This document shows positions 1 through 64,000 of a DNA stretch of 64,000 bases, piece after piece; position 1 is the first letter of the stretch, and each line of letters begins with the position of its first letter. Both the position numbers and the translations under genes were made by a program. The notes below the pieces were generated by a model that was given only the letters and a program-made list of their open reading frames with translations, searched no databases and was not told the DNA's origin. Source of the stretch: Pseudomonadota bacterium (GTDB lineage Bacteria; Pseudomonadota; Alphaproteobacteria; GCA-2746255); the NCBI GenBank assembly GCA_040752895.1, contig JBFMHN010000002.1, positions 330,368 through 394,367 on the forward strand, read 5' to 3'.

Positions 1-2
1 TG

Positions 3-302
3 GCCGCGGACTTGCAAATCTCCCCCGCTTACCTTTCGGCGCTTGAGCACGGCCGGCGCGGCCGGCCGAGCCGGATGCTGTTTCTGCAGATCGCCGCCTA
101 TTTCGAACTGGATTGGGAAGCGCAGGAGGAACTCGAAACCCTTCTCCGGCATTCGAACCCGAAGGTAACGGTGGACACCGCGGGCTTGAGGCCGAACGCG
201 ACGGAGCTTGCGAACCGGCTCGCCCACCGCATCCGGCACCTCAAGCCACCCGCGATCGAGCGCCTTCTCGACCTTCTTCGCGAGGACGCGGAGAAGAAGT
301 AA
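3..302 (+). CDS. XRE-family helix-turn-helix regulator, 5' partial
   Basis: The reading frame is open from the left edge, so the true start lies outside the window and only the last 99 residues are seen. The first visible part (AADLQISPAYLSALEHGRRG) reads like helices 2-4 of a Cro/CI-type DNA-binding domain: recognition-helix pattern SPAYLSALEHG, followed by a loop and PSRMLFLQIAAYFEL. The rest is a charged helical tail without a recognisable domain. It ends 3 bases before the end of hslU, which converges on it. The TTG at 12 is in frame but sits inside the HTH and is unlikely to be the start. Family call is good; target genes are unknown. Confidence 0.8.
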   Translation, partial: AADLQISPAYLSALEHGRRGRPSRMLFLQIAAYFELDWEAQEELETLLRHSNPKVTVDTAGLRPNATELANRLAHRIRHLKPPAIERLLDLLREDAEKK

Positions 303-305
303 GGG

Positions 306-1628
306 TTAAAGGATGAACCGCGAAAGATCGGCGTCCTTGGCAAGCGACTGCACCTGCTCGCGGACGTAATGCGCGTCGATGGTGATGCGCGCGCCGGCAC
401 GGTCCGTCGCGGTGAAGCTGATTTCCTCCAGAAGCCGTTCCAGTATCGTGTGCAGCCTGCGCGCGCCGATGTTCTCGACGTTCCGGTTGACCTGCATCGC
501 GATTTCGGCGATTTCGGCGACGGCGTCCTGGGTGAAGTCGAGCGTCACCTCTTCCGTCGCGAGAAGCGCTCGGTACTGGGTGATGAGGCTCGCCTCCGGC
601 TCGGTCAGGATGCGCACGAAATCCGCTTTCGTGAGCGCCTTGAGCTCGACCCGAATGGGCAGCCGGCCTTGCAGTTCCGGCAGCAGGTCGGACGGCTTCG
701 AAAGGTGGAAGGCGCCGGAGGCGATAAAGAGAATGTGGTCGGTCTTGATCGACCCGTGCTTGGTCGCGACCGTCGTTCCTTCGATCAAGGGAAGCAGGTC
801 GCGCTGCACGCCTTCCCGGCTTACCTCGGCGCCGCGCATATCGGAACGCGCCGTTATCTTGTCGATCTCGTCGAGGAAAACGATGCCGTTCTGCTCGGTT
901 TCGGCGATGGCCTCGCGGAGCACGCGGTCCTGGTCGAGAAGCTTGTCGCTTTCCTCGGCGATCAGGGCCTGGGTGGCCTGCGCGATGGCGACGCGCTTGG
1001 GCTTCTTGCTGCCGCCGAAGGCCTTTCCGAAGATGTCGCCCAGATTGAGCATGCCCATTTGGGCGCCGGGCATGCCCGGAATCTCGATGGTCGGCATCGC
1101 CGCCGCGCCGGAATCGGCAAGCTCGATCTCGATCTCGCGGTCGTCCAGCTCGCCCGCCCGCAGCATGCGCCGGAACTTCTGGCGGGTCTCGGCGGAGGCG
1201 TCCTCGCCAACCAGCGTCTTGAGCAGGCGTTCCTCGGCCAGCTCTTCCGCCTTTGCCGCCACGTCGCGGCGCATCTTCTCGCGCGTCATGGAGAGCGCGA
1301 TTTCAAGAAGGTCGCGGACGATCTGTTCGACATCGCGCCCGACATAACCGACCTCGGTGAATTTCGTCGCCTCGACTTTCAGGAAGGGCGCCTGGGCGAG
1401 ACGTGCGAGGCGCCGGGCGATTTCCGTCTTGCCGCAGCCGGTCGGCCCGATCATGAGAATGTTTTTGGGCAGCACCTCCTCGCGCAAGCTTTCCGGCAAT
1501 TGCTGGCGCCGCCAGCGGTTGCGAAGCGCGATGGCGACCGCCCGCTTCGCCGCGTTCTGGCCGACGATGTAGCGGTCAAGTTCGGAGACGATCTCGCGCG
1601 GCGAGAAGAAGGCGCTGACGGCGGTCAT
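306..1628 (-). CDS. hslU: HslU, ATPase subunit of the HslVU protease
   Basis: AAA+ unfoldase that feeds proteins to the HslV peptidase in the cytoplasm. The 440 residues match the usual length. Visible: Walker [10 protein letters not shown] at 61-69, the GYVG pore loop at about 94-97, a variable I domain at about 110-230, Walker [11 protein letters not shown] at 248-257, and the short C-terminal tail ending LSRFIL that docks into HslV. It starts 4 bases after hslV stops, so the two form one operon in the order hslV-hslU. A heat-shock-type promoter is proposed upstream of hslV. No missing key residue was noticed. Confidence 0.98.
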
Positions 1629-1632
1629 TCGT

Positions 1633-2181
1633 CTAGAGCGTTTCGATGGTGAAGGTGGTGTTCGTGTAGACGCAGATACCGGCGGCGATCTCCATCGCGC
1701 GCCGGGCGATCGTCTCGGCGTCCATGTCCGTCGCCTGGATGAGCGCGCGCGCCGCGGCCAACGCGAAATTGCCGCCGGAGCCGATGCCGATCAACCCGTC
1801 CTCCGGTTCGAGCACGTCGCCGGTGCCAGTCAGCACCAGGGCGACGTCACGGTCGGCCACCGCCATCATCGCTTCCAGGCGGCGCAGGTAGCGGTCCGTT
1901 CGCCAGTCCTTCGCCATTTCGACGGCAGCCCGCGTCAACTGGCCGGGGTGCTGTTCGAGACGCGCCTCTAAGCGCTCGAAAAGAGTGAGCGCGTCCGCCG
2001 TCGCCCCGGCAAAACCGGCGATGACAGAGCCGTCGCCGAGCCGGCGGACCTTTTTCGCCGTGGTCTTGATGACGGTGCTGCCGAGGCTCACCTGGCCGTC
2101 GCCGGCAATCACGGTCTTGCCCCCCTTGCGGACGCAAAGGATGGTCGTTCCGTGCCAGTGGGTGGTGTCGCTTTCGGCCAT
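1633..2181 (-). CDS. hslV: HslV, peptidase subunit of the HslVU protease
   Basis: Threonine peptidase that forms the dodecameric core of HslVU. Of 182 residues, the first 11 ([11 protein letters not shown]) look like a propeptide; the mature N-terminus would be Thr12 in [11 protein letters not shown], the catalytic threonine of this family. GDGQVSLG and the [14 protein letters not shown] segment are also typical. It is the first gene of hslVU and is divergent from hisB. SD-like GGGAAG lies just before the ATG. Confidence 0.98.
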
Positions 2182-2194
2182 TTTCTTCCCGAAG

Positions 2195-2222
2195 ATGTGG
2201 GGAATCGCCCGCTCGGGTCAAG
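2195..2222 (-). promoter_or_regulatory. Candidate heat-shock (sigma32-like) promoter for hslVU
   Basis: On the minus strand CTTGAC and CCCCACAT are separated by 14 bases, close to the sigma32 pattern CTTGAA-N13-17-CCCCATNT. hslVU is a heat-shock operon in many bacteria. The -10 lies only 13 bases from the hslV ATG, so the leader would be very short, which is a weakness of this call. Confidence 0.35.
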
Positions 2223-2314
2223 GTCTAGGACAGGAGGTGTGGCGGTTTTCCCGAAATCTTGGTAGAACGGCGCGAATCAAGGCGTTGAGAATCCAGAAAT
2301 AAGGACGCGAAGCC

Positions 2315-2914
2315 ATGCGGCACGCCCGCGTCGAGCGCAAGACGAAAGAAACGCGGATAGAGGCCGAGCTCGACCTCGACGGCACCGGTGCGTACGACGT
2401 GGCGACGGGGATCGGCTTCCTCGACCATATGTTGGAACAGCTTTCGCGCCACAGCCTGATCGACCTCAAGCTCCGCGCCGAAGGCGATTTGCGGATCGAC
2501 GGCCACCACACGACGGAAGACACCGGCATCGTGATCGGCGAGGCGGTGAGCCGGGCGCTCGGTGAGCGCCGCGGGGTCGTCCGCTATGGCGAAGCGACGA
2601 TCCCGATGGACGAAACCCTGACGCGGGTCGTCGTGGACATTTCCATGCGCCCCTACCTGATCTGGCGGGTCAACTTCCGCCACCCCAAGGTGGGCGAGAT
2701 GGACGTCGAGCTTTTCAAGGAATGGTTCCAGGCGTTCGCTCAATCGGCCGGCATTACGCTGCATATCGAGAATTTGTATGGCGAGAACACGCACCACATC
2801 ATCGAATCCTGCTTTAAGGGGCTTGCGCGCGCCCTTCGCCAGGCGATCGCGATCGACCCCAAGCGGGCGGACGAGGTGCCGTCCACCAAGGGCGTTCTGG
2901 GCGGCTCGCTTTAA
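2315..2914 (+). CDS. hisB: Imidazoleglycerol-phosphate dehydratase (HisB)
   Basis: Dehydrates imidazoleglycerol phosphate to imidazoleacetol phosphate in histidine synthesis. This is the stand-alone 199-residue dehydratase without the histidinol-phosphatase domain of the enterobacterial fusion. Metal-binding and catalytic motifs are present: [18 protein letters not shown] and, near the end, NTHHIIES. It is the first gene of the his cluster here; hisB-X-hisH-hisA-hisF-hisE run in one direction with short gaps or overlaps. An AAGGA-type SD precedes the ATG. Confidence 0.98.
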
Positions 2915-2938
2915 TCGCACGCGCGCGGAGGGGTGACG

Positions 2939-3310
2939 GTGGCGATTTACACGGTCCATCGGTTGCCGCTTGCGGCGGAAACGGGCGAGGACGAGACCGT
3001 TTTCGTCAAGGAAGGCTTTGCGTGGCCGGCCTTTTTCTTCACCGGCCTGTGGGCCTTCTGGCACCGGATGTGGGGGGTGGGCACCCTGCTGCTGGCCGGC
3101 GGTCTCGCGCTTGACGGCGGCCTTGCTTTCCTCGGTGCGGACCCGCTCGTTCACGGCACAGCGCTGGCTTCTTACCTTATCTTCATAGGCCTCTTCGCCA
3201 ACGACTGGCGGCGGCGGTGGTTGGCGCGGCGCGGCTATGAATTTTTAAGCCCGGTCGGCGGCGAAACCCGCGAGGGGGCAATCCGCCGCTACTACGACCA
3301 CACGCCATGA
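2939..3310 (+). CDS. Small DUF2628-like membrane protein inside the his operon
   Basis: About 123 residues with two or three hydrophobic segments: [20 protein letters not shown] (about 27-46), the following [19 protein letters not shown], and [15 protein letters not shown]. The aromatic-rich first segment and the C-terminal charged domain ([13 protein letters not shown]) resemble DUF2628 proteins; their function is unknown. Two in-frame GTG starts exist, at 2933 and 2939. The SD GGAGGG ends at 2932, which fits 2939 (6-base spacing) and not 2933. Its stop overlaps the hisH start (ATGA), so it is translationally coupled to a histidine gene. No catalytic role in the pathway is suggested by the sequence. 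Confidence 0.8.
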
Positions 3311-3951
3311 GCGTTGCCGTCATCGACTACGGTTCGGGGAATTTGCGGTCGGCGGCGAAGGCGCTGGAGGCGGCGTCGCGGGCGGCGGATTTGGGGCTTG
3401 CGGTCGAGGTGACGGTAGAGGCGCGCAAGGTGCGCGCGGCAAGCCGCATCGTCCTGCCGGGGGTCGGCGCCTTCGCCGACTGCAAGGCCGGCCTTGCCCG
3501 CCTGCCCGGCATGCTGGAGGCCTTGCAGGAGACGGTGATCGAAAAGGGGCGGCCTTTTCTCGGCATCTGCGTCGGCATGCAACTGATGGCGGAGCGCGGC
3601 TTCGAGCATGGCGCACACGCGGGCCTTGGCTGGATCGCCGGCGAGGTTACGCCGATCGTCCCAAAGGACCCTTCGCTCAAGGTGCCGCACATGGGCTGGA
3701 ACGAACTCGAGCTGGAGGCCGAAGAACACCCGCTTTTCGCCGGCATCGCATCCGGCGCGCACGCTTACTTCGTGCACGGCTTCGCGCTTCGCCTAGCGCG
3801 GGCGGAGGATAGGCTGGCCAGCGTCGATTATGGCGGGCGGCTTACCGCCGCCGTCGGCCGGGCGAACCTCGCCGGCACCCAGTTTCACCCGGAGAAAAGC
3901 CAGGGCGTTGGCCTTCGCCTGCTCGCCAATTTCCTGCGCTGGCGGCCCTGA
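3307..3951 (+). CDS. hisH: Imidazole glycerol phosphate synthase, glutaminase subunit (HisH)
   Basis: Class I glutamine amidotransferase that supplies ammonia to HisF. In 214 residues the catalytic triad can be read: Cys88 in GICVGMQLM and His194/Glu196 in FHPEKS. The oxyanion segment PGVGAFADC is also present. ATG overlaps the stop of the upstream membrane-protein gene, and hisA starts 3 bases downstream, so hisH and hisA are in the usual order H-A-F. Confidence 0.98.
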
Positions 3952-3954
3952 CCC

Positions 3955-4692
3955 ATGATCCTTTATCCCGCGATCGACGTGAAGGAGGGGACTTGCGTCC
4001 GTCTGTGGCAGGGCGACATGGAAAAAGTCACGCGCTTCAACGACGACCCGGCGGCCCAGGCCGCAAGCTTTGCGGCGGCCGGCTTCCGCTGGCTCCACGT
4101 CGTCGATCTCGACGGCGCGGTGGCGGGCGGGCCGGTGAACACGGCCGCCGTCCGCGCCATCCTTGGCGCGGTCAACCTGCCGGTGCAGCTTGGCGGCGGC
4201 ATCCGCGATTTGGCGACACTGGAGGCCTGGCTGGCGGAAGGCATTACCCGCGTCGTCCTGGGCACGGTCGCCCTTTCCGACCCCGGTCTCGTTCGCGAGG
4301 CGGCCAAGCGTTTCCCCGGCCGCGTTGCGGTCGGCATCGACGCCTGGCAGGGACGCGTCGCCATCCGGGGCTGGCAAGAGGCGTCCGAGGTGGAGGCGAT
4401 AGAGCTCGCCAAACGCTATGAGGACGCCGGCATTGCGGCGATCATCTACACCGACATCCAGCGCGACGGCACGCTGCGGGGGCCGAACGTCGCGGCGACG
4501 GCAGCGCTAGCGGAAGCGCTCACCATCCCCGTCATCGCCTCGGGCGGGGTTTCTTCGCTGGACGATATCGCGGCGCTGAAGGCAAGGGAGGCAAGCGGCA
4601 TCGCGGGCGTCATCCTGGGCCGCGCGCTTTACGACGGCAAAGTCGCGCCGCAAGCCGCCCTCGAAATCGCCAACCGGGAATCCAATGCTTAA
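3955..4692 (+). CDS. hisA: ProFAR isomerase (HisA)
   Basis: Beta/alpha-barrel enzyme that isomerises the aminoaldose ProFAR to the aminoketose PRFAR. It has 245 residues, the normal length. Asp8 in YPAIDVKEG and Asp129 in VGIDA match the conserved acidic positions of the HisA/HisF barrels, and the two phosphate-binding glycine motifs LGGGIRD and [10 protein letters not shown] are intact. The last 8 bases overlap hisF. Confidence 0.98.
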
Positions 4693-5455
4693 AGCCCGCC
4701 TCATCCCCTGTCTCGATGTCAAGAACGGCCGCGTCGTCAAGGGCGTCAACTTCGTCGATCTGCAGGACGCCGGCGACCCCGTCGAACAGGCGACGGTTTA
4801 CGACCGCGCGGAAGCGGACGAGCTTTGCTTCCTCGACATCACGGCTTCCCACGAAAACCGCGACACGCTTTTCGACGTCGTCGCCAGAACGGCGGAGCGC
4901 TGCTTCATGCCGCTCACCGTGGGCGGGGGCGTGCGCACCACGGAAGACGTCCGCAAGCTTCTGCTGGCCGGCGCCGACAAGGTTTCCATCAACACGGCGG
5001 CGGTGGCCAAGCCCGAGCTGGTGACGGAGGCGGCGCTGCGCTTCGGCCAGCAATGCATCGTCGTGGCGCTCGACGCCAAGCGCGCGCCTTCCGGCGCCTA
5101 CGAGATTTTCACCCATGGCGGCCGGCAGGCGACCGGCATCGAGGCGGTTGGCTGGGCGAAGCGGATGGCGGCCGCCGGGGCCGGCGAGATTCTGCTCACC
5201 TCGATGGACCGCGACGGCACCCGGGCCGGCTTCGATCTCGCCCTTACGCGGGCGGTGGCCGACGCCGTCCCCGTCCCCGTCATCGCCTCGGGCGGGGTCG
5301 GCACGCTCGATCATTTGGTCGAAGGAATCCGGGAAGGCCACGCCTCGGCCGTGCTCGCCGCTTCCATTTTCCACTTCGGGGAATATTCAATCGCCGAGGC
5401 GAAGGCTTATCTGGCGGCGGCCGGGATACCGGTGCGCCCGGCCGCCCGGCCGTGA
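4685..5455 (+). CDS. hisF: Imidazole glycerol phosphate synthase, cyclase subunit (HisF)
   Basis: Barrel subunit that uses HisH-derived ammonia to convert PRFAR to imidazole glycerol phosphate and AICAR. It has 256 residues. The catalytic pair is Asp11 ([13 protein letters not shown]) and Asp130 (VVALDAK). Phosphate-binding loops [10 protein letters not shown] and [10 protein letters not shown] are present. ATG lies 8 bases inside hisA. hisE follows after 27 bases. Confidence 0.98.
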
Positions 5456-5482
5456 TAGGCTGGCAACCGGGAGCCTAAAGCC

Positions 5483-5815
5483 ATGACAGAAACGAATGGA
5501 CAAGCCACCCTTTCCCGCCTCTTCGCCTTGATCGAAGGCCGCAAGGGAAAGGACCCCGAGACATCCTATACGGCGCAATTGCTGGCCGGGGGGGTTGGGA
5601 AGATCGCCGAGAAGCTTGGCGAGGAGGCGATCGAGACGGTTCTCGCCGCCGTCACCGGGGAACGGGAGGCGCTTATCCACGAAAGTGCCGACCTTCTCTA
5701 TCATTTGCTCGTGTTGCTGGCGGCGCGCGGGATTCGACCGGAAGACGTTTTCGCCGAGCTTGAAAAGCGCGAGGGAAGATCGGGAATCGAGGAAAAATGC
5801 GCCCGCAAACGCTAG
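5483..5815 (+). CDS. hisE: Phosphoribosyl-ATP pyrophosphohydrolase (HisE)
   Basis: Hydrolyses PR-ATP to PR-AMP and pyrophosphate, an early histidine step. The 110 residues form the all-alpha MazG-like fold with metal-binding EKLGEEAIETVLAAV and HESADLLYHLLVLL. It is a free-standing HisE rather than a HisIE fusion; hisI, hisG and hisD must lie elsewhere. hinT follows 11 bases later and is probably co-transcribed. Confidence 0.97.
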   Translation: MTETNGQATLSRLFALIEGRKGKDPETSYTAQLLAGGVGKIAEKLGEEAIETVLAAVTGEREALIHESADLLYHLLVLLAARGIRPEDVFAELEKREGRSGIEEKCARKR

Positions 5816-5826
5816 GGGGGCAAACC

Positions 5827-6204
5827 ATGGCGTACGACCCGAACAACGTGTTCGCCAAGATTCTGCGCGGCGAAATCCCGTGCAGGAAAATTTACGAGGA
5901 TGACTTCGCGCTCGCCTTCCACGACGTCAACCCGCAGGCCCCCGTGCACGCCCTCGTCATCCCGAAGGGCGAATACGTCTCGATGGCCGATTTTTCCGAA
6001 CGCGCCCCGGACGCCCTGCTCGCCGGCTTCTTCCGCGCCGTCGGCAAGGTCGCAAAGACCCTCGGCGTTGCCGAATCTGGCTACCGCATTCTGGCCAATC
6101 ACGGGACGGATTCGCACCAGGAAGTGCCCCACTTCCACGTCCACGTGTTCGGCGGCGCGGGGCTCGGCCGCATGCTGCACTTGCGGAAAGGTCCGAAAGG
6201 CTAG
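5827..6204 (+). CDS. hinT: HIT-family purine nucleoside phosphoramidase (HinT-like)
   Basis: Cytoplasmic nucleotide-binding hydrolase of the histidine triad family. The 125-residue form starts at ATG 5827 after the SD AGGGGGG; an in-frame ATG 10 codons earlier lies inside hisE and is unlikely. The triad HFHVHVFGG puts His102, His104 and His106 in line, and the first His motif NHGTDSHQEV is typical. The stop overlaps the stop of comM on the other strand by 3 bases. Linkage of hinT to the end of the his operon is common in alphaproteobacteria; no direct role in histidine synthesis is known. Confidence 0.96.
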   Translation: MAYDPNNVFAKILRGEIPCRKIYEDDFALAFHDVNPQAPVHALVIPKGEYVSMADFSERAPDALLAGFFRAVGKVAKTLGVAESGYRILANHGTDSHQEVPHFHVHVFGGAGLGRMLHLRKGPKG

Positions 6205-7730
6205 AGCGGACTTCTTCCAGGCGCCAGGCGGCGGAAGGTAAGCGCCTCGGCGAGGTGGCCGCGGTGAATGGCCGCGCTGCCCTCGAGGTCGGCCAGGGTG
6301 CGCGCCACGCGGAGCACGCGGTGATAGCCGCGCGCCGTCAAGCGAAGCTTGCCGATCGCCTCTTCGAGCAGCGCCTTGCCTTCCTTGTCCGTCGCGGTCA
6401 CCGCTTCGAGAAGTTCGCCGTCGGCTGCGGCGTTCACGCGAACGTCAGCACCCATTTTTTCATAGCGTTCCGCCTGGCGCTCGCGGGCCGCCAGCACGCG
6501 CGCGCGCACGGCGGCCGACGGTTCCGAAAACCCCGGCCGGATCAGTTCCTCGGGCGGCACCTCGGGCACCTCGACGTGGAGGTCGATGCGGTCGAAGAGG
6601 GGGCCGGAAATCTTCGCCTGGTATTCGACGGCGCATTTCGGGGCGCGCCCGCAGTCGCGCGCCGGGTCGCCCAGATAGCCGCAGTGGCAGGGATTCATCG
6701 CCGCCACCAGTTGAACGCGGGCCGGGTAAGTGACGTGGGCGTTGGCCCGCGCCACGGCGACCCGCCCCGTTTCGAGCGGCTGGCGAAGCGCTTCCAGCGC
6801 CGCCCGCGAAAATTCCGGCAGTTCGTCGAGGAAGAGAACGCCGTGATGGGCGAGCGTCACCTCGCCCGGCCGCGCCTTGGCGCCGCCGCCGACCAGCGCC
6901 GGAAGGGAAGCGGAATGGTGGGGCTCCCGGAAGGGGCGTCGCCGGGAAAGTTTCCCCTCTTTGAGGAGACCGGCGATGCTCTGGATCATGCTGACGTCCA
7001 GGGATTCGCGGGCGTCGAGCGGCGGCAAGAGGCCGGGCAGCCGCTGGGCCAGCAACGACTTGCCGGCGCCGGGCGGGCCGATCATCAGAAGGTTGTGGCC
7101 GCCCGCCGCCGTCGCTTCGAGCGCCCGCTTCGCCGTCTCCTGGCCCTTGACGTCGGCGAGGTCGGGGTAAGGCGCTTCCGCTTCCGCCGCCGCCAGCTCC
7201 GGCTGCGGCGGGCTTAAGGCTAGATTGCCCTTGAAGTGATTGACGAGGGCAAGAAGGGTGGCGGCTGCCAGCACCGCGGCCCCGTCCGCCCAGGCGGCTT
7301 CCGCCCCGCAAACCGCCGGGCAGATGAAGCCGCGGTCGTTCGCGGCTGCCGCGATCGCCGCCGGCAGGACGCCGGCGACCGCGCTCAAACCCCCGTCCAG
7401 CGAAAGCTCCCCCATTGCCATATAGCCCGCAAGCTCGTCGCCGGAGAGGACGCCCATCGCGGCCAGCAGCGCCAGCGCGATGGGCAGGTCGAAATGACTC
7501 CCCTCCTTCAGCACATCGGCCGGCGCCAGGTTGACGATGATCCGCTTCAGCGGCAGTGCGAGCCCCATCGATTCGAGGGCGGCGCGCACGCGCTCGCGGG
7601 ATTCGGCGACCGCCTTGTCGGCAAGGCCCACGATCGTAAAGGCGGGCAGGCCGTTCGTGACCCGCACCTGAACATCAACCTCCCGGACATCGATGCCGGA
7701 AAAGGCAACGGTGGCGATGCGTGCAACCAA
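6201..7730 (-). CDS. comM: YifB/ComM-family Mg-chelatase-like AAA+ ATPase
   Basis: 509 residues. N-terminal domain (1-170) of the ChlI/Lon-like fold, then an AAA+ module with Walker A GPPGAGKS at 218-225, a Walker B-like segment GVLFLDELPEF, and a zinc-type cluster MNPCHCGYLGDPARDCGRAPKC. In naturally competent bacteria ComM is a branch-migration helicase for integrating single-stranded DNA. Whether this organism is competent cannot be told here. Length and motif set are complete. gshB lies 25 bases upstream on the same strand. Confidence 0.95.
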   Translation of the reverse strand: MVARIATVAFSGIDVREVDVQVRVTNGLPAFTIVGLADKAVAESRERVRAALESMGLALPLKRIIVNLAPADVLKEGSHFDLPIALALLAAMGVLSGDELAGYMAMGELSLDGGLSAVAGVLPAAIAAAANDRGFICPAVCGAEAAWADGAAVLAAATLLALVNHFKGNLALSPPQPELAAAEAEAPYPDLADVKGQETAKRALEATAAGGHNLLMIGPPGAGKSLLAQRLPGLLPPLDARESLDVSMIQSIAGLLKEGKLSRRRPFREPHHSASLPALVGGGAKARPGEVTLAHHGVLFLDELPEFSRAALEALRQPLETGRVAVARANAHVTYPARVQLVAAMNPCHCGYLGDPARDCGRAPKCAVEYQAKISGPLFDRIDLHVEVPEVPPEELIRPGFSEPSAAVRARVLAARERQAERYEKMGADVRVNAAADGELLEAVTATDKEGKALLEEAIGKLRLTARGYHRVLRVARTLADLEGSAAIHRGHLAEALTFRRLAPGRSPL

Positions 7731-7755
7731 GGACGCTTTCCTCTGCGGCGTTCGC

Positions 7756-8724
7756 TCAGCCCGTCCGCTTGGGACGATGCTGGGCGGCGTGGCGGGCCTC
7801 GATCACGTCCCAGATCTTCGCCTCGATCGAAACGTTATCGAACCGGTCGATTTCGCGAATGCCGGTCGGCGACGTGACGTTGATCTCAGTGATGTATTTT
7901 CCGATAACGTCGATCCCGACGAAGACGAGACCGCGCTTCTTCAGCGTTCCGCCGATCGCTTCGCAGAGCAGGGTGTCGTGCGCGCTCAGCGTCGCCTTTT
8001 TGGCGGTGCCGCCGACGTGCAGGTTTGACCGCGCCTCGCCCGGGGGCGGGATGCGGTTGATCGCGCCGACCGGTTTGCCGTCCACCAGGATGATGCGTTT
8101 GTCGCCTTCGCGGACCTGCGGCAGATAGCGCTGCACGACGATAGGTTCCCGGTACAGTTCGGTGAAGAATTCGAGCAGCGCGTTCAGGTTCTCGTCTTGC
8201 GGCGTGACGTGGAAGACGCCGCGCCCGCCGTTGCCGAAAAGGGGCTTCAGCACGATATCGCCGTGCTCCTTCCGGAAGGCGCCGATCTCCTCGCGGTCCG
8301 AGGTGATCAGCGTCGGCGGCATCAGATCGGAGAAATGCGTGATGAACAGTTTCTCCGGCGCGTTTCGCACCTCGATCGGGTCGTTCACTACCAGCGTCGT
8401 CGCCATCACGTGTTCCAGCAGATGCGTCGCCGTGATGTAGGCCATGTCGAAGGGCGGGTCCTGGCGCATCAGCACGACATCGACGGTTGCCAGGTCAATG
8501 CTCTGGGGGTCGCCGAAGGTGTAGTGATGGCCCTTCTCGTCGCGCACCATGAGAGGGTGGGTGCGGGCCACCACCCGGCCGCAGCGGAAGGTAAGGTCCT
8601 GCGGCAGGTAATGAAAAAGGGCGTGGCCCCGGCGCACGGCCTCCAGCGCCAGGGCGAACGTGCTGTCCCCCTCGATGTTGATCCCTTCGATGGGGTCCAT
8701 CTGGATCGCGACGGCAAGGCTCAT
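7756..8724 (-). CDS. gshB: Glutathione synthetase
   Basis: ATP-grasp ligase joining gamma-glutamylcysteine and glycine. It has 322 residues, the usual bacterial size. It begins with the conserved [34 protein letters not shown], the glycine-rich loop [13 protein letters not shown] and the C-terminal [16 protein letters not shown] are diagnostic. It is followed by comM on the same strand. The 119-base gap upstream carries short direct repeats (see separate entry). Confidence 0.97.
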
Positions 8725-8756
8725 GCAGGCACCCGCGTAGGCAAGAAAAGACCGGG

Positions 8757-8806
8757 GATAGGAGAACCAAGAATAGGAAAGTCGAGAAGAGGCGAGAATA
8801 GGAAAG
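8757..8806. repeat. Short direct repeats GAATAGGAAAG upstream of gshB
   Basis: The 11-mer GAATAGGAAAG occurs exactly at 8771-8781 and 8796-8806 (25-base period), with a shorter related copy GATAGGA at 8757-8763. They lie in the 119-base gap between gshB and the BON lipoprotein gene, upstream of gshB in its direction of transcription. Function is unknown; on the gshB sense strand they read CTTTCCTATTC. Confidence 0.6.
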
Positions 8807-8843
8807 AATGTCCGCTCGCGCCAGTCGGCGGTTTTCCCCCGCT

Positions 8844-9446
8844 TTAAGACGCGCGCCGCCGCGGGTCGTCCTTCAGAAGCACGTGGCTCACGACCCCTTC
8901 CACGTATGGGATGTCGCGGGCGGTTCGTATGACGCGGTCGAGTTCCCGGCCGTCCTGGGCGACGCCCAGGACATAGATCACCCGACCGACCGCCTCGACC
9001 GAATAGTTGATAGCGAGGACTTCCTTGTCGAACAAAAGCCGTGTCCGAAGCTCGGCGGCGATCCAGCCGTCGCGGACGGTGTCCAGTATTTCCGCGTCGG
9101 GGGCGACGTGAAGCTCGTTGATGACTTCCTTGACGCCCGCCACCTGCCAGGTCAGCCGCGTCGCGGCGTCGAGCGCTTCCGCGTTCGGCACTATCCCCAT
9201 GAGTAGCACGCGGCCCTCGTGGACGCTGGTGCTGACGCGGCGGAAAAGCGCGATGTCGGCGTTCAAAAATTTATAGTTGATCTCGGCGCGGATCGTCGTA
9301 TCGCCGATGGCGCCGCCCAAGCCCCGCTCTTCCGACGCGGCGACACCGGCGCCGGCGCCGGCGCCGACCGCCATGCCGATCGGCGAACAGGCGGCGAGCG
9401 GCAGGCCGGCGGACAGGAGAAGGCAAAACCAGCGGCGCAGCAGCAT
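8844..9446 (-). CDS. Lipoprotein with two BON domains
   Basis: Secreted lipoprotein: [20 protein letters not shown] is a short signal peptide with a lipobox LAAC. A GTG 7 codons upstream (9467) is also in frame, but the ATG at 9446 gives a normal signal peptide. A glycine/alanine stretch ([14 protein letters not shown]) is followed by two BON repeats, roughly [10 protein letters not shown]...VINELHV and [15 protein letters not shown]...VVSHVLL. BON proteins such as DolP and OsmY help maintain envelope integrity. It is in a run with yraN and rsmI (same strand, 7-base gap to yraN), a conserved alphaproteobacterial neighbourhood. Confidence 0.9.
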
Positions 9447-9473
9447 GGGGGTCCCGGCGGTGTCCACGATGTT

Positions 9474-9866
9474 TTATCTAATGCCTTCATAGCCTTTCCG
9501 CCAGATGTCCTTCACGTGGCGGGGAAGGGTGAAACGGCCGGCCAGCATGGCATCGAAACGGACGGGCCGATCCGCAAGCTCGGGCCGGCGGCTTAGAAAA
9601 TATTCCGCCGCCCGCAAAATGCGCGCGCGCTGCCGCGGGTGGATGGCCTCGGCCGCTTCGTGCACGGACCGCCGCGCCTTGATCTCGACGAAGACCACCG
9701 TGCGGCCCCGAAGGGCGATGAGGTCAATCTCGCCCACCGGCGTGCGGTGGCGCCTGGCCAGGAGGCGGTATCCCTTGAGCCGCAGCGCCAGCGCGCACAG
9801 GACCTCGGCCAAGCGGCCATAGCGTTCCGCCCGCCTGGCCCGCGCGCGCGTTTCGCGTTTGTTCAT
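9474..9866 (-). CDS. yraN: YraN/UPF0102 family putative nuclease
   Basis: 130 residues with the UPF0102 core: an N-terminal basic helix (RRAERYGRLAEVLCALAL), then GEIDLIALRGRTVVFVEIKAR. This corresponds to the D-(E/Q)xK active-site pattern of restriction-endonuclease-like folds. A biochemical role has not been established for the family. ATG overlaps the 3' end of rsmI by 4 bases (ATGA-type coupling), as in many proteobacteria where yraN sits next to rsmI. Confidence 0.93.
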   Translation of the reverse strand: MNKRETRARARRAERYGRLAEVLCALALRLKGYRLLARRHRTPVGEIDLIALRGRTVVFVEIKARRSVHEAAEAIHPRQRARILRAAEYFLSRRPELADRPVRFDAMLAGRFTLPRHVKDIWRKGYEGIR

Positions 9867-10822
9867 GCGTTCCGTTTCGTGAGCGCCAGCGCCAGGGCAT
9901 AGACCCGCCGGCGGCTAAGCCCGGTGCCGGCCGCGACCGCGTCCACGGCGTCGCGCAGGCTGGATCGGCGCAGCGCCGCCGGCAGCAATTTCTCCGCTTC
10001 CGCCTCGCGGTCTTCCGCCGCCGCTGCCTCGGGGGGGCCGAGGACGATAACGACCTCGCCCTTCGGCGGCCCTTCCCTTTCGTAAATTTCCGCGAGCCTC
10101 GCCACGTCGCCGCGGCGGACTTCCTCGTAAAGTTTCGTCGCCTCGCGGACAACGGCGGCAGGCCTCCGGCCCAGGTGTTCGGCCATTTGGCGAAGGGTGG
10201 CCGGCAGGCGTTTCGCGGATTCGAAGAAAACAAGCGTCGCCGGAAACCCGCCAAGGCTTTCGATCTCGCGCCGCCTGGCTTCCGCCTTGGCGGGCAGGAA
10301 GCCGCCGAAGAAGAAGCGGTCGGGGGGAAGCCCGGAAAGCAGCAAGGCGGCGAGCACGGCCGATGGCCCCGGCAAGGCCGTGAACGGAATTCCCTCCGCC
10401 ACCACCGCCTGGACCAGCTTGTAGCCGGGGTCCGAAACAAGCGGCGTGCCGGCGTCGGTCACCAGCGCGATCGTCTCGCCGGCCTTGAGCCTGGCCAGCA
10501 GGCGGGGCCGGGCCTTGGCGGCGTTGTGCTCGTGATAGGGGGTAAGTTCGGTTGCGATGCCATAGCGGTCGAGCAGCTTCCGGGTGACGCGGGTATCCTC
10601 GCAGGCGATGGCGGCGGCCTCCTTGAGGGTGGCGATGGCGCGGAACGTGATGTCGCCCAGGTTGCCGATAGGGGTGGCGACGAGCAGGAGGCGGCCCCGT
10701 TTACTTTCAGCCTCCCAATCGCTAGCCTTGGCGGCTTGGACCATTTCCTTTTCGGAGGTTTTGGGTGGGTGTTTCCGCCGCCGCCCGTTCCCATTCCCGT
10801 TGCCGCCTTTTGACCGGGGCAT
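9863..10822 (-). CDS. rsmI: 16S rRNA 2'-O-ribose C1402 methyltransferase (RsmI)
   Basis: SAM-dependent methyltransferase of the tetrapyrrole-methylase fold. Core motifs: LLLVATPIGNLGDITFRA, CEDTRVTRKLL, LVTDAGTPLVSDPGYKLV and ALPGPSAVLAALLLSGLP. The chosen ATG at 10822 has AAAGGA six bases upstream and gives a 319-residue protein with a basic Gly/Asn-rich leader (MPRSKGGNGNGNGRRRK). An internal ATG at 10744 would give a canonical-length protein but has a poorly placed SD. With the 10822 start, the gene overlaps the divergent LppC-type gene by 58 bases. Confidence 0.95.
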   Translation of the reverse strand: MPRSKGGNGNGNGRRRKHPPKTSEKEMVQAAKASDWEAESKRGRLLLVATPIGNLGDITFRAIATLKEAAAIACEDTRVTRKLLDRYGIATELTPYHEHNAAKARPRLLARLKAGETIALVTDAGTPLVSDPGYKLVQAVVAEGIPFTALPGPSAVLAALLLSGLPPDRFFFGGFLPAKAEARRREIESLGGFPATLVFFESAKRLPATLRQMAEHLGRRPAAVVREATKLYEEVRRGDVARLAEIYEREGPPKGEVVIVLGPPEAAAAEDREAEAEKLLPAALRRSSLRDAVDAVAAGTGLSRRRVYALALALTKRNA

Positions 10823-12222
10823 GCGCGGTCCTTTCGCTTGTTCTTGTGGCCGGCTGTGCGAGCAGGGTATCGGAGCGCTCTCCCGGCACGCAAGAGGCAC
10901 CGCCGCCGTCCAGCGCGCCGTCAACGCCGGTCAGGGAATCGCCGCTTTCCCTGCCCAGCGAATACGACCGGACGCGGAGCGAAGATCCCGCCCTGATGGA
11001 AACCACGACGGCGATCGCCTCCCTAAACCGGGTGGTGTCGCGCCAGGGAGTCGAAAGGGCCGTCGCCAAGATGCCCGGCGACGACGCGCGGACGCGTATC
11101 GCAATCTTGCTTCCGCTTTCAGGCGCGAACGGGACGCTCGGGAAGGCGATGCTCTACGCCGCGGAGATGGCGCTCTTCGATCTGGCGGGGCCGCAGCTCG
11201 CCCTGCTGCCGTTTGACACGAAAGGCACCCCCGCCGGCGCGGCGGCGGCGGCGAAGGCCGCCCTTGGAAGCAACGTTTCCTTGATCCTGGGTCCGCTTCT
11301 TTCCACCTCCGTCTCCACCATTGCCGAAGCCGCGCGCGCGCGGGCCGTCCGCGTCGTGGCGTTCTCGACCGACCGGAACGTTGCCGGCCGCGGCGTATAC
11401 GTCATGGGATTTCTGCCGCGCACCCAGGTCGAACGCGTCGTCACCTTTGCCCATGAGCGGGGGGTAAGACGCTTCGCCGTGCTGGCGCCGCAAAACGTCT
11501 ATGGCCAGACGGTCGTCGACGAACTGAAGCGGGCCGTCGCAAACGTCGGAGGCGTGGTGACGCGCGTCGCCTTCCACGACGCCACGTCCGCCCTGGACAT
11601 GGAAAAACTTTCCGGAGTTGTGCGCGAGCTGGCGAATTACGACGCGCGAAAAAAGGCGCTCGACGAACGCCGCGCCGAGCTTGCGGCATTGGGTGACGCG
11701 ACCTCGCTGGCCGAGCTTGAGACCCTGAAAGAGAAAGAAACGCTGGGCGACGTTGACTTCGACGCCGTCTTGCTGCCGCAAGGGGGCGATCACCTGAAAA
11801 GCATCGCGCCCTTGCTTTCCTATTACGATATCGATCCGAAGACGGTTCGTTTCCTCGGCACCGGCCTTTGGGACGACTCCTCGATCGGAACGGAGCCTTC
11901 GCTGGTTGGCGGCTGGTACGCCACTTCCTCGCCGCAGGAATGGGAACGTTTCGTCCGTCGTTACCGGGAGAAATTCCAGACGCCGCCGCCGCGGCTGGCA
12001 AGCCTTGCCTATGACGCGGCCGCCCTGGCCGCCGTGCTGGTCGGTGCCGGCGCCTCGCTCGACGATTTTTCGCTCACCGTGCGGGGGGGCTTCGCCGGCG
12101 TTGATGGCGTCTTCCGCTTTCATCCGGACGGCTTGGTCGAGCGCGGCCTTGCCGTGCTGGAAGTGCGCCGGAAGGGGCCCCGGGTCGTAAGCCCGGCCCC
12201 GACCAGTTTCACCGGCAGCTAG
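10765..12222 (+). CDS. LppC-family lipoprotein, penicillin-binding protein activator
   Basis: 485 residues. GTG start at 10765 has SD GGAGG six bases upstream. Signal peptide with lipobox LVAGC at about 28-32, then a Ser/Pro-rich linker and a type I periplasmic-binding-protein fold (RIAILLPLSGANGTLGKAML...; LILGPLLSTSVSTIAEAA; FAVLAPQNVYGQ). This is the LpoA C-terminal-type domain (LppC, DUF in PBP1A regulation). E. coli LpoA carries an additional N-terminal TPR domain that is absent here. Whether it activates a PBP in this lineage is inference from family. It is divergent from and overlaps rsmI. Confidence 0.92.
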   Translation: MGVSAAARSHSRCRLLTGACAVLSLVLVAGCASRVSERSPGTQEAPPPSSAPSTPVRESPLSLPSEYDRTRSEDPALMETTTAIASLNRVVSRQGVERAVAKMPGDDARTRIAILLPLSGANGTLGKAMLYAAEMALFDLAGPQLALLPFDTKGTPAGAAAAAKAALGSNVSLILGPLLSTSVSTIAEAARARAVRVVAFSTDRNVAGRGVYVMGFLPRTQVERVVTFAHERGVRRFAVLAPQNVYGQTVVDELKRAVANVGGVVTRVAFHDATSALDMEKLSGVVRELANYDARKKALDERRAELAALGDATSLAELETLKEKETLGDVDFDAVLLPQGGDHLKSIAPLLSYYDIDPKTVRFLGTGLWDDSSIGTEPSLVGGWYATSSPQEWERFVRRYREKFQTPPPRLASLAYDAAALAAVLVGAGASLDDFSLTVRGGFAGVDGVFRFHPDGLVERGLAVLEVRRKGPRVVSPAPTSFTGS

Positions 12223-12224
12223 GC

Positions 12225-13427
12225 CTAGCCGGTGAGCAGCCGCCCGAGCACGGCGTTCAGCCGAAGCCTTCCCTTCGGTGTCGCCCGCAGGCCCTCTCCG
12301 TCGAGAACAAGAAAGCCGCCATCTTGCAAGGCGGTCAGCCGCTCGGCCGGAAAGGCGGCCGCGATGTCGCGCCCGGTCTGCCGCCGGAAACGTTCGTGGG
12401 CAAGCCCTTCCCGCAGGCGGAGCCCCATCATCGCAAGCTCGGCCAGGCGGCTTTCCGAATCGAGCGGTTCGACCGTCTCCCAGGCGGCGCCCCCGTCCTC
12501 GGCCGCCGCCAGCCAGCGTTCCGGCTGGCGAATGGCGGCGGTCGCAAGCCGTGCTTCCATCGCCTCGCGGCCGCCGATCCGGCCATGGGCGCCCGGGCCG
12601 ATGCCGACATATTCGCCGGCCTTCCAATAGGTCAGGTTGTGGCGGCAGGCTTCGCCGCGCCGCGCGTGGTTGGAAATCTCGTAGGCGGGGAAGCCGGCTT
12701 CTTCCATCGCCGCTTGGGTGGTTTCGTAAAGGGCCGCCGCCGCGTCGTCCGCCAGGGGGGCGAGTTTGCCTTCGCGGTAGAGCTGGAAGAAATGGGTGCC
12801 GGGTTCGATCGTGAGCTGGTAAAGCGAAAGATGGCCGTCGGCAAGGGCCAGCGCCTCGGCAAGTTCTTCGCGCCACGCGGCAACCGTCTGGCCGGGCAGG
12901 CCATAAATAAGATCGAAGGAAACGCGCGGAAAGACGGCCTTCGCCGCCTCAAGTGCGGCAACCGCCTCGCCCACCCCGTGGGTGCGGCCCAAGAAACGCA
13001 ACGCCTCCGCGCGCAACGCCTGTATGCCAAGCGATAGCCGGTTGACCCCGGCTTCCCGGTACTGCCGGAAGCGGGCCCCTTCCGCCGAGGTCGGGTTCGC
13101 CTCGAGCGTCACTTCGAGGCCGGGATCGGTTTCCCACAGCACCTTCGCTTCCCCGATCAGACGGGCAACGCTTGCCGGCGGCATCAGCGAAGGGGTGCCC
13201 CCGCCGAAGAAGATGCTGGTCAGCCGCCGCCCGGGCGTCTGGTTGGCGGCCTGACCCAGCGCGTGGGAAAGCGCGCGCTCCCAGCGCCCGAAGGCGATCC
13301 CTTCCCGCACGTGGCTGTTGAAGTCGCAATAGGGGCACTTCGAGAGGCAGAAGGGCCAGTGGACGTAAAGCGCGAAGCCTTCCGTTCCGGCCAGGGCGGG
13401 GTTACTTTTTTGCTGCGAAGCAGGCAT
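12225..13427 (-). CDS. hemW: HemW, radical SAM heme chaperone
   Basis: 400 residues from ATG 13427, which lies 26 bases inside the end of rdgB; longer in-frame readings only run antisense-like through rdgB. Radical SAM cluster [10 protein letters not shown] (Cys27, Cys31, Cys34), then [27 protein letters not shown] and a C-terminal HemN/HemW accessory domain. This family was long annotated as coproporphyrinogen III oxidase HemN, but HemW has the Cys-x3-Cys-x2-Cys without the fourth Cys of HemN (CDFN here), and acts as a heme carrier. Third gene of rph-rdgB-hemW. Confidence 0.95.
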
Positions 13428-14007
13428 GGATGAGCTTGCGGAAGGCGTTCGCCCGATGGCTGATGGCGTCCTTCGCTTCCGGCGCCATTTCGCCGAAGGT
13501 GGCGTCGTGGCCCTCGGCCACGAACATCGGGTCGTAGCCGAAACCCTGCTTGCCGCGGGGCGGCCAGACCAGCGTTCCTTCGACCGTGCCTTCGAAGACC
13601 TCGCACACCCCGTCCGGCCAACACAGAGCCAGCGCACAGGCAAAATGCGCCCGGCGGTCCGGGTGGCCCTCGATCATTTCTTGCACCCTCCGCATGGCGT
13701 CCTCGAAATTGCCGCCGGGGCCCGCCCAGCGCGCGGAACGGATGCCGGGCCGGCCGCCAAGGGCGGGGACGACGAGGCCGGAATCGTCGGCCAGCGCCGG
13801 CAGGCCGGTTGCTTGCGTCGCCGCTTTCGCCTTGATCTTGGCGTTTTCGGCGAAGGTGGCGCCGGTCTCAGGGGGAGCTTCAAGGCCAAGCGCGCTGGCC
13901 GCGAGCACCGTGACGCGGAAGGGTTCGAGCAGGGCGGCAAGCTCGCGCGCCTTGCCCGGGTTGTGGCTGGCCAGCACCAGCTTTTCCTCGCGGAAGGGGC
14001 GGCTCAT
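13402..14007 (-). CDS. rdgB: RdgB/HAM1 dITP/XTP pyrophosphatase
   Basis: Removes non-canonical purine nucleoside triphosphates from the nucleotide pool. 201 residues from ATG 14007, whose first bases overlap the rph stop (ATGA). Motifs: [67 protein letters not shown] and [11 protein letters not shown]. Operon rph-rdgB-hemW is standard in alphaproteobacteria. Confidence 0.97.
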
Positions 14008-14729
14008 CCCCCGTCCAGCCCAAGCGCCTGCCGCTGGCATTTCAGGAGTTCAGCGACCCCGCTCTCGGCGAGCGTGAAAAGCACGAGGAACTGCTCGCGC
14101 GAAAACGGCGCCGCTTCGGCCGTTCCCTGGATCTCGACGATGCGTCCCGAGGCGGTCAGCACGAAATTCGCGTCCGCTGCCGCGGCGCTGTCCTCCGTAT
14201 AATCGAGATCGAGAATGGGCTCGCCTTCCCAGATGCCGCAGGAAATAGCGGCGACCTGTTCGACGATCGGGCTTTTCGGCACCGCCCCGCTCTTCACCAG
14301 ACGGTCGCAGGCCTGGTAAAGGGCGACGAAGGCGCCGGTGATCGCCGCCGTCCGGGTGCCGCCATCGGCCTGCAGCACGTCGCAGTCGATCCGGATCTGC
14401 CGCTCGCCCAGCGCGCCGAGATTGATGACCGCGCGCAGGCTGCGGCCGATCAACCGCTGGATTTCCTGGGTCCGCCCGGATTGCCGTCCGCGCACGGCCT
14501 CGCGGTCCATCCGCGAGTGCGTGGCGCGCGGCAGCATGCCGTATTCGGCGGTGACCCAGCCGGTTCCCCGGTTGCGCAGGAAGGGCGGCACCTTTTCCTC
14601 TATGCTTGCCGCGCACAGCACGTGGGTGTCGCCGAAGCGGACGAGGCAGGAGCCTTCCGCGTGCTTGCTGACGTTCGTTTCCAGGTGAATGGGTCGAAGG
14701 GCATCGGCAGGCCGCCCGGAAGGTCGCAT
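14004..14729 (-). CDS. rph: Ribonuclease PH
   Basis: Phosphorolytic 3'-5' exoribonuclease that trims tRNA precursors. 241 residues, complete: [14 protein letters not shown] at the start, CSIEEKVP-like [13 protein letters not shown], then [37 protein letters not shown] and the C-terminal [16 protein letters not shown]. The first gene of the minus-strand rph-rdgB-hemW unit; divergent from hrcA with 158 bases between. Confidence 0.98.
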
Positions 14730-14829
14730 GGGGTGTGTCCTGTGGTTTCGAAGAAATCTTCGCTGATGGCCGCCAAGCTAGCCCGCCGGGCGTGGCTTCG
14801 TCCAGTCTTCCGCCCGTGGACGGCGTGCG

Positions 14830-14858
14830 TTGACGATGCTCTCCCGGCTAACTAGATT
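14830..14858 (+). promoter_or_regulatory. Sigma70-type promoter for hrcA
   Basis: TTGACG at 14830-14835 and TAGATT at 14853-14858 with exactly 17 bases between. The hrcA ATG is 29 bases after the -10. GGAGG at 14866-14870 is rather far from the ATG. I found no CIRCE inverted repeat (TTAGCACTC-N9-GAGTGCTAA) in this gap. Confidence 0.6.
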
Positions 14859-14887
14859 CAAAGCCGGAGGGCCAGCGATTTTCACCC

Positions 14888-15943
14888 ATGGCAAATAGGA
14901 ACAATCCGGCTTTCGTCGAGCTCAGCGAGCGCAGCCGGGAAATTTTCAGTCGTATCGTGGACGCCTACGTGGCGACCGGCTCGCCGGTGGGTTCGGCGGT
15001 GCTGGCACGCAAGCTCAACGTGCCGCTCTCCTCGGCCACCGTCCGCAACGTGATGGCCGATCTCGAGGCCGCCGGGCTTCTCTATTCGCCGCACACTTCG
15101 GCCGGGCGGCTGCCGACGGAGGCGGGGTTGCGGCTTTTCGTGAACGGGCTGCTCGAAATCGGGGGCCTGAATGAAGGCGAGCGGCGCGATATCGAACGCC
15201 GGTGCAAGCCGGAGGGCCACAGCATTCAGGAGCTTCTCGAACAGGTTTCGAACGCGCTTTCCGGCCTGTCCTGCTGCGCCAGCCTGGTCGTGGCGCCGAA
15301 AACGGAACGCGCGCTCAAGCATATCGAATTCGTTCGCATAGGGCCGCAGCGCGCGCTCGTCGTCATCGTGACCGAAGATGGGATCGTCGAGAACCGCTTG
15401 GTCGAGCTGCCGCCGGGTCTGCCTTCTTCGGCCCTTGTCGAGGCAACGAATTTCCTCACCGCGCGGCTCGTCGGTCGCACATTCGCCGAAGCCCAGGAGG
15501 AAATCTTGGAGGAGATTCGCGCCCACCGCGCCCAACTGGACGCGCTTGCCTCCCGTGTCGTCGCGGCGGGGCTGGCGACGTGGTCGGGCGGCGAGGGCGC
15601 GGGCTCGCTCATCGTCCGCGGGCAGGCGCGCCTGCTTGAGGACGTAACCGCGGTCGGGGAAATCGAACGCATCCGCGGCCTCTTCGAGGCGCTCGAACGG
15701 AAGGAGACGATGAGCCGCCTTCTCACGCTTTCGCAGGAGGCGCACGGCGTGCAGATTTTCATCGGGGCGGAAAACGAGCTTTTCGGTCTTTCCGGTTGCG
15801 CGATGATCGTCGCCCCTTTCCGCGACAGCCGCCAGCAGATCGTCGGCGCCCTCGGCGTCGTCGGGCCGACGCGAATCAATTACGCGCGCATCATTCCAAT
15901 GGTAGATTATACGGCCCAGTTGGTCGGGCGCTTTATCGGATAA
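14888..15943 (+). CDS. hrcA: HrcA heat-inducible transcription repressor
   Basis: Represses heat-shock genes by binding CIRCE elements, in equilibrium with GroEL. 351 residues. N-terminal winged helix: FSRIVDAYVATGSPVGSAVL and the DNA-contact region PLSSATVRNVMADLEAAGLL, followed by SPHTSAGRLPTEAGLRLFV; the GAF-like middle and C-terminal domain ends LGVVGPTRINYARIIPMVDY. grpE starts 15 bases later. No CIRCE site is visible inside this window, so its targets (probably groESL) lie elsewhere. Confidence 0.97.
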   Translation: MANRNNPAFVELSERSREIFSRIVDAYVATGSPVGSAVLARKLNVPLSSATVRNVMADLEAAGLLYSPHTSAGRLPTEAGLRLFVNGLLEIGGLNEGERRDIERRCKPEGHSIQELLEQVSNALSGLSCCASLVVAPKTERALKHIEFVRIGPQRALVVIVTEDGIVENRLVELPPGLPSSALVEATNFLTARLVGRTFAEAQEEILEEIRAHRAQLDALASRVVAAGLATWSGGEGAGSLIVRGQARLLEDVTAVGEIERIRGLFEALERKETMSRLLTLSQEAHGVQIFIGAENELFGLSGCAMIVAPFRDSRQQIVGALGVVGPTRINYARIIPMVDYTAQLVGRFIG

Positions 15944-15958
15944 CCCCAACGCAAGCGA

Positions 15959-16594
15959 ATGGTGAAGATGAATAAACCGGACGAAAACGATAAGCCGGCG
16001 GAAGGCGAAGCGTCGCAAACGGAAACGACGAAAGCCGAAGCCGGCGAAGGAACGCCGGCGGCGGAGGCCGGGCCGGCGGAAACCGCCGGCCGCGACCTTG
16101 AGGCAGCGCTTGCCGAAACCAAGGATCAGTTGCTGCGGACGCTTGCCGATATGGAGAATTTGCGCGCGCGCAGCGCGCGCGAACAGGAACAAGCGCGCAA
16201 GTTCGCTATCGCGGATTTCGCGCGGGCGGTTCTCACCGTCGCCGACAACCTTCACCGGGCCGTCGGAAGCGCGCCGGATCCGGAAAGCGTTGCCGACGAA
16301 CCCACGAAACGGTTGATTGAGGGTGTTGCGCTGACCGAACGCGAGCTTGCGGCCGTTCTCGAGCGCCATCACATCCAGAAGATCGATCCCGTGGGCGAGA
16401 AGTTCAGCCACGACCTTCACCAGGCGATGTTCGAGGTCGAGACGGCGGAGCATCCGCCGGGCACGGTCGTCGAGGTTCTGCAGATCGGCTACCGGCTGCA
16501 CGACCGCCTGCTGCGCCCGGCGATGGTCAGCGTCGCCAAGGCCGGGGTCGGCGGGGAAGGCTGCGCGCCGCCCAGGGTGGACACGCAAGCCTGA
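15959..16594 (+). CDS. grpE: GrpE nucleotide-exchange factor
   Basis: Cochaperone that releases ADP from DnaK. 211 residues: an acidic, low-complexity N-terminus (1-45, rich in E, A, T), a long coiled coil (LEAALAETKDQLLRTLADMENLRAR...), then the four-helix and beta-wing part with the signature VLQIGYRLHDRLLRPAMVSV. Two close ATGs (15959, 15968) are possible; the second differs by three residues. It lies in hrcA-grpE, with dnaK 228 bases downstream under its own promoter. Confidence 0.96.
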   Translation: MVKMNKPDENDKPAEGEASQTETTKAEAGEGTPAAEAGPAETAGRDLEAALAETKDQLLRTLADMENLRARSAREQEQARKFAIADFARAVLTVADNLHRAVGSAPDPESVADEPTKRLIEGVALTERELAAVLERHHIQKIDPVGEKFSHDLHQAMFEVETAEHPPGTVVEVLQIGYRLHDRLLRPAMVSVAKAGVGGEGCAPPRVDTQA

Positions 16595-16668
16595 GTGGAA
16601 AAGCCCGCCCGGTCCAACGTTCACCTTTCGTGCTTTGCCGTGCGGTATGTAAAAAAAGACCCGCCGGT

Positions 16669-16700
16669 GTTGCCGCGGTTTCAGCGAGGACCTATATATC
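16669..16700 (+). promoter_or_regulatory. RpoH-type heat-shock promoter for dnaK
   Basis: GTTG at 16669-16672, 18 bases, then CCTATATATC at 16691-16700. This fits the alphaproteobacterial heat-shock consensus CTTG-N17/18-CYTATNTNNG except for the first base of the -35 and the last base of the -10. It lies in the 228-base grpE-dnaK gap and implies a dnaK leader of about 115 bases. Confidence 0.6.
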
Positions 16701-16822
16701 CTCAGGCTAACCCTCAAGACGTTAAGGATTTTTCTATCCAGGCGCGTATTACGTAAGGTCGGATGGGGGGTTCCGAAGGTGCCGATTCGCGGCCTTCGGG
16801 GCTCGCCAAGGGAGAGGAGACC

Positions 16823-18736
16823 ATGAGCAAAGTCATCGGTATTGATCTCGGTACAACGAATTCCTGCGTCGCCGTCATGGACGGCAAGAACGCCAAGGTG
16901 ATCGAGAACGCGGAGGGCGGGCGAACGACCCCCTCGGTAGTCGCCTTCACGGAGGCAGGCGAACGCCTGGTCGGCCAAGCGGCCAAGCGCCAGGCCGTCA
17001 CCAACCCGGGGAACACGCTGTTTGCGATCAAGCGCCTGATCGGGCGGACCTACGACGACCCCACGACCCAAAAAGACAAGGGCATGGTCCCTTACGAGAT
17101 CGTCCGTGCCGACAACGGGGACGCCTGGGTCGAAGTGCGGGGCGAGAAGTACAGCCCAAGCCAGGTTTCCGCCTTCATCCTGCAAAAGATGAAGGAGACG
17201 GCGGAGGCCCATCTCGGCGAGAAGGTTGAGCAAGCCGTCATCACGGTTCCGGCCTATTTCAACGATTCCCAGCGCCAGGCAACGAAGGACGCCGGCAAAA
17301 TCGCCGGCCTCGAAGTCTTGCGCATCATCAACGAGCCGACGGCGGCCGCTCTGGCTTATGGCCTGGAAAAGAAGCACGCGGGCACGATCGCCGTTTACGA
17401 CCTCGGCGGCGGCACGTTCGATATTTCGATTCTCGAAATCGGCGACGGCGTCTTCGAGGTGAAGTCCACGAACGGAGATACCTTCCTCGGCGGCGAGGAC
17501 TTCGACAAGTACATCATCGATTACTTGGCGGATGAGTTCAAAAAGGAAAACGGCATCGACATCCGCTCGGACCGTCTCGCGCTTCAACGCTTGAAGGAAG
17601 CCGCCGAGAAGGCCAAGATCGAACTTTCGAGCGCCATGCAGACGGAGGTGAACCTTCCCTTCATCACCGCCGACCAGACGGGGCCGAAACATCTAAACAT
17701 CAAAATCACGCGCGCCAAGCTCGAGGGCGTTGTCGCGCATCTGATCCAGCGCACCGTTGATCCATGCAAGGCGGCGTTGCGGGACGCCGGTCTCAAGGCG
17801 TCCGATATCGACGAGGTCATTCTCGTTGGCGGCATGACACGGATGCCGAAGGTCGCCGAAACCGTAAAGCAGATTTTCGGGCGCGAGCCGCACAAGGGCG
17901 TCAACCCGGACGAAGTTGTGGCGGTAGGCGCCGCGATCCAGGCCGGCGTTTTGCAGGGCGACGTGAAGGACGTGCTGCTGCTCGACGTGACGCCGCTCTC
18001 GCTTGGCATCGAAACGCTGGGCGGCGTCTTTACGCGCCTCATCGACCGCAACACGACGATTCCCACCCGCAAGAGCCAGGTCTTCTCGACCGCCGAGGAC
18101 AGCCAGACGGCGGTCACCATCCGCGTGTTCCAGGGCGAGCGCGAAATGGCGGCCGACAACAAGCTGTTGGGTCAGTTCGACCTGGTCGGCATCCCGCCCG
18201 CCCCGCGCGGGGTGCCGCAGATCGAAGTGCGCTTCGATATCGACGCGAACGGCATCGTGAACGTCTCCGCGAAGGACAAGGCGACCGGCAAGGAACAGGC
18301 GATCCACATCCAGGTTTCCGGGGGGTTGTCCGAGGAAGAAATCGAAAAAATGGTCGCCGACGCCGAGAGCCACGCCGAAGAGGACAAGCAGCGCCGCGCG
18401 CTTGTCGAGGCGCGGAATCAGGCGGAAGTCCTCGTCTATTCAACGGAAAAGAACCTGCAGGAGCACGGCGATAAAATACCGGAGGCTGACAAGGCGGCCA
18501 TCTCGGGCGACCTTGAAGCGCTGCGCGGCGTCAAGGACGGCGAGAACACGTCGGCGATCCGTTCGGCGATCGAGAAGCTCGCGCAATCCGCCATGAAACT
18601 CGGCGAGGCGATGTACAAGGCCAGCCAGGAAGCCGAAAGCGAAGCCCCGCAAGACGCCGCGCCGGCCCCGGAAGGTTCCGTGGTGGACGCGGAGTTCGAA
18701 GAAGTCGATGACGAGCATAAAAAGAAAAAATCGTAA
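16823..18736 (+). CDS. dnaK: DnaK (Hsp70) chaperone
   Basis: 637-residue Hsp70. ATG 16823 follows SD GGAGAGGAGA and gives the canonical [18 protein letters not shown]; earlier in-frame ATG at 16763 is not conserved. ATPase domain motifs [12 protein letters not shown] and [12 protein letters not shown], the linker [19 protein letters not shown], substrate domain, and acidic tail ending [14 protein letters not shown]. Works with DnaJ (downstream) and GrpE (upstream). dnaJ follows after 64 bases containing a small hairpin. Confidence 0.99.
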
Positions 18737-18751
18737 CGCCTCGCTTCAAAG

Positions 18752-18766
18752 CGTTCGTCGCGAACG
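18752..18766 (+). other. Hairpin between dnaK and dnaJ
   Basis: CGTTCG-TCG-CGAACG forms a perfect 6-bp stem with a 3-base loop, 16 bases after the dnaK stop. There is no T tract, so it is not a Rho-independent terminator. It may act as a processing or stability element that sets the DnaK:DnaJ ratio; this is inference. Confidence 0.45.
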
Positions 18767-18800
18767 GCGATAGGCTTCTTTCGCTTCCAGGGTTCCTCCC

Positions 18801-19931
18801 ATGGCCAAACGTGACTATTACGAAGTTCTGGGTGTTGGCAAAGACGCTACCGCGGAAGAAATCAAGAAGGCCTATCGCAAACTGGCGATGCAGCACCACC
18901 CGGATCGCAACCCGGACGACGCCGCCGCCGAACAGCACTTCAAAGAGGCCAACGAGGCCCATGACGTTCTGAAAGACGCCCAGAAGCGCGCCGCCTACGA
19001 CCGCTTCGGTCATGGTGCCTTCGAGGGCGGCGGTGCCGGTTCGGGCCATCCCGGTGCCGGCGATTTCACCGGCTTCGCCGATATTTTCGACGAGATGTTC
19101 GGCGAGGCCGGCTTCGCCCGGCAGACGGGCCGAAACGCCGGCCGCGGCGCCGACCTCCGCTACAATTTGACGATCGCCCTCGAAGACGCCTTCCGCGGCA
19201 AGCAGGCCGAGATCCGCGTGCCGACGCTTGTCGTTTGCGTAACCTGCAAGGGAGGCGGGGCGGCCGCCGGTTCGGGCCCGGTCACCTGCACGACGTGCCA
19301 TGGTGTCGGCAAGGTCCGCGCCCAGCAGGGTTTCTTCACGATCGAGCGCACCTGCCCGGCCTGCCGGGGCGCCGGCCGCGTCATCGAGAAGCCGTGCGCG
19401 GCGTGCAACGGCCTCGGCCGCGTTCAAAAGGAAAAGACGCTCTCCGTTACGATTCCGACCGGCGTCGAGGATGGCACGCGCATCCGTCTCACCGGCGAGG
19501 GCGAGGCCGGTGTGCGAGGCGGGCCGAACGGGGATCTTTACCTATTTATCTCGGTCCGACCGCACCGCTTCTTCCGCCGGGAAGGGCCCCATCTCTTTTG
19601 CCAGGTGCCGATTCCGATGACGACGGCGGCGCTGGGCGGCACCGTCGAAGCGCCGACCATCGACGGCACGTGTGCGCGCGTCTCGATCACAGCTGGCACC
19701 CAGACCGGCCGCCAGTTCCGCCTGCGGGGGAAGGGCATGCCCGGCCTCCGGGGAACGGCAAGGGGCGACATGTATATCGACGCCGTGGTGGAAACCCCGG
19801 TCCACCTTACGAAGCGCCAGCAGGAATTGCTGCGCGAGTTCGAAAAAGCCGGCAACCCAAAGCGGATGAATCCCGCCTCCGAGGGCTTTCTCGACAAGGT
19901 GAAGGAATTCTGGGACGACCTTCGCGAATAG
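18801..19931 (+). CDS. dnaJ: DnaJ (Hsp40) cochaperone
   Basis: 376 residues with the full type I layout: J domain with HPD at 33-35 ([11 protein letters not shown]), a Gly/Phe region at about 70-115, four zinc CxxCxGxG repeats between 146 and 206 ([32 protein letters not shown]), and the C-terminal substrate-binding domains. First repeat is CVTCKGGG, slightly off consensus. The SD before ATG is weak. Second gene of dnaKJ. Confidence 0.98.
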
Positions 19932-20011
19932 GGCGCGCCCCGTTTCGGAAAATTTTCTCCGCCCCGATCGAGCCTTATGTTTAAATTCCCGCGCAGGAAG
20001 GAAACGACGGC

Positions 20012-20776
20012 ATGGCCGTTATACGCATTGGCATTTTGGGCGCTTCCGGGCGCATGGGCCGCCTGTTGATCCGCGAGGTGGCGGCGGGAAAAGGGTTTGC
20101 GCTTTCCGGCGCCACGGAGGCGAAGGGTCACCGCGCGATCGGCCAGGATGCGGGCGTGCTCGCCGGTCTTTTTCGTCTCGGCGTCGCGGTTTCGGATGAC
20201 GCGGCCGCCCTCATGGCGGCGTCCGACGTCGTGATCGATTTCACGCTGCCGGCGGTGACCGTTCGGCACGCCAAGCTCGCCGCCAAGGCGGGAACGGCCA
20301 TGGTCATCGGGACAACCGGATTCGCACCGGCGGAGGTGAAGGCAATCGCCGCCGCGGCCAGGCGCGTGCCGATCGTTCAGGCGCCGAACATGAGCCTTGC
20401 CGTCAACCTTCTTTTTGCATTGACGAAGCGCGCCGCCGCTGTTCTGGACGCGACCTACGACATTTCGATTTCCGAGATCCACCACCGGGAAAAGCGGGAC
20501 GCCCCTTCCGGCACGGCCCTGGCGCTTGGCGCCGCCGCGCAGGCGGGCCGCAAGAAAAAGGGAAAACCGGCGAAAATCCCGATGGTCTCGATCCGCGCCG
20601 GCGACACGGCCGGCGAACACACGGTTCTCTTCGCCGGCGAGGGCGAACGGCTTGAGCTTGCCCACAAGGCCACCTCGCGCCAGGTCTTCGCCCGCGGCGC
20701 CGTCTTCGCGGCGCGCTGGGTGAAGGGGAAGCCGCCCCGTCTTTACGACATGGCGGACGTGTTGGGTCTAGGCTAG
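20012..20776 (+). CDS. dapB: 4-hydroxy-tetrahydrodipicolinate reductase (DapB)
   Basis: NAD(P)H-dependent step of the diaminopimelate/lysine pathway, which feeds peptidoglycan. 254 residues, slightly shorter than the usual ~270. Rossmann start IRIGILGASGRMGRLLIREV, VVIDFTLPAVTVRHA, IGTTGF, APNMSLAVNLLF, and the catalytic block EIHHREKRDAPSGTALALG. It is the last gene of the hrcA-to-dapB plus-strand run; its stop overlaps the end of the convergent DUF2244-type gene. SD AGGAAGGAAA. Confidence 0.97.
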   Translation: MAVIRIGILGASGRMGRLLIREVAAGKGFALSGATEAKGHRAIGQDAGVLAGLFRLGVAVSDDAAALMAASDVVIDFTLPAVTVRHAKLAAKAGTAMVIGTTGFAPAEVKAIAAAARRVPIVQAPNMSLAVNLLFALTKRAAAVLDATYDISISEIHHREKRDAPSGTALALGAAAQAGRKKKGKPAKIPMVSIRAGDTAGEHTVLFAGEGERLELAHKATSRQVFARGAVFAARWVKGKPPRLYDMADVLGLG

Positions 20777-21289
20777 GTCAAGGCCCGGCGCCGAGCGTTC
20801 ATGCCGGGCGCGAAGGGCGTCGCGGATGGCTTGCGCGAGGTCCAGTTTCTCGGCCGCTGTCAGGAAGGCGCCGATCTCGACGGTTTCCCCATGGGTGGTA
20901 AGCGTAAGCTGGCTGCCCGGCCGCGGCGGGTTTTCCATCTCGACGCGCAGCCAGTAGGGCTCGAAACGATAGGACCAGACGATTCCCTTCGGATTAACCT
21001 TCCGCAGAAGAAGCTCCCTCTCGGTCAGCGTCAGCGTCTCGAAGGCGCGCCCCCCGCGGTAGTTCAGCCGGAAGAAGATATAGACGAGCAAAACGTCGAG
21101 TCCGAAGAACCCGAAGATCGGCCAGGCGCCGGCCAGCAGGAACAGCGTGCCGGCGACGAAGCTTACCCCGCCGATCGCCAGCATGAGGACCCAGAAACCG
21201 GTTTGGCTTAAGCTCCGGTAGGGGCGCATCTCGGCGTAGAAGAGGACAGGGGTCGGTTCAGCCGCGTTCTTTTCGGGGCGGGTTTCCAT
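20768..21289 (-). CDS. DUF2244-type integral membrane protein
   Basis: 173 residues from ATG 21289. Pattern YAEMRPYRSLSQTGFWVLML is the start of a family of short alphaproteobacterial membrane proteins (DUF2244): two adjacent membrane segments (about 32-54 and 55-75), then a soluble C-terminal beta domain (ETLTLTERELLLRKVNPKG; VEMENPPRPGSQLTLTTHGE). Biochemical role unknown. Convergent with dapB and divergent from nth (45-base gap). Confidence 0.85.
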   Translation of the reverse strand: METRPEKNAAEPTPVLFYAEMRPYRSLSQTGFWVLMLAIGGVSFVAGTLFLLAGAWPIFGFFGLDVLLVYIFFRLNYRGGRAFETLTLTERELLLRKVNPKGIVWSYRFEPYWLRVEMENPPRPGSQLTLTTHGETVEIGAFLTAAEKLDLAQAIRDALRARHERSAPGLDLA

Positions 21290-21334
21290 GCTTCCCGATA
21301 TAATACCGTTCAGGATTTTCGGAAAGGCCGCATC

Positions 21335-21970
21335 ATGAATCTGGCGAAAATCGAGCGGTTTTTCGCCACCCTCGCCAAGGCGAACCCCAACCCGAAGGGG
21401 GAGCTTCGCTACACCAGCCCCTATACGCTTCTGGTCGCGGTGGTCCTTTCCGCCCAGGCAACGGACGTCGGCGTGAACAAGGCAACGCGCACGCTCTTCG
21501 CCGTCGCCAACACGCCGGAGAAGATGCTGAAGCTTGGCGAAGAGAAGCTTCGCGCGCACGTCCGGACGATCGGCCTTTTCAACACGAAGGCGAAAAACAT
21601 TCTCCGCCTGAGCGCGCTTCTTCTCGAACGCCACGGCGGCCGCGTGCCGAAGGACCGCGCGGCGCTGGAGGCGTTGCCCGGGGTTGGGCGCAAGACGGCA
21701 AACGTCGTTTTGAACATGGCCTTCGGCCAGCCGACGATCGCCGTCGATACGCACATCTTCCGTCTTTGCAACCGGACAGGCCTGGCGCCGGGGAAGACGC
21801 CGGGGGCCGTCGAGAAGGCGCTGCTGGCGCGCGTGCCCGAGAAATACCGGCGCCATGCCCATCACTGGCTTCTCCTGCACGGCCGTTACGTGTGCAAGGC
21901 GCGAAGGCCCGACTGTCCCCGCTGCATCCTTCGCGCGTTCTGTGAATACCGGGCGAAAACGCCCGGCTGA
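21335..21970 (+). CDS. nth: Endonuclease III
   Basis: Base-excision-repair DNA glycosylase/AP lyase for oxidised pyrimidines. 211 residues. Helix-hairpin-helix LPGVGRKTANVVLN carries the catalytic lysine; the catalytic aspartate is in VDTHIFRLCNR. A [4Fe-4S] cluster motif is intact: CKARRPDCPRCILRAFC (C-x6-C-x2-C-x5-C spacing). Convergent with the lipoprotein gene downstream. Confidence 0.98.
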   Translation: MNLAKIERFFATLAKANPNPKGELRYTSPYTLLVAVVLSAQATDVGVNKATRTLFAVANTPEKMLKLGEEKLRAHVRTIGLFNTKAKNILRLSALLLERHGGRVPKDRAALEALPGVGRKTANVVLNMAFGQPTIAVDTHIFRLCNRTGLAPGKTPGAVEKALLARVPEKYRRHAHHWLLLHGRYVCKARRPDCPRCILRAFCEYRAKTPG

Positions 21971-21986
21971 TTCACCGGAGGCGGTT

Positions 21987-22391
21987 TTATTTCACCCGCT
22001 GGATCCCTGCGTAACAGGCGTCCGCCGGCAGGGTTTCGCCGGGCGGCGGACGCAACTCGAAATAATCTACGCGGTAGTCGCCACTTTCCGCATAGAGGAA
22101 AAGATCGAGGACGCACGCATCGGCCGCGTACTGCCAGACTTCGGCCGGGCCGTCGCGGCGGATAAGGTGCGGCGCGCCGAGCAGGCTTAAGACGCCGGTC
22201 TTATCGAGGCCGATCATCTGCGGCGGCTTCGGCATAGCCGCCGCCGGAAGCGATGCTTTCCCGCCCTCCCGCCTGGCCGCCTCTTCCCCTTGCGGCACGC
22301 GTTGGATCGCGGGTTTTGTTGGCGACGTGCAGCCGACCAGAAGCGCGGGCAGCAGCAACCACAGCAGAAAAAAGCGGCGCGGCGGCGTCAT
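21987..22391 (-). CDS. Small lipoprotein, SmpA/BamE-like
   Basis: 134 residues. Signal peptide MTPPRRFFLLWLLLPALLVG followed by Cys21 (lipobox LVGC), then a Pro/Ala linker and a short domain (MIGLDKTGVLSLLGAPHLIR...EVWQYAADACVLDLFLY) resembling the BamE/SmpA fold, which is common in outer-membrane lipoproteins. ATG overlaps the upstream gene stop (ATGA), so it is coupled to the EI24-type membrane protein. Function not established. Confidence 0.82.
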   Translation of the reverse strand: MTPPRRFFLLWLLLPALLVGCTSPTKPAIQRVPQGEEAARREGGKASLPAAAMPKPPQMIGLDKTGVLSLLGAPHLIRRDGPAEVWQYAADACVLDLFLYAESGDYRVDYFELRPPPGETLPADACYAGIQRVK

Positions 22392-23053
22392 GCCCGGCTT
22401 TCCCGATGCCGCTCGAAAAGATGCAGCATCAGGGTGGTGCCGAGGACAGGGGCGATCAGGTTGATGCCGGGGATCGTGGAAAGGACCGCGATTGTCATGC
22501 CGGCCGCGAAAATACTCCACCCATGCGTTTTTCGAAACGCTTTTGCCGCTTTTGGCTCCAGGCGGCGCGCGGTGACGAGGTCCGCGTATTCGCGGCCGAG
22601 CAGGAAGCCGGTGACGGCAAAGAAAAGAAAGGGTCCGACGACGGGAAGAAAATAGACCGGCAACGCCAGCAGGTTGAGAAAGACGAGAAGACCCGTGAAC
22701 ATCGCCGTCGTCAGAAAAATTTCGGCGAAGCCCTGGCGACGGGCCGGCGGCAGGCGCGGGTAGTCCTTCGCCTCGATGGCCTCGCACGCGTCTTCCAGGA
22801 AAAAACCCAGCCCCAGCGTCACGAAGCCCGGGAAAAGCAGAAAGGTCAGCACAAAAATAGCGACGAACCCGCCGATATCGAAGAGTCCCTCAAGCCAGAC
22901 GGTTTCGAAGAAAGTGGTTTTGGCGGCGACCAATCCGGCGATTGCCCAAAGGGCAACCATCGCCGCCATCGCCACCCAGGCTCCGCGCCAAAGCAGGCGG
23001 CGGAAGCCCGGGTCCGCGATCTGTCGGAACGTTCGGAAAAGGGCGGTTGGCAT
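22388..23053 (-). CDS. EI24/CysZ-like membrane protein
   Basis: 221 residues with four to six hydrophobic helices; start MPTALFRTFRQIADPGFRRLLWRG is typical of the EI24 domain family that includes the sulfate permease CysZ. The segment YPRLPPARRQGFAEIFLTTA separates two pairs of helices, and ITVLSTIPGINLIAPVLGTTLMLHLF near the C-terminus is characteristic. In this class no cys genes lie beside it, so sulfate transport is only a guess. Stop overlaps the lipoprotein start. Confidence 0.83.
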   Translation of the reverse strand: MPTALFRTFRQIADPGFRRLLWRGAWVAMAAMVALWAIAGLVAAKTTFFETVWLEGLFDIGGFVAIFVLTFLLFPGFVTLGLGFFLEDACEAIEAKDYPRLPPARRQGFAEIFLTTAMFTGLLVFLNLLALPVYFLPVVGPFLFFAVTGFLLGREYADLVTARRLEPKAAKAFRKTHGWSIFAAGMTIAVLSTIPGINLIAPVLGTTLMLHLFERHRESRA

Positions 23054-23190
23054 GGCGCTCCTCGGATCGTATCGGCGGGGCAGGCGCGTACGTTAACGGG
23101 CGTTCCCTCTTCGCCGCAAGCGCCGGCTTGTCGGTGGGCGGGCGGAGGGTTAAGTTGCCTCGCAGGTCAGGTCAACCGCGGAGAATACGC

Positions 23191-24198
23191 ATGTCTGCGA
23201 AGCCGTTGGACGTCGTCGCTCTCGGCAACGCCATCGTCGATGTCATCACCCACGCCCGCGACGAGGCGGTGGCGGCGCTCGAGCTGACCAAAGGGGCGAT
23301 GACGCTGATCGACGCGGCGCGGGCCGAGTTTCTCTATGAATCCATGGGGCCGGCTATCGAGATTTCGGGCGGCTCCGCCGCCAACACCGTCGTCGGGATC
23401 ACCCAGTTGGGAGGGTCGGCCGGTTACATTGGCAAGATCCGCAACGATGAGCTCGGCGGCATTTTCAACCACGACATTACCGCCGCCGGGGTCGAGTTCC
23501 TGACGCTGCCGGCGACGGAAGGCCCGCCGACGGCGCGCTGCCTGATTTTCGTCACGCCGGACGCCCAGCGCACGATGGAGACCTATCTCGGCGCTTCCGT
23601 GGAGTTGGGTCCGGCCGATATCGAGGACGTCTTCATCGAGCGGGCGAAGATCGTCTATCTCGAAGGCTATCTCTGGGACGCGCCGCCGGCGAAGGAGGCC
23701 TTTGAGCGGGCTTCCGAGATCGCGCACAAGATGGGCAAGAAAGTGGCGCTTACCCTTTCGGATCCCTACTGCGTCGAGCGCCACCGGGAATCCTTTCAGG
23801 TGTTCGTCGAAAAACACGTCGACATTCTTTTCGCGAACGAGCAGGAAATCCTTTCCCTTTATCAATCGCCAGACTTCGACGCGGCGATGCAGAAAGTGCG
23901 TTCCCTTTGCGAGGTAACGGCACTTACCCGCAGCGAGAAAGGTTCCGTTGTCGTCACCGGCAAAGAGGTGCATGTGATCGACGCCGAGCCGGTGCCAAGG
24001 GTGGTAGATACGACAGGGGCTGGCGATCTTTACGCGGCGGGCTTCCTGTTCGGGTTTACGCGCGGCCACGATCTCGCGACCTGCGGCCGGATCGGCAGCG
24101 TCTGCGCGTCGGAGATCATCAGCCATTTCGGCGCCCGCCCGCAGGTTGCGCTCGACCGGCTGATCGCCGAACGGTTGGGGGAAAAGGTACTCGGCTGA
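23191..24198 (+). CDS. PfkB-family carbohydrate/nucleoside kinase (adenosine kinase-like)
   Basis: 335 residues from ATG 23191 with SD GGAGAA. Ribokinase fold: VALGNAIVDVI at the start, GGSAANTVVGITQLGG, and the catalytic anion-hole motif DTTGAGDLYAAGFLFG with Asp as base. Alphaproteobacterial members of this type are usually labelled adenosine kinase, and the extra segment LIFVTPDAQRTMETYLGAS fits that branch, but substrate is not decided by sequence alone. Followed by the AmpG-like gene. Confidence 0.88.
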   Translation: MSAKPLDVVALGNAIVDVITHARDEAVAALELTKGAMTLIDAARAEFLYESMGPAIEISGGSAANTVVGITQLGGSAGYIGKIRNDELGGIFNHDITAAGVEFLTLPATEGPPTARCLIFVTPDAQRTMETYLGASVELGPADIEDVFIERAKIVYLEGYLWDAPPAKEAFERASEIAHKMGKKVALTLSDPYCVERHRESFQVFVEKHVDILFANEQEILSLYQSPDFDAAMQKVRSLCEVTALTRSEKGSVVVTGKEVHVIDAEPVPRVVDTTGAGDLYAAGFLFGFTRGHDLATCGRIGSVCASEIISHFGARPQVALDRLIAERLGEKVLG

Positions 24199-24237
24199 CC
24201 CGTGCTTGAGGGGAACGCCGAGCCAGGGAGTCGCGGC

Positions 24238-25533
24238 GTGTTCAAGTCCCTTTTCGACGCCGTGGCGATTTACCGGGACGGGCGGATCGCCCGTCTTCTT
24301 TTCCTTGGCTTTGCGAGCGGGCTTCCACTTTTGCTCACGGCCTCGACCCTGGCCATCCGGCTGGCCGAAGGCGGGGTGACGAAGACGGCGATCGGGATCT
24401 TCGCCCTGGTCGGCCTTCCTTACGCGCTGAAATTCCTGTGGGCGCCGGCGATCGACCGGCTTGCGCTGCCGCCGTTCACGGCCGTCCTCGGTCGCCGCCG
24501 CGGCTGGATCGTCTTCACCCAGCTTTGCCTCATCACCGCCCTGGTCGGCCTCGGTTTCGCGAACCCGGTGCGGGACCCGGTGATGACCGGCGTTCTGGCG
24601 CTTCTCGTCGCCTTCTGCTCGGCCAGCCAGGACATCGTGATTGACGCCTACCGGGTCGAGATTCTCGAGGAACGGCTTTACGGCGCCGGTGCTGCCGCCC
24701 TCGTCTTCGGCTACCGGATGGGCCTGCTGGCGGCCGGCGCGGGCGCCCTTTACCTCGCCGCCTTCCTGCCATGGGAGGCGGTCTACCTCGCCATGGCGGG
24801 GCTGGTCGGGGTGGGCCTGCTCACGGTTTTCTTCTCGGCCGAGCCGCCCGGCCCGCAGGCTTCGGCGGCGGCAAAAAAGACGGCCCGCGAGGGCGGTGCG
24901 AGCAGCGCGGTTCGGTGGTTCCGCGAAGCCGTCCTGGCCCCCTTTTCGGATTTTCTCGCCCGGCCGCAGTGGCGGGCGATTCTGGCCCTTGTCGTTTTCT
25001 ACAAGTTCGGCGACGCGCTGGTCGGCGTCATGGCGAACCCCTTTTACCTGGAGATCGGCTTTACGAAGGTCGAGATCGCGAACGTGAGCAAGCTGTTCGG
25101 ACTGGCGGCGACGCTGGTCGGCGCCTTCATCGGCGGCCTTCTCGTCGCCCGCCTCGGCATCTTGAAAAGCCTTCTGCTGTGCGGCGTCCTGCAAATGGCT
25201 TCGAACGCGGCCTTCGCCCTTCAGGCGGTCGCCGGTCACGACGTGGGCCTTCTCGTCGCCACCATCGGATTCGAGAACCTGGCCGGCGGCATGGGTACGG
25301 CGGCCTTCGTCGCCTACCTCTCCTCGCTCTGCCACGTCGCCTATACGGCAACGCAGTACGCCCTGCTTTCGTCGTTGATGTCGTTTGGCCGGACACTGCT
25401 TGCCGCACCCGGCGGCTGGCTTGCCGATCACATGGACTGGGTAAACTTCTTCCTGCTTACGACCGCGGCAGCGTTGCCGGGCCTCGTTCTTTTGGTTTGG
25501 ATTCGAAGACGGGCCGCATCGCGGATAGGATGA
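24238..25533 (+). CDS. AmpG-like muropeptide/MFS permease
   Basis: About 431 residues and about 12 membrane helices. The GTG at 24238 (AGGGAG seven bases upstream) gives the typical beginning FKSLFDAVAIYRDGRIARLL; the in-frame GTG at 24202 has no SD. Motifs FLGFASGLPLLLTASTLAIRL, YALKFLWAPAIDRL and SASQDIVIDAYRVEIL match AmpG, the importer of anhydromuropeptides in peptidoglycan recycling. The stop overlaps an ATG (25530) just before ald. Substrate inferred from family. Confidence 0.9.
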   Translation: MFKSLFDAVAIYRDGRIARLLFLGFASGLPLLLTASTLAIRLAEGGVTKTAIGIFALVGLPYALKFLWAPAIDRLALPPFTAVLGRRRGWIVFTQLCLITALVGLGFANPVRDPVMTGVLALLVAFCSASQDIVIDAYRVEILEERLYGAGAAALVFGYRMGLLAAGAGALYLAAFLPWEAVYLAMAGLVGVGLLTVFFSAEPPGPQASAAAKKTAREGGASSAVRWFREAVLAPFSDFLARPQWRAILALVVFYKFGDALVGVMANPFYLEIGFTKVEIANVSKLFGLAATLVGAFIGGLLVARLGILKSLLLCGVLQMASNAAFALQAVAGHDVGLLVATIGFENLAGGMGTAAFVAYLSSLCHVAYTATQYALLSSLMSFGRTLLAAPGGWLADHMDWVNFFLLTTAAALPGLVLLVWIRRRAASRIG

Positions 25534-25547
25534 AAGGGGAAAAAATC

Positions 25548-26663
25548 ATGCGAATCGGCGTTCCGAAGGAGATCAAGACCCTTGAGCACCGCGTCGGCCT
25601 GGTGCCGGGGAGCGTGCGCGAGCTTGTCTATCACGGCCACGAGGTGATCGTCGAAAAGGGTGCCGGTCTTGACAGCGGGTTCGATGACGTGGCTTACGCG
25701 GCGGTGGGCGCGCGCCTCGTCGGGACGGCGGACCGCGTTTACCGGGATGGGGAATTGATCGTGAAGGTGAAGGAGCCGCAGGCCAGCGAATTTCCGCTTC
25801 TGCGCGCGGATCAGATTCTTTTCACCTATCTGCACCTGGCAGCCGAGCCGGAGGTCGCGGACGCGTTGGTGGCGGCGGGCACCGTCGCCATCGCATACGA
25901 AACGGTAACGGACGCGGCGGGCGGCCTGCCGCTGCTCGCCCCCATGAGCGAGGTGGCCGGCCGGATGGCGGCCCAGGTCGGCGCCCACTATCTCGAGGTG
26001 GAGGGCGGCGGCGTCGGCCTTTTGCTTGGCGGCGTGCCCGGCGTACCGCCGGCGAGAGTGGTGGTTCTTGGCGGCGGCGTCGTCGGCACCAACGCCGCCC
26101 GCATGGCGATGGGGATGGACGCCTACGTTACGGTGATCGACAAGTCCCTGCCCCGCCTCTACGAGCTTGATCTTCGCTTCGGCGGCCAGCTGAACACGGT
26201 CTTCTCGACCGTCGATACGATCGAAACCTACGTTTTAGACGCTGATCTCGTGATCGGCGCCGTGCTGGTGCCAGGCGCCTCGGCGCCGAAATTAGTGCCC
26301 GAGGCAATGGTGAAGAAGATGCGGCGGGGATCCGTCATCGTTGACGTCGCGATCGACCAGGGCGGCTGTTTCGAAACCAGCCGGCCGACCACGCACGCTG
26401 AGCCTGTCTACATAGCCCACGGCGTCGTTCACTACTGCGTCACGAACATGCCGAGCGCGGTGGCGCGCACCTCGGCGCTGGCCCTCAACAACGCGACGCT
26501 GCCTTTCGTGCTGGAGCTGGCGGAGAAGGGCTGCCGGTTGGCGATGGCGGAGAACGCCTATCTCCTGCGCGGCCTCAACGTGCACCGGGGGAAGATCACC
26601 CACAAGGCGGTCGCCAAGGCGCTCGGCCGGCCCGCCGTGGCGCCGGAATCGGTCATTTTTTAA
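25548..26663 (+). CDS. ald: Alanine dehydrogenase
   Basis: NAD-dependent interconversion of L-alanine with pyruvate and ammonia. 371 residues, the standard length. Arg15 (EHRVGL), Lys75 (KVKEP) and His96 (YLHLA) are the substrate and catalytic positions; the Rossmann motif VVVLGGGVVGTNAA is at about 172-185. The start at 25548 follows SD AAGGGGA; an ATG at 25530 in frame overlaps the permease stop. Position after an AmpG-like gene could link recycling of cell-wall alanine to carbon use, which is inference. Confidence 0.97.
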   Translation: MRIGVPKEIKTLEHRVGLVPGSVRELVYHGHEVIVEKGAGLDSGFDDVAYAAVGARLVGTADRVYRDGELIVKVKEPQASEFPLLRADQILFTYLHLAAEPEVADALVAAGTVAIAYETVTDAAGGLPLLAPMSEVAGRMAAQVGAHYLEVEGGGVGLLLGGVPGVPPARVVVLGGGVVGTNAARMAMGMDAYVTVIDKSLPRLYELDLRFGGQLNTVFSTVDTIETYVLDADLVIGAVLVPGASAPKLVPEAMVKKMRRGSVIVDVAIDQGGCFETSRPTTHAEPVYIAHGVVHYCVTNMPSAVARTSALALNNATLPFVLELAEKGCRLAMAENAYLLRGLNVHRGKITHKAVAKALGRPAVAPESVIF

Positions 26664-26666
26664 ACG

Positions 26667-27359
26667 TCAATTCGCGGGCGCTTCGAGGGCATAGCCAGCA
26701 CCGCGCACCGTGCGGATGAGATCGGCCTCGCCTTTTCCGTTCAAGGTCCGGCGCAGGCGCCGGATGTGGACGTCCACCGTGCGCAGCTCGACATAGACGT
26801 CCTGCCCCCAAACGGCGTCGAGCAACTGCTCGCGGTCGAAGACGCGGCCGGGGTGTTCCAGAAAATGCCGCAGCAGCCGGAATTCCGTAGGCGCCAGGAC
26901 GATTTCCCGGGCGCCCCGGTGAACCCGGTGGCCGACAAGGTCCATCGTCAAATCGCCGGCTTCCAGTTTCTCCGCGTTCAACGTCGGGTGCGCGCGGCGC
27001 AAAAGAGCGCGGATGCGGGCGATGAGTTCGCTCGGGCTGAACGGCTTCGTCACATAGTCGTCGGCGCCGGTATCGAGCCCGCGGATCTTGTCTTCCTCCT
27101 CGCCTTTCGCCGTGAGCATTAGGACGGGCACGTGGCGCGTTGCCGGGTTGCGCCGAAGCTGGCGGCAAACCTCGATGCCGGATAGCAGGGGCAGCATCCA
27201 GTCAAGGAGGATAAGGTCCGGCGTTTCCTCTTTCGCGAGCACCAGCGCTTCCTCGCCGTTCGTCGCCACGGCGACCCGGTAGCCCTCTCCTTCAAGGTTG
27301 TAGCGGAGCAGCGTCACCAGGGTCTCTTCGTCTTCGACGATGAGGAGAAGAGGCTTCAT
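26667..27359 (-). CDS. phoB: PhoB phosphate-regulon response regulator
   Basis: 230 residues from ATG 27359. Receiver domain with phosphoacceptor Asp53 (LLDWMLP) and Lys105 (TKPFSP), then an OmpR-type winged helix (LTMDLVGHRVHRGAREIVLAPTEFRLL; RTVDVHIRRLRRTL; RTVRGAGYAL). Activates transcription at Pho boxes; one is visible before pstS in this window. ATG overlaps the phoU stop (ATGA). Last gene of the minus-strand pho-pst run. Confidence 0.97.
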   Translation of the reverse strand: MKPLLLIVEDEETLVTLLRYNLEGEGYRVAVATNGEEALVLAKEETPDLILLDWMLPLLSGIEVCRQLRRNPATRHVPVLMLTAKGEEEDKIRGLDTGADDYVTKPFSPSELIARIRALLRRAHPTLNAEKLEAGDLTMDLVGHRVHRGAREIVLAPTEFRLLRHFLEHPGRVFDREQLLDAVWGQDVYVELRTVDVHIRRLRRTLNGKGEADLIRTVRGAGYALEAPAN

Positions 27360-28087
27360 TTTTCCAGCTTGCTGCGGGCGGCAAGCGTCGTCACGACGGA
27401 ATCCTCTTCCTCGATCGTCGGCCGGTGTTCGCGCAGCCGTTTTCCATAGACCAGGAAATAGATCGTTTCGGCGATGTTCGTCACGTGATCGCCGATGCGC
27501 TCGATGTTCTTCGCCATGAACAACAGATGCGTGCACGGCGAAATATTTCTGGGGTCCTCCATCATATAGGTCAGGAACTCCCGGAAGAGGCTCATGTACA
27601 TGTCGTCGACTTCGATGTCGCGATTCCAAACCTCGATGGCGCGCTCCGCGTTACGGGCGACGTAAGCATCCAGCACGTCCTTGATCATGGGCTGAACAAG
27701 CGCTGCCATGCGGGGGATTCCGGAGGCAGGCCGGATGTAGCGGTAGTCTTCCGATGAGATCACGCGCTTTGCGACGTTCGTCGCATAGTCGGCGATGCGC
27801 TCGAGGTCGCTGGATATCTTGAGGGCGGCGACGATGCTGCGCAAATCCTCCGCCATCGGCTGGCGAAGCGCCAAAAGGCGGACGGCCATTTGGTCGACGT
27901 CGAAATTCAGCTCGTCTACTTTGTCGTCGTTTTCTATGACGGCGGCGGCAAGCTTGTCGTCGTGTTCGCCAAGGGCGCGAATGGCCGCTGCAAGCTGGGA
28001 TTCCGCCAGCCCGCCCATCTCGACGATGGCGCGGTTCAGGTGATTCAGTTCGTCGTCGTAGGATTTTACAATATGTTCCGAGGCCAT
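27356..28087 (-). CDS. phoU: PhoU phosphate signalling adaptor
   Basis: 243 residues from ATG 28087 (MASEHIVKSYDDELNHLNRA). Two PhoU three-helix bundles with the metal-binding patterns DLERIADYATNVAKR and NIERIGDHVTNIAET. PhoU links the Pst transporter to PhoR and inhibits the regulon when phosphate is sufficient. It follows pstB by 25 bases and couples to phoB. Confidence 0.97.
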   Translation of the reverse strand: MASEHIVKSYDDELNHLNRAIVEMGGLAESQLAAAIRALGEHDDKLAAAVIENDDKVDELNFDVDQMAVRLLALRQPMAEDLRSIVAALKISSDLERIADYATNVAKRVISSEDYRYIRPASGIPRMAALVQPMIKDVLDAYVARNAERAIEVWNRDIEVDDMYMSLFREFLTYMMEDPRNISPCTHLLFMAKNIERIGDHVTNIAETIYFLVYGKRLREHRPTIEEEDSVVTTLAARSKLEK

Positions 28088-28112
28088 GGGCTTGTCCTTC
28101 CCTATCTGCCGG

Positions 28113-29018
28113 TCAACCGAACCGGCCGGTGATATAGCCCTGCGTGCGGTCGTCTCTCGGGCTCGTGAAGATGGTCGCGGTTTCGTCGTATTCGACAAGC
28201 TCGCCGAGATGGAAGAAGGCGGTGTGCTGGGACACGCGCGCCGCCTGCTGCATCGAGTGGGTCACGATGACGATCGTGTATTTCCGGCGAAGTTCGTCCA
28301 TCAACTCCTCGATGCGGGCGGTGGCGATGGGGTCCAGCGCCGAGCAAGGCTCGTCCATCAGGATGATTTCCGGGTTCACGGCGATGGCGCGGGCGATGCA
28401 AAGGCGCTGCTGCTGTCCGCCGGAAAGGCTGATGCCGGGCTCCTGCAAGCGGTCCTGCACTTCCGCCAGCAGCCCGGCGCGTTCCAGGCTCGTCATGACG
28501 ACCGCGTCCAGCTCGGCCCGGTTCCTTGTCATGCCGTGGATGCGGGGACCGTAGGCCACGTTTTCATAGATGGATTTCGGAAAGGGATTCGGTTTTTGGA
28601 ACACCATGCCGATTTTTGCACGCAGCTCGACCACATCGACGGTTTTTTCGTAAATGTCCTTGCCGTCGAGGGTTACCGTGCCGGTAACGCGGCACCCCTC
28701 GATCGTGTCGTTCATCCGGTTGAGGCAACGCAGGAAGGTGGACTTGCCACAGCCCGAAGGGCCGATCAGCGCGGTCACCTCGTTTTCCAGAATGTCGAGG
28801 TCGACGTTCGTCAACGCCTGTTTATTGTCATAAAAGACGTTGAGCTTCCGTGACGCCATCTTGACGGGCGCTTGCGCGCTCTTGGCGGCGAGGTCGGCTT
28901 CCGCCCGGCCTGCCTTCACGTCGACCTGGCCGCGCTTGGCTTTGGCGCGCCTGGTCGGGGTTTCCGCGCTGACGGCGGCTGGGTTCTCTTCGCCGAATTG
29001 GCGTTCCATGGCTTTCAT
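28113..29018 (-). CDS. pstB: PstB, phosphate ABC transporter ATPase
   Basis: 301 residues. ABC motifs: Walker [10 protein letters not shown] at 86-94, Q-loop [11 protein letters not shown], signature [16 protein letters not shown], Walker [14 protein letters not shown], and the H-loop [12 protein letters not shown]. There is an N-terminal Ala/Lys-rich extension of about 50 residues before the domain; the next in-frame ATG (28859) has no SD, whereas ATG 29018 is preceded by AGGAGA, so the extension appears real. Forms the transporter with PstS, PstC, PstA. Confidence 0.97.
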
Positions 29019-29032
29019 TTTACCTGATTCTC

Positions 29033-30325
29033 CTACCAGCGTCGTTCAAATCGTTTGCGCAGGTAAACCGCCAGGCCGTTCATCGTGATCAGAAAAGCCA
29101 GCAGAATCAGCGTTGCCGCCGCCGTGCGCTCGACGAAGGCCCGCTCGGGGCTGTCCGCCCACATGAAAACCTGGACGGGTAGCGCCGTCGCCGGGTCCAG
29201 CGCCCCTTGCGGGATGTCGGCGATGAAGGCGACCATGCCGATCATGAGAAGCGGCGCCGTTTCGCCAAGCGCTCGCGCCATGCCGATGATGGTGCCGGTC
29301 AGGATGCCGGGCATGGCGAGCGGCAGCACGTGGTGCAGCACGACCTGGCTTTCGGAAGCGCCCACCCCGCGCGCCGCCTCGCGGATGGAAGGCGGCACGG
29401 AAAGAAGGGAGGCCCGGGTCGCAATGATGATTGTGGGCAGCGTCATGAGCGTCAGCGTAATGCCGCCGACCAGGGGCGCGGAACGGGGAAGCCCCGCGAA
29501 ACTCAGAAAGACCGCCAGCCCCAGAAGCCCGAAAACGATGGACGGCACGGCAGCCAGGTTGTTGATGTTGACCTCGATAAGTCGGGTCCAGCGGTTTTTC
29601 GGCCCGAATTCCTGCAGGTAGGCCCCCGTCATGAGGCCGATGGGAAAGGCAAGCAACAGGGTCACGGCCATCGTGTAGAAGGAACCGACCACGGCTCCCC
29701 AGATCCCGGCGACTTCGGGCGTGCGCGAATCCGCGTTCGTGAAGAAGGCCGAGTTGAACTTCTTGGCGATAACGCCCTCGGCGGCGAGCCGATCGACCCA
29801 GCCGATCTGCCGGTCGTTCAGCCGCCTTGAGCCTTCCGGCACGTCGCGCCGCAGGGCGCCCTTCATCAGCATGTCGACGTCGCCGGATGCCGGCACCCAG
29901 ATCGCCTCCCGCGTTCCGATAGCCGCCGGTTCTTTTAGTACGCGCTCACGCAGACGGAAGCGGGCGTGATCGCTAACCAGCGCAAAAAGCTGACGCAGGT
30001 CGCCGCGGCCTTCAACGTCAGGGAACTTGACCTGCAGGCTCTGGCGGACGAGTGCGCCGTAGTCCGCCGTCATCAGCGCCGCGGTGGTTACGTCCCCCTT
30101 TGGGGCCAGCGCGGCCTCGTCGTAGTGAATGTCGAGACGAACGTGGGTTTGCAGGATGGCCGTGTAGCCGTTTGCAAGGAGGCTGCCGATCATCAAAAAA
30201 AGGAAAAGGATCGCGGCAAGCACCGCCGAAACGCAGTAAAGGCGAAACCGCTTTTCCGCCCGGGCGCGGTGTTTCCGGCGTCTCGCCATCTGGGTCTTTT
30301 TTCTTTCGTGGAGAGAATCAGTCAT
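29033..30325 (-). CDS. pstA: PstA, phosphate ABC transporter permease
   Basis: 430 residues from ATG 30325, overlapping the pstC stop by 8 bases. It has a basic cytoplasmic start, an isolated membrane helix (about 30-50), a periplasmic region of about 150 residues (the DUF3333-type N-terminal domain known in alphaproteobacterial PstA), then the permease domain with the EAA-type loop [25 protein letters not shown] and [15 protein letters not shown]. Confidence 0.95.
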
Positions 30326-31691
30326 ATTTTTCCCGGTATTTCTCGACCACCCGCAGGGCAAGCATGTTCAGCAGCAGGGTGATGATGAAAAGCGTAAGGC
30401 CCAAGGCGAAAGCGGCCAGCGTCTTGGCGCTGTCGAACTCCTGATCGCCGACGAGAAGCGTGACGATCTGCACGGTCACCGTCGTCACCGCCGCAAACGG
30501 GTTGGCCGTAAGATTGGCAGCAAGGCCCGCCGCCATGACCACGATCATCGTCTCGCCGATAGCGCGCGACACGGCGAGCAGGAAGGCGCCGACAATCCCG
30601 GGAAGGGCGGCTGGCAGGATGACCTGCTGAATCGTCTCCGGCTTCGTGGCGCCCATCGCGTAGGAGCCGTCGCGCAAGGCCTGCGGCACCGCGTTGATGA
30701 CGTCGTCCGAAAGCGAGGAGATGAAGGGAATGATCATGACGCCCATGACAAGGCCGGCGGCCAGCGCGCTTTCCGACGCGACGTCGAGTCCGAACGTCTC
30801 GCCCATTCCCCGGATCATGGGTGCCACGGTGAGCGCGGCGAAGAAGCCGTAGACGACCGTCGGCACGCCGGCCAGGATTTCGAGGATCGGCTTCACCGAG
30901 GCCCGGATCCGCGGGCTTGCGTATTCCGACGTATAGATGGCCGAAAAAAGCCCGATCGGTGCTGCGACGAACATCGCGATCAGGGTGATCAGAAGCGTGC
31001 CGGCGAAGACCGGGACCGCACCGAAGGCGCCGGTGGAGCCGACCTGATCGGCGCGAATTGCCGTTTGCGGGCTCCATTGAAGCCCGAACAGGAAGTCCTG
31101 GAGGGGAACGTGGTTGAAGAAACGGATCGCCTCGAACAGCATGGAGAGCACGATCCCGATCGTCGTCAGGATCGAGAGGGTGGAACCCAGGAAGAGCATC
31201 TTTACGAAGAACCCCTCGACCCGGTTGCGCGCCCGGAAGGAAGGGGTAAGCGCGCGGCGGCCGAAGGCAAGGCCACCCAAGGCCGCGGTCAGGGCGAGAA
31301 CGAAGAGGCTCGCTTGCCCGATTTGCACCAGGTTCCGATAGTGCGCCACCCCATCGCCGAGCGCGCGCTCCCGCGCCGGATCGGCGAGCCCGCCTTCCGC
31401 CAGGCGGCAGATCTCTTGGAAAAAAGCCTCGTTGCCACTGAACTGCGCAAGCGTTTCCGGGGCGGCCTGCGCGACCAGCAGGGCCTTGAGGATGGGCTCC
31501 TCTAGCAACAGGCCGAGAATTAGAAGGGCCAGCGCCGGCAGGACGCACCAGAGGACGACGTAAAGGCCGTGATGGGTGGGACGGGAATGAAGACGCTGGC
31601 CCCGCCCTAGCGCAAGCGCGCGCTTGCGCCCCGCGGTGAAGGCCAGCGAGGTGAGGACGAGAAGGCCGGCAATGAAAAAATAAGCGGCCAT
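30318..31691 (-). CDS. pstC: PstC, phosphate ABC transporter permease
   Basis: 457 residues, longer than enterobacterial PstC because of a large N-terminal region with two hydrophobic segments (about 1-20 and 38-58) and a soluble stretch before the permease helices, as in related alphaproteobacteria. The permease part carries the EAA-type LRDGSYAMGATKPETIQQVILPAALPG and SRAIGETMIVVMAAG. pstA starts within its last codons. Confidence 0.95.
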   Translation of the reverse strand: MAAYFFIAGLLVLTSLAFTAGRKRALALGRGQRLHSRPTHHGLYVVLWCVLPALALLILGLLLEEPILKALLVAQAAPETLAQFSGNEAFFQEICRLAEGGLADPARERALGDGVAHYRNLVQIGQASLFVLALTAALGGLAFGRRALTPSFRARNRVEGFFVKMLFLGSTLSILTTIGIVLSMLFEAIRFFNHVPLQDFLFGLQWSPQTAIRADQVGSTGAFGAVPVFAGTLLITLIAMFVAAPIGLFSAIYTSEYASPRIRASVKPILEILAGVPTVVYGFFAALTVAPMIRGMGETFGLDVASESALAAGLVMGVMIIPFISSLSDDVINAVPQALRDGSYAMGATKPETIQQVILPAALPGIVGAFLLAVSRAIGETMIVVMAAGLAANLTANPFAAVTTVTVQIVTLLVGDQEFDSAKTLAAFALGLTLFIITLLLNMLALRVVEKYREKYD

Positions 31692-31739
31692 CCTATCCCC
31701 ACCCCTCTGTAGCCTAACCCCAATCTATATCCCAAACTT

Positions 31740-31758
31740 GCGCCGCGACAAGCAGCGC
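31740..31758 (-). other. Hairpin just after the pstS stop codon
   Basis: On the minus strand GCGCTGC-TTGTC-GCGGCGC forms a 7-bp stem (one G-U pair) with a 5-base loop, about 9 bases after the pstS stop (31768-31770). No T tract follows. It could protect the 3' end of the pstS message so that more binding protein than permease is made, as with other ABC operons; this is inference. Confidence 0.5.
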
Positions 31759-31767
31759 GCCGTCACT

Positions 31768-32811
31768 TTACTTCTTGTAAGGCGCGAAATTGACGCCCGT
31801 GGCGCGCCATTTCTCGCGTTCCTCGGTCGGCAACGGAATAAGCCCCCGATCGGCCAAATAGCCGAAGGGCCCGAAGGCCGCCTCGCTCGTGAAGGTCTCG
31901 ATGTATTCCCTGATGCCCGGCACGATGCCGACATGGGCGGTCTTCACATAGAAGTACATCGAGCGCGAAACCGGATATTTCCCGCTCGCGATCGTATCGA
32001 AGGTTGGCTCGGTTCCGTCCACGATGGCGCCCTGGACCTTGTCCCGGTTCTGATCGAGGAAGCTGAAGCCGAAGACGCCAAAGGCGTCATGGCTTGCTTC
32101 GAGTTTCTGTACGATCAGGTTGTCGTTCTCGCCGGCCTCGACAAAGGCGCCGTCTTCCCGGATGGCTTGGCAGATGGCCTGGTATTTCTTCTCATCCGTC
32201 TTTTTGATTTCTGCAACGACGGGGAACTTCTTGCAACCGCCTTCCATGGCAAGCTCGACGAAGGCGTCCCTCGTGCCGGAGGTGGGGGGCGGGCCAAGCA
32301 CCTCGATTTTCTTGTCGGGCAGGCTCGCGTCGACGTCCTTCCAGGTCTTGTTCGGGTTGGGGATGAACTTGCCGCTCGCGTCCGGCACGTCCTTGGCAAG
32401 GGCGAGCCACAGCGTCTTGAGGGTGATCTCGGCGCGCTTCGCCTTGGTCGAATTGGCGATCACGATGCCGTCGAACCCGATCTTCACCTCCGTGATGCCG
32501 GTGACGCCGTTCTTCGCGCAGGTTTCGACTTCCGAATCCTTGATCCGCCGCGAGGAATTCGTGATGTCCGGCGAATCAAGCCCGGCCCCGCTGCAGAAAA
32601 GCTTCAAGCCTCCGCCGGAGCCGGTGCTTTCGACGATGGGCGTCTTGAATTTTGTCGTTTTCCCGAACTCTTCGGCGACCGCGGTCGAGAAGGGAAATAC
32701 CGTTGAGGACCCGACGATTCGAATCTGGTCCCGCATCGCGGCCGCGGTGGCGGAACCCACTGCAACCACGGCAACCACTGCAACAAGGGCGGCAAGAACG
32801 AGTTTCTTCAT
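31768..32811 (-). CDS. pstS: PstS, periplasmic phosphate-binding protein
   Basis: 347 residues from ATG 32811 (SD AGGAGT). Signal peptide MKKLVLAALVAVVAVVAVGS ending near ATAAA-MRDQ. Phosphate-binding segments IRIVGSSTVFPFSTAVAEEF and STGSGGGLKLFC match the PstS family with an extra DUF-like C-terminus common in alphaproteobacteria (VSRSMYFYVKTAHVGIVPGI). Preceded by a strong Pho box. pstC starts 76 bases downstream. Confidence 0.97.
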   Translation of the reverse strand: MKKLVLAALVAVVAVVAVGSATAAAMRDQIRIVGSSTVFPFSTAVAEEFGKTTKFKTPIVESTGSGGGLKLFCSGAGLDSPDITNSSRRIKDSEVETCAKNGVTGITEVKIGFDGIVIANSTKAKRAEITLKTLWLALAKDVPDASGKFIPNPNKTWKDVDASLPDKKIEVLGPPPTSGTRDAFVELAMEGGCKKFPVVAEIKKTDEKKYQAICQAIREDGAFVEAGENDNLIVQKLEASHDAFGVFGFSFLDQNRDKVQGAIVDGTEPTFDTIASGKYPVSRSMYFYVKTAHVGIVPGIREYIETFTSEAAFGPFGYLADRGLIPLPTEEREKWRATGVNFAPYKK

Positions 32812-32915
32812 GCGTGGAACTCCTGATGTCTTGGGCATATGGGGCCTATGAGACCCATGGAGGGCGACGGCCCGAAAGCTGCCGCCGGTGACCCATAAAG
32901 CCCTACCGGAGCTTG

Positions 32916-32933
32916 GTGACCGTTTTATGACGC
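32916..32933 (-). promoter_or_regulatory. Pho box upstream of pstS
   Basis: Minus-strand sequence GCGTCATAAAACGGTCAC agrees with the PhoB consensus CTGTCATAWAWCTGTCAY at 15 of 18 positions: the second half-site GGTCAC and the core GTCATAAAAC are complete. It overlaps the phoR stop codon (32925-32927) and lies about 105 bases upstream of the pstS ATG. Another GGTCACC occurs at 32887-32893 on the same strand. Confidence 0.75.
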
Positions 32934-34328
32934 CTCTTCCGTTTCCTTTGTCAGGGGGAGGTAAACCGTAAATGTGCTGCCTTCGCCAAGCGCACTTTCG
33001 ATCGTCAGCCGGCCGCGGTGGCGGTTGACGATATGCTTTACGATGGCAAGGCCCAGGCCGGTGCCGCCCAACTCCTGCGAGCGGGCCCGGTCAATGCGGT
33101 AAAAGCGCTCGGTGAGCCGGGGCAGGTGTTCGCGGGGAATGCCCTCGCCCCGGTCGGTGACGGCAATGCTTACCGCCGGCCCGGGCAGGCTGCCCGGCTC
33201 CTGCCGTCTTGCCTCGATCCGGACGACGGAATTGGCGGCGCCGTATTTGATGGCGTTGTCCGTCAGATTCTGGAAAAGCTGGGTCAATTCGTCCCGGCTG
33301 CCGGGAATGGCGGGCAAGTCCGGGGGCACCGCGACCGCGAGCGTCATGCCTTTCGCCTCCGCCTTCAGGGACAGCATGTCGCGCACCGCCTTCAGCACAT
33401 CCCCGATGGCGGCCGTTCCGGTCGGCGACACGTGTTCGTTCAGTTCGATCCGGGAAAGCGAAAGCAGGTCGGCGACCAGGCGGACCATCCGTTTCGCCTG
33501 GCCCCCCATGATATTTAAGAATTTTTCCCGCGCCTCCGGATCGTTCTTCGCCGGCCCCTGGAGCGTCTCGATAAAGCCGACCAGCGCGGAAAGCGGCGTG
33601 CGAAGCTCGTGGCTGACATTCGCGATAAAATCCACCCGCGTCTGTTCGAGCTGCTTCACCGCCGTCATGTCCTGAAGGCTTACGATCAGCACGGTGCCGT
33701 CCTCGGCCGGTTTCGCAAGCGGGACGATACGCACCGCGAAGCACCGGGCCCGCGGGTAAGGAAGGTCAAATTCGGCGCTGCGGTCGGACAGGGTTTCGAG
33801 GGCGATGTCGACCTCTTCGAGAAGGCGCGGGTCCCGAATGACGGCGGCCAGGTCCTGGCCGATCGGGTTCGTCGTCACCAGCGCGCGCGCCGCCCGGTTT
33901 GCCTGGCGGATGCGCCGTGCGCGGTCAACCAGAAGCAGGGGGTCGGGAATGCTGTCGAGGACGATGACGTTCGCCTCCGCCAGCGTTTCGAGTTGAGCGG
34001 TTCGGCGGAGGTGCGAACGGTGAAACGCCTCGATCGCGGAAAGAAAGTCGTCGGCGACGCTTAAGGCGCGCACGTCCGGCGGCGGCGGCTTGCCGCCTCT
34101 GGCCAGGTCGCCGAGATAGGCGATCACCTTGTCCATGTCGGCGAGATAGGTGCGCACGATGACGACAAGCGCCGTTGCCGCAAGCCCGCCGCCCAACGCG
34201 GCCTGCCACGGGCCGACCTCGCCGATCGCCACGAACAGCGCCAGCACCGCCGCGCCGGGGGCCACCGTCGCCGCCCACCACAAAAACCAGCGATGGGGAA
34301 CCGTCCGCGGCTGGCCAAGCTTGGGCAT
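32925..34328 (-). CDS. phoR: PhoR phosphate sensor histidine kinase
   Basis: 467 residues from ATG 34328. Two membrane helices at about 14-35 and 42-60, a PAS domain (about 115-225), HisKA with phosphoacceptor His240 in FIANVSHELRTPLSALVGF, and an HATPase_c domain (NLTDNAIKYGA; DRGEGIPREHL; GGTGLGLAIVKHIV). First gene of phoR-pstSCAB-phoU-phoB. Its 3' end holds the Pho box for pstS. Confidence 0.96.
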   Translation of the reverse strand: MPKLGQPRTVPHRWFLWWAATVAPGAAVLALFVAIGEVGPWQAALGGGLAATALVVIVRTYLADMDKVIAYLGDLARGGKPPPPDVRALSVADDFLSAIEAFHRSHLRRTAQLETLAEANVIVLDSIPDPLLLVDRARRIRQANRAARALVTTNPIGQDLAAVIRDPRLLEEVDIALETLSDRSAEFDLPYPRARCFAVRIVPLAKPAEDGTVLIVSLQDMTAVKQLEQTRVDFIANVSHELRTPLSALVGFIETLQGPAKNDPEAREKFLNIMGGQAKRMVRLVADLLSLSRIELNEHVSPTGTAAIGDVLKAVRDMLSLKAEAKGMTLAVAVPPDLPAIPGSRDELTQLFQNLTDNAIKYGAANSVVRIEARRQEPGSLPGPAVSIAVTDRGEGIPREHLPRLTERFYRIDRARSQELGGTGLGLAIVKHIVNRHRGRLTIESALGEGSTFTVYLPLTKETEEAS

Positions 34329-34384
34329 TCTCTTTCCTCTTTCGAAGGGTTTTCCGACCGTTCGGCGGCCGCCGCCGGCCGCCC

Positions 34385-36643
34385 CTATTCGGCGGCGTGG
34401 GCGGCAAGCGCGGCCAAGTTTACGACATCGGAGACGGTCGCTCCCATGTGGGCGATCTGGGCCGGTTTCGAAAGCCCGGTCAGGATCGGGCCGATGACGG
34501 TCACCTTTCCGAGTTGCTGCACAAGCTTCGAGGCGATGTTGGCGCTTGCCAGGTCCGGCATCACCAGCACGTTCGCCGAATCGGAAAGACGGCAAAAGGG
34601 ATAGAATTTCCGCGTTTCCGAGTTAAGGGCAACGTCCGGCGTCATCTCGCCGTCGTATTCGAAATTCACGTTGCGGCGATCCAGAATCCGGATGGCTTCG
34701 CGCACGCGCTCGGTGCCGGCCGCCTTGCGGCTGCCGAAATTCATGAACGAGATCATGGCGACGCGCGGCTCATGGCCCCACACGCGCGCGCTTTCCGCCG
34801 CTTGAATGGCGATGTTTGCCAGCATCTCCGCCGTCGGGCTTTCATGAACGGTGGTGTCGGCAAGGAAAACGGTGCGCTGCGGCGTCACCACGACGGACAG
34901 CCCGAAGACCTCCATGCCCGCTTTCGGGTCCAGCACGCGGGAGACTTCCTGGTAGGAAACCGCGTAGCTCCGGGTAAGCCCCGTCACCAACCCGTCGGCG
35001 TCGCCCAGTGCCACCATGCAGGCGGCAAACACGTTGCGGTCCTGGTTCACCATCCGTTGGCAGTCGCGGTAAAGCGCGCCTTCCCGCTGCAGCCGTTCGT
35101 ACAGGTATTCCGTGTAGCGTTGGTTGTTCTTGCTGTGGCGGGCGTTGTGGGTTTCAAGGGCCTCGCCGCCGCCCAAGCCCAGACGTTCGATCGCCTCGGC
35201 AATCAAGTTGTCGCGGCCGATCAGCACCGGCGTGCCATAGCCGGAATTGCGGAAAGCGATCGCGGCGCGGATCACTTTTTCTCCCTCCCCTTCCGCGAAG
35301 ACGATGCGGCGCGCGTTGTGACGAACACGCTCGAAGATGAGCTGGAGGCTTGCCGTCGTCGGGTTGAGTCGCGAAGCGAGTTCGCGCCGGTAGGCTTCGA
35401 TGTCGATGATCGGTTTGCGGGCCACCCCGGAACGCATGGCGGCCTCGGCGACGGCGACCGGCACCGAGAAGATGAGCCGCGGGTCGAAGGGGGCCGGGAT
35501 GATGTAATCGGGACCGTATTGCAGATGCCGGCCGGCGTAGGCGGCGGCCACCTCGTCCGGCACGTCTTCGCGGGCGAGGCTAGCCAGCGCGCGGGCGGCG
35601 GCGATTTTCATCTCGTCGTTGATCGTCGAGGCGCGCACGTCGAGCGCGCCGCGAAAGATGTAGGGGAATCCCAAGACGTTGTTGACCTGGTTTGGATAAT
35701 CCGAGCGCCCGGTCGCGACGATGGCGTCGTCACGCACTTCGCGGACCTCTTCCGGCGAGATTTCCGGATCCGGGTTCGCCATCACGAACAGGATCGGCCT
35801 TTTGGCCATGCTGGCGACCATTGCCGCGCTCACCGCCCCCTTGACGGAAAGCCCGAAGAAAACATCCGCCCCTTTCATGGCGGCGGCCAGCGTGCGGGTG
35901 TCCGTCTCAATGGCGTGGGCGGATTTCCACTGGTTCATGCCTTCCTTCCGGCCGCGGTAGATGACGCCCTTCGTGTCGCATAGGGTGATGTTCTTCGGGC
36001 TTGCCCCCATCGCCTTCACCAGTTCGACGCAGGCCACCCCGGCGGCGCCGGCGCCGTTCACCACCATTTTCATGTCTTCGATCCGACGGCCCGTCAGGTC
36101 GAGCGCGTTCAGAAGACCGGCGGTGGCGATGATCGCCGTGCCGTGCTGGTCGTCGTGAAAGACCGGAATGTCCATCAGCTCGCGCAGGCGCTGTTCGATG
36201 ACGAAGCATTCCGGCGCCCGAATGTCTTCGAGGTTGATGCCGCCGAAACTGGGCCCGAGAAAACACACGCAGTTGACGAACGCGTCCGTGTCTTCGGTGT
36301 CCACTTCGAGATCGATGCTGTCGACGTCGGCAAAGCGCTTGAAGAGTACGGCCTTGCCTTCCATGACGGGCTTCGAGGCGTGCGCGCCCAAATTGCCCAA
36401 GCCGAGCACGGCGGTGCCGTTCGAGATGACGGCGACGAGATTGCCCTTCGCCGTGTAGTCGTAGACGAGGGCGGGGTCTTCGGCGATGCGCTCGCACGGC
36501 ACGGCAACGCCCGGCGAATAGGCGAGCGAGAGATCGCGCTGGGTGGTCAGCGGCTTGGTCGGCGTAATCTCGAGTTTGCCGGGGCGTCCGGAAGAATGAA
36601 AAAGCAGCGCTTCCTGGTCGGTTATCTTCGTCGTGTCGTTCAT
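34385..36643 (-). CDS. maeB: NADP-dependent malic enzyme, MaeB type
   Basis: 752 residues from ATG 36643 with SD GGAGG five bases upstream. N-terminal malic enzyme domain (about 1-430; [68 protein letters not shown]) fused to a C-terminal phosphotransacetylase-like domain (about 440-752; [16 protein letters not shown]). Decarboxylates malate to pyruvate, giving NADPH; the PTA-like domain is regulatory and catalytically inactive in characterised members. Divergent from mutS. Confidence 0.95.
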
Positions 36644-36815
36644 TGTCCTCCGGGGGCCGCGCGTGTTGGGGCGGTCCTTTTCGCTTGACGCATGGTGGCC
36701 CGGCCTTCCGCCGGCGGGAAAAACTCCGTAATCGTAGGGGCGCTTAGGCCTGGCGTCAAAGGCCATCGGGCGCCGCGTCGCTTCGTTGCCTGCCATCGCG
36801 CGCCCGCTTCTTGGG

Positions 36816-36843
36816 CTTGCGGCGGGGGGCTTGCGGCGGGGGG
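36816..36843 (+). repeat. Perfect 14-bp tandem duplication upstream of mutS
   Basis: CTTGCGGCGGGGGG is repeated exactly, 36816-36829 and 36830-36843, in the 282-base gap between maeB and mutS. It ends 7 bases before the proposed mutS -10. Looks like a slippage-prone G-rich element. The rest of this gap is GC rich and contains no further recognised feature. Confidence 0.85.
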
Positions 36844-36846
36844 CTG

Positions 36847-36855
36847 TGCTAGATT
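36847..36855 (+). promoter_or_regulatory. Extended -10 promoter candidate for mutS
   Basis: TGCTAGATT reads as an extended -10 (TGn-TAGATT) about 70 bases upstream of the mutS ATG. No good -35 is found at 17 bases; the G-rich duplication occupies that place. Confidence 0.4.
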
Positions 36856-36925
36856 GGGGGCGACGCCGCCCCCGGGCGCAAGACTCCGTCCGGCCGGTTT
36901 AAGAAAGGGGTTGGACCCTTAACGC

Positions 36926-39592
36926 ATGCACCGCCCGAAACCCGGCCCCTCGGCGACCCCGATGATCGCCCAGTATCTCGCCATCAAGCAGGCCCACCCG
37001 GATTGCCTGCTGTTCTACCGCATGGGCGATTTCTACGAGATGTTCTTCGAGGACGCCGTACAGGCGGCGGCGGCGCTCGACATCGCGCTTACCAAACGGG
37101 GCCGTCACGACGGCGACGACATTCCGATGTGCGGCGTGCCGGTGCAGGCGGCGGATTCTTACCTCTCGCGCCTTATCCGCCGCGGCTTCAAGGTAGCCGT
37201 CTGCGAGCAGGTCGAAGACCCGGCCGAAGCGAAAAAGCGGGGCGCGAAGGCGGTCGTCCGCCGCGACGTCATCCGGCTGGTCACCCAAGGCACGCTCACG
37301 GAAGAGACGCTGCTGGAGGCGCGAAACCACAATTTTCTCGCCGCCCTGGCGGAAGCGGAAGGCGAGCTTGCGGTCGCTTGGCTCGACATGTCGACCGGCG
37401 ACTTTCACGTTCAGGCGGCGACGATCGAACGGCTTCCGGCCGTACTGGCGCGGGTAGAGCCCGGTGAGCTGCTGCTTGCCGACCGGCTGCTCGAGCGTCG
37501 TGAAATCGCGGCTGCCTTGCGGGATTGCCGGGCGGCGCTCTCCCCCTTGCCGGCGGCCCGCTTCGACAGCACCTCGGCGGCCCGCCGGCTGAAGGCTCTT
37601 TTCAAGGTCGAGGCCCTCGAAGGCTTTGGCGCCTTCACCCGCGTCGAGATTGCCGCCGCCGGCGCCCTTGTCGACTATGTCGAGCTTACCCAGAAGGGCC
37701 GGCTCCCAAGGCTTTCGCCGCCAAGACAGCTGCGCCCGGACGCCGCCCTCGAAATCGACGCAGCGACGCGGCGCAACCTCGAACTGACCCGCAGCCTGAC
37801 CGGCGAGCGCAAGGGCTCGCTTCTGGATGCGATCGACGAGACGGTGACGGGGGCAGGCGCGCGGCTTTTGGCGGTGCGTCTTGCCGCCCCCCTGACCGAT
37901 GTCAAGGCGATCGAGCGCCGCCTCGACATGGTGGCGTTCTTCGTCGCGGACCCCACGCGGCGCGCCCGCCTTCGGGAGGCCCTGCAAGGCGCACCCGACC
38001 TTGAACGCGCCCTTTCCAGACTTACCCTCGGCCGTGGCGGCCCGCGCGACCTGGCGGCCGTGCGGGATTCCCTAGCGGTTACCGCAGATTTAAGGGAAGT
38101 CATTGAAAAACCAACGGCTTCTGGCATTCCCATGGAGATTGCCGAGGCGGTTTTCAGCTTGGGTTCCCACGGCGATCTTGTGGATCGGCTGACCCGCGCC
38201 CTGGCGCCGTCGCCGCCGGTCTTTTCCCGCGAGGGCGGCTTCATCGCGCCGGGCTATTCGCCCGAACTCGACGAGACGGTGACGCTTCGCGACGAAAGCC
38301 GTCGCCTCATCGCCGCTCTCCAGAACCGCTACGCGAAGGCCACCGGGATTCCTTCCCTGAAAATCCGCCACAACAACATCCTCGGCTACTACATCGAAGC
38401 GACGGCGACCCACGCGGCGAAACTGGCGACGCCGGAAAGCGGCTTCCTGCATCGCCAGACGATGGCGGCGGCCGCCCGCTTCACGACGGTCGAGCTGGCC
38501 GAGCTTGAGAACCGCATCCGCCAGGCGGCCGACCGGGCGCTGGCGCTCGAGCTTGACGTGTTCGAAGCGCTCGTCGCGGCGGTGACGGAAAACGCCGACG
38601 CCATCGCCCTCGCCGCGCGCGCGATGGCCGAACTCGACGTGGCGACGGCGCTGGCCGAGCTTGCCGTCCATCGCCGCTACGTGCGGCCAACGGTCGAGGA
38701 AAACCTCGCCTTTTGCGTGACCGGCGCGCGGCACCCGGTGGTCGAACGCGCGCTTGAGCGCGGCCACGAGGGCGCCTTCGTCGCCAACGACTGCGACTTG
38801 GGCGATGGCGGCGGCGATGGCAGCCGGCTTTGGCTGGTGACGGGACCGAACATGGCCGGCAAAAGCACTTTCCTGCGCCAGAACGCGCTGATCGCCATCC
38901 TTGCCCAGACCGGGGCCTTCGTGCCCGCGACCGTGGCCCGTATCGGCGTCGTGGATCGCCTGTTCAGCCGGGTGGGGGCGGCGGACGATTTGGCGCGGGG
39001 GCGCTCGACCTTCATGGTCGAGATGGTGGAGACGGCGGCGATCCTGCACCAGGCGGGACCGCGCTCTCTCGTCATCCTGGACGAAATCGGCCGCGGCACC
39101 GCAACCTTCGACGGCCTTTCGATCGCCTGGGCTACGATCGAGCATCTTCACGACGTCAACCGTTCGCGGGCGCTGTTTGCGACGCACTACCACGAACTCA
39201 CGCATCTCGCCGCGCGCCTTGACGGCCTTTCCTGCCATGCGATGCGGGTCAAGGAATGGCGGGGCGAGGTGATTTTTCTGCACGAGGTGACGGAAGGGGC
39301 GGCGGACCGCTCCTACGGCATCCATGTCGGCCGCCTCGCCGGCTTGCCGGAGGCGGTCGTCCATCGGGCCGAGGCCGTGTTGGCCAGCCTTGAGGCGGGG
39401 GAAAGCAAAAGCGCGCTTTCCCGCCTGGCCGAGGACTTGCCGCTGTTCCGCATAGATGCCGGCCCCGCCCCGGCCGCCGCTTCGTCGCCGTCGGCGGTCG
39501 AAGCGTTGCTAAGCGAGATTCGGCCCGACGAGCTTACGCCCAAGGCGGCGCTTGAACTTCTGTACCGTCTTAAGGCGGCGCTCGACGAATAG
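36926..39592 (+). CDS. mutS: MutS DNA mismatch-recognition protein
   Basis: 888 residues. Mismatch-binding domain with the Phe-x-Glu motif in [12 protein letters not shown] (about 33-44), connector and lever domains, and the ABC-type ATPase with Walker [48 protein letters not shown] and [11 protein letters not shown]-terminal HhH part ending [17 protein letters not shown] lies 15 bases before the ATG, which is far for an SD. glnD follows after 76 bases. Confidence 0.98.
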
Positions 39593-39668
39593 GTCGTTTC
39601 CTACCTATATCTTTGGCCTATCCTTTGGTGTTCGTGCCGGGGTGCTCCCATACAATGGCGGAAAGCCC

Positions 39669-42425
39669 ATGGAGAAGATGATCGACAACGTGCTGCAGCC
39701 GGACGCCCTTCGCGCGGCGCTTGAGGCGGTCTGCCGGGAGGAAGAAAACCCCGAACGTCAGCGCCCGCGCGTGCTGGCGGTGTTTCGGGAGACGCTCGAG
39801 GAAGCCCGCGCCGGCCTGCGGAGCGCGTTCGAGGCCGGTCTGAACGGCTTCGACGCCGCCCGGGTGGCCAGCCGCATCTTCGACGCGCTGCTTAAAGTCA
39901 TGTACGCGTTTGCCGCGGAGCGTCTTTACCGGGTCTCGAACCCGACCGCCGCCGAACACTTGGCCGTCATCGCCGTCGGGGGATACGGCCGGGGCGAACT
40001 TGCACCCCATTCGGACCTCGATCTTCTTTTTGTCCTTCCCTACAAGCAAACGCCGCATGGCGAGCAGATCATCGAATACATGCTCTACATGCTTTGGGAC
40101 TTGGGGCTTAAAGTTGGCCACAGCGTGCGCTCCATCGACGATTGCATCCGGCTTTCGAAGGCGGATATGACGATTGCGACCTCCATTCTCGAATCCCGTT
40201 TTATCACCGGCAACGAGGCGCTTTATCAGCGTATGCGCATGCGCTTCTTCCGCGACGTCGTCGTGGCGACGGCGACGCACTTCGTCGAAGCGAAGCTGGC
40301 CGAACGCGACACGCGGCATCGCCGGCTTGGGGACTCACGCTACGCGCTCGAGCCGAACATCAAGGAAGGCAAGGGCGGCCTGCGCGACCTGCACACCCTT
40401 TTCTGGATCGCGAAGGCGATCTATCAGGTGGGCGATCCGGCGGCTCTCGTGCCGCTGGGCGCGCTTTCGGCGCGCGAGGCGGCGCGCTTTGATCGGGCAC
40501 TCCACTTTCTGTGGAACGTACGCGCCCATCTCCACTACCTTGCCGGCCGTGCCGAAGAACGCCTCACCTTCGACATGCAGGCGGAGATCAGCCGCCGCAT
40601 GGGCTATGCCGATCGCGGCCATGTTCGCGGCGTCGAACGCTTCATGAAGCATTATTTTCTGGTTGCCAAGGACGTTGGCGACCTCACGCGAATCTTCTGC
40701 GCCTTCCTTGAGGCCCAGCACAAAAGGCGGCCGCGTTTCCGCCTGCCCTGGCTGCGGGCGGCGCGGGTCGAAAGCTTTATCGTGGATGGCGATCGGCTCA
40801 ACGTCGAGGCGGACGACGCCTTTGCAAAAGACCCCCTCGGCATGGTCCGTCTCTTTCGCGTCGCCCAGAAGGAAGGACTCGACGTTCATCCGTATGCGCT
40901 GCGCCTGATCACGCAAAATCTGAAGCGGATCGATCACCCCTTGCGCGAGAACCCGGAGGCCTCCCGTCTTTTTCTTGAAATCCTGACCGCGAAGAAGGAC
41001 CCGGAGCGCGCGCTAAGACGCATGAACGAGGCCGGGGTGCTGGGGAGGCTTTTGCCGGAGTTCGGGCGGATCGTCGCCCAGATGCAGTACAACATGTACC
41101 ATACCCATACGGTGGACGAGCATTCGATCTTCGCCATTGGCATCCTGCACGGAATCGAGGAGGGCAAATTCCGGGACGCCATGCCGCTTTCCTCGGAGAT
41201 CGTTCACAAGGTCCTCTCGCGGCGCGCCCTTTACCTTGCCGTTCTGTTTCACGACATCGCGAAAGGCAGGCCCGGCGATCATTCCGTCGTCGGCGCCGAC
41301 ATCGCCGGACACATCTGCCGCCGGTTGCGCCTGCCGGAGGAGGAAACGGAAACCGTTGTCTGGCTGATCCGCCACCATTTGCTGATGAGTGGCACCGCCT
41401 TCCAGCGCGACACCAACGACCCCGAGGCGATCGATGCCTTTGTGCAACTTGTCCAGTCGCCGGAACGGTTGCGCCTGCTGCTTCTCCTGACCGTTGCCGA
41501 TATTCGCGCCGTCGGCCCGAACGTGTGGAACGCGTGGAAGTCCTCGCTTCTGCGCGCGCTTTACCACCGGGCCGAAGAGGTGATGTCGGGCGGCCTCATG
41601 GCGCAGGCAACCGAAGAACGGGTCGCTGCCGCCCTGGCGGCGCTTCGAGCCGGCCTTGCCGACTGGACGGACGCCGCCTTCGCCGCCTTCAAGAGCCGCG
41701 GCTACACGGCCTACTGGCTGGCCTACCCGGCGGAGGATCTGATCCGCCAGGCGCGGCTCATGCGCGCGGCGGACGCCGAGAAAGCGCCGCTCACCGTCCA
41801 GATTCACGTCGACGCCAAGCGGGGGGCTACGGAGGTCACCATCTACACGGCCGATCACCCAGGTCTCTTTTCGCGGCTGGCCGGCGCCCTTTCGCTGGCC
41901 GGCGCCAACATCGTGGACGCCAAGATCTTTACGACAAAGAACGGCATGGCGCTCGATAGTTTCTGGTTGCAGAGCGACGACGGCAAGGCGTTCGAGAAAC
42001 CGAATCTGGCCGATGCCCTTTCTTCGGCCATCCGCAAGACGCTGGCCGGCCAGATCCTACCGAAGCGGGAACTCACCCAGCGGACAGAGATTTCCAACCG
42101 CCTGCGGGCCTTCAAGGTGGCGCCGCGCGTTCTGATCGACAACCGCGCCAGTCAGACCTTCACGGTCATCGAAGTGAACGGCCTCGACCGCACGGGCTTT
42201 CTCTACGACGTCACGCGGGCGCTGGCCGCTCTCAACCTGCAAATCGCAAGCGCGCATATCATGACTTATGGCGAACGCGTCGTTGACGTTTTCTATGTGA
42301 AGGACATCTTCGGCATGAAGATCGAAAGCGAAAGGAAGCGGCAGGTGATCCGGGAGAAGTTGCTTGCCGCCGTCGCCGGCGAACCGGGCCCAGGCACCTT
42401 CCTCCGCGCCGCCGCCGGCGAGTAA
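39669..42425 (+). CDS. glnD: GlnD bifunctional PII uridylyltransferase/uridylyl-removing enzyme
   Basis: Senses glutamine and modifies PII proteins. 918 residues from ATG 39669. Nucleotidyltransferase domain with GGYGRGELAPHSDLDLLF at 104-121, helical linker (DUF294-like), HD domain with FHDIAKGRPGDHS near 527-540, and two C-terminal ACT domains (about 718-795: TIYTADHPGLFSRLAGALS; about 828-905: VIEVNGLDRTGFLYDVTRAL). All catalytic motifs are present. Lies between mutS and murJ in the same direction. Confidence 0.97.
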   Translation: MEKMIDNVLQPDALRAALEAVCREEENPERQRPRVLAVFRETLEEARAGLRSAFEAGLNGFDAARVASRIFDALLKVMYAFAAERLYRVSNPTAAEHLAVIAVGGYGRGELAPHSDLDLLFVLPYKQTPHGEQIIEYMLYMLWDLGLKVGHSVRSIDDCIRLSKADMTIATSILESRFITGNEALYQRMRMRFFRDVVVATATHFVEAKLAERDTRHRRLGDSRYALEPNIKEGKGGLRDLHTLFWIAKAIYQVGDPAALVPLGALSAREAARFDRALHFLWNVRAHLHYLAGRAEERLTFDMQAEISRRMGYADRGHVRGVERFMKHYFLVAKDVGDLTRIFCAFLEAQHKRRPRFRLPWLRAARVESFIVDGDRLNVEADDAFAKDPLGMVRLFRVAQKEGLDVHPYALRLITQNLKRIDHPLRENPEASRLFLEILTAKKDPERALRRMNEAGVLGRLLPEFGRIVAQMQYNMYHTHTVDEHSIFAIGILHGIEEGKFRDAMPLSSEIVHKVLSRRALYLAVLFHDIAKGRPGDHSVVGADIAGHICRRLRLPEEETETVVWLIRHHLLMSGTAFQRDTNDPEAIDAFVQLVQSPERLRLLLLLTVADIRAVGPNVWNAWKSSLLRALYHRAEEVMSGGLMAQATEERVAAALAALRAGLADWTDAAFAAFKSRGYTAYWLAYPAEDLIRQARLMRAADAEKAPLTVQIHVDAKRGATEVTIYTADHPGLFSRLAGALSLAGANIVDAKIFTTKNGMALDSFWLQSDDGKAFEKPNLADALSSAIRKTLAGQILPKRELTQRTEISNRLRAFKVAPRVLIDNRASQTFTVIEVNGLDRTGFLYDVTRALAALNLQIASAHIMTYGERVVDVFYVKDIFGMKIESERKRQVIREKLLAAVAGEPGPGTFLRAAAGE

Positions 42426-42500
42426 GGCGCGCGGCTTCGCTCTTCGCCTGCCAAGCGGGCGCCTTCCAAGCCGACAAAAAATCCGATACATCTCAAGGCC

Positions 42501-44051
42501 ATGGCGTTTCTCCGATCCATCGCGACCGTCGGCGGCTACACGCTTGTCAGCCGCCTGCTCGGCTTCGTCCGCGACATTTTGCTGGCGGCCTTCCTCGGCG
42601 CCGGCGTCCTGGCGGACGCCTTCTTCGTCGCTTTCAAGCTGCCGAATTTCTTTCGCCGGCTTTTCGCGGAGGGGGCCTTTAGCGCCGCCTTCGTCCCGAT
42701 GTTCGCCGGCTTCTTTGAAAAGGAAGGGCGCGACAAGGCGAAACGCTTTGCCGAGGAGGTGTTCGCGGTTCTGTTTCTTGGCCTCGCCTTCTTCATAGCG
42801 GTTGCCGAGATTGCGATGCCGTGGCTGATCTATGCTCTGGCCCCCGGCTTCGCGGACGAACCGGAACGCTATGGGTTCGCGGTCGTCTTTTCACGCATCA
42901 CCTTTCCTTATCTTCTGTTCATCTCCCTGGTTTCGCTGATGGGCGGCGTCCTGAATTCCTTTGGCCGGTTTGCGGCGGCCGCGGCGACGCCGATCCTTTT
43001 GAATCTTTTCCTGATCGGCAGCCTGTTGATCCTTGCGGACTTCACGGCCACCCCGGGGCATGCCCTGGCGATCGGCGTAGCGTTGGCCGGAGTCGGCCAG
43101 TTTCTGTGGCTTGCGGCCGCGCTCAGGCGGGCCAATTTTTCCCTTCGCCTGTCTTTTCCACGGCTGACGCCCGACGTGAAGGCGTTCCTCGGACGGCTGG
43201 CGCCGGGCGCGATCGGCGCCGGCGTCGTACAGGTCAATCTCTTCATCGACATCGTGCTGGCGTCGCTGCTGCCGACCGGGGCGATTTCCTTCCTTTACTA
43301 TGCGGACCGGGTGAACCAGCTGCCGCTCGGCGTCGTCGGCATCGCCGTCGGCACGGCGCTTCTGCCGCTGCTTTCCCGCCAGCTGCGGGCGGGCCAGCGC
43401 GAGGCGGCGAACGCAAACCAGAACCGGGCCCTTGAGGCGGCCCTCTTTCTGACGCTGCCGGCAACTGCGGCCCTTGTTCTTCTAAGCGAGCCGATCGTCC
43501 GCGTGCTGTTCGCGCGGGGCGCGTTCGGCGGCGCGGAAGTGGTGGCCGCGGCGCGGACGCTTTCGGCTTATGCGACGGGCTTGCCGGCCTATGTCCTGGT
43601 CAAGGTGCTGGCACCCGCCTATTTCGCCCGCGGGGATACGGCGACGCCGGTCAAGATCGCGGGGGCCGCCGTCGTCGTGAACGTCGTCCTCAGCGTCGCC
43701 CTCATGATTCCCTTCGCGCAGGTGGGCATCGCCCTGGCGACGGCGATCGCGTCCTGGTTCAACGCCGCCCTTTTGGTCACGGGCCTCCTGCGAAGAGGCG
43801 ATTTCACGTTCGACGGCCGGTCGCGGCGGCGGCTGCCGCGCACGGCGCTTGCCGCGCTCGCCATGGGCGGGCTGGCCTTCGGGGCGGCCAAACTCCTCGA
43901 AGCGCCGCTCACCGGCGGCGAGGCGGAAAGATGTGTCACGCTGGGCCTTCTGATCGGCGGCAGCACCCTTCTCTATTTCCTGCTGGCGCGCCTTCTCGGG
44001 GCTTTCGAAAAGGGCGATTTGCGAGCGCTTTTCCGGAAAAAGCCCGCTTGA
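42501..44051 (+). CDS. murJ: MurJ lipid II flippase
   Basis: 516 residues, about 14 membrane helices. N-terminus MAFLRSIATVGGYTLVSRLLGFVRDILLAAFLGAG and SFVPM-like AEGAFSAAFVPMFAGFFEKEG are typical of MviN/MurJ, which moves lipid II across the inner membrane for peptidoglycan assembly. C-terminal part shorter than some members. 75 bases after glnD; trpS 67 bases downstream. Confidence 0.96.
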   Translation: MAFLRSIATVGGYTLVSRLLGFVRDILLAAFLGAGVLADAFFVAFKLPNFFRRLFAEGAFSAAFVPMFAGFFEKEGRDKAKRFAEEVFAVLFLGLAFFIAVAEIAMPWLIYALAPGFADEPERYGFAVVFSRITFPYLLFISLVSLMGGVLNSFGRFAAAAATPILLNLFLIGSLLILADFTATPGHALAIGVALAGVGQFLWLAAALRRANFSLRLSFPRLTPDVKAFLGRLAPGAIGAGVVQVNLFIDIVLASLLPTGAISFLYYADRVNQLPLGVVGIAVGTALLPLLSRQLRAGQREAANANQNRALEAALFLTLPATAALVLLSEPIVRVLFARGAFGGAEVVAAARTLSAYATGLPAYVLVKVLAPAYFARGDTATPVKIAGAAVVVNVVLSVALMIPFAQVGIALATAIASWFNAALLVTGLLRRGDFTFDGRSRRRLPRTALAALAMGGLAFGAAKLLEAPLTGGEAERCVTLGLLIGGSTLLYFLLARLLGAFEKGDLRALFRKKPA

Positions 44052-44118
44052 CCGAGGGCGGGCTTGAGGGGACACTCCGGCCACCTCAACCGTCCGACTT
44101 TCCGCTGGAGTTCGCGGC

Positions 44119-45117
44119 ATGGAACGCATCTTTTCCGGGGTGCAGCCCACCGGCAACCTTCATCTTGGCAATTATCTGGGGGCGCTTCGGAACTGGGTCG
44201 GCCTCCAGGAGCGCTACGACTGCATCTATTGCATCGTCGATCTTCACGCCCTCACCCTGCCTCAGGACCCGGCCGCCCTCCGCGCCCACATCCGCGAAGT
44301 CGCCGCCGCCTTCCTGGCCGCCGGGGTTGACGCCAAGCGGGGCGTCATCTTCAACCAGAGCGCCGTCGCCGGGCACAGCGAGCTTGCCTGGCTTCTCAGC
44401 TGCCTGACGCCGCTCGGCTGGCTCAACCGCATGACCCAGTTCAAGGACAAGGCGGGCAAGCACCGGGAGCAGGCGGGCCTGGGTCTTTACGCCTACCCGG
44501 TCCTGATGGCGGCGGACGTTCTCCTCTACAAGGCGACCCACGTGCCGGTCGGCGAGGACCAGAAGCAGCATCTGGAGCTTGTCCGCGACATCGCGGGCGC
44601 CTTCAACCGCCAATACGGCGTGGACTACTTTCCCTTGCCGGAACCGCAGATTTTCGGTGAAGCGACCCGGGTGATGAGTCTGCGCGACGGCCAGGCGAAG
44701 ATGAGCAAGTCCGACCGCTCGGACTATTCCCGGGTCAACCTGACGGACGATCCCGATACTATCGCGCTTAAAATCCGCAAAGCCCGCACCGATCCAAAGC
44801 CCTTGCCGGACGAACCGGGGGGGCTTGCCGGCCGGCCGGAGGCAGCGAATCTGGTCGGTATCTACGCGGCCCTTGCCGGCTTGAGCCGGGCCCAGGTGCT
44901 GGCGCGCTTCGCCGGCACCCAGTTCTCGGTCTTCAAGGAGGCGCTGACCGAGCTTGCGGTCGGCGTGCTTGGGCCGCTTAGCGCCGAGATGGCGAGGCTC
45001 CGGAAAGACCCTGGCGCAGTGGACGCGGTTCTTCGCGAGGGCGCGGCCCGCGCCGGCCGCATCGCCGAGAAACACCTGGCGGAGATTCACGACATCATGG
45101 GACTCCTGCGCGCCTGA
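44119..45117 (+). CDS. trpS: Tryptophanyl-tRNA synthetase
   Basis: Class I synthetase, 332 residues. HIGH-type motif in [20 protein letters not shown] (about 9-28) and KMSKS in [11 protein letters not shown] (about 193-203). [11 protein letters not shown] and [19 protein letters not shown] are also diagnostic. Follows murJ; the 111-base gap to the TauE gene holds a weak -35/-10-like pair (TTGCCC and TATCTC, 18 bases apart). Confidence 0.98.
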
Positions 45118-45228
45118 CGCGTTCCCCTTTTCCGTTTTTAATCCAAAGCCGCGATTTAGGCTTGCCCTCGCGGTGGGGGCGGGCCTATCTCTCCTGCATC
45201 GGCCCAGCCGACCCAAACCGTAAGCCAC

Positions 45229-46146
45229 ATGCAGATTTATTTCCCCATTGCCGAAATATCGGTAAACGTTTTTCTCCTGCTTGGGCTTGGAGGCTTCGTC
45301 GGATTTCTTTCCGGCCTGTTCGGCATCGGGGGCGGCTTTCTAATGGCGCCTTTCCTCATCTTCATCGGCGTTCCGCCGGCCGTCGCCGTAGCGACGGGAA
45401 CGAACGAGATCGTCGCCACTTCGGTTTCCGGGGTGCTGGCCCATTGGCGGCGGCAAAACGTTGACTTCAAGATGGGCGTCGCGCTGATCGTGGGCGGTGT
45501 CTTGGGATCGGTTGCGGGCGTGCAGCTGTTCACCTATTTCCGGAGCCTAGGCCAGCTCGACCTCATCATCGCGCTTTCCTATGTCATTTTTCTCGGCGCG
45601 ATCGGAAGTCTCATGTTTGCGGAAAGCACCCGCGCCGTTTTTCGCCGTCGCCGTTACCCCGCCCAACGGCAGAAATTGCACCAGCATCACTGGGTGCACG
45701 GGCTTCCCTTCAAGATGCGGTTCCACCGCTCGAAACTCTATATCAGCGTGCTGCTTCCCATCGGGGTCGGGTTTGTCATCGGCGTGCTGGTGGGTGTCCT
45801 GGGGCTTGGCGGCGGTTTCATTCTCATACCGGCGATGATTTATCTGATCGGCATGCCAACCGCCGTGGTCGTCGGCACCTCGCTTTTTCAGATCATCTTC
45901 GTCACGGCGACCGCTACGTTTTTGCAGGCCTACTACAACCAGACGGTGGACATTCTGCTGGCGCTTTTGCTTCTGGTCGGCGGCGTCATCGGCGCCCAGC
46001 TTGGCTCGCGATTTGGGGGAAAGCTGCAAAGCGACGAGCTGCGAATTCTGCTCGCCTTTCTCGTTCTTCTGGTTTGCGGGCGCATGGTCTGGGATCTTGT
46101 CATCACGCCGGCGGACGTTTTCTCGCTAAACTTGGTGTCGCCATGA
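45229..46146 (+). CDS. TauE/SafE-family anion exporter
   Basis: 305 residues with about eight or nine membrane helices in two inverted halves: GLGGFVGFLSGLFGIGGGFLMAPFLIFIGVPPAVAVATGTNE and VGVLGLGGGFILIPAMIYLIGMPTAVVVGTSLFQ. Between them is a His/Arg-rich cytoplasmic loop (RRRRYPAQRQKLHQHHW). Family members export sulfite, sulfoacetate or related organic anions; the substrate is not readable here. Stop overlaps the next gene start (ATGA). First of a three-gene unit. Confidence 0.9.
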   Translation: MQIYFPIAEISVNVFLLLGLGGFVGFLSGLFGIGGGFLMAPFLIFIGVPPAVAVATGTNEIVATSVSGVLAHWRRQNVDFKMGVALIVGGVLGSVAGVQLFTYFRSLGQLDLIIALSYVIFLGAIGSLMFAESTRAVFRRRRYPAQRQKLHQHHWVHGLPFKMRFHRSKLYISVLLPIGVGFVIGVLVGVLGLGGGFILIPAMIYLIGMPTAVVVGTSLFQIIFVTATATFLQAYYNQTVDILLALLLLVGGVIGAQLGSRFGGKLQSDELRILLAFLVLLVCGRMVWDLVITPADVFSLNLVSP

Positions 46147-46907
46147 AGACGCGCGGTCCTTTTCGTCGCCGCTTTTGGCCGTGGGTCGCTTGTCTCGCTG
46201 TCTCGGGCTGGCTTGTCGCCGCCGCCCGCGCCGAGCCGTTGGTGGCCGATCTTTCCGATCATCTGATTGCGATCACGACCGGTTTTACGGGCGCGGAAGT
46301 CCTTCTGTTCGGCGCCACCGAGGGCGAGGGGGATATCGTCGTCACGGTACGGGGCCCCGCCCAGGACATCGTCGTGCGGCGGAAGGAGCGCATCGGCGGC
46401 GTTTGGATAAACCGGAGGGAAATGCGTTTCCAGGATGCGCCGGTCTACTATGTCGCCGCCTCGAACCGCCCGGTCGCGGAGATCGTGCCGCCGGAGATGC
46501 TGGCGAGAAACGAAATCGGGGCGGAAAGTTTACGGTTTAAGACGGCGGATGCAGCGGACGAAGAAACCACGGCTCTTTTCCGCGAGGCGCTCGTTCGGCG
46601 GAAGCAGGCGCAGCGGCTTTACGGCGTTGAGACGGGCGAGGTCGCGTTTTTAAGCAACAACCTTTTCCGCACCCGCCTGTTCTTTCCGGCGACGGTGCCG
46701 GTCGGCGTCTATACCGTCAAGGTTCTCTTGGTGAAGGAAAAGCGCGTTGTCGGGGTCCAGACGACACCGCTCATCGTGCAAAAAACGGGTCTAGAAGCAG
46801 CGCTTTACAACTTCGCCCACGCCAACGCCGCGCAATACGGGATCGTTGCTATTTTCCTTGCCTTGGTGGCAGGATGGTTGGCCGGGCTCTTCTTCCGCCG
46901 GGTCTGA
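46143..46907 (+). CDS. Alph_Pro_TM (TIGR02186-type) membrane-anchored periplasmic protein
   Basis: 254 residues. Signal peptide (WVACLAVSGWLVAAARA), an extracytoplasmic beta-rich domain of about 190 residues beginning EPLVADLSDHLIAITTGFTGAEVLLFGAT, and one C-terminal membrane helix (QYGIVAIFLALVAGWLAGLFF) followed by RRV. The opening and the GETGEVAFL-like core are those of a family restricted largely to alphaproteobacteria, always small and uncharacterised. ATG overlaps the TauE-type stop. Probably partners the exporter on the periplasmic side; that is inference. Confidence 0.85.
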   Translation: MKTRGPFRRRFWPWVACLAVSGWLVAAARAEPLVADLSDHLIAITTGFTGAEVLLFGATEGEGDIVVTVRGPAQDIVVRRKERIGGVWINRREMRFQDAPVYYVAASNRPVAEIVPPEMLARNEIGAESLRFKTADAADEETTALFREALVRRKQAQRLYGVETGEVAFLSNNLFRTRLFFPATVPVGVYTVKVLLVKEKRVVGVQTTPLIVQKTGLEAALYNFAHANAAQYGIVAIFLALVAGWLAGLFFRRV

Positions 46908-46943
46908 TTCCCAACCCCTATTCCCGCTGGTGTTCGAGGTCGC

Positions 46944-47438
46944 ATGCCGCAACAGAAGAAAAGCGCAGCGTCACCGTCCGGCCGGTGCTTTCTCGTCGTC
47001 GTCGATCCGACGAAGGAAATGCACACGGCGCTTCGCTACGCCTGCTACCGCGCCCGCAGCACGGGCGGGTATGTCGCGCTTCTGTACGTGCTGGAACCGA
47101 CGGATTTTCAGCACTGGATGAAGGTTGGCGAACTGATGCGGGACGAGGCGCGGGCGGAGGCGGAAGAACACCTGAAGCAGCTTTCAACGGAGGTCAATAC
47201 GATCACCGGAAGGGTGCCGGTCCTTTACGTTCGCGAAGGGGTTCGCAGCGAGGAGCTTCTCAAGGTCATCGAAGGGGAGCCCGGCATCTCGATCCTGGTG
47301 CTGGCGGCGTCCTCCGAGCCGGAGGGACCGGGACCGATCATCAGCCATTTGGTTAACAAGATGGCTGGCAAGCTGCGCATCCCAATCACCATCGTACCGG
47401 GCAACCTCACGGACGATCAGCTGCGCGCGCTCACCTAA
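46944..47438 (+). CDS. Universal stress protein-like (UspA domain)
   Basis: 164 residues: a short leader, then a Usp fold (RCFLVVVDPTKEMHTALRYACYRARSTGGYVALLYVLEP; ISILVLAASSEPEG; IPITIVPG). The ATP-binding pattern G-x2-G-x9-G-S/T is not recognisable in EPEGPGPIISHLVNKMAGKL, so it may not bind ATP in the usual way. It is 36 bases downstream of the Alph_Pro_TM gene, SD GAGG, and looks co-transcribed with the exporter pair. Confidence 0.85.
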   Translation: MPQQKKSAASPSGRCFLVVVDPTKEMHTALRYACYRARSTGGYVALLYVLEPTDFQHWMKVGELMRDEARAEAEEHLKQLSTEVNTITGRVPVLYVREGVRSEELLKVIEGEPGISILVLAASSEPEGPGPIISHLVNKMAGKLRIPITIVPGNLTDDQLRALT

Positions 47439-47479
47439 AAGCGCAGGCTTTCCCGACGGTTAAGCCGCTAACCATAAGA

Positions 47480-47499
47480 AAACCTTGAATTTTAGGTTT
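47480..47499 (+). other. AT-rich inverted repeat before nfu
   Basis: AAACCT-TGAATTTT-AGGTTT: 6-bp arms, 8-base loop, followed by CTTTT. The surrounding 47455-47525 segment is markedly richer in A/T than the rest of the window. It could terminate the UspA unit or be an operator for the iron-sulfur gene downstream. Confidence 0.5.
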
Positions 47500-47564
47500 C
47501 TTTTACCCAAAGTTTACCTAACCGACGGGCAGCCCTTTCCGGCGCCGGTCAAGGAGGTGTTGAG

Positions 47565-48119
47565 GTGTTTATTCAGACCGAGCGGACGCCCAACCCGGCG
47601 TCTCTGAAGTTTTTACCGGGCCAAACGGTCTTGGCGGGAGAGACGGTCGATTTCGCCTCGGAGGCGGCGGCCGAAGCGTCCCCCCTGGCGCAGCGGCTGT
47701 TCGCGATTCCGGGCGTGGCCGGCGTCTTTCTGGGCACCGATTTTATCACCGTGCGCAAGACCGAGGCCCGCGACTGGCAGGTCATGAAGCCGGAGATCTT
47801 GGGCGCCATCATGGAACATTTCACCCTTGGCGAGCCGGTGATGACGCCTTCCGCACCCGCTGCAACGCCGGTCTCGGCGACGGCGGAAGACGCCATCGTG
47901 GGCCAGATTCGCGAGCTTTTGGAGACCCGGGTCCGCCCGGCGGTCGCCCAGGACGGCGGCGATATCACCTTTCAAAGTTTTGAGGACGGCATCGTTTTCC
48001 TCGAACTGCGAGGATCCTGCGCCGGCTGCCCAAGTTCGACGGCGACGCTGCGCAACGGAATCGAGAACCTGCTCAAACACTACATCCCGGAAGTCAGGGA
48101 AGTCCGGGCCGTCTCGTAA
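47565..48119 (+). CDS. Nfu-type iron-sulfur cluster carrier
   Basis: 184 residues: N-terminal Nfu_N domain (MFIQTERTPNPASLKFLPGQ...) and C-terminal NifU-like domain with Cys152 and Cys155 in GSCAGCPSST, the pair that ligates a shared Fe-S cluster. GTG start 47565 follows SD GGAGG. Same architecture as alphaproteobacterial and mitochondrial NFU1, which deliver [4Fe-4S] clusters to apoproteins such as LipA and, in bacteria, MiaB. Confidence 0.95.
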   Translation: MFIQTERTPNPASLKFLPGQTVLAGETVDFASEAAAEASPLAQRLFAIPGVAGVFLGTDFITVRKTEARDWQVMKPEILGAIMEHFTLGEPVMTPSAPAATPVSATAEDAIVGQIRELLETRVRPAVAQDGGDITFQSFEDGIVFLELRGSCAGCPSSTATLRNGIENLLKHYIPEVREVRAVS

Positions 48120-48241
48120 CACAAGAGACAGGGAAACGTTCCAGACAGGAGGGACGCCATTGCGACGTCACCCATTCGGCCGGAAACAGCCGGTTTTCTT
48201 GCAGACCTTCCGCCGCCGCGCCCGAAGCAGCCATTTCTGGC

Positions 48242-48272
48242 TTGACGGTCGCCGCCGCGCCATTGCTATATT
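48242..48272 (+). promoter_or_regulatory. Promoter-like pair before the glucosaminidase gene
   Basis: TTGACG at 48242-48247 and TATATT at 48267-48272, 19 bases apart. If used, transcription would begin near 48279 and the ATG at 48301 would be the start, without an SD. The competing start is TTG 48160, which lies upstream of this pair. Confidence 0.35.
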
Positions 48273-48300
48273 TAGCCGGTTTAATCGACTGGGCCACTAC

Positions 48301-49269
48301 ATGCGGTTGGTCTATTCGGGGACTTTCGGCAGGCTAGGACGGCGGATCGGCTTCGAACATTTTGCTTTAGGCGGTCTCTTTTTCGCCGTTTTGGGCTTGG
48401 TGGGCGGTGTCGCTCTGGGCGGGGCCCGGCTGCCGGCCTCGTTCGTGTTGGCGGGCGCTGCGCTCGAACGGCCGGTCTTTTCTCTCCATCTCAAGGAAAC
48501 GCAGGCCCTGGCCGAGGCCTTCGGCCAGCGCGATTACCGGCTCGATCGCGTACGCCGGGAAGGGGTTGTGCCGCGGGTCTTCCTGGCGGCGTTGCCCTCC
48601 GATCTCGGCGAGGTCGCCGTCGTCGCCGAACGCAAGCGGCTCTTTCTGCAGACGATCCTGCCGCTCGTCCTTCATGTGAACGAAACGATCAAGCGGCAGC
48701 GCGATCGTGCGATCGCGCTTAATGCGGCCGCGGCCTCGGGCGCGCAGCTTGCCAAGCGGGACGCCGAATGGCTGCGCACCCTCTATGGCTATTACGGTGT
48801 GCCGGATGGCGATTTCGAGGAATTGCTCCGCCGGGCCGATGTCGTGCCGCCCTCGCTGGCGCTTGCTCAAGCGGCCGAGGAAAGCGGCTGGGGCACTTCG
48901 CGCTTTGCCCAGGAGGGGAACGCCATCTTCGGCCAGTGGACGCGGAGTCGCGATCGCGGGATCGAGCCCGTGGCCGGGCCGGACGGGTCGCCGTACGCCA
49001 TCCTGCGCTTCCGGGAACTCGCCGGTTCCGTCCGCGCCTATATCCGCAACCTGAACACGCACCAGGCCTATCGGGAATTTCGCAACGCGCGGGAAGTCTT
49101 GCGCCTTCGCGAGACGCCCTTGAACGGCTATACGCTGGCCGTAACCCTTGGGCGTTATTCCGAGCGCGGCAAGGCCTATATCGAAGCGATTCGCACGCTT
49201 ATCCGTTCGAACAAGCTCCGGCACTTCGACCGGGCGAAGCTTGCGGGGGATGTCTACGCGTCCCTCTGA
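48301..49269 (+). CDS. Bax-like glucosaminidase-domain membrane protein
   Basis: 322 residues from ATG 48301: one hydrophobic segment near the N-terminus (FALGGLFFAVLGLVGGVALGG), a helical spacer, and a glucosaminidase/mannosyl-glycoprotein endo-beta-N-acetylglucosaminidase-type domain (PSLALAQAAEESGWGTSRFA...GNAIFGQW) with the catalytic Glu in AAEESGWG, as in Bax/FlgJ. Likely cuts glycan strands of peptidoglycan. An alternative TTG at 48160, in frame, has a strong SD AGGAGGG six bases upstream and would add 47 basic residues; the choice is open. Confidence 0.85.
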   Translation: MRLVYSGTFGRLGRRIGFEHFALGGLFFAVLGLVGGVALGGARLPASFVLAGAALERPVFSLHLKETQALAEAFGQRDYRLDRVRREGVVPRVFLAALPSDLGEVAVVAERKRLFLQTILPLVLHVNETIKRQRDRAIALNAAAASGAQLAKRDAEWLRTLYGYYGVPDGDFEELLRRADVVPPSLALAQAAEESGWGTSRFAQEGNAIFGQWTRSRDRGIEPVAGPDGSPYAILRFRELAGSVRAYIRNLNTHQAYREFRNAREVLRLRETPLNGYTLAVTLGRYSERGKAYIEAIRTLIRSNKLRHFDRAKLAGDVYASL

Positions 49270-49296
49270 GTTCGCCGCCTTCGCCGCCGGCTTTCC

Positions 49297-50349
49297 TTAT
49301 TCCAGGACATAGAACTGGCGGCCGTACCATCGCCAACGGTCATCCGCCGTGTGCAGCGTGCAGTTGATTCGCGCGCGCCCCCTTGGGAAGGGTTCGGTCA
49401 GGCGGACTTCGATGCGCGCGTCTCCTATGCGTTCAAGCTGGGCCATTGCCTGATTCGAAGCGTAACACCGCAGCCGTTCGAGGCCGGGCACGTCTTGCGA
49501 AACGGTGAAGCCGAATTTCGGCGGGTTGTCGCTTTTTCGAAGCGTCATGTCCGGCGGAGTAACGTCCTTGACGGGTAAGGGCAGAGCGTTGGCGGCGATA
49601 CGGAACCGCGCCATGTCGCCGTAGGTTTCGCTGAAGGCGAAGCGGGGAAGATAGAAGGGATCTTCTCCGGCGTGAACGACGCCGGAATGCTGCCCAAAGG
49701 CGGCAAGGAAACCCGCTTTGCGGACAAGGGCTTGGGTGGCGAGGCTGGCTTCGCCATAAGGGTAGGCGAAGAGGTCCGGCGCCTTTCCGAGTTCCTTGAG
49801 AAGACGCGCGTTCGAGCGGGCAATTTCCGCCGCGTTCGTCGCGTCGTCCGCCAACGGCATGTGGAGGTGGGTGTCGGTGTGGCCGCCGATAGCGACGCCT
49901 TCCTGCGCGAGTTGCCGGATCTGGTCCCACGTCATGTAACTTTTTCCGCCGCGGTCAACGGCGTCGGCGGCGACGAAAAGCGTCATCGGAAAGCCTGCCG
50001 CCTTTAACCGCGGCCAGGCTTGCGTGTAAATGGAGAGGAAGGCGTCGTCGATGGTGATCGCGACGGCGCGTTCCGGCAACGCTTTTCCTTCACGGAGCGC
50101 CTGCACGATTTCCAGCAAAGGAAGGACGTGATAGTTGCCGCTCTTCAGTTCCTGAATCTGCGCTTCGAATTGTTCTATCGTGATGTTTGTTCCGGCGAAT
50201 TCGCTTTCCCCGAATCGATGGTAGATGAAGACGGCCGCCGAGTTGGCGGCAAACGCCGTCGTCGAAAGGAAAAGCCCGACGAGACACGCGAGGCCGATGC
50301 GCCAGCATGCGCGGCGGAAAGGGGAAAAGAGTTCGGTAGAGATCCGCAT
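49297..50349 (-). CDS. Periplasmic polysaccharide deacetylase (NodB fold)
   Basis: 350 residues. Signal peptide ending near STTAFA. NodB homology with metal-binding/catalytic Asp101-Asp102 (AITIDDAFLSIY) and His157/His161 (GGHTDTHLHM), plus YPYGEAS. The last ~110 residues form an extra beta domain. Probably removes acetyl groups from a cell-surface or cell-wall N-acetylhexosamine polymer; the substrate is unknown. Convergent with the glucosaminidase gene; next to the VanX-type gene on the same strand (25-base gap). Confidence 0.9.
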   Translation of the reverse strand: MRISTELFSPFRRACWRIGLACLVGLFLSTTAFAANSAAVFIYHRFGESEFAGTNITIEQFEAQIQELKSGNYHVLPLLEIVQALREGKALPERAVAITIDDAFLSIYTQAWPRLKAAGFPMTLFVAADAVDRGGKSYMTWDQIRQLAQEGVAIGGHTDTHLHMPLADDATNAAEIARSNARLLKELGKAPDLFAYPYGEASLATQALVRKAGFLAAFGQHSGVVHAGEDPFYLPRFAFSETYGDMARFRIAANALPLPVKDVTPPDMTLRKSDNPPKFGFTVSQDVPGLERLRCYASNQAMAQLERIGDARIEVRLTEPFPRGRARINCTLHTADDRWRWYGRQFYVLE

Positions 50350-50374
50350 GTTACGAAAGACCCTCTTCGTGTTT

Positions 50375-50986
50375 TTACTCTAGGGTCCGGCCGCCAGCTG
50401 GAACAGCCTTTCGGGCTATACCTACCATGCCGACGCCAAGGTCGGCATCACGAAGAAGCGGATAGCGCTTCGCCTCGAACAGCTGGTAATGCCACCATTC
50501 GTTCCGGTAAAAATCCCACCCGGCGTCCGTCATCAGTCCCAGAAGCAACAGCCGGTTGCGCTGCGCCTCGGGGGTTACATCCCCGTTCCCGTGATGGGAA
50601 AGCGGCGTAAAGGCGTCGAAGGGCGTGCCCATGTCGAGCTCGGTTCCCTTGCCGTCGATGAGCGTGAGGTCCACCGCTACGCCACGCGAATGGGGCGAGC
50701 CTTTCTTGGGGTCGGCCAGGAAAGCCGGGTCCGGGCAAAAGTCCCAGAGGATTTGCTGCGCCTCGGCCGGCCGGAAACCGTCGAAGACCTTGAGCCGGTA
50801 GCCCAGGCGGCTGGCGAGGACGATGGCGTTTTCGAGGCATCTCGCGGCGTCCGCGTGGAGGTAGCAGCGCGCCTTCCGGTAAACCGGCTGGCCGGTGAAA
50901 TTTTCCGCCGTCGCGTAAGCCAGCGCCAACGCGACGCCGTCGGCGGGCGTGATCTCGACCAGGGGTGAAGCGGGATCGGTGGGCAT
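50375..50986 (-). CDS. D-alanyl-D-alanine dipeptidase (VanX/DdpX type)
   Basis: 203 residues, no signal peptide, so cytoplasmic. Zinc peptidase signature complete: Arg72 in VFDGFRP, His99 and Asp106 in GSPHSRGVAVDL, Glu163 and His166 in NEWWHYQLF. The VanX/DdpX family cleaves D-Ala-D-Ala; in Gram-negative bacteria without vancomycin resistance it recycles peptidoglycan dipeptide. No van genes flank it. Confidence 0.93.
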   Translation of the reverse strand: MPTDPASPLVEITPADGVALALAYATAENFTGQPVYRKARCYLHADAARCLENAIVLASRLGYRLKVFDGFRPAEAQQILWDFCPDPAFLADPKKGSPHSRGVAVDLTLIDGKGTELDMGTPFDAFTPLSHHGNGDVTPEAQRNRLLLLGLMTDAGWDFYRNEWWHYQLFEAKRYPLLRDADLGVGMVGIARKAVPAGGRTLE

Positions 50987-51113
50987 GGTCTCACATGAAC
51001 TTGCGGCGTTTCGGTCGGTTTTTACAAGCCTTCGTTGCGTCTTGGGTTAAAACTTGGGCCAGGATTGCGACCCGGAATTTTACACCCCTCGCCCGGGTAC
51101 GAGGAAGGAACGG

Positions 51114-51773
51114 ATGAAAATATTGGCCTTCGACACGGCCGCCCGGGCCTGTTCGGCCGCCCTTCTCGAGGATGGGCGCGTGCTCGCCGAACGGCTGCGG
51201 GAGATGGAGCGCGGTCAGGCGGAAGCCCTGATCGGGATGATCGAAAGCGTGCTCGAAGAGGGGGGGGTGCCGTTCGCCGAACTCGACCGGCTGGCGACGA
51301 CGGTTGGGCCGGGCTCCTTCACCGGCCTTCGCGTGGGTCTTGCCGCGGTCCGCGCCTTCGCCCTTGCCGGCAGTCTGCCGACGGTCGGCGTCACCACCTT
51401 CGAGGCGGTGGCCGCCGCCGTGCCTGCGCCGGAACGCCGGGGTCGGCGGGTGCTGGTCGCGCTGGACACCAAGCGGGGCGATCTTTACGCGCAGTTCTTC
51501 GACGCGGCACTTGAGCCTTTGGGTCCCGGCGCCGTGCTTTCGCCGGAAGCCTGCCTGCCGGAAGACGCGGGCCTCCCCCTTCTCGTCGTGGGCGACGGCG
51601 CGCGCCTACTGCGCCCTTTGTTCGAGAGATGGCCGGGAGACGTGCGCTGGTCGGTGGTCCCCGGCTATCCGCAGGCCGCGGTCATCGGCCGCCTCGCCGC
51701 CAGCCGCGCGCCCACGATCGATATGCGGCCCGTCTATCTGCGGCCGCCGGAAGCGAGGTGGCCCGATGCCTGA
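51114..51773 (+). CDS. tsaB: TsaB, tRNA threonylcarbamoyladenosine biosynthesis protein
   Basis: 219 residues from ATG 51114 with SD GAGGAAGGAA. ASKHA-fold N-terminal domain: MKILAFDTAARACSAALLED, GPGSFTGLRVGLAAVRAFAL. Structural partner of TsaD in forming t6A37 on ANN-decoding tRNAs. rimI starts 8 bases before its stop, the classic tsaB-rimI pair. Confidence 0.96.
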   Translation: MKILAFDTAARACSAALLEDGRVLAERLREMERGQAEALIGMIESVLEEGGVPFAELDRLATTVGPGSFTGLRVGLAAVRAFALAGSLPTVGVTTFEAVAAAVPAPERRGRRVLVALDTKRGDLYAQFFDAALEPLGPGAVLSPEACLPEDAGLPLLVVGDGARLLRPLFERWPGDVRWSVVPGYPQAAVIGRLAASRAPTIDMRPVYLRPPEARWPDA

Positions 51774-52248
51774 ACCGCACGCGCGTGGCGAGATCGAGGT
51801 GGGCCTGGTGTCGCCCACCGCGGCGCAAGCGATCGCCGCGCTGCAGGCGGCCTGCTGCCTGGAGGCGTGGGGCGCGGCGGCGATCGCGCGCCTGCTCGGG
51901 GAGAAAATCGTCTTCGGCCTGTTTGCAACGATTGGGCGGCTTGAGCAAGGCGGGTCCCTCGCGGGCTTTGCGCTTTGCCGGGTGGCGGCCGGCGAAGGCG
52001 AGATCCTGTCCTTGGGCGTTCACCCCCAGGCGCGGCGCATCGGCGTCGCCGGCCGGTTGTTGGCAAGGGTGGAGGAGGAGGCGCGCCGCCGCTCTGCGCG
52101 GGCGATCTACCTAGAGGTTGCCGCCTCGAACGTTCCCGCCGCGGCGCTCTATGCGCGGCACGGCTTTTTCGAGGTGGGCCGTCGTCCCGGCTATTACGAG
52201 GGGCGGGAAAAGGGGGAAGACGCCCGGGTTCTTCGCCTTTCCCTTTAA
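51766..52248 (+). CDS. rimI: RimI-type ribosomal protein/N-alpha-acetyltransferase
   Basis: 160 residues from ATG 51766, overlapping tsaB by 8 bases. GNAT fold: ILSLGVHPQARRIGVAGRLL (acetyl-CoA-binding motif A with R-x-x-G-V/A-G) and AIYLEVAASNVPAAALYARHGF. RimI acetylates the N-terminal Ala of ribosomal protein S18. The RRIGVAG acetyl-CoA loop is slightly off the Q/R-x-x-G-x-G/A consensus. Confidence 0.92.
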   Translation: MPEPHARGEIEVGLVSPTAAQAIAALQAACCLEAWGAAAIARLLGEKIVFGLFATIGRLEQGGSLAGFALCRVAAGEGEILSLGVHPQARRIGVAGRLLARVEEEARRRSARAIYLEVAASNVPAAALYARHGFFEVGRRPGYYEGREKGEDARVLRLSL

Positions 52249-52323
52249 GGCTGCGGGGCCTTCCGATCCTGCATTCCTTCCGGCGGCCAATTTCGGTAGA
52301 GTGGAACGCGAAAGGAAACGCCC

Positions 52324-52761
52324 ATGCTGAAAGAAACCCCGCATTCGGCGGAAGGAACAAGCGACATCGAACTCTTGCGGCTCACGACCAACATCGTCGT
52401 CTCGCACGTCGCCAACAACCGCCTCCTTGTCGAAGAACTGCCGCAGCTCATCCGCGAGGTTTACGCCAGCCTAACGGGCGCCGGACGAAAGGACGCCCCG
52501 GCGGTCCAGCGTCCGCAGCCGGCGGTTCCCATCCGCAAATCCGTCACGCCGAACCACCTCGTCTGTCTTGAGGACGGGAAAAAATTGAAAATGCTGAAAC
52601 GGCATTTAAAAACGGCGTACAACTTGACGCCGGAAGAATACCGCACGCGGTGGCACTTGCCCCCGGATTACCCAATGACGGCTCCCGTTTATGCCGAACA
52701 GCGCAGCAAGCTGGCGAAGCAAATCGGCCTCGGCCTGCGTTCACGCGGTCGTAAAAAATAA
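52324..52761 (+). CDS. MucR/Ros family transcriptional regulator
   Basis: 145 residues. C-terminal Ros/MucR domain: NHLVCLEDGKKLKMLKRHLKTAYNLTPEEYRTRWHLPPDYPM. In the Ros zinc finger (Cys-x2-Cys-x9-His-x3/4-His) the second Cys is Asp here (CLED) and the last His position is Ala (KTAYN), so two of four zinc ligands are missing; zinc-independent homologues of this kind are known in alphaproteobacteria. MucR proteins silence many AT-rich promoters and affect exopolysaccharide, motility and cell cycle. Confidence 0.94.
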   Translation: MLKETPHSAEGTSDIELLRLTTNIVVSHVANNRLLVEELPQLIREVYASLTGAGRKDAPAVQRPQPAVPIRKSVTPNHLVCLEDGKKLKMLKRHLKTAYNLTPEEYRTRWHLPPDYPMTAPVYAEQRSKLAKQIGLGLRSRGRKK

Positions 52762-52797
52762 AGGGTAGAACCCGGTCCGGTCGAGGCCGAGACAGGG

Positions 52798-52826
52798 TTG
52801 TGAGGGGGTGGACCACCCTCTATACT
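52798..52826 (+). promoter_or_regulatory. Promoter of fur with palindromic spacer
   Basis: TTGTGA at 52798-52803 and TATACT at 52821-52826 with a 17-base spacer. Within the spacer, 52806-52818 is the perfect palindrome GGGTGGACCACCC; extended to 52804-52820 it has one mismatched pair and is centred exactly in the spacer, an ideal operator position. It does not look like a classical AT-rich Fur box. Transcription would start near 52833, upstream of fur. Confidence 0.65.
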
Positions 52827-52869
52827 TTACCACCAAAGCAACGGAAGCGATTTGCTTGCCGATGGAAAC

Positions 52870-53292
52870 ATGTCTTCCCGTATAGAACGCTTCTGCGAGA
52901 CCAGGGGTCTGAAGATGACGGAGCAGCGGCGAATCATCGCCCGCGTGCTTTCCGAATCGAAAGATCATCCAGACGTTGAGCGGGTTTATCAGCGCGCTTC
53001 GAAGATTGACGAGCGCATCAGCATCGCGACGGTTTATCGTACGATCCGGCTGTTCGAGGAAGCGGGCATCATCGAGAAGCTGGACTTCGGCGGCAATCGC
53101 GCCCGGTACGAAGAAATTCCGGAAATCCACCACGACCATTTGATCGACATGCGAAGCGGCAAGGTCATAGAGTTTCAGTGCAAGGCGATCGAAAAATATC
53201 AGCAGGAAGTCGCTGAAAAGCATGGGTACAAGCTCGTCGGTCACCGGCTCGAGCTTTACGGTGTACCCCTCGACAAACCAAAAACGAAATAA
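52870..53292 (+). CDS. fur: Fur/Mur-family metalloregulator
   Basis: 140 residues from ATG 52870 (a TTG at 52852 is an alternative). Winged helix with RISIATVYRTIRLFEEAGIIEKL as recognition region, and the regulatory metal site HHDH in PEIHHDHLIDMRSGKVIEF. The CxxC zinc motifs of enterobacterial Fur are absent, as in the alphaproteobacterial Fur/Mur branch, where the sensed metal may be Mn or Fe. It has its own promoter; the OlsB-type gene follows after 16 bases. Confidence 0.93.
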   Translation: MSSRIERFCETRGLKMTEQRRIIARVLSESKDHPDVERVYQRASKIDERISIATVYRTIRLFEEAGIIEKLDFGGNRARYEEIPEIHHDHLIDMRSGKVIEFQCKAIEKYQQEVAEKHGYKLVGHRLELYGVPLDKPKTK

Positions 53293-53308
53293 AAATGAGG
53301 ATCGAACG

Positions 53309-54232
53309 GTGCTCATAAAACCCAAAAAACCGCGCGGGCGTTTTCACGAGCGTCCGGCGGGGTGGTTGCCGAAATTCGCGCGCGCCATGCGCCCGCCCTA
53401 TACCTGGAAACGGTTCATCGCTGGCGTGCGGACGCCGCTGGGTTTCGTCGATCCCATCCAGAAAGTTCGCAGCAAAACGCTGGAAGTCCGCCTCGCCCGC
53501 GACGAACGCGAAGTGGACGCGGCGCTGGCTCTTCGCTACCGGGTCTTCTATGAGGAACTGCACGCCCACCCGACACCGGAAATGGCGGCGCGGAAACGCG
53601 ACTTCGACGAATTCGACACCGATTGCGACCACGTTCTGGTGGTTGATCACGAGCGGGTCGAAGGGCACGATTTCTCGAAGGCCGTGGTCGGCACGTACCG
53701 CTTGATACGCAGCGAGACCGCGGCAAACCATGGCGGGTTTTATTCGGCCGGCGAATACGACCTTTCCCGTTTGATGGAATATCCGGGGCGGCTTCTGGAA
53801 TTAGGCCGTTCCTGTGTGGACGCGGAGTACCGAAGCCGCGCGACGATGGAGCTGCTTTGGCGGGGGATTGGCGCCTATGTCGCATACCACGACGTCGATG
53901 TGCTGTTCGGCTGCGCGAGCCTGCCCGGCACGGACCTGGCGGCGCATGCCGAAGCGCTCACCTACCTGCACAAATACCATCTGGCGCCGCCGGCCATTCG
54001 GCCGCGGGCACTTCCCCATCGCTACGTTCCGATGAAATCGAACGTGGAGGTGGATCCGAAACGTGCCCTGGCCGCGCTGCCGACGCTGATCAAGGGCTAC
54101 CTTCGTCTTGGCGGGTTCGTTGGCGACGGGGCGGTCGTGGATGAGCAATTCGATACGACGGATGTGTGCATCGTCGTGAAGCGGGATCTGGTTCCGGACA
54201 AATATTTCCGCCACTTCGACGTGAAAAAATAG
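53309..54232 (+). CDS. olsB: OlsB-type ornithine/acyl-ACP N-acyltransferase (GNAT)
   Basis: 307 residues from GTG 53309 (GAGG eight bases upstream; basic N-terminus MLIKPKKPRGRF). Acetyltransf_5/OlsB core: LALRYRVFYEELHAHP, ELGRSCVDAEYRSRATMELLWRGIGAYVA and LFGCASLPGTD. OlsB transfers a 3-hydroxyacyl group from ACP to ornithine, giving lyso-ornithine lipid. The plsC-like gene next door fits OlsA. Substrate inferred from family and pairing. Confidence 0.88.
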   Translation: MLIKPKKPRGRFHERPAGWLPKFARAMRPPYTWKRFIAGVRTPLGFVDPIQKVRSKTLEVRLARDEREVDAALALRYRVFYEELHAHPTPEMAARKRDFDEFDTDCDHVLVVDHERVEGHDFSKAVVGTYRLIRSETAANHGGFYSAGEYDLSRLMEYPGRLLELGRSCVDAEYRSRATMELLWRGIGAYVAYHDVDVLFGCASLPGTDLAAHAEALTYLHKYHLAPPAIRPRALPHRYVPMKSNVEVDPKRALAALPTLIKGYLRLGGFVGDGAVVDEQFDTTDVCIVVKRDLVPDKYFRHFDVKK

Positions 54233-54246
54233 GCGGACAGAATCGA

Positions 54247-55098
54247 ATGGGTTCGCCCCTTCTCGCCTTCTTCCGCATTCTTGTCTATGTAAGCTGGACG
54301 TTTCTGCTCATTCCGATTCAGGAAATCGGGCTTCGCTTCGGTTTTGCCTATCGGCGTCGTCTTCCCCATTTTTATCATCGTTCCTGTTGCAAGATTTTCG
54401 GCTTTCGCCTGGTCCGCATCGGTCGGATAAGCGAGGCGCGTCCGACCCTGTTCGTTTCGAACCATACGTCCTATCTCGACATCACGATGCTTTCCGCGCT
54501 GATTCGCGGCGTTTCCCTTATCTCGAAGGCGGAAGTGGCGGCGTGGCCCTTTTTCGGCCGGCTGGCGCGGCTTCAGGAAACCGTTTTCATCGAACGCAAC
54601 GCGCTGCGAAGTTCCACGCACCGGGACGCCGTCCACGAACGCCTGCAGAGCGGCGACCAGTTGGTTCTCTTCCCGGAAGGGACCAGCAACGACGGCAACC
54701 GCGTGCTTCCCTTCAAGAGCGCGCTTTTCAGCGTCGCCGAGAAAACATTCCAGGGGGAACCGCTGACCGTACAGCCGGTCTCGATCGCCTACACGCGTCT
54801 TGACGGCATACCGTTGGGGCGGGGCTGGCGGCCCTATTACGCCTGGTACGGGAGCATGGAACTCGCCCCGCATTTCTGGCGGATGGCGGGGCTCGGGAAG
54901 GCGACGATCGTCGTTCAGTTCCACCCGCCGGTGACCATTGCCGCCTTCGACGGCTCGCGGAAGGCGATGGCCGAGGCTTGCCAGCGCGTGGTGGCGGAAG
55001 GCGTTGCGGCGGCGATTACCGGAAAGCAGGCGCCCTCGCTCGAAGAACGGCCCGAAGCCGGACCCCCGGGCGCAAGACTTCGCCCGGCCGATTCTTGA
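54247..55098 (+). CDS. olsA: PlsC-family acyltransferase, likely OlsA
   Basis: 283 residues from ATG 54247. N-terminal membrane helix (LAFFRILVYVSWTFLLIPI), H-x4-D motif SNHTSYLDIT (His73, Asp78) and FPEGTSNDG. O-acylates lyso-ornithine lipid in OlsBA systems, or lysophosphatidate as PlsC. Adjacent olsB supports OlsA. The last ~20 residues are a Pro/Glu-rich tail. Confidence 0.86.
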   Translation: MGSPLLAFFRILVYVSWTFLLIPIQEIGLRFGFAYRRRLPHFYHRSCCKIFGFRLVRIGRISEARPTLFVSNHTSYLDITMLSALIRGVSLISKAEVAAWPFFGRLARLQETVFIERNALRSSTHRDAVHERLQSGDQLVLFPEGTSNDGNRVLPFKSALFSVAEKTFQGEPLTVQPVSIAYTRLDGIPLGRGWRPYYAWYGSMELAPHFWRMAGLGKATIVVQFHPPVTIAAFDGSRKAMAEACQRVVAEGVAAAITGKQAPSLEERPEAGPPGARLRPADS

Positions 55099-55203
55099 CT
55101 CTTTTTATTAGCCCGATGCTAGTGTTTTTCGGCTATCTATTTCATATCTATAGCGAAAGCTTAAGGGACTTGGCGCAGGCGCGGCCAAGGCCGGGTAGAT
55201 AGG

Positions 55204-56559
55204 TTGGCGAAGAAGCTCTTCATCAAAACATACGGTTGCCAGATGAACGTCTACGACTCCGCCCGCATGGCGGACGTCCTGGCGCCGCTCGGCTTCGCGG
55301 CGGCGGCAGGGGCGGCGGAGGCGGACATGGTGATCTTGAACACCTGCCACATCCGCGAGAAGGCGTCCGAGAAACTTTTTTCGGAACTTGGGCGACTGCG
55401 CGAGACGAAAGCGCGTCGCACCGAGGCCGGCAAGCCTTTGATCCTTGCCGTTGCCGGCTGTGTCGCCCAGGCCGAAGGGGAAGAAATTTTCCGCCGCGCC
55501 CCTTACGTGGACATTGTCTTCGGGCCGCAGTCCTACCACCGGCTGCCGGAGATGGTGGCCCGCGCGGCGCGGGCCGGGGGCGCGGTGCTGGAGACCGACT
55601 TCCCGGCCGAATCGAAGTTCGACCATCTGCCCGCAGCGGCATCCGCCGGGGTTTCAGCTTTTCTCACCATCCAGGAAGGGTGCGACAAGTTCTGCACCTT
55701 CTGCGTCGTTCCTTATACGCGCGGCGCGGAATTTTCGCGGCCCGCCGCCGACGTGGCGGAGGAAGCAAAGCGGCTCGTTGCGAAAGGGGCCCGCGAGATC
55801 ACGCTTCTCGGCCAGAACGTGAACGCCTATCGCGGGCGAAGGCCGGCCGGCGGCACCGCCAATCTTGCCGAGTTGATCCGTACCCTGGCGGCAATTCCAG
55901 ACCTGCTCCGCATCCGCTACATGACCTCGCACCCGAAGGACATGGATGAAGATCTCCTCGCCCTTCACGGCGAGGAACCCAAGCTCATGCCTTTCCTGCA
56001 TTTGCCCGTGCAGTCCGGTTCGGACCGCGTGCTGGCCCGGATGAACCGCGGTCACACCGCCGCGGATTACCGCGCGACCGTCGCCGCGCTTCGCCGGCAT
56101 CGGCCGGACATCGCGCTGTCCTCGGATTTCATCGTCGGCTTTCCCGGCGAGACGGAAGACGATTTCGAAGCCACGCTGGCGCTTGTCCGCGCGCTGCGTT
56201 TCGCCCAGGCCTTTTCGTTCAAGTTCAGCCCGCGGCCAGGCACCCCGGCCGCCGGGATGGCGGACCCGGTGCCCGAGGCGGTAAAGGAAGAACGCCTTTC
56301 CCACCTGCAGGCCGTGCTCGGGGAACAGCAGCGTGCCTGGAACGCGGCCACGGTGGGCCGCACGCTGCCTGTCCTTTTCGAGCGCTTGGGCCGCCGCCCC
56401 GGCCAGGTCATAGGCCGCAGCCCTTACCTGCAGGCCGTGCACGTTGCCGCTTCCGAGACCGCGATCGGCGAGACGCGGGACGTGCGCATTACCGCCGTCA
56501 CCATCAACAGCCTAGAAGGAACACCGGTGAACCCCGTTGCGACAAGGGCATGCGCGTGA
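55204..56559 (+). CDS. miaB: MiaB, tRNA 2-methylthio-N6-isopentenyladenosine synthase
   Basis: Radical SAM methylthiotransferase acting on tRNA A37, with two [4Fe-4S] clusters. 451 residues. TTG start 55204 gives the conserved [22 protein letters not shown] is weak. N-terminal cluster Cys in [15 protein letters not shown] and GCVAQ; radical SAM Cys160, Cys164, Cys167 in [11 protein letters not shown]-terminal TRAM-like domain. The 105-base gap before it contains TTGACT at 55095-55100 and two ATCTAT copies 11 bases apart (55135, 55146). Confidence 0.97.
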
Positions 56560-57572
56560 ATCCGACAAAAACATCGGAAAAAGAAAGCCCGCTTTACCTG
56601 CAATTTGACGACAACCGTCTTCTTCCGCACCTTTATGGGAAACAGGACGAACATCTTGCGCGAATCGAGCAAAAGCTTGGGGTGGCCATCACCTCGCGGG
56701 GCAACCGTCTGGCGATTTCCGGGCCGGCCGGCCGCGTTCGCGCGGCGCGCGCGGCGCTCGAATCGCTCTACCGCCGGCTGCGCGAAGGCCGCGACGTTGA
56801 CGCCGGCGAGGTCGAGGCCGCCTTGCGGCTTGCCATGAGCACGGAAGACGGCCGGTTCAGCCCCGAGGCCTACGCCATCCCGACGCGCAAGCGGCTGATT
56901 TTGCCGCGCTCGCCGGGCCAGGTCCGCTACGTGCGTGCGCTGCAGGAGCACGAGCTTGTCGTTGCCTTGGGGCCGGCCGGCAGCGGCAAGACCTACCTGG
57001 CCGTCGCCATGGCGGTTTCCATGCTGATGACCGGCCAGGTGGACCGCATCATTCTCTCGCGTCCCGCCGTCGAGGCGGGCGAGCGGCTCGGCTTCCTGCC
57101 GGGGGATTTGCGCGAGAAGATCGACCCTTACTTGCGGCCGCTCTACGAGGCGCTCCACGACATGATGCCGCTCGATCAAGTGAACCGCCGGCTGGCCAGC
57201 GGCGAGATCGAGATCGCACCGCTGGCCTTCATGCGCGGGCGCACGCTTGCGAACGCCTATGTGATCCTGGACGAGGCGCAGAACACGACGGCCGTCCAGA
57301 TGAAGATGCTGCTGACGCGTCTTGGGGAGAATTCCCACATGACGGTGACCGGCGATTTGACCCAGGTTGATTTGCCGAAGGACGTCCGTTCCGGCCTTCG
57401 CGATTCACTGGAGGTGCTGGCCTCCGTTCCGGGGGTTTGCATTGTCGAGCTTGCGGACGTCGATGTCGTTCGGCATCCTCTGGTGTCGGACATCGTTCGC
57501 GCCTACGACGCCCGGGACCAGCGGGAAGGCGGCACTTCCTACGATTCGAACAAAACCTTGCCCGATGGCTGA
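56550..57572 (+). CDS. PhoH-like (YbeZ) ATPase
   Basis: 340 residues. Starts 10 bases inside miaB, as in many alphaproteobacteria. N-terminal KH-like region, then P-loop NTPase with Walker [15 protein letters not shown] (about 139-152) and Walker [29 protein letters not shown]. Works with YbeY (next gene) in rRNA maturation in several bacteria. Overlaps ybeY by 8 bases. Confidence 0.95.
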
Positions 57573-58107
57573 ACCCAATCCGCCGGCCGCCCCGATCGTG
57601 CTCGCCATCGCCATCCGCGATCGGCGCTGGCGCGAAGCCTTGCCGGAGGTGCGCACGGTCGTCCGCCGCGCCGCCGCCGAGGCGCTGGCCGTCGAAGGGT
57701 TTGCCGCCGGCGGCGAGATCAGCTTCGCCCTGGTTGGGGACGCGGAGATCCGAAGGCTCAACCGCGACTACCGCCGGAAGGATCGTCCGACCAACGTCCT
57801 TGCCTTTCCGGGCGAAGCGCCCGGCCGCCGGAACGGTGCGCCCGGCCTCTTGGGCCCCGCCCTCTTGGGCGACGTCGTCATCGCGCTTGAGACGGTGACG
57901 GCCGAGGCGCGCGCGCAAGCAAAATCTCTTGCCGACCATCTCTCCCATCTCGTCGTCCACGGGGTGCTTCACCTGTTGGGGTACGACCACGGCGCGGCCA
58001 AAGCCGCCAACGCGATGGAGGCGCGCGAACGTTGCGTGCTCGCCAGGCTCGGTATTGCGGATCCTTACGTGGCGGCAGGGTCCGCCGCGGCCGAGGGGGT
58101 GCGATGA
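57565..58107 (+). CDS. ybeY: YbeY endoribonuclease
   Basis: 180 residues. Zinc-binding motif H-G-x-L-H-L-x-G-Y-D-H: HGVLHLLGYDHGAAK at about 132-146. FPGEAP and LLGDVVIALETV are typical. Processes 16S rRNA 3' end and takes part in 70S quality control. Sits between phoH and corC with ATGA-type overlap to corC. Confidence 0.97.
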   Translation: MAEPNPPAAPIVLAIAIRDRRWREALPEVRTVVRRAAAEALAVEGFAAGGEISFALVGDAEIRRLNRDYRRKDRPTNVLAFPGEAPGRRNGAPGLLGPALLGDVVIALETVTAEARAQAKSLADHLSHLVVHGVLHLLGYDHGAAKAANAMEARERCVLARLGIADPYVAAGSAAAEGVR

Positions 58108-58988
58108 AACCGCCCGCGCTGCCACCCGGTCGTTCCCGGCTCAAGGGTATCCGTGACCGGCTTTTCAGACGCGCCTACGTTCGGGCGGAAAGCCCGCTCG
58201 ATCGCGCGATCGGCGAGCTGATACCGAACGAAGACGCAGCGAAAATCACCATCGATCCGGACCAACGCGTCCTTCTCGAAAACGTGCTCGCGGTCCGCAA
58301 CGTCGCCGTCGTCGACATCATGGTGCCGCGCGCCGATATCGTGGCGGTCGAGGCGGAATCGACATTGAAGGAGGTGGCCGCGCTCATGAGCAGCGAAGCC
58401 CATTCCCGCCTGCCCGTCTATCGCAAGACCCTGGACGACGTGATCGGCATTGTGCACATCAAGGAGATTCTGGACAGTTGGATCTCGCAAGCGCCGTTCC
58501 ACCTTTCCAAGATCGATCGGCCGGCTCTGTTCGTGGCGCCGACGATGCGGGTTCTCGATCTTCTTCTGCAAATGCGCTCGGCCCATACGCACATGGCGCT
58601 GGTCGTCGATGAATATGGCGGTGTCAACGGGCTCGTCACCATCGAGGATCTGGTTGAGGAAATCATCGGCGAGATTCAGGACGAGCACGACGTCGAGACG
58701 CCCCCCATGCTGGCCGCCCTTCAGGACGGCTCGCTTCTGGCCGACGCCCGCGTCGAGCTGGAAACGTTCGAGGCGCGCATCGGCCGTCGGCTTCTCGTCG
58801 ACGAGGACGAAGACATCGACACGTTGGGCGGCCTCGTTTTTTATCTTGCCGGCCGTGTGCCCGCCCGCGGCGAGATCATCCACCACCCTTCCGGCATCGA
58901 GTTCGAGATTCTCGAAGCCGACGCGCGGCGCATCCGGCGCCTTCGAGTCCGCAACCTTTCGGCAACGCTTCCGCCGACCGATGAGTGA
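58104..58988 (+). CDS. CorC/HlyC-type CBS-domain protein
   Basis: 294 residues. Two CBS domains (VVDIMVPRADIVAVEAESTLKEV...VYRKTLDDVIGIVHIKEIL; ...MALVVDEYGGVNGLVTIEDLVEEIIGEIQDEHD) and the C-terminal transporter-associated CorC_HlyC domain (VEELFEARIGRRLLV...). In this gene order (ybeY-corC-lnt) it is conserved; role in magnesium/cobalt efflux is inferred from Salmonella CorC. Confidence 0.93.
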   Translation: MKPPALPPGRSRLKGIRDRLFRRAYVRAESPLDRAIGELIPNEDAAKITIDPDQRVLLENVLAVRNVAVVDIMVPRADIVAVEAESTLKEVAALMSSEAHSRLPVYRKTLDDVIGIVHIKEILDSWISQAPFHLSKIDRPALFVAPTMRVLDLLLQMRSAHTHMALVVDEYGGVNGLVTIEDLVEEIIGEIQDEHDVETPPMLAALQDGSLLADARVELETFEARIGRRLLVDEDEDIDTLGGLVFYLAGRVPARGEIIHHPSGIEFEILEADARRIRRLRVRNLSATLPPTDE

Positions 58989-60600
58989 AAGCGCGGCCGG
59001 TCGGCGGCGTGCCCGTTTTCTCGGCGCGGCCGGCGCGCTGCGCGAACGGGTGGGCGCCCTTTCCGGCTGGCGCCGCTACGGCATGAGCTGCCTGCTCGGC
59101 GCGCTGGCTGCCCTTGCGATGCCGCCCTGGCACGCCGTGCCCCTGCTTTTTCTCGCCTTCCCGGCGCTCCTCTGGCAGATCGAGATGGCAGGCCGCCCCC
59201 GCATCGCCTTCCTGGTCGGGCTGGCCTTCGGCTTCGGTCACTTCCTTGTCGGCGTCCAGTGGATCGCGAACGCCTTCCTGGTTGACGCGGAACGCTTCGC
59301 CTGGCTCGTGCCGGTTGCGATTCCGGGCCTTGCCCTCTATCTCGCCCTTTTCCCTGCCGCCACCACCCTTCTCTTTCGCCTGCTGCGGTCTTCTTTCGCG
59401 GCGCGCGGCTGGAGCGGTGCCCTTCTTTTCGCGCTTCTGTGGACGGGAACGGAATGGCTGCGCGGGGAACTTCTGACCGGTTTTCCGTGGACGCCGGTGG
59501 GGCTCGTCTGGGCGGTGTCGGATGCGATGCTGCAAGGGGCCGCTTTCTTCGGCGTCTTCGGCCTCAGTTTCTTCACCGTGCTGGCGGCGGCGCTGCCGGC
59601 CTTCCTGGCCGAGAGAGGAAGGTGTTGCCGCCTTTTGCCCTTGCTGGCGGCTTGTTTGCTGATGGCCGGCCTTTGGTTCGGCGGTATGGCGCGACTTGCC
59701 CGGGCGGAGGCCGCATTTTTTCCGGGCGTTCACTTGCGCCTCGTGCAGCCGGGCATCCCCCAAAGCCTGAAATGGGATCCCGCCCTTCGCGAGCAGCATT
59801 TCGAGCGTCACCTGGCGCTCACGCTTGGCGAAGGCTTCGCGCGCGCCACCCTTGTCATCTGGCCGGAAATGGCCGCGCCTTATTTTCTGGCCGAGGATCC
59901 GGAACGGCGCGCCCGCCTCGCGCACGCCGTGCCGAAGGGCGGGCTCTTGCTTACCGGGGCGCCGCGCCTGCCGCCGGAAGCGGCCGAGCCAAACCGGGGC
60001 TTTTCAAACGGGCTCGTCGCGCTCGACGGCCAGGGGCGAATCCTTGGCGGCTACGACAAATTCCATCTCGTCCCCTTCGGCGAGTTCGTGCCCTTGCGGG
60101 ACGTTCTGCCCCTCCCGCGGCTGGTCCCCGGCATCGGCGATTTTTACCGCGGGCCGGGGCCGCAGACGCTCATCCTTCCCGGTCTTCCGCCGCTAAGTCC
60201 CCTCATCTGCTACGAGGTGATTTTCTCGGGCGAAGTCGTGGGAAAGGCCTTGCCGCCGCGCTGGCTTCTGAACGTGACGAACGACGCCTGGTTCGGCGAA
60301 AGTTCCGGCCCATACCAGCATTTCGCCGCCGCCCGCTTCCGGGCCGTCGAGGAAGGGCTGGCGCTGGTGCGCGTCGCCAACACCGGCGTCTCGGCGATCA
60401 TCGACCCGTACGGACGGGTGCTTGAACGCTTAGATCTCGGCGCGGTCGGCGTGCTGGACGGCCCCCTGCCGGCGTCGCTCGACCTGGCTCCCTTATACGG
60501 GCGGCTGCACGGAAAAGCACTCGGCCTTCTTCTGGCGGCCGGTCTTGGACTGCTGGGTCTGCGACGGATCTTGTGCCGTCCCGGCGGCAAGATTTCTTGA
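58981..60600 (+). CDS. lnt: Apolipoprotein N-acyltransferase (Lnt)
   Basis: 539 residues. About seven membrane helices in the first 215 residues, then a nitrilase fold. Catalytic triad visible: Glu296 (VIWPEMAAPYF), Lys360 (GYDKFHLVPFGEFVP) and Cys410 (LICYEVIFSG). Completes triacylation of lipoproteins in the inner membrane; this window encodes three lipoproteins (BON, LppC, BamE-like). Start overlaps corC by 8 bases. Confidence 0.97.
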   Translation: MSESAAGRRRARFLGAAGALRERVGALSGWRRYGMSCLLGALAALAMPPWHAVPLLFLAFPALLWQIEMAGRPRIAFLVGLAFGFGHFLVGVQWIANAFLVDAERFAWLVPVAIPGLALYLALFPAATTLLFRLLRSSFAARGWSGALLFALLWTGTEWLRGELLTGFPWTPVGLVWAVSDAMLQGAAFFGVFGLSFFTVLAAALPAFLAERGRCCRLLPLLAACLLMAGLWFGGMARLARAEAAFFPGVHLRLVQPGIPQSLKWDPALREQHFERHLALTLGEGFARATLVIWPEMAAPYFLAEDPERRARLAHAVPKGGLLLTGAPRLPPEAAEPNRGFSNGLVALDGQGRILGGYDKFHLVPFGEFVPLRDVLPLPRLVPGIGDFYRGPGPQTLILPGLPPLSPLICYEVIFSGEVVGKALPPRWLLNVTNDAWFGESSGPYQHFAAARFRAVEEGLALVRVANTGVSAIIDPYGRVLERLDLGAVGVLDGPLPASLDLAPLYGRLHGKALGLLLAAGLGLLGLRRILCRPGGKIS

Positions 60601-60633
60601 CGGTTACGATCTCGGCTTGGCCGCCCTACGGGC

Positions 60634-60679
60634 GTATGCTACATATGGTTGTATGCCGCCGCCGGTTACAATCGCATAC
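60634..60679 (+). repeat. GTATGC repeats before the PhrR-like gene
   Basis: GTATGC occurs at 60634-60639 and 60651-60656 (17-base period) and in inverted form GCATAC at 60674-60679. A TACAAT at 60667-60672 could be the -10 of the downstream regulator gene. The arrangement suggests operator half-sites around a promoter, possibly for autoregulation. Confidence 0.55.
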
Positions 60680-60717
60680 TCGAAAAGCCGTCCGGCAAGC
60701 CCGGAACGGTGCCGCCC

Positions 60718-61206
60718 ATGACAGCCGCAATCTCGGCGAAGAAGGAACCCCCCCGTCGCTACGGGCGGGCCGGCCGGAAAAGCGACGGCCCCAACCCCGT
60801 TGACATTCATGTCGGCGGCCGGGTCCGGCTTCGCCGCACTCTTCTCGGCATGAGTCAGGAAAAACTCGCCAAGGCCTTGGGCCTTACCTTCCAGCAGGTC
60901 CAGAAATACGAACGCGGCACGAACCGGATCGGCGCCAGCCGTCTCCATGAGTTGAGCCAGGCGCTGGATGTGCCGGTGGCGTTCTTTTTTGACGATTTGG
61001 ACGCCGGGTCGGGCGCGGCGCCGGCCTTCACGGGCGGCTATTTGCACGAGGACGCCGCCCCCCCCTTCGAGGGCGATCCGATGGGCAAGCGCGAGACGCT
61101 GCAACTGGTTCGCGCCTACTACCGGATCAAGAGCCGCGCCGTCCGCAAGCGCATTCTCGATCTCGCAAGGTCGCTGGCTGACGACAAGGAAGCGGACGAA
61201 GACTAG
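60718..61206 (+). CDS. PraR/PhrR-like XRE transcriptional regulator
   Basis: 162 residues from ATG 60718 (an earlier ATG 60649 would place the start in the repeat region). HTH domain NPVDIHVGGRVRLRRTLLGM followed by SQEKLAKALGLTFQQVQKYE matches the rhizobial PhrR/PraR regulators. Conserved alphaproteobacterial location between lnt and metK. C-terminal half is weakly conserved and ends acidic. Likely autoregulatory via the GTATGC repeats, which is inference. Confidence 0.9.
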   Translation: MTAAISAKKEPPRRYGRAGRKSDGPNPVDIHVGGRVRLRRTLLGMSQEKLAKALGLTFQQVQKYERGTNRIGASRLHELSQALDVPVAFFFDDLDAGSGAAPAFTGGYLHEDAAPPFEGDPMGKRETLQLVRAYYRIKSRAVRKRILDLARSLADDKEADED

Positions 61207-61217
61207 CACGCCTTGCT

Positions 61218-61241
61218 CGGGCCGCGCGCCTTGACGGCCCG
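61218..61241 (+). other. Hairpin in the metK leader
   Basis: CGGGCCG (61218-61224) pairs with CGGCCCG (61235-61241) over a 10-base loop. No T tract. A second GC stem, GCCGC with GCGGC, lies between about 61273 and 61295, ahead of the metK SD. This could be a leader structure, but I could not match it to any SAM riboswitch class. Confidence 0.4.
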
Positions 61242-61321
61242 GCGAAAGGCTGCCACAAAATCGCCCCTTAAAAGCCGCCGCCGTTCCCGTGCGGCAAAAT
61301 CTCGAACCGGGAGGAAGCCTT

Positions 61322-62491
61322 TTGCGAAAGGGCGAATATCTATTCACCAGTGAGTCCGTGTCGGAGGGTCATCCCGACAAGGTGTGCGATCGCATCTCGG
61401 ACGCCATCGTCGACACGTTCCTGGCCGCCGAACCGCAAGCGCGCGTCGCCGTCGAAACCCTGGTGACGACGAACCGGATTGTCCTCGCCGGCGAGGTCCG
61501 CGGGCCCGCGGCGATCACCCCCCAGACGCTCGAAGACGTTGCCCGCCAAACGGTTCGCGCCATCGGTTACGATCAGGAAAGCTTCCACTGGCAAGAGGCG
61601 GAAGTGTCCGTCTATGTCCACAACCAGTCCGAAGACATCGCGCTTGGCGTGGATGCGAAAGGCAACAAGGACGAGGGTGCGGGCGACCAGGGCATCATGT
61701 TCGGCTATGCCTGCCGTGAAACCGACGTCCTGATGCCGGCCCCCATCTACTACGCCCACGCCATCCTGCGCGCCCTCGCGGACGTCCGCCACAGCGGCAA
61801 GGAGCCGGGCCTGCGTCCGGATTCGAAAAGCCAGGTCACGCTCGCCTATTTGGACGGTTCCCCGGTGCGCGCGACCTCGATCGTCGTTTCAACCCAGCAC
61901 GCGCCGGAACTTAGCCAGGACGACGTCCGGCGGATCGTCCGCCCCTATGTCGAGAAGGCACTGCCCGCAGGCTGGATGTGCGACGACGAAAATTTCTACG
62001 TGAATCCGACGGGCCGTTTCGTTGTCGGCGGGCCGCACGGCGATGCCGGCGTAACCGGCCGCAAGATCATCGTGGACACCTATGGCGGTGCCGCTCCCCA
62101 TGGCGGGGGCGCTTTTTCCGGCAAGGACCCGTCGAAGGTCGACCGCTCGGCGGCCTATGCGGCGCGCTACCTTGCGAAGAACGTCGTCGCGGCTGGGCTG
62201 GCCGATCGCTGCACGATCCAGCTGGCCTATGCGATCGGCGTGTCGAAGCCGCTCGCGGTTTATATCGACACGCACGGCACCGGCCTTGCCGACGAAAGCA
62301 TTCTTTCCGACGTGCTTTGCGATCTGGTTGACCTCTCCCCGCGCGGCATCCGCGAGCATCTGAAACTCAACCGCCCGATCTACGAGCGGACGGCGGCCTA
62401 CGGCCATTTCGGCCGCGCGCCGGAAGCGGACGGCGGGTTTTCCTGGGAGCGGCTCGACCTCGTTGACGAACTCAGGGCCGCCTTTAAATAA
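61322..62491 (+). CDS. metK: S-adenosylmethionine synthetase
   Basis: 389 residues from TTG 61322, chosen because GGAGGA at 61310-61315 lies six bases upstream; an in-frame GTG at 61289 lacks an SD. Motifs [32 protein letters not shown], and [20 protein letters not shown] with the conserved P-loop-like glycine segment. Supplies SAM for MiaB, HemW, RsmI and TrmB of this window. Confidence 0.98.
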
Positions 62492-62507
62492 ACAAAAAGG
62501 GGTGGGA

Positions 62508-63227
62508 ATGGCCGACGGCCCGCCGCCACGGAAGCGCATTCTGTACGGCAGGCGGCACGGCCATCGCTTGCGCCAGGTCCAGAAGGCCAGGTTCGAACGT
62601 CTGCTGCCGGGCCTTGCCGTGCATCTTCCCCGGGAAGGCGACTTGCTCGAACCCGAACGCCTGTTCCATGCCCGGCCGGCCGAGATATGGCTCGAGATCG
62701 GCTTCGGCGCCGGCGAGCATCTGGCGTGGCAGGCGCGGGCGCACCCGGAGATAGGCTTTCTCGGCTGCGAGCCTTTCGTGAACGGCATTGCCGGGCTTTT
62801 GAAGCAGATCGAGGAAGGCGCCTTGCAAAACGTCCGCATTTTTCCGGACGACGCCAGGCTTCTTCTCGCCGCCCTGCCGACCGGTTCCGTGGGCCGCGTT
62901 TTCCTCTTATTTCCGGACCCGTGGCCGAAGAAGCGTCACCACAAGCGGCGTTTCGTCACGCCGGAGAACCTGGACGTCCTTGCGCGCGTCATGCGGGAAG
63001 GGGCCGAACTCCGGCTTGCCACCGACGACCCGGACTATGTCCGATGGATGCTGCGGCACGCCCTCGCCCATCCGGACTTTGCCTGGGAAGCGAAGGGCCC
63101 CGGGGCCTTCCGGCAGCGTCCCGCCGACTGGCCGGCGACCCGCTACGAGGCGAAAGCGGCACAAGCAGGGCGGCGGGCGGCCTATTTGCGCTTCCGCCGC
63201 CTGGCCGCCGCGCCGGCCAGGGCTTAG
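62508..63227 (+). CDS. trmB: tRNA (guanine-N7)-methyltransferase (TrmB)
   Basis: 239 residues from ATG 62508 (AAAAGGGG SD). SAM-binding EIGFGAGEHLAWQA and the TrmB signature LFPDPWPKKRHHKRRF. Methylates G46 of tRNAs. 16 bases after metK, so probably co-transcribed. Confidence 0.96.
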   Translation: MADGPPPRKRILYGRRHGHRLRQVQKARFERLLPGLAVHLPREGDLLEPERLFHARPAEIWLEIGFGAGEHLAWQARAHPEIGFLGCEPFVNGIAGLLKQIEEGALQNVRIFPDDARLLLAALPTGSVGRVFLLFPDPWPKKRHHKRRFVTPENLDVLARVMREGAELRLATDDPDYVRWMLRHALAHPDFAWEAKGPGAFRQRPADWPATRYEAKAAQAGRRAAYLRFRRLAAAPARA

Positions 63228-63235
63228 AAAAAGGG

Positions 63236-63264
63236 TTGAAGAAACCGCGGAGTCTTTCTATTTT
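63236..63264 (+). promoter_or_regulatory. Sigma70-type promoter for rimP-nusA
   Basis: TTGAAG at 63236-63241 and TATTTT at 63259-63264 with a 17-base spacer, starting 9 bases after the trmB stop. Transcription would begin near 63271. Confidence 0.55.
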
Positions 63265-63283
63265 AAAGAAAAATTCCCTAAGC

Positions 63284-63297
63284 CTGAAAAGCTTCAG
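63284..63297 (+). other. Small hairpin in rimP leader
   Basis: CTGAA-AAGC-TTCAG, 5-bp stem, 4-base loop, lying between the proposed start of transcription and the terminator hairpin. Confidence 0.4.
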
Positions 63298-63306
63298 ACG
63301 ATAAAA

Positions 63307-63333
63307 GGGGTGGGCCAACGGCCCGCCTTTTTT
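63307..63333 (+). terminator. Rho-independent terminator between trmB and rimP
   Basis: GGGCC-AAC-GGCCC perfect stem at 63312-63324, extended by T-G and two G-C pairs (GG...CC), followed by TTTTTT at 63328-63333. Either terminates metK-trmB, or, if the promoter at 63236 is used, acts as a leader attenuator in front of rimP-nusA. Confidence 0.85.
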
Positions 63334-63371
63334 GTTACGGAATGCCGGAGTGGGCGAAAGGGGAGGGCCGG

Positions 63372-63869
63372 ATGCGAGAGCGCTCGCCAAAACTGGAAGA
63401 GCCGATCTTGAGGATGATCACACCGCCGTTGGAGGCAATGGGCTTTGAGATTGTCCGCGTGCTTCTTACCGGTGGCCGCGCGCCGACGTTGCAGGTGATG
63501 ACGGAGCGCGCCGACGGAACGGACGTCACGATCGAAGACTGCGCTGAAGTGAGCCGGACGATCTCGGCTCTTCTCGATGTCGAGGACCCAATCACGGGCG
63601 CCTACCATCTGGAGGTGAGCTCGCCAGGCATCGATCGGCCGCTCGTGCGGCGGAAGGACTTCTCCCGGTTCGCCGGTGAACTTGTGAAGCTGGAAGCTGC
63701 GCGGCCGGTCGGCGGGCGCAAGCGGTTCCAGGGGAAGCTCCTGGGCCTCGACGGCGACACCGTCCGCGTGGAACATGACGGGGAAGTCGTGGCGCTTGAT
63801 TTCGACGAGATCCGGCGCGCAAAACTTGTTCTGACCGATGAATTAATTGCAAGGAAGACAAAACCATGA
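63372..63869 (+). CDS. rimP: RimP ribosome maturation factor
   Basis: 165 residues from ATG 63372 (SD GGGAGGG close by; ATG 63342 without SD is an alternative). Conserved LEAMGFEIVRVLL, DVTIEDCAEVSRTISALLDVEDPITGAYHLEVSSPGIDRPL. Needed for 30S assembly. First gene of the rimP-nusA-(infB) operon. Confidence 0.97.
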   Translation: MRERSPKLEEPILRMITPPLEAMGFEIVRVLLTGGRAPTLQVMTERADGTDVTIEDCAEVSRTISALLDVEDPITGAYHLEVSSPGIDRPLVRRKDFSRFAGELVKLEAARPVGGRKRFQGKLLGLDGDTVRVEHDGEVVALDFDEIRRAKLVLTDELIARKTKP

Positions 63870-63878
63870 GGCGTGGAC

Positions 63879-64000
63879 ATGGCCATAGCAGCTGAGACCG
63901 CAACGGAACCAAGACCGGAGCTTCTGCAGGTTGCGGAGAGCGTTGCTCGAGACAAAGGCATCCAGCCCGAAGAGGTCCTGGTGGCAATGGAGCAGGCTAT
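63879..64000 (+). CDS. nusA: NusA transcription factor, 3' truncated by window end
   Basis: First 40 codons only (MAIAAETATEPRPELLQVAE...). The segment ELLQVAESVARDKGIQPEEV and then AMEQA matches the NusA N-terminal domain. ATG 63879 follows GAGG (63867-63870), 9 bases after the rimP stop. Order rimP-nusA is universal in proteobacteria, which makes the call safe although domain coverage is small. Confidence 0.9.
   Translation, partial: MAIAAETATEPRPELLQVAESVARDKGIQPEEVLVAMEQA

Follow-up and report, generated by a model that had tools for sequence, protein, structure and literature searches.

Among described alphaproteobacterial systems, Fur sites that overlap the -35 and -10 promoter elements are known from Caulobacter, with gel-shift support (PMC3751524), and for Gluconacetobacter one Fur site between the -35 and -10 elements has been predicted (PMC9368920). 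MucR is described as favouring AT-rich DNA (PMC9957244), and the sigma-70 consensus for S. meliloti is given as CTTGAC-N17-CTATAT (PMC2873474). In the window analysed here, the whole stretch of 64,000 nucleotides, a candidate promoter ahead of fur carries a palindrome in its spacer that an earlier note had read as a repressor site. That idea is a reasonable one, given the Fur sites that overlap the -35 and -10 elements in Caulobacter and the one predicted between them in Gluconacetobacter. Like those operators, the palindrome lies between the two hexamers and has dyad symmetry. Unlike a Fur operator, it is a GC-rich dyad of 13 bp rather than the 19-bp Fur motif, it has no Fur-box match above chance and it is unconserved. 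The comparison with congeners points with high probability to an ordinary sigma-70-type fur promoter whose drifting spacer acquired a species-private dyad by chance.

Results

Candidate promoter ahead of fur and its conservation

The features are as follows.

52324 to 52761, forward strand: mucR, Ros/MucR zinc-finger regulator (PF05443, E 4.8e-47), upstream of fur
52798 to 52803, forward strand: putative -35 element TTGTGA, identical in all four genomes compared
52804 to 52820, forward strand: spacer GGGGGTGGACCACCCTC, 17 bases, of constant length in all four genomes and identical in 3 of 17 columns
52806 to 52818, no strand: perfect odd dyad GGGTGGACCACCC with 6-bp arms, present in one of the four genomes and most likely due to chance
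52821 to 52826, forward strand: putative -10 element TATACT, identical in all four genomes and followed by an invariant T
52870 to 53292, forward strand: fur, Fur-family metal regulator of 140 aa (PF01475, E 4.1e-38)

The pattern TTGTGA-N17-TATACT occupies 52798-52826, 36 bases past the mucR stop and 43 bases ahead of the fur ATG, and scores 9 of 12 matches as a sigma-70-type hexamer pair with a spacer of 17. With one more base on the left it reads (G/C)TTGTG-N17-(C/T/G)TATAC across the four genomes and falls in register with the S. meliloti consensus, sharing the TTG core, the TATA of the -10 element and a 17-base gap in every genome; it differs in its -35 element, TTGTG(A) as opposed to TTGAC. 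It is most likely an ordinary housekeeping promoter, presumably read by a sigma-70-type factor.

The comparison set consists of four genomes of one genus, one genome per species, namely the source genome (G000) and the congeners G001, G002 and G003. Each of the four contains the exact pattern a single time, directly ahead of fur, which bears out the earlier claim of a fur promoter and makes this assignment strongly supported by conservation. When up to one mismatch is allowed there are 6 matches in the four genomes as against 5 for the reversed pattern, and because these counts barely differ the promoter draws its weight from where the four exact matches sit rather than from how many there are. 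One of the two additional matches is in G003 (L125); the other, in G000 (L126), sits within a coding sequence that we read as narI-like and is taken as chance. In an alignment of the four genomes all columns of the -35 and -10 hexamers are identical (6/6 and 6/6, or 12/12 together) against 3/17 in the spacer, which changes about as fast as the noncoding background; the corresponding counts are 6/61 upstream, 5/43 from the -10 element (plus one T) to the ATG and 37/60 over the first coding bases. The fur ATG at 52870 is common to all four genomes, and the protein is 78, 79 and 80% identical to those of the three congeners.

The order of genes upstream, read from the sequences and translations of the four genus rows, is tsaB-rimI-mucR-fur in G000 and G001, rimI-fur in G002 and tsaB-fur in G003, and the promoter is retained in the latter two, where mucR does not adjoin fur. 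As the upstream gene order differs and the promoter stays, the promoter therefore travels with fur and not with a neighbour. The analysis thus also yields, for four genomes of an alphaproteobacterial genus, a fur promoter with phylogenetic support that stays with its gene despite upstream reordering. The search beyond the genus covered the best 80 named genome loci of 258 relatives, with 150 bases upstream of fur (less in shorter loci) and 15 bases inside it. The best match to TTGTGA-N17-TATACTT is 13/13 in L031, which is probably the same genome as G001, and at most 10 in the other 79 loci, 7 of which reach 10; 43 of 1600 shuffles also reached 10 and 2 reached 11. No trace of the promoter is thus seen outside the genus in the fur upstream regions of the best 80 of these 258 relatives.

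Geometry, chance frequency and conservation of the spacer dyad

The sequence feature in the earlier note, a TTGTGA-N17-TATACT promoter with a centred dyad that has one mismatch when stretched over all 17 bases, is confirmed from the coordinates. The A at 52812 is the midpoint of GGGTGGACCACCC and exactly that of the spacer as well, and pairing across the full 17 bases matches at 7 of 8 positions with the sole mismatch at 52805/52819. Seven or more of the 8 centred pairs match in 67 of the 63,984 17-mers of the window (0.10%), and 386 (0.60%) contain a perfect dyad of 6 bp or longer; the corresponding values for 17-mers of equal G+C (n = 8,317) are 0.13% and 0.82%. Perfect odd dyads with 6-bp arms number 35 in the window as against 19-36 in ten base shuffles. 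The dyad is therefore rare for one chosen promoter (about 0.1%), yet the window-wide frequency of such dyads is about that of chance, and this one was picked out among many features of 64 kb. On the assumption of 1000-2000 promoters per genome of this kind, chance alone would yield one or two with a centred dyad and about ten with a looser one.

A control set of promoter-like sites was drawn by comparing 380 kb of the window's own contig with two congeners (360 kb in G001, 160 kb in G003), a comparison in which 295 of 296 similarity-based genes were tested. It contains 17 sites common with congeners, fur among them, and is not exhaustive, since a run on the window only (64 genes) gave 3 sites of which one (gene at 36649, minus strand, G001 only) is absent from the 17. 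Several of the shared sites, e.g., TTGGCA-N17-TATACT, TTGACA-N16-TATATT and TTGACG-N17-TAGATT, have exact hexamers and spacers that share just 7-11 bases; fur shares 7 of 17 spacer bases with G001 and 5 of 17 with G003. The fur promoter thus behaves like several other shared promoter-like sites, with constant hexamers and a drifting spacer, in a set that is biased, since a site had to match between genomes at 10 or more of the 12 hexamer positions to be retained (19 of 23 congener rows have 12/12), and that probably includes some coding sites, judged from high spacer identity. A private constraint on the fur hexamers beyond promoter function is unneeded, as the other shared sites keep their hexamers too. 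A 6-bp spacer dyad is found at fur alone among the 17 sites, with 0 of the 16 others and 0 of their 21 congener rows having one.

The centred dyad pairs number 7 of 8 in G000, 3 of 8 in G001, 2 of 8 in G002 and 0 of 8 in G003, and the spacers of the three congeners contain no 6-bp dyad of any kind. The 13-mer GGGTGGACCACCC occurs once in the 2.29-Mb genome, with no second copy, and no second place within the window matches it with up to 2 mismatches. The relaxed form GGGTGGNCCACCC, with the centre left free, is found at 5 places in the genome with at most 1 mismatch, and the reversed control at 7. Of these 5 places, the four besides fur lie inside open frames that reach 372 to 720 aa, and the only frames over the fur site measure 162 and 200 aa. 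Conservation in close relatives had been set beforehand as the point of refutation for the repressor proposal, and the dyad is missing from all three congeners, each of which is another species. A search for the 13-mer ahead of other genes had also been proposed, and the full genome holds it only at fur, with the relaxed matches no more frequent than in the control. A repressor with a single target would not need further operator copies.

Discussion

The best explanation, and a very probable one, is that an ordinary sigma-70-type fur promoter carries a species-private chance dyad in a drifting spacer. Transcription of fur would start a few tens of bases ahead of the ATG, and RNA polymerase would require the two hexamers and the 17-base distance between them, which selection would maintain; the bases between the hexamers would be free to drift, and drift in one species may have left a GC-rich, nearly perfect centred dyad for which no dedicated binding protein need exist. 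Several findings count against this explanation: a centred dyad this good is expected at about 0.1% for one chosen promoter, the 16 other shared sites have no 6-bp spacer dyad, and a potential for RNA hairpins in three of the four genomes suggests that the spacer may not be wholly free. The locus serves as a worked example of how a textbook-looking operator can dissolve on comparison with congeners, in which the hexamers and their spacing are constant and the dyad is not.

One alternative is that a repressor, be it Fur, MucR or another protein, binds the dyad in the fur promoter as its operator and blocks RNA polymerase there. Its position in the spacer suits steric repression, as with the Fur sites that overlap the -35 and -10 elements, it sits precisely at the middle of the spacer and pairs at 7 of 8 positions, and it is the sole 6-bp spacer dyad among the 17 shared promoter-like sites. 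However, the dyad is absent in three of three congeners, the genome has neither a second copy nor an excess of near-copies, and the spacer drifts like those of several other shared promoter-like sites, so that the repressor site of the earlier note is not supported and an operator here is very improbable. For Fur itself, the motif used was the classic 19-mer, in place of an alphaproteobacterial Fur matrix, and its best match in 52760-52869 is 8/19 at 52837, outside the dyad, a score that 990 of 1000 shuffles reach. A Fur box in the promoter region is rejected on this measure, as its best score is below chance expectation, and the remark in the earlier note that the dyad does not resemble a Fur box holds for the same 19-mer. 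The described preference of MucR for AT-rich DNA (PMC9957244) likewise counts against the operator. A lineage-private operator, with a dyad that arose in this species alone, would have given fur a repressor that does not act on it in the congeners and would, if true, mean that the control of iron or manganese was rewired recently, but the sequence comparison leaves it very unlikely.

It is likewise scarcely credible that the dyad activates transcription through DNA distortion in the manner of MerR. Sites of the MerR family are dyads in the spacer, as here, but such promoters have spacers of about 19-20 bases, whereas that of fur is 17 in all four genomes, and the dyad is not conserved. A terminator reading of the dyad is rejected, as no terminator-like site is found at the fur promoter; all 3 such sites in 52200-53400 lie elsewhere on the minus strand, and no T run follows the hairpin stem at the promoter.

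RNA read through 52798-52828 could fold into a hairpin with G-U pairs in three of the four genomes, G003 being the exception. The 30-base promoter RNAs have predicted folds of -13.1 (G000), -11.1 (G002), -9.2 (G001) and -3.9 kcal/mol (G003), with dinucleotide-shuffle z values of -2.28, -3.83, -3.72 and -0.54, respectively. Against shuffled spacers with the hexamers held fixed, p is 0.007, 0.0025, 0.008 and 0.53 in the same order, and a Fisher combination gives 0.00007 for all four genomes and 0.0008 without G000, in tests that are not independent as the genomes share descent. The same shuffle test gives no significant p value (0.056, 0.28, 0.42 and 0.99) for the best near-centred dyad across the full length of the promoter DNA. 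Pairing might act in the RNA, with read-through transcripts from upstream genes forming a hairpin over the fur promoter where they stop or are processed. The folds in G000, G002 and G001 beat nearly all shuffled spacers, and at the remaining 16 shared sites p falls below 0.05 nowhere in G000 and in a single one of the 21 congener rows. However, G003 has no hairpin, the 46-base fold of the window site is unremarkable (z -0.65), the terminator-like sites of the region are on the opposite strand, the three hairpin genomes have a common ancestry, and the conserved hexamers themselves supply some of the pairing, with each other and through G-U pairs. A role in RNA is accordingly very unlikely, and the hairpin potential is a minor and unexplained lead that fits the chance explanation imperfectly.

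Neighbouring genes

Pfam matches in the neighbourhood comprise TsaD, ROS_MUCR, FUR, Acetyltransf_5 (GNAT), Acyltransferase and UPF0004 with Radical_SAM and TRAM, which we read as probable tsaB, mucR, fur, GNAT acyltransferase, PlsC-type acyltransferase and miaB genes; the gene that separates tsaB from mucR was identified by eye as a rimI-like GNAT gene. The mucR gene adjoins fur in two of the four genomes (G000 and G001), and both of these have a second mucR elsewhere that is 55 and 51% identical to that of the window (loci L139-L144). The single mucR genes of G003 (54%) and G002 (53%) are also elsewhere, on a contig other than that of fur. In G002, one in-frame TAG falls in the fur match (L002) and one in-frame TAA in the mucR match (L142), which may simply be earlier gene ends. 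An inverted repeat, AAGCAA-N10-TTGCTT, is present at 52836-52857 between the -10 element and the fur ATG and is not evident by eye in the congeners. Close behind fur, at 53222-55098, come a GNAT acyltransferase gene (Acetyltransf_5, weakly FeeM) and a gene for a PlsC-type acyltransferase, and because they follow so closely fur may be co-transcribed with lipid genes.
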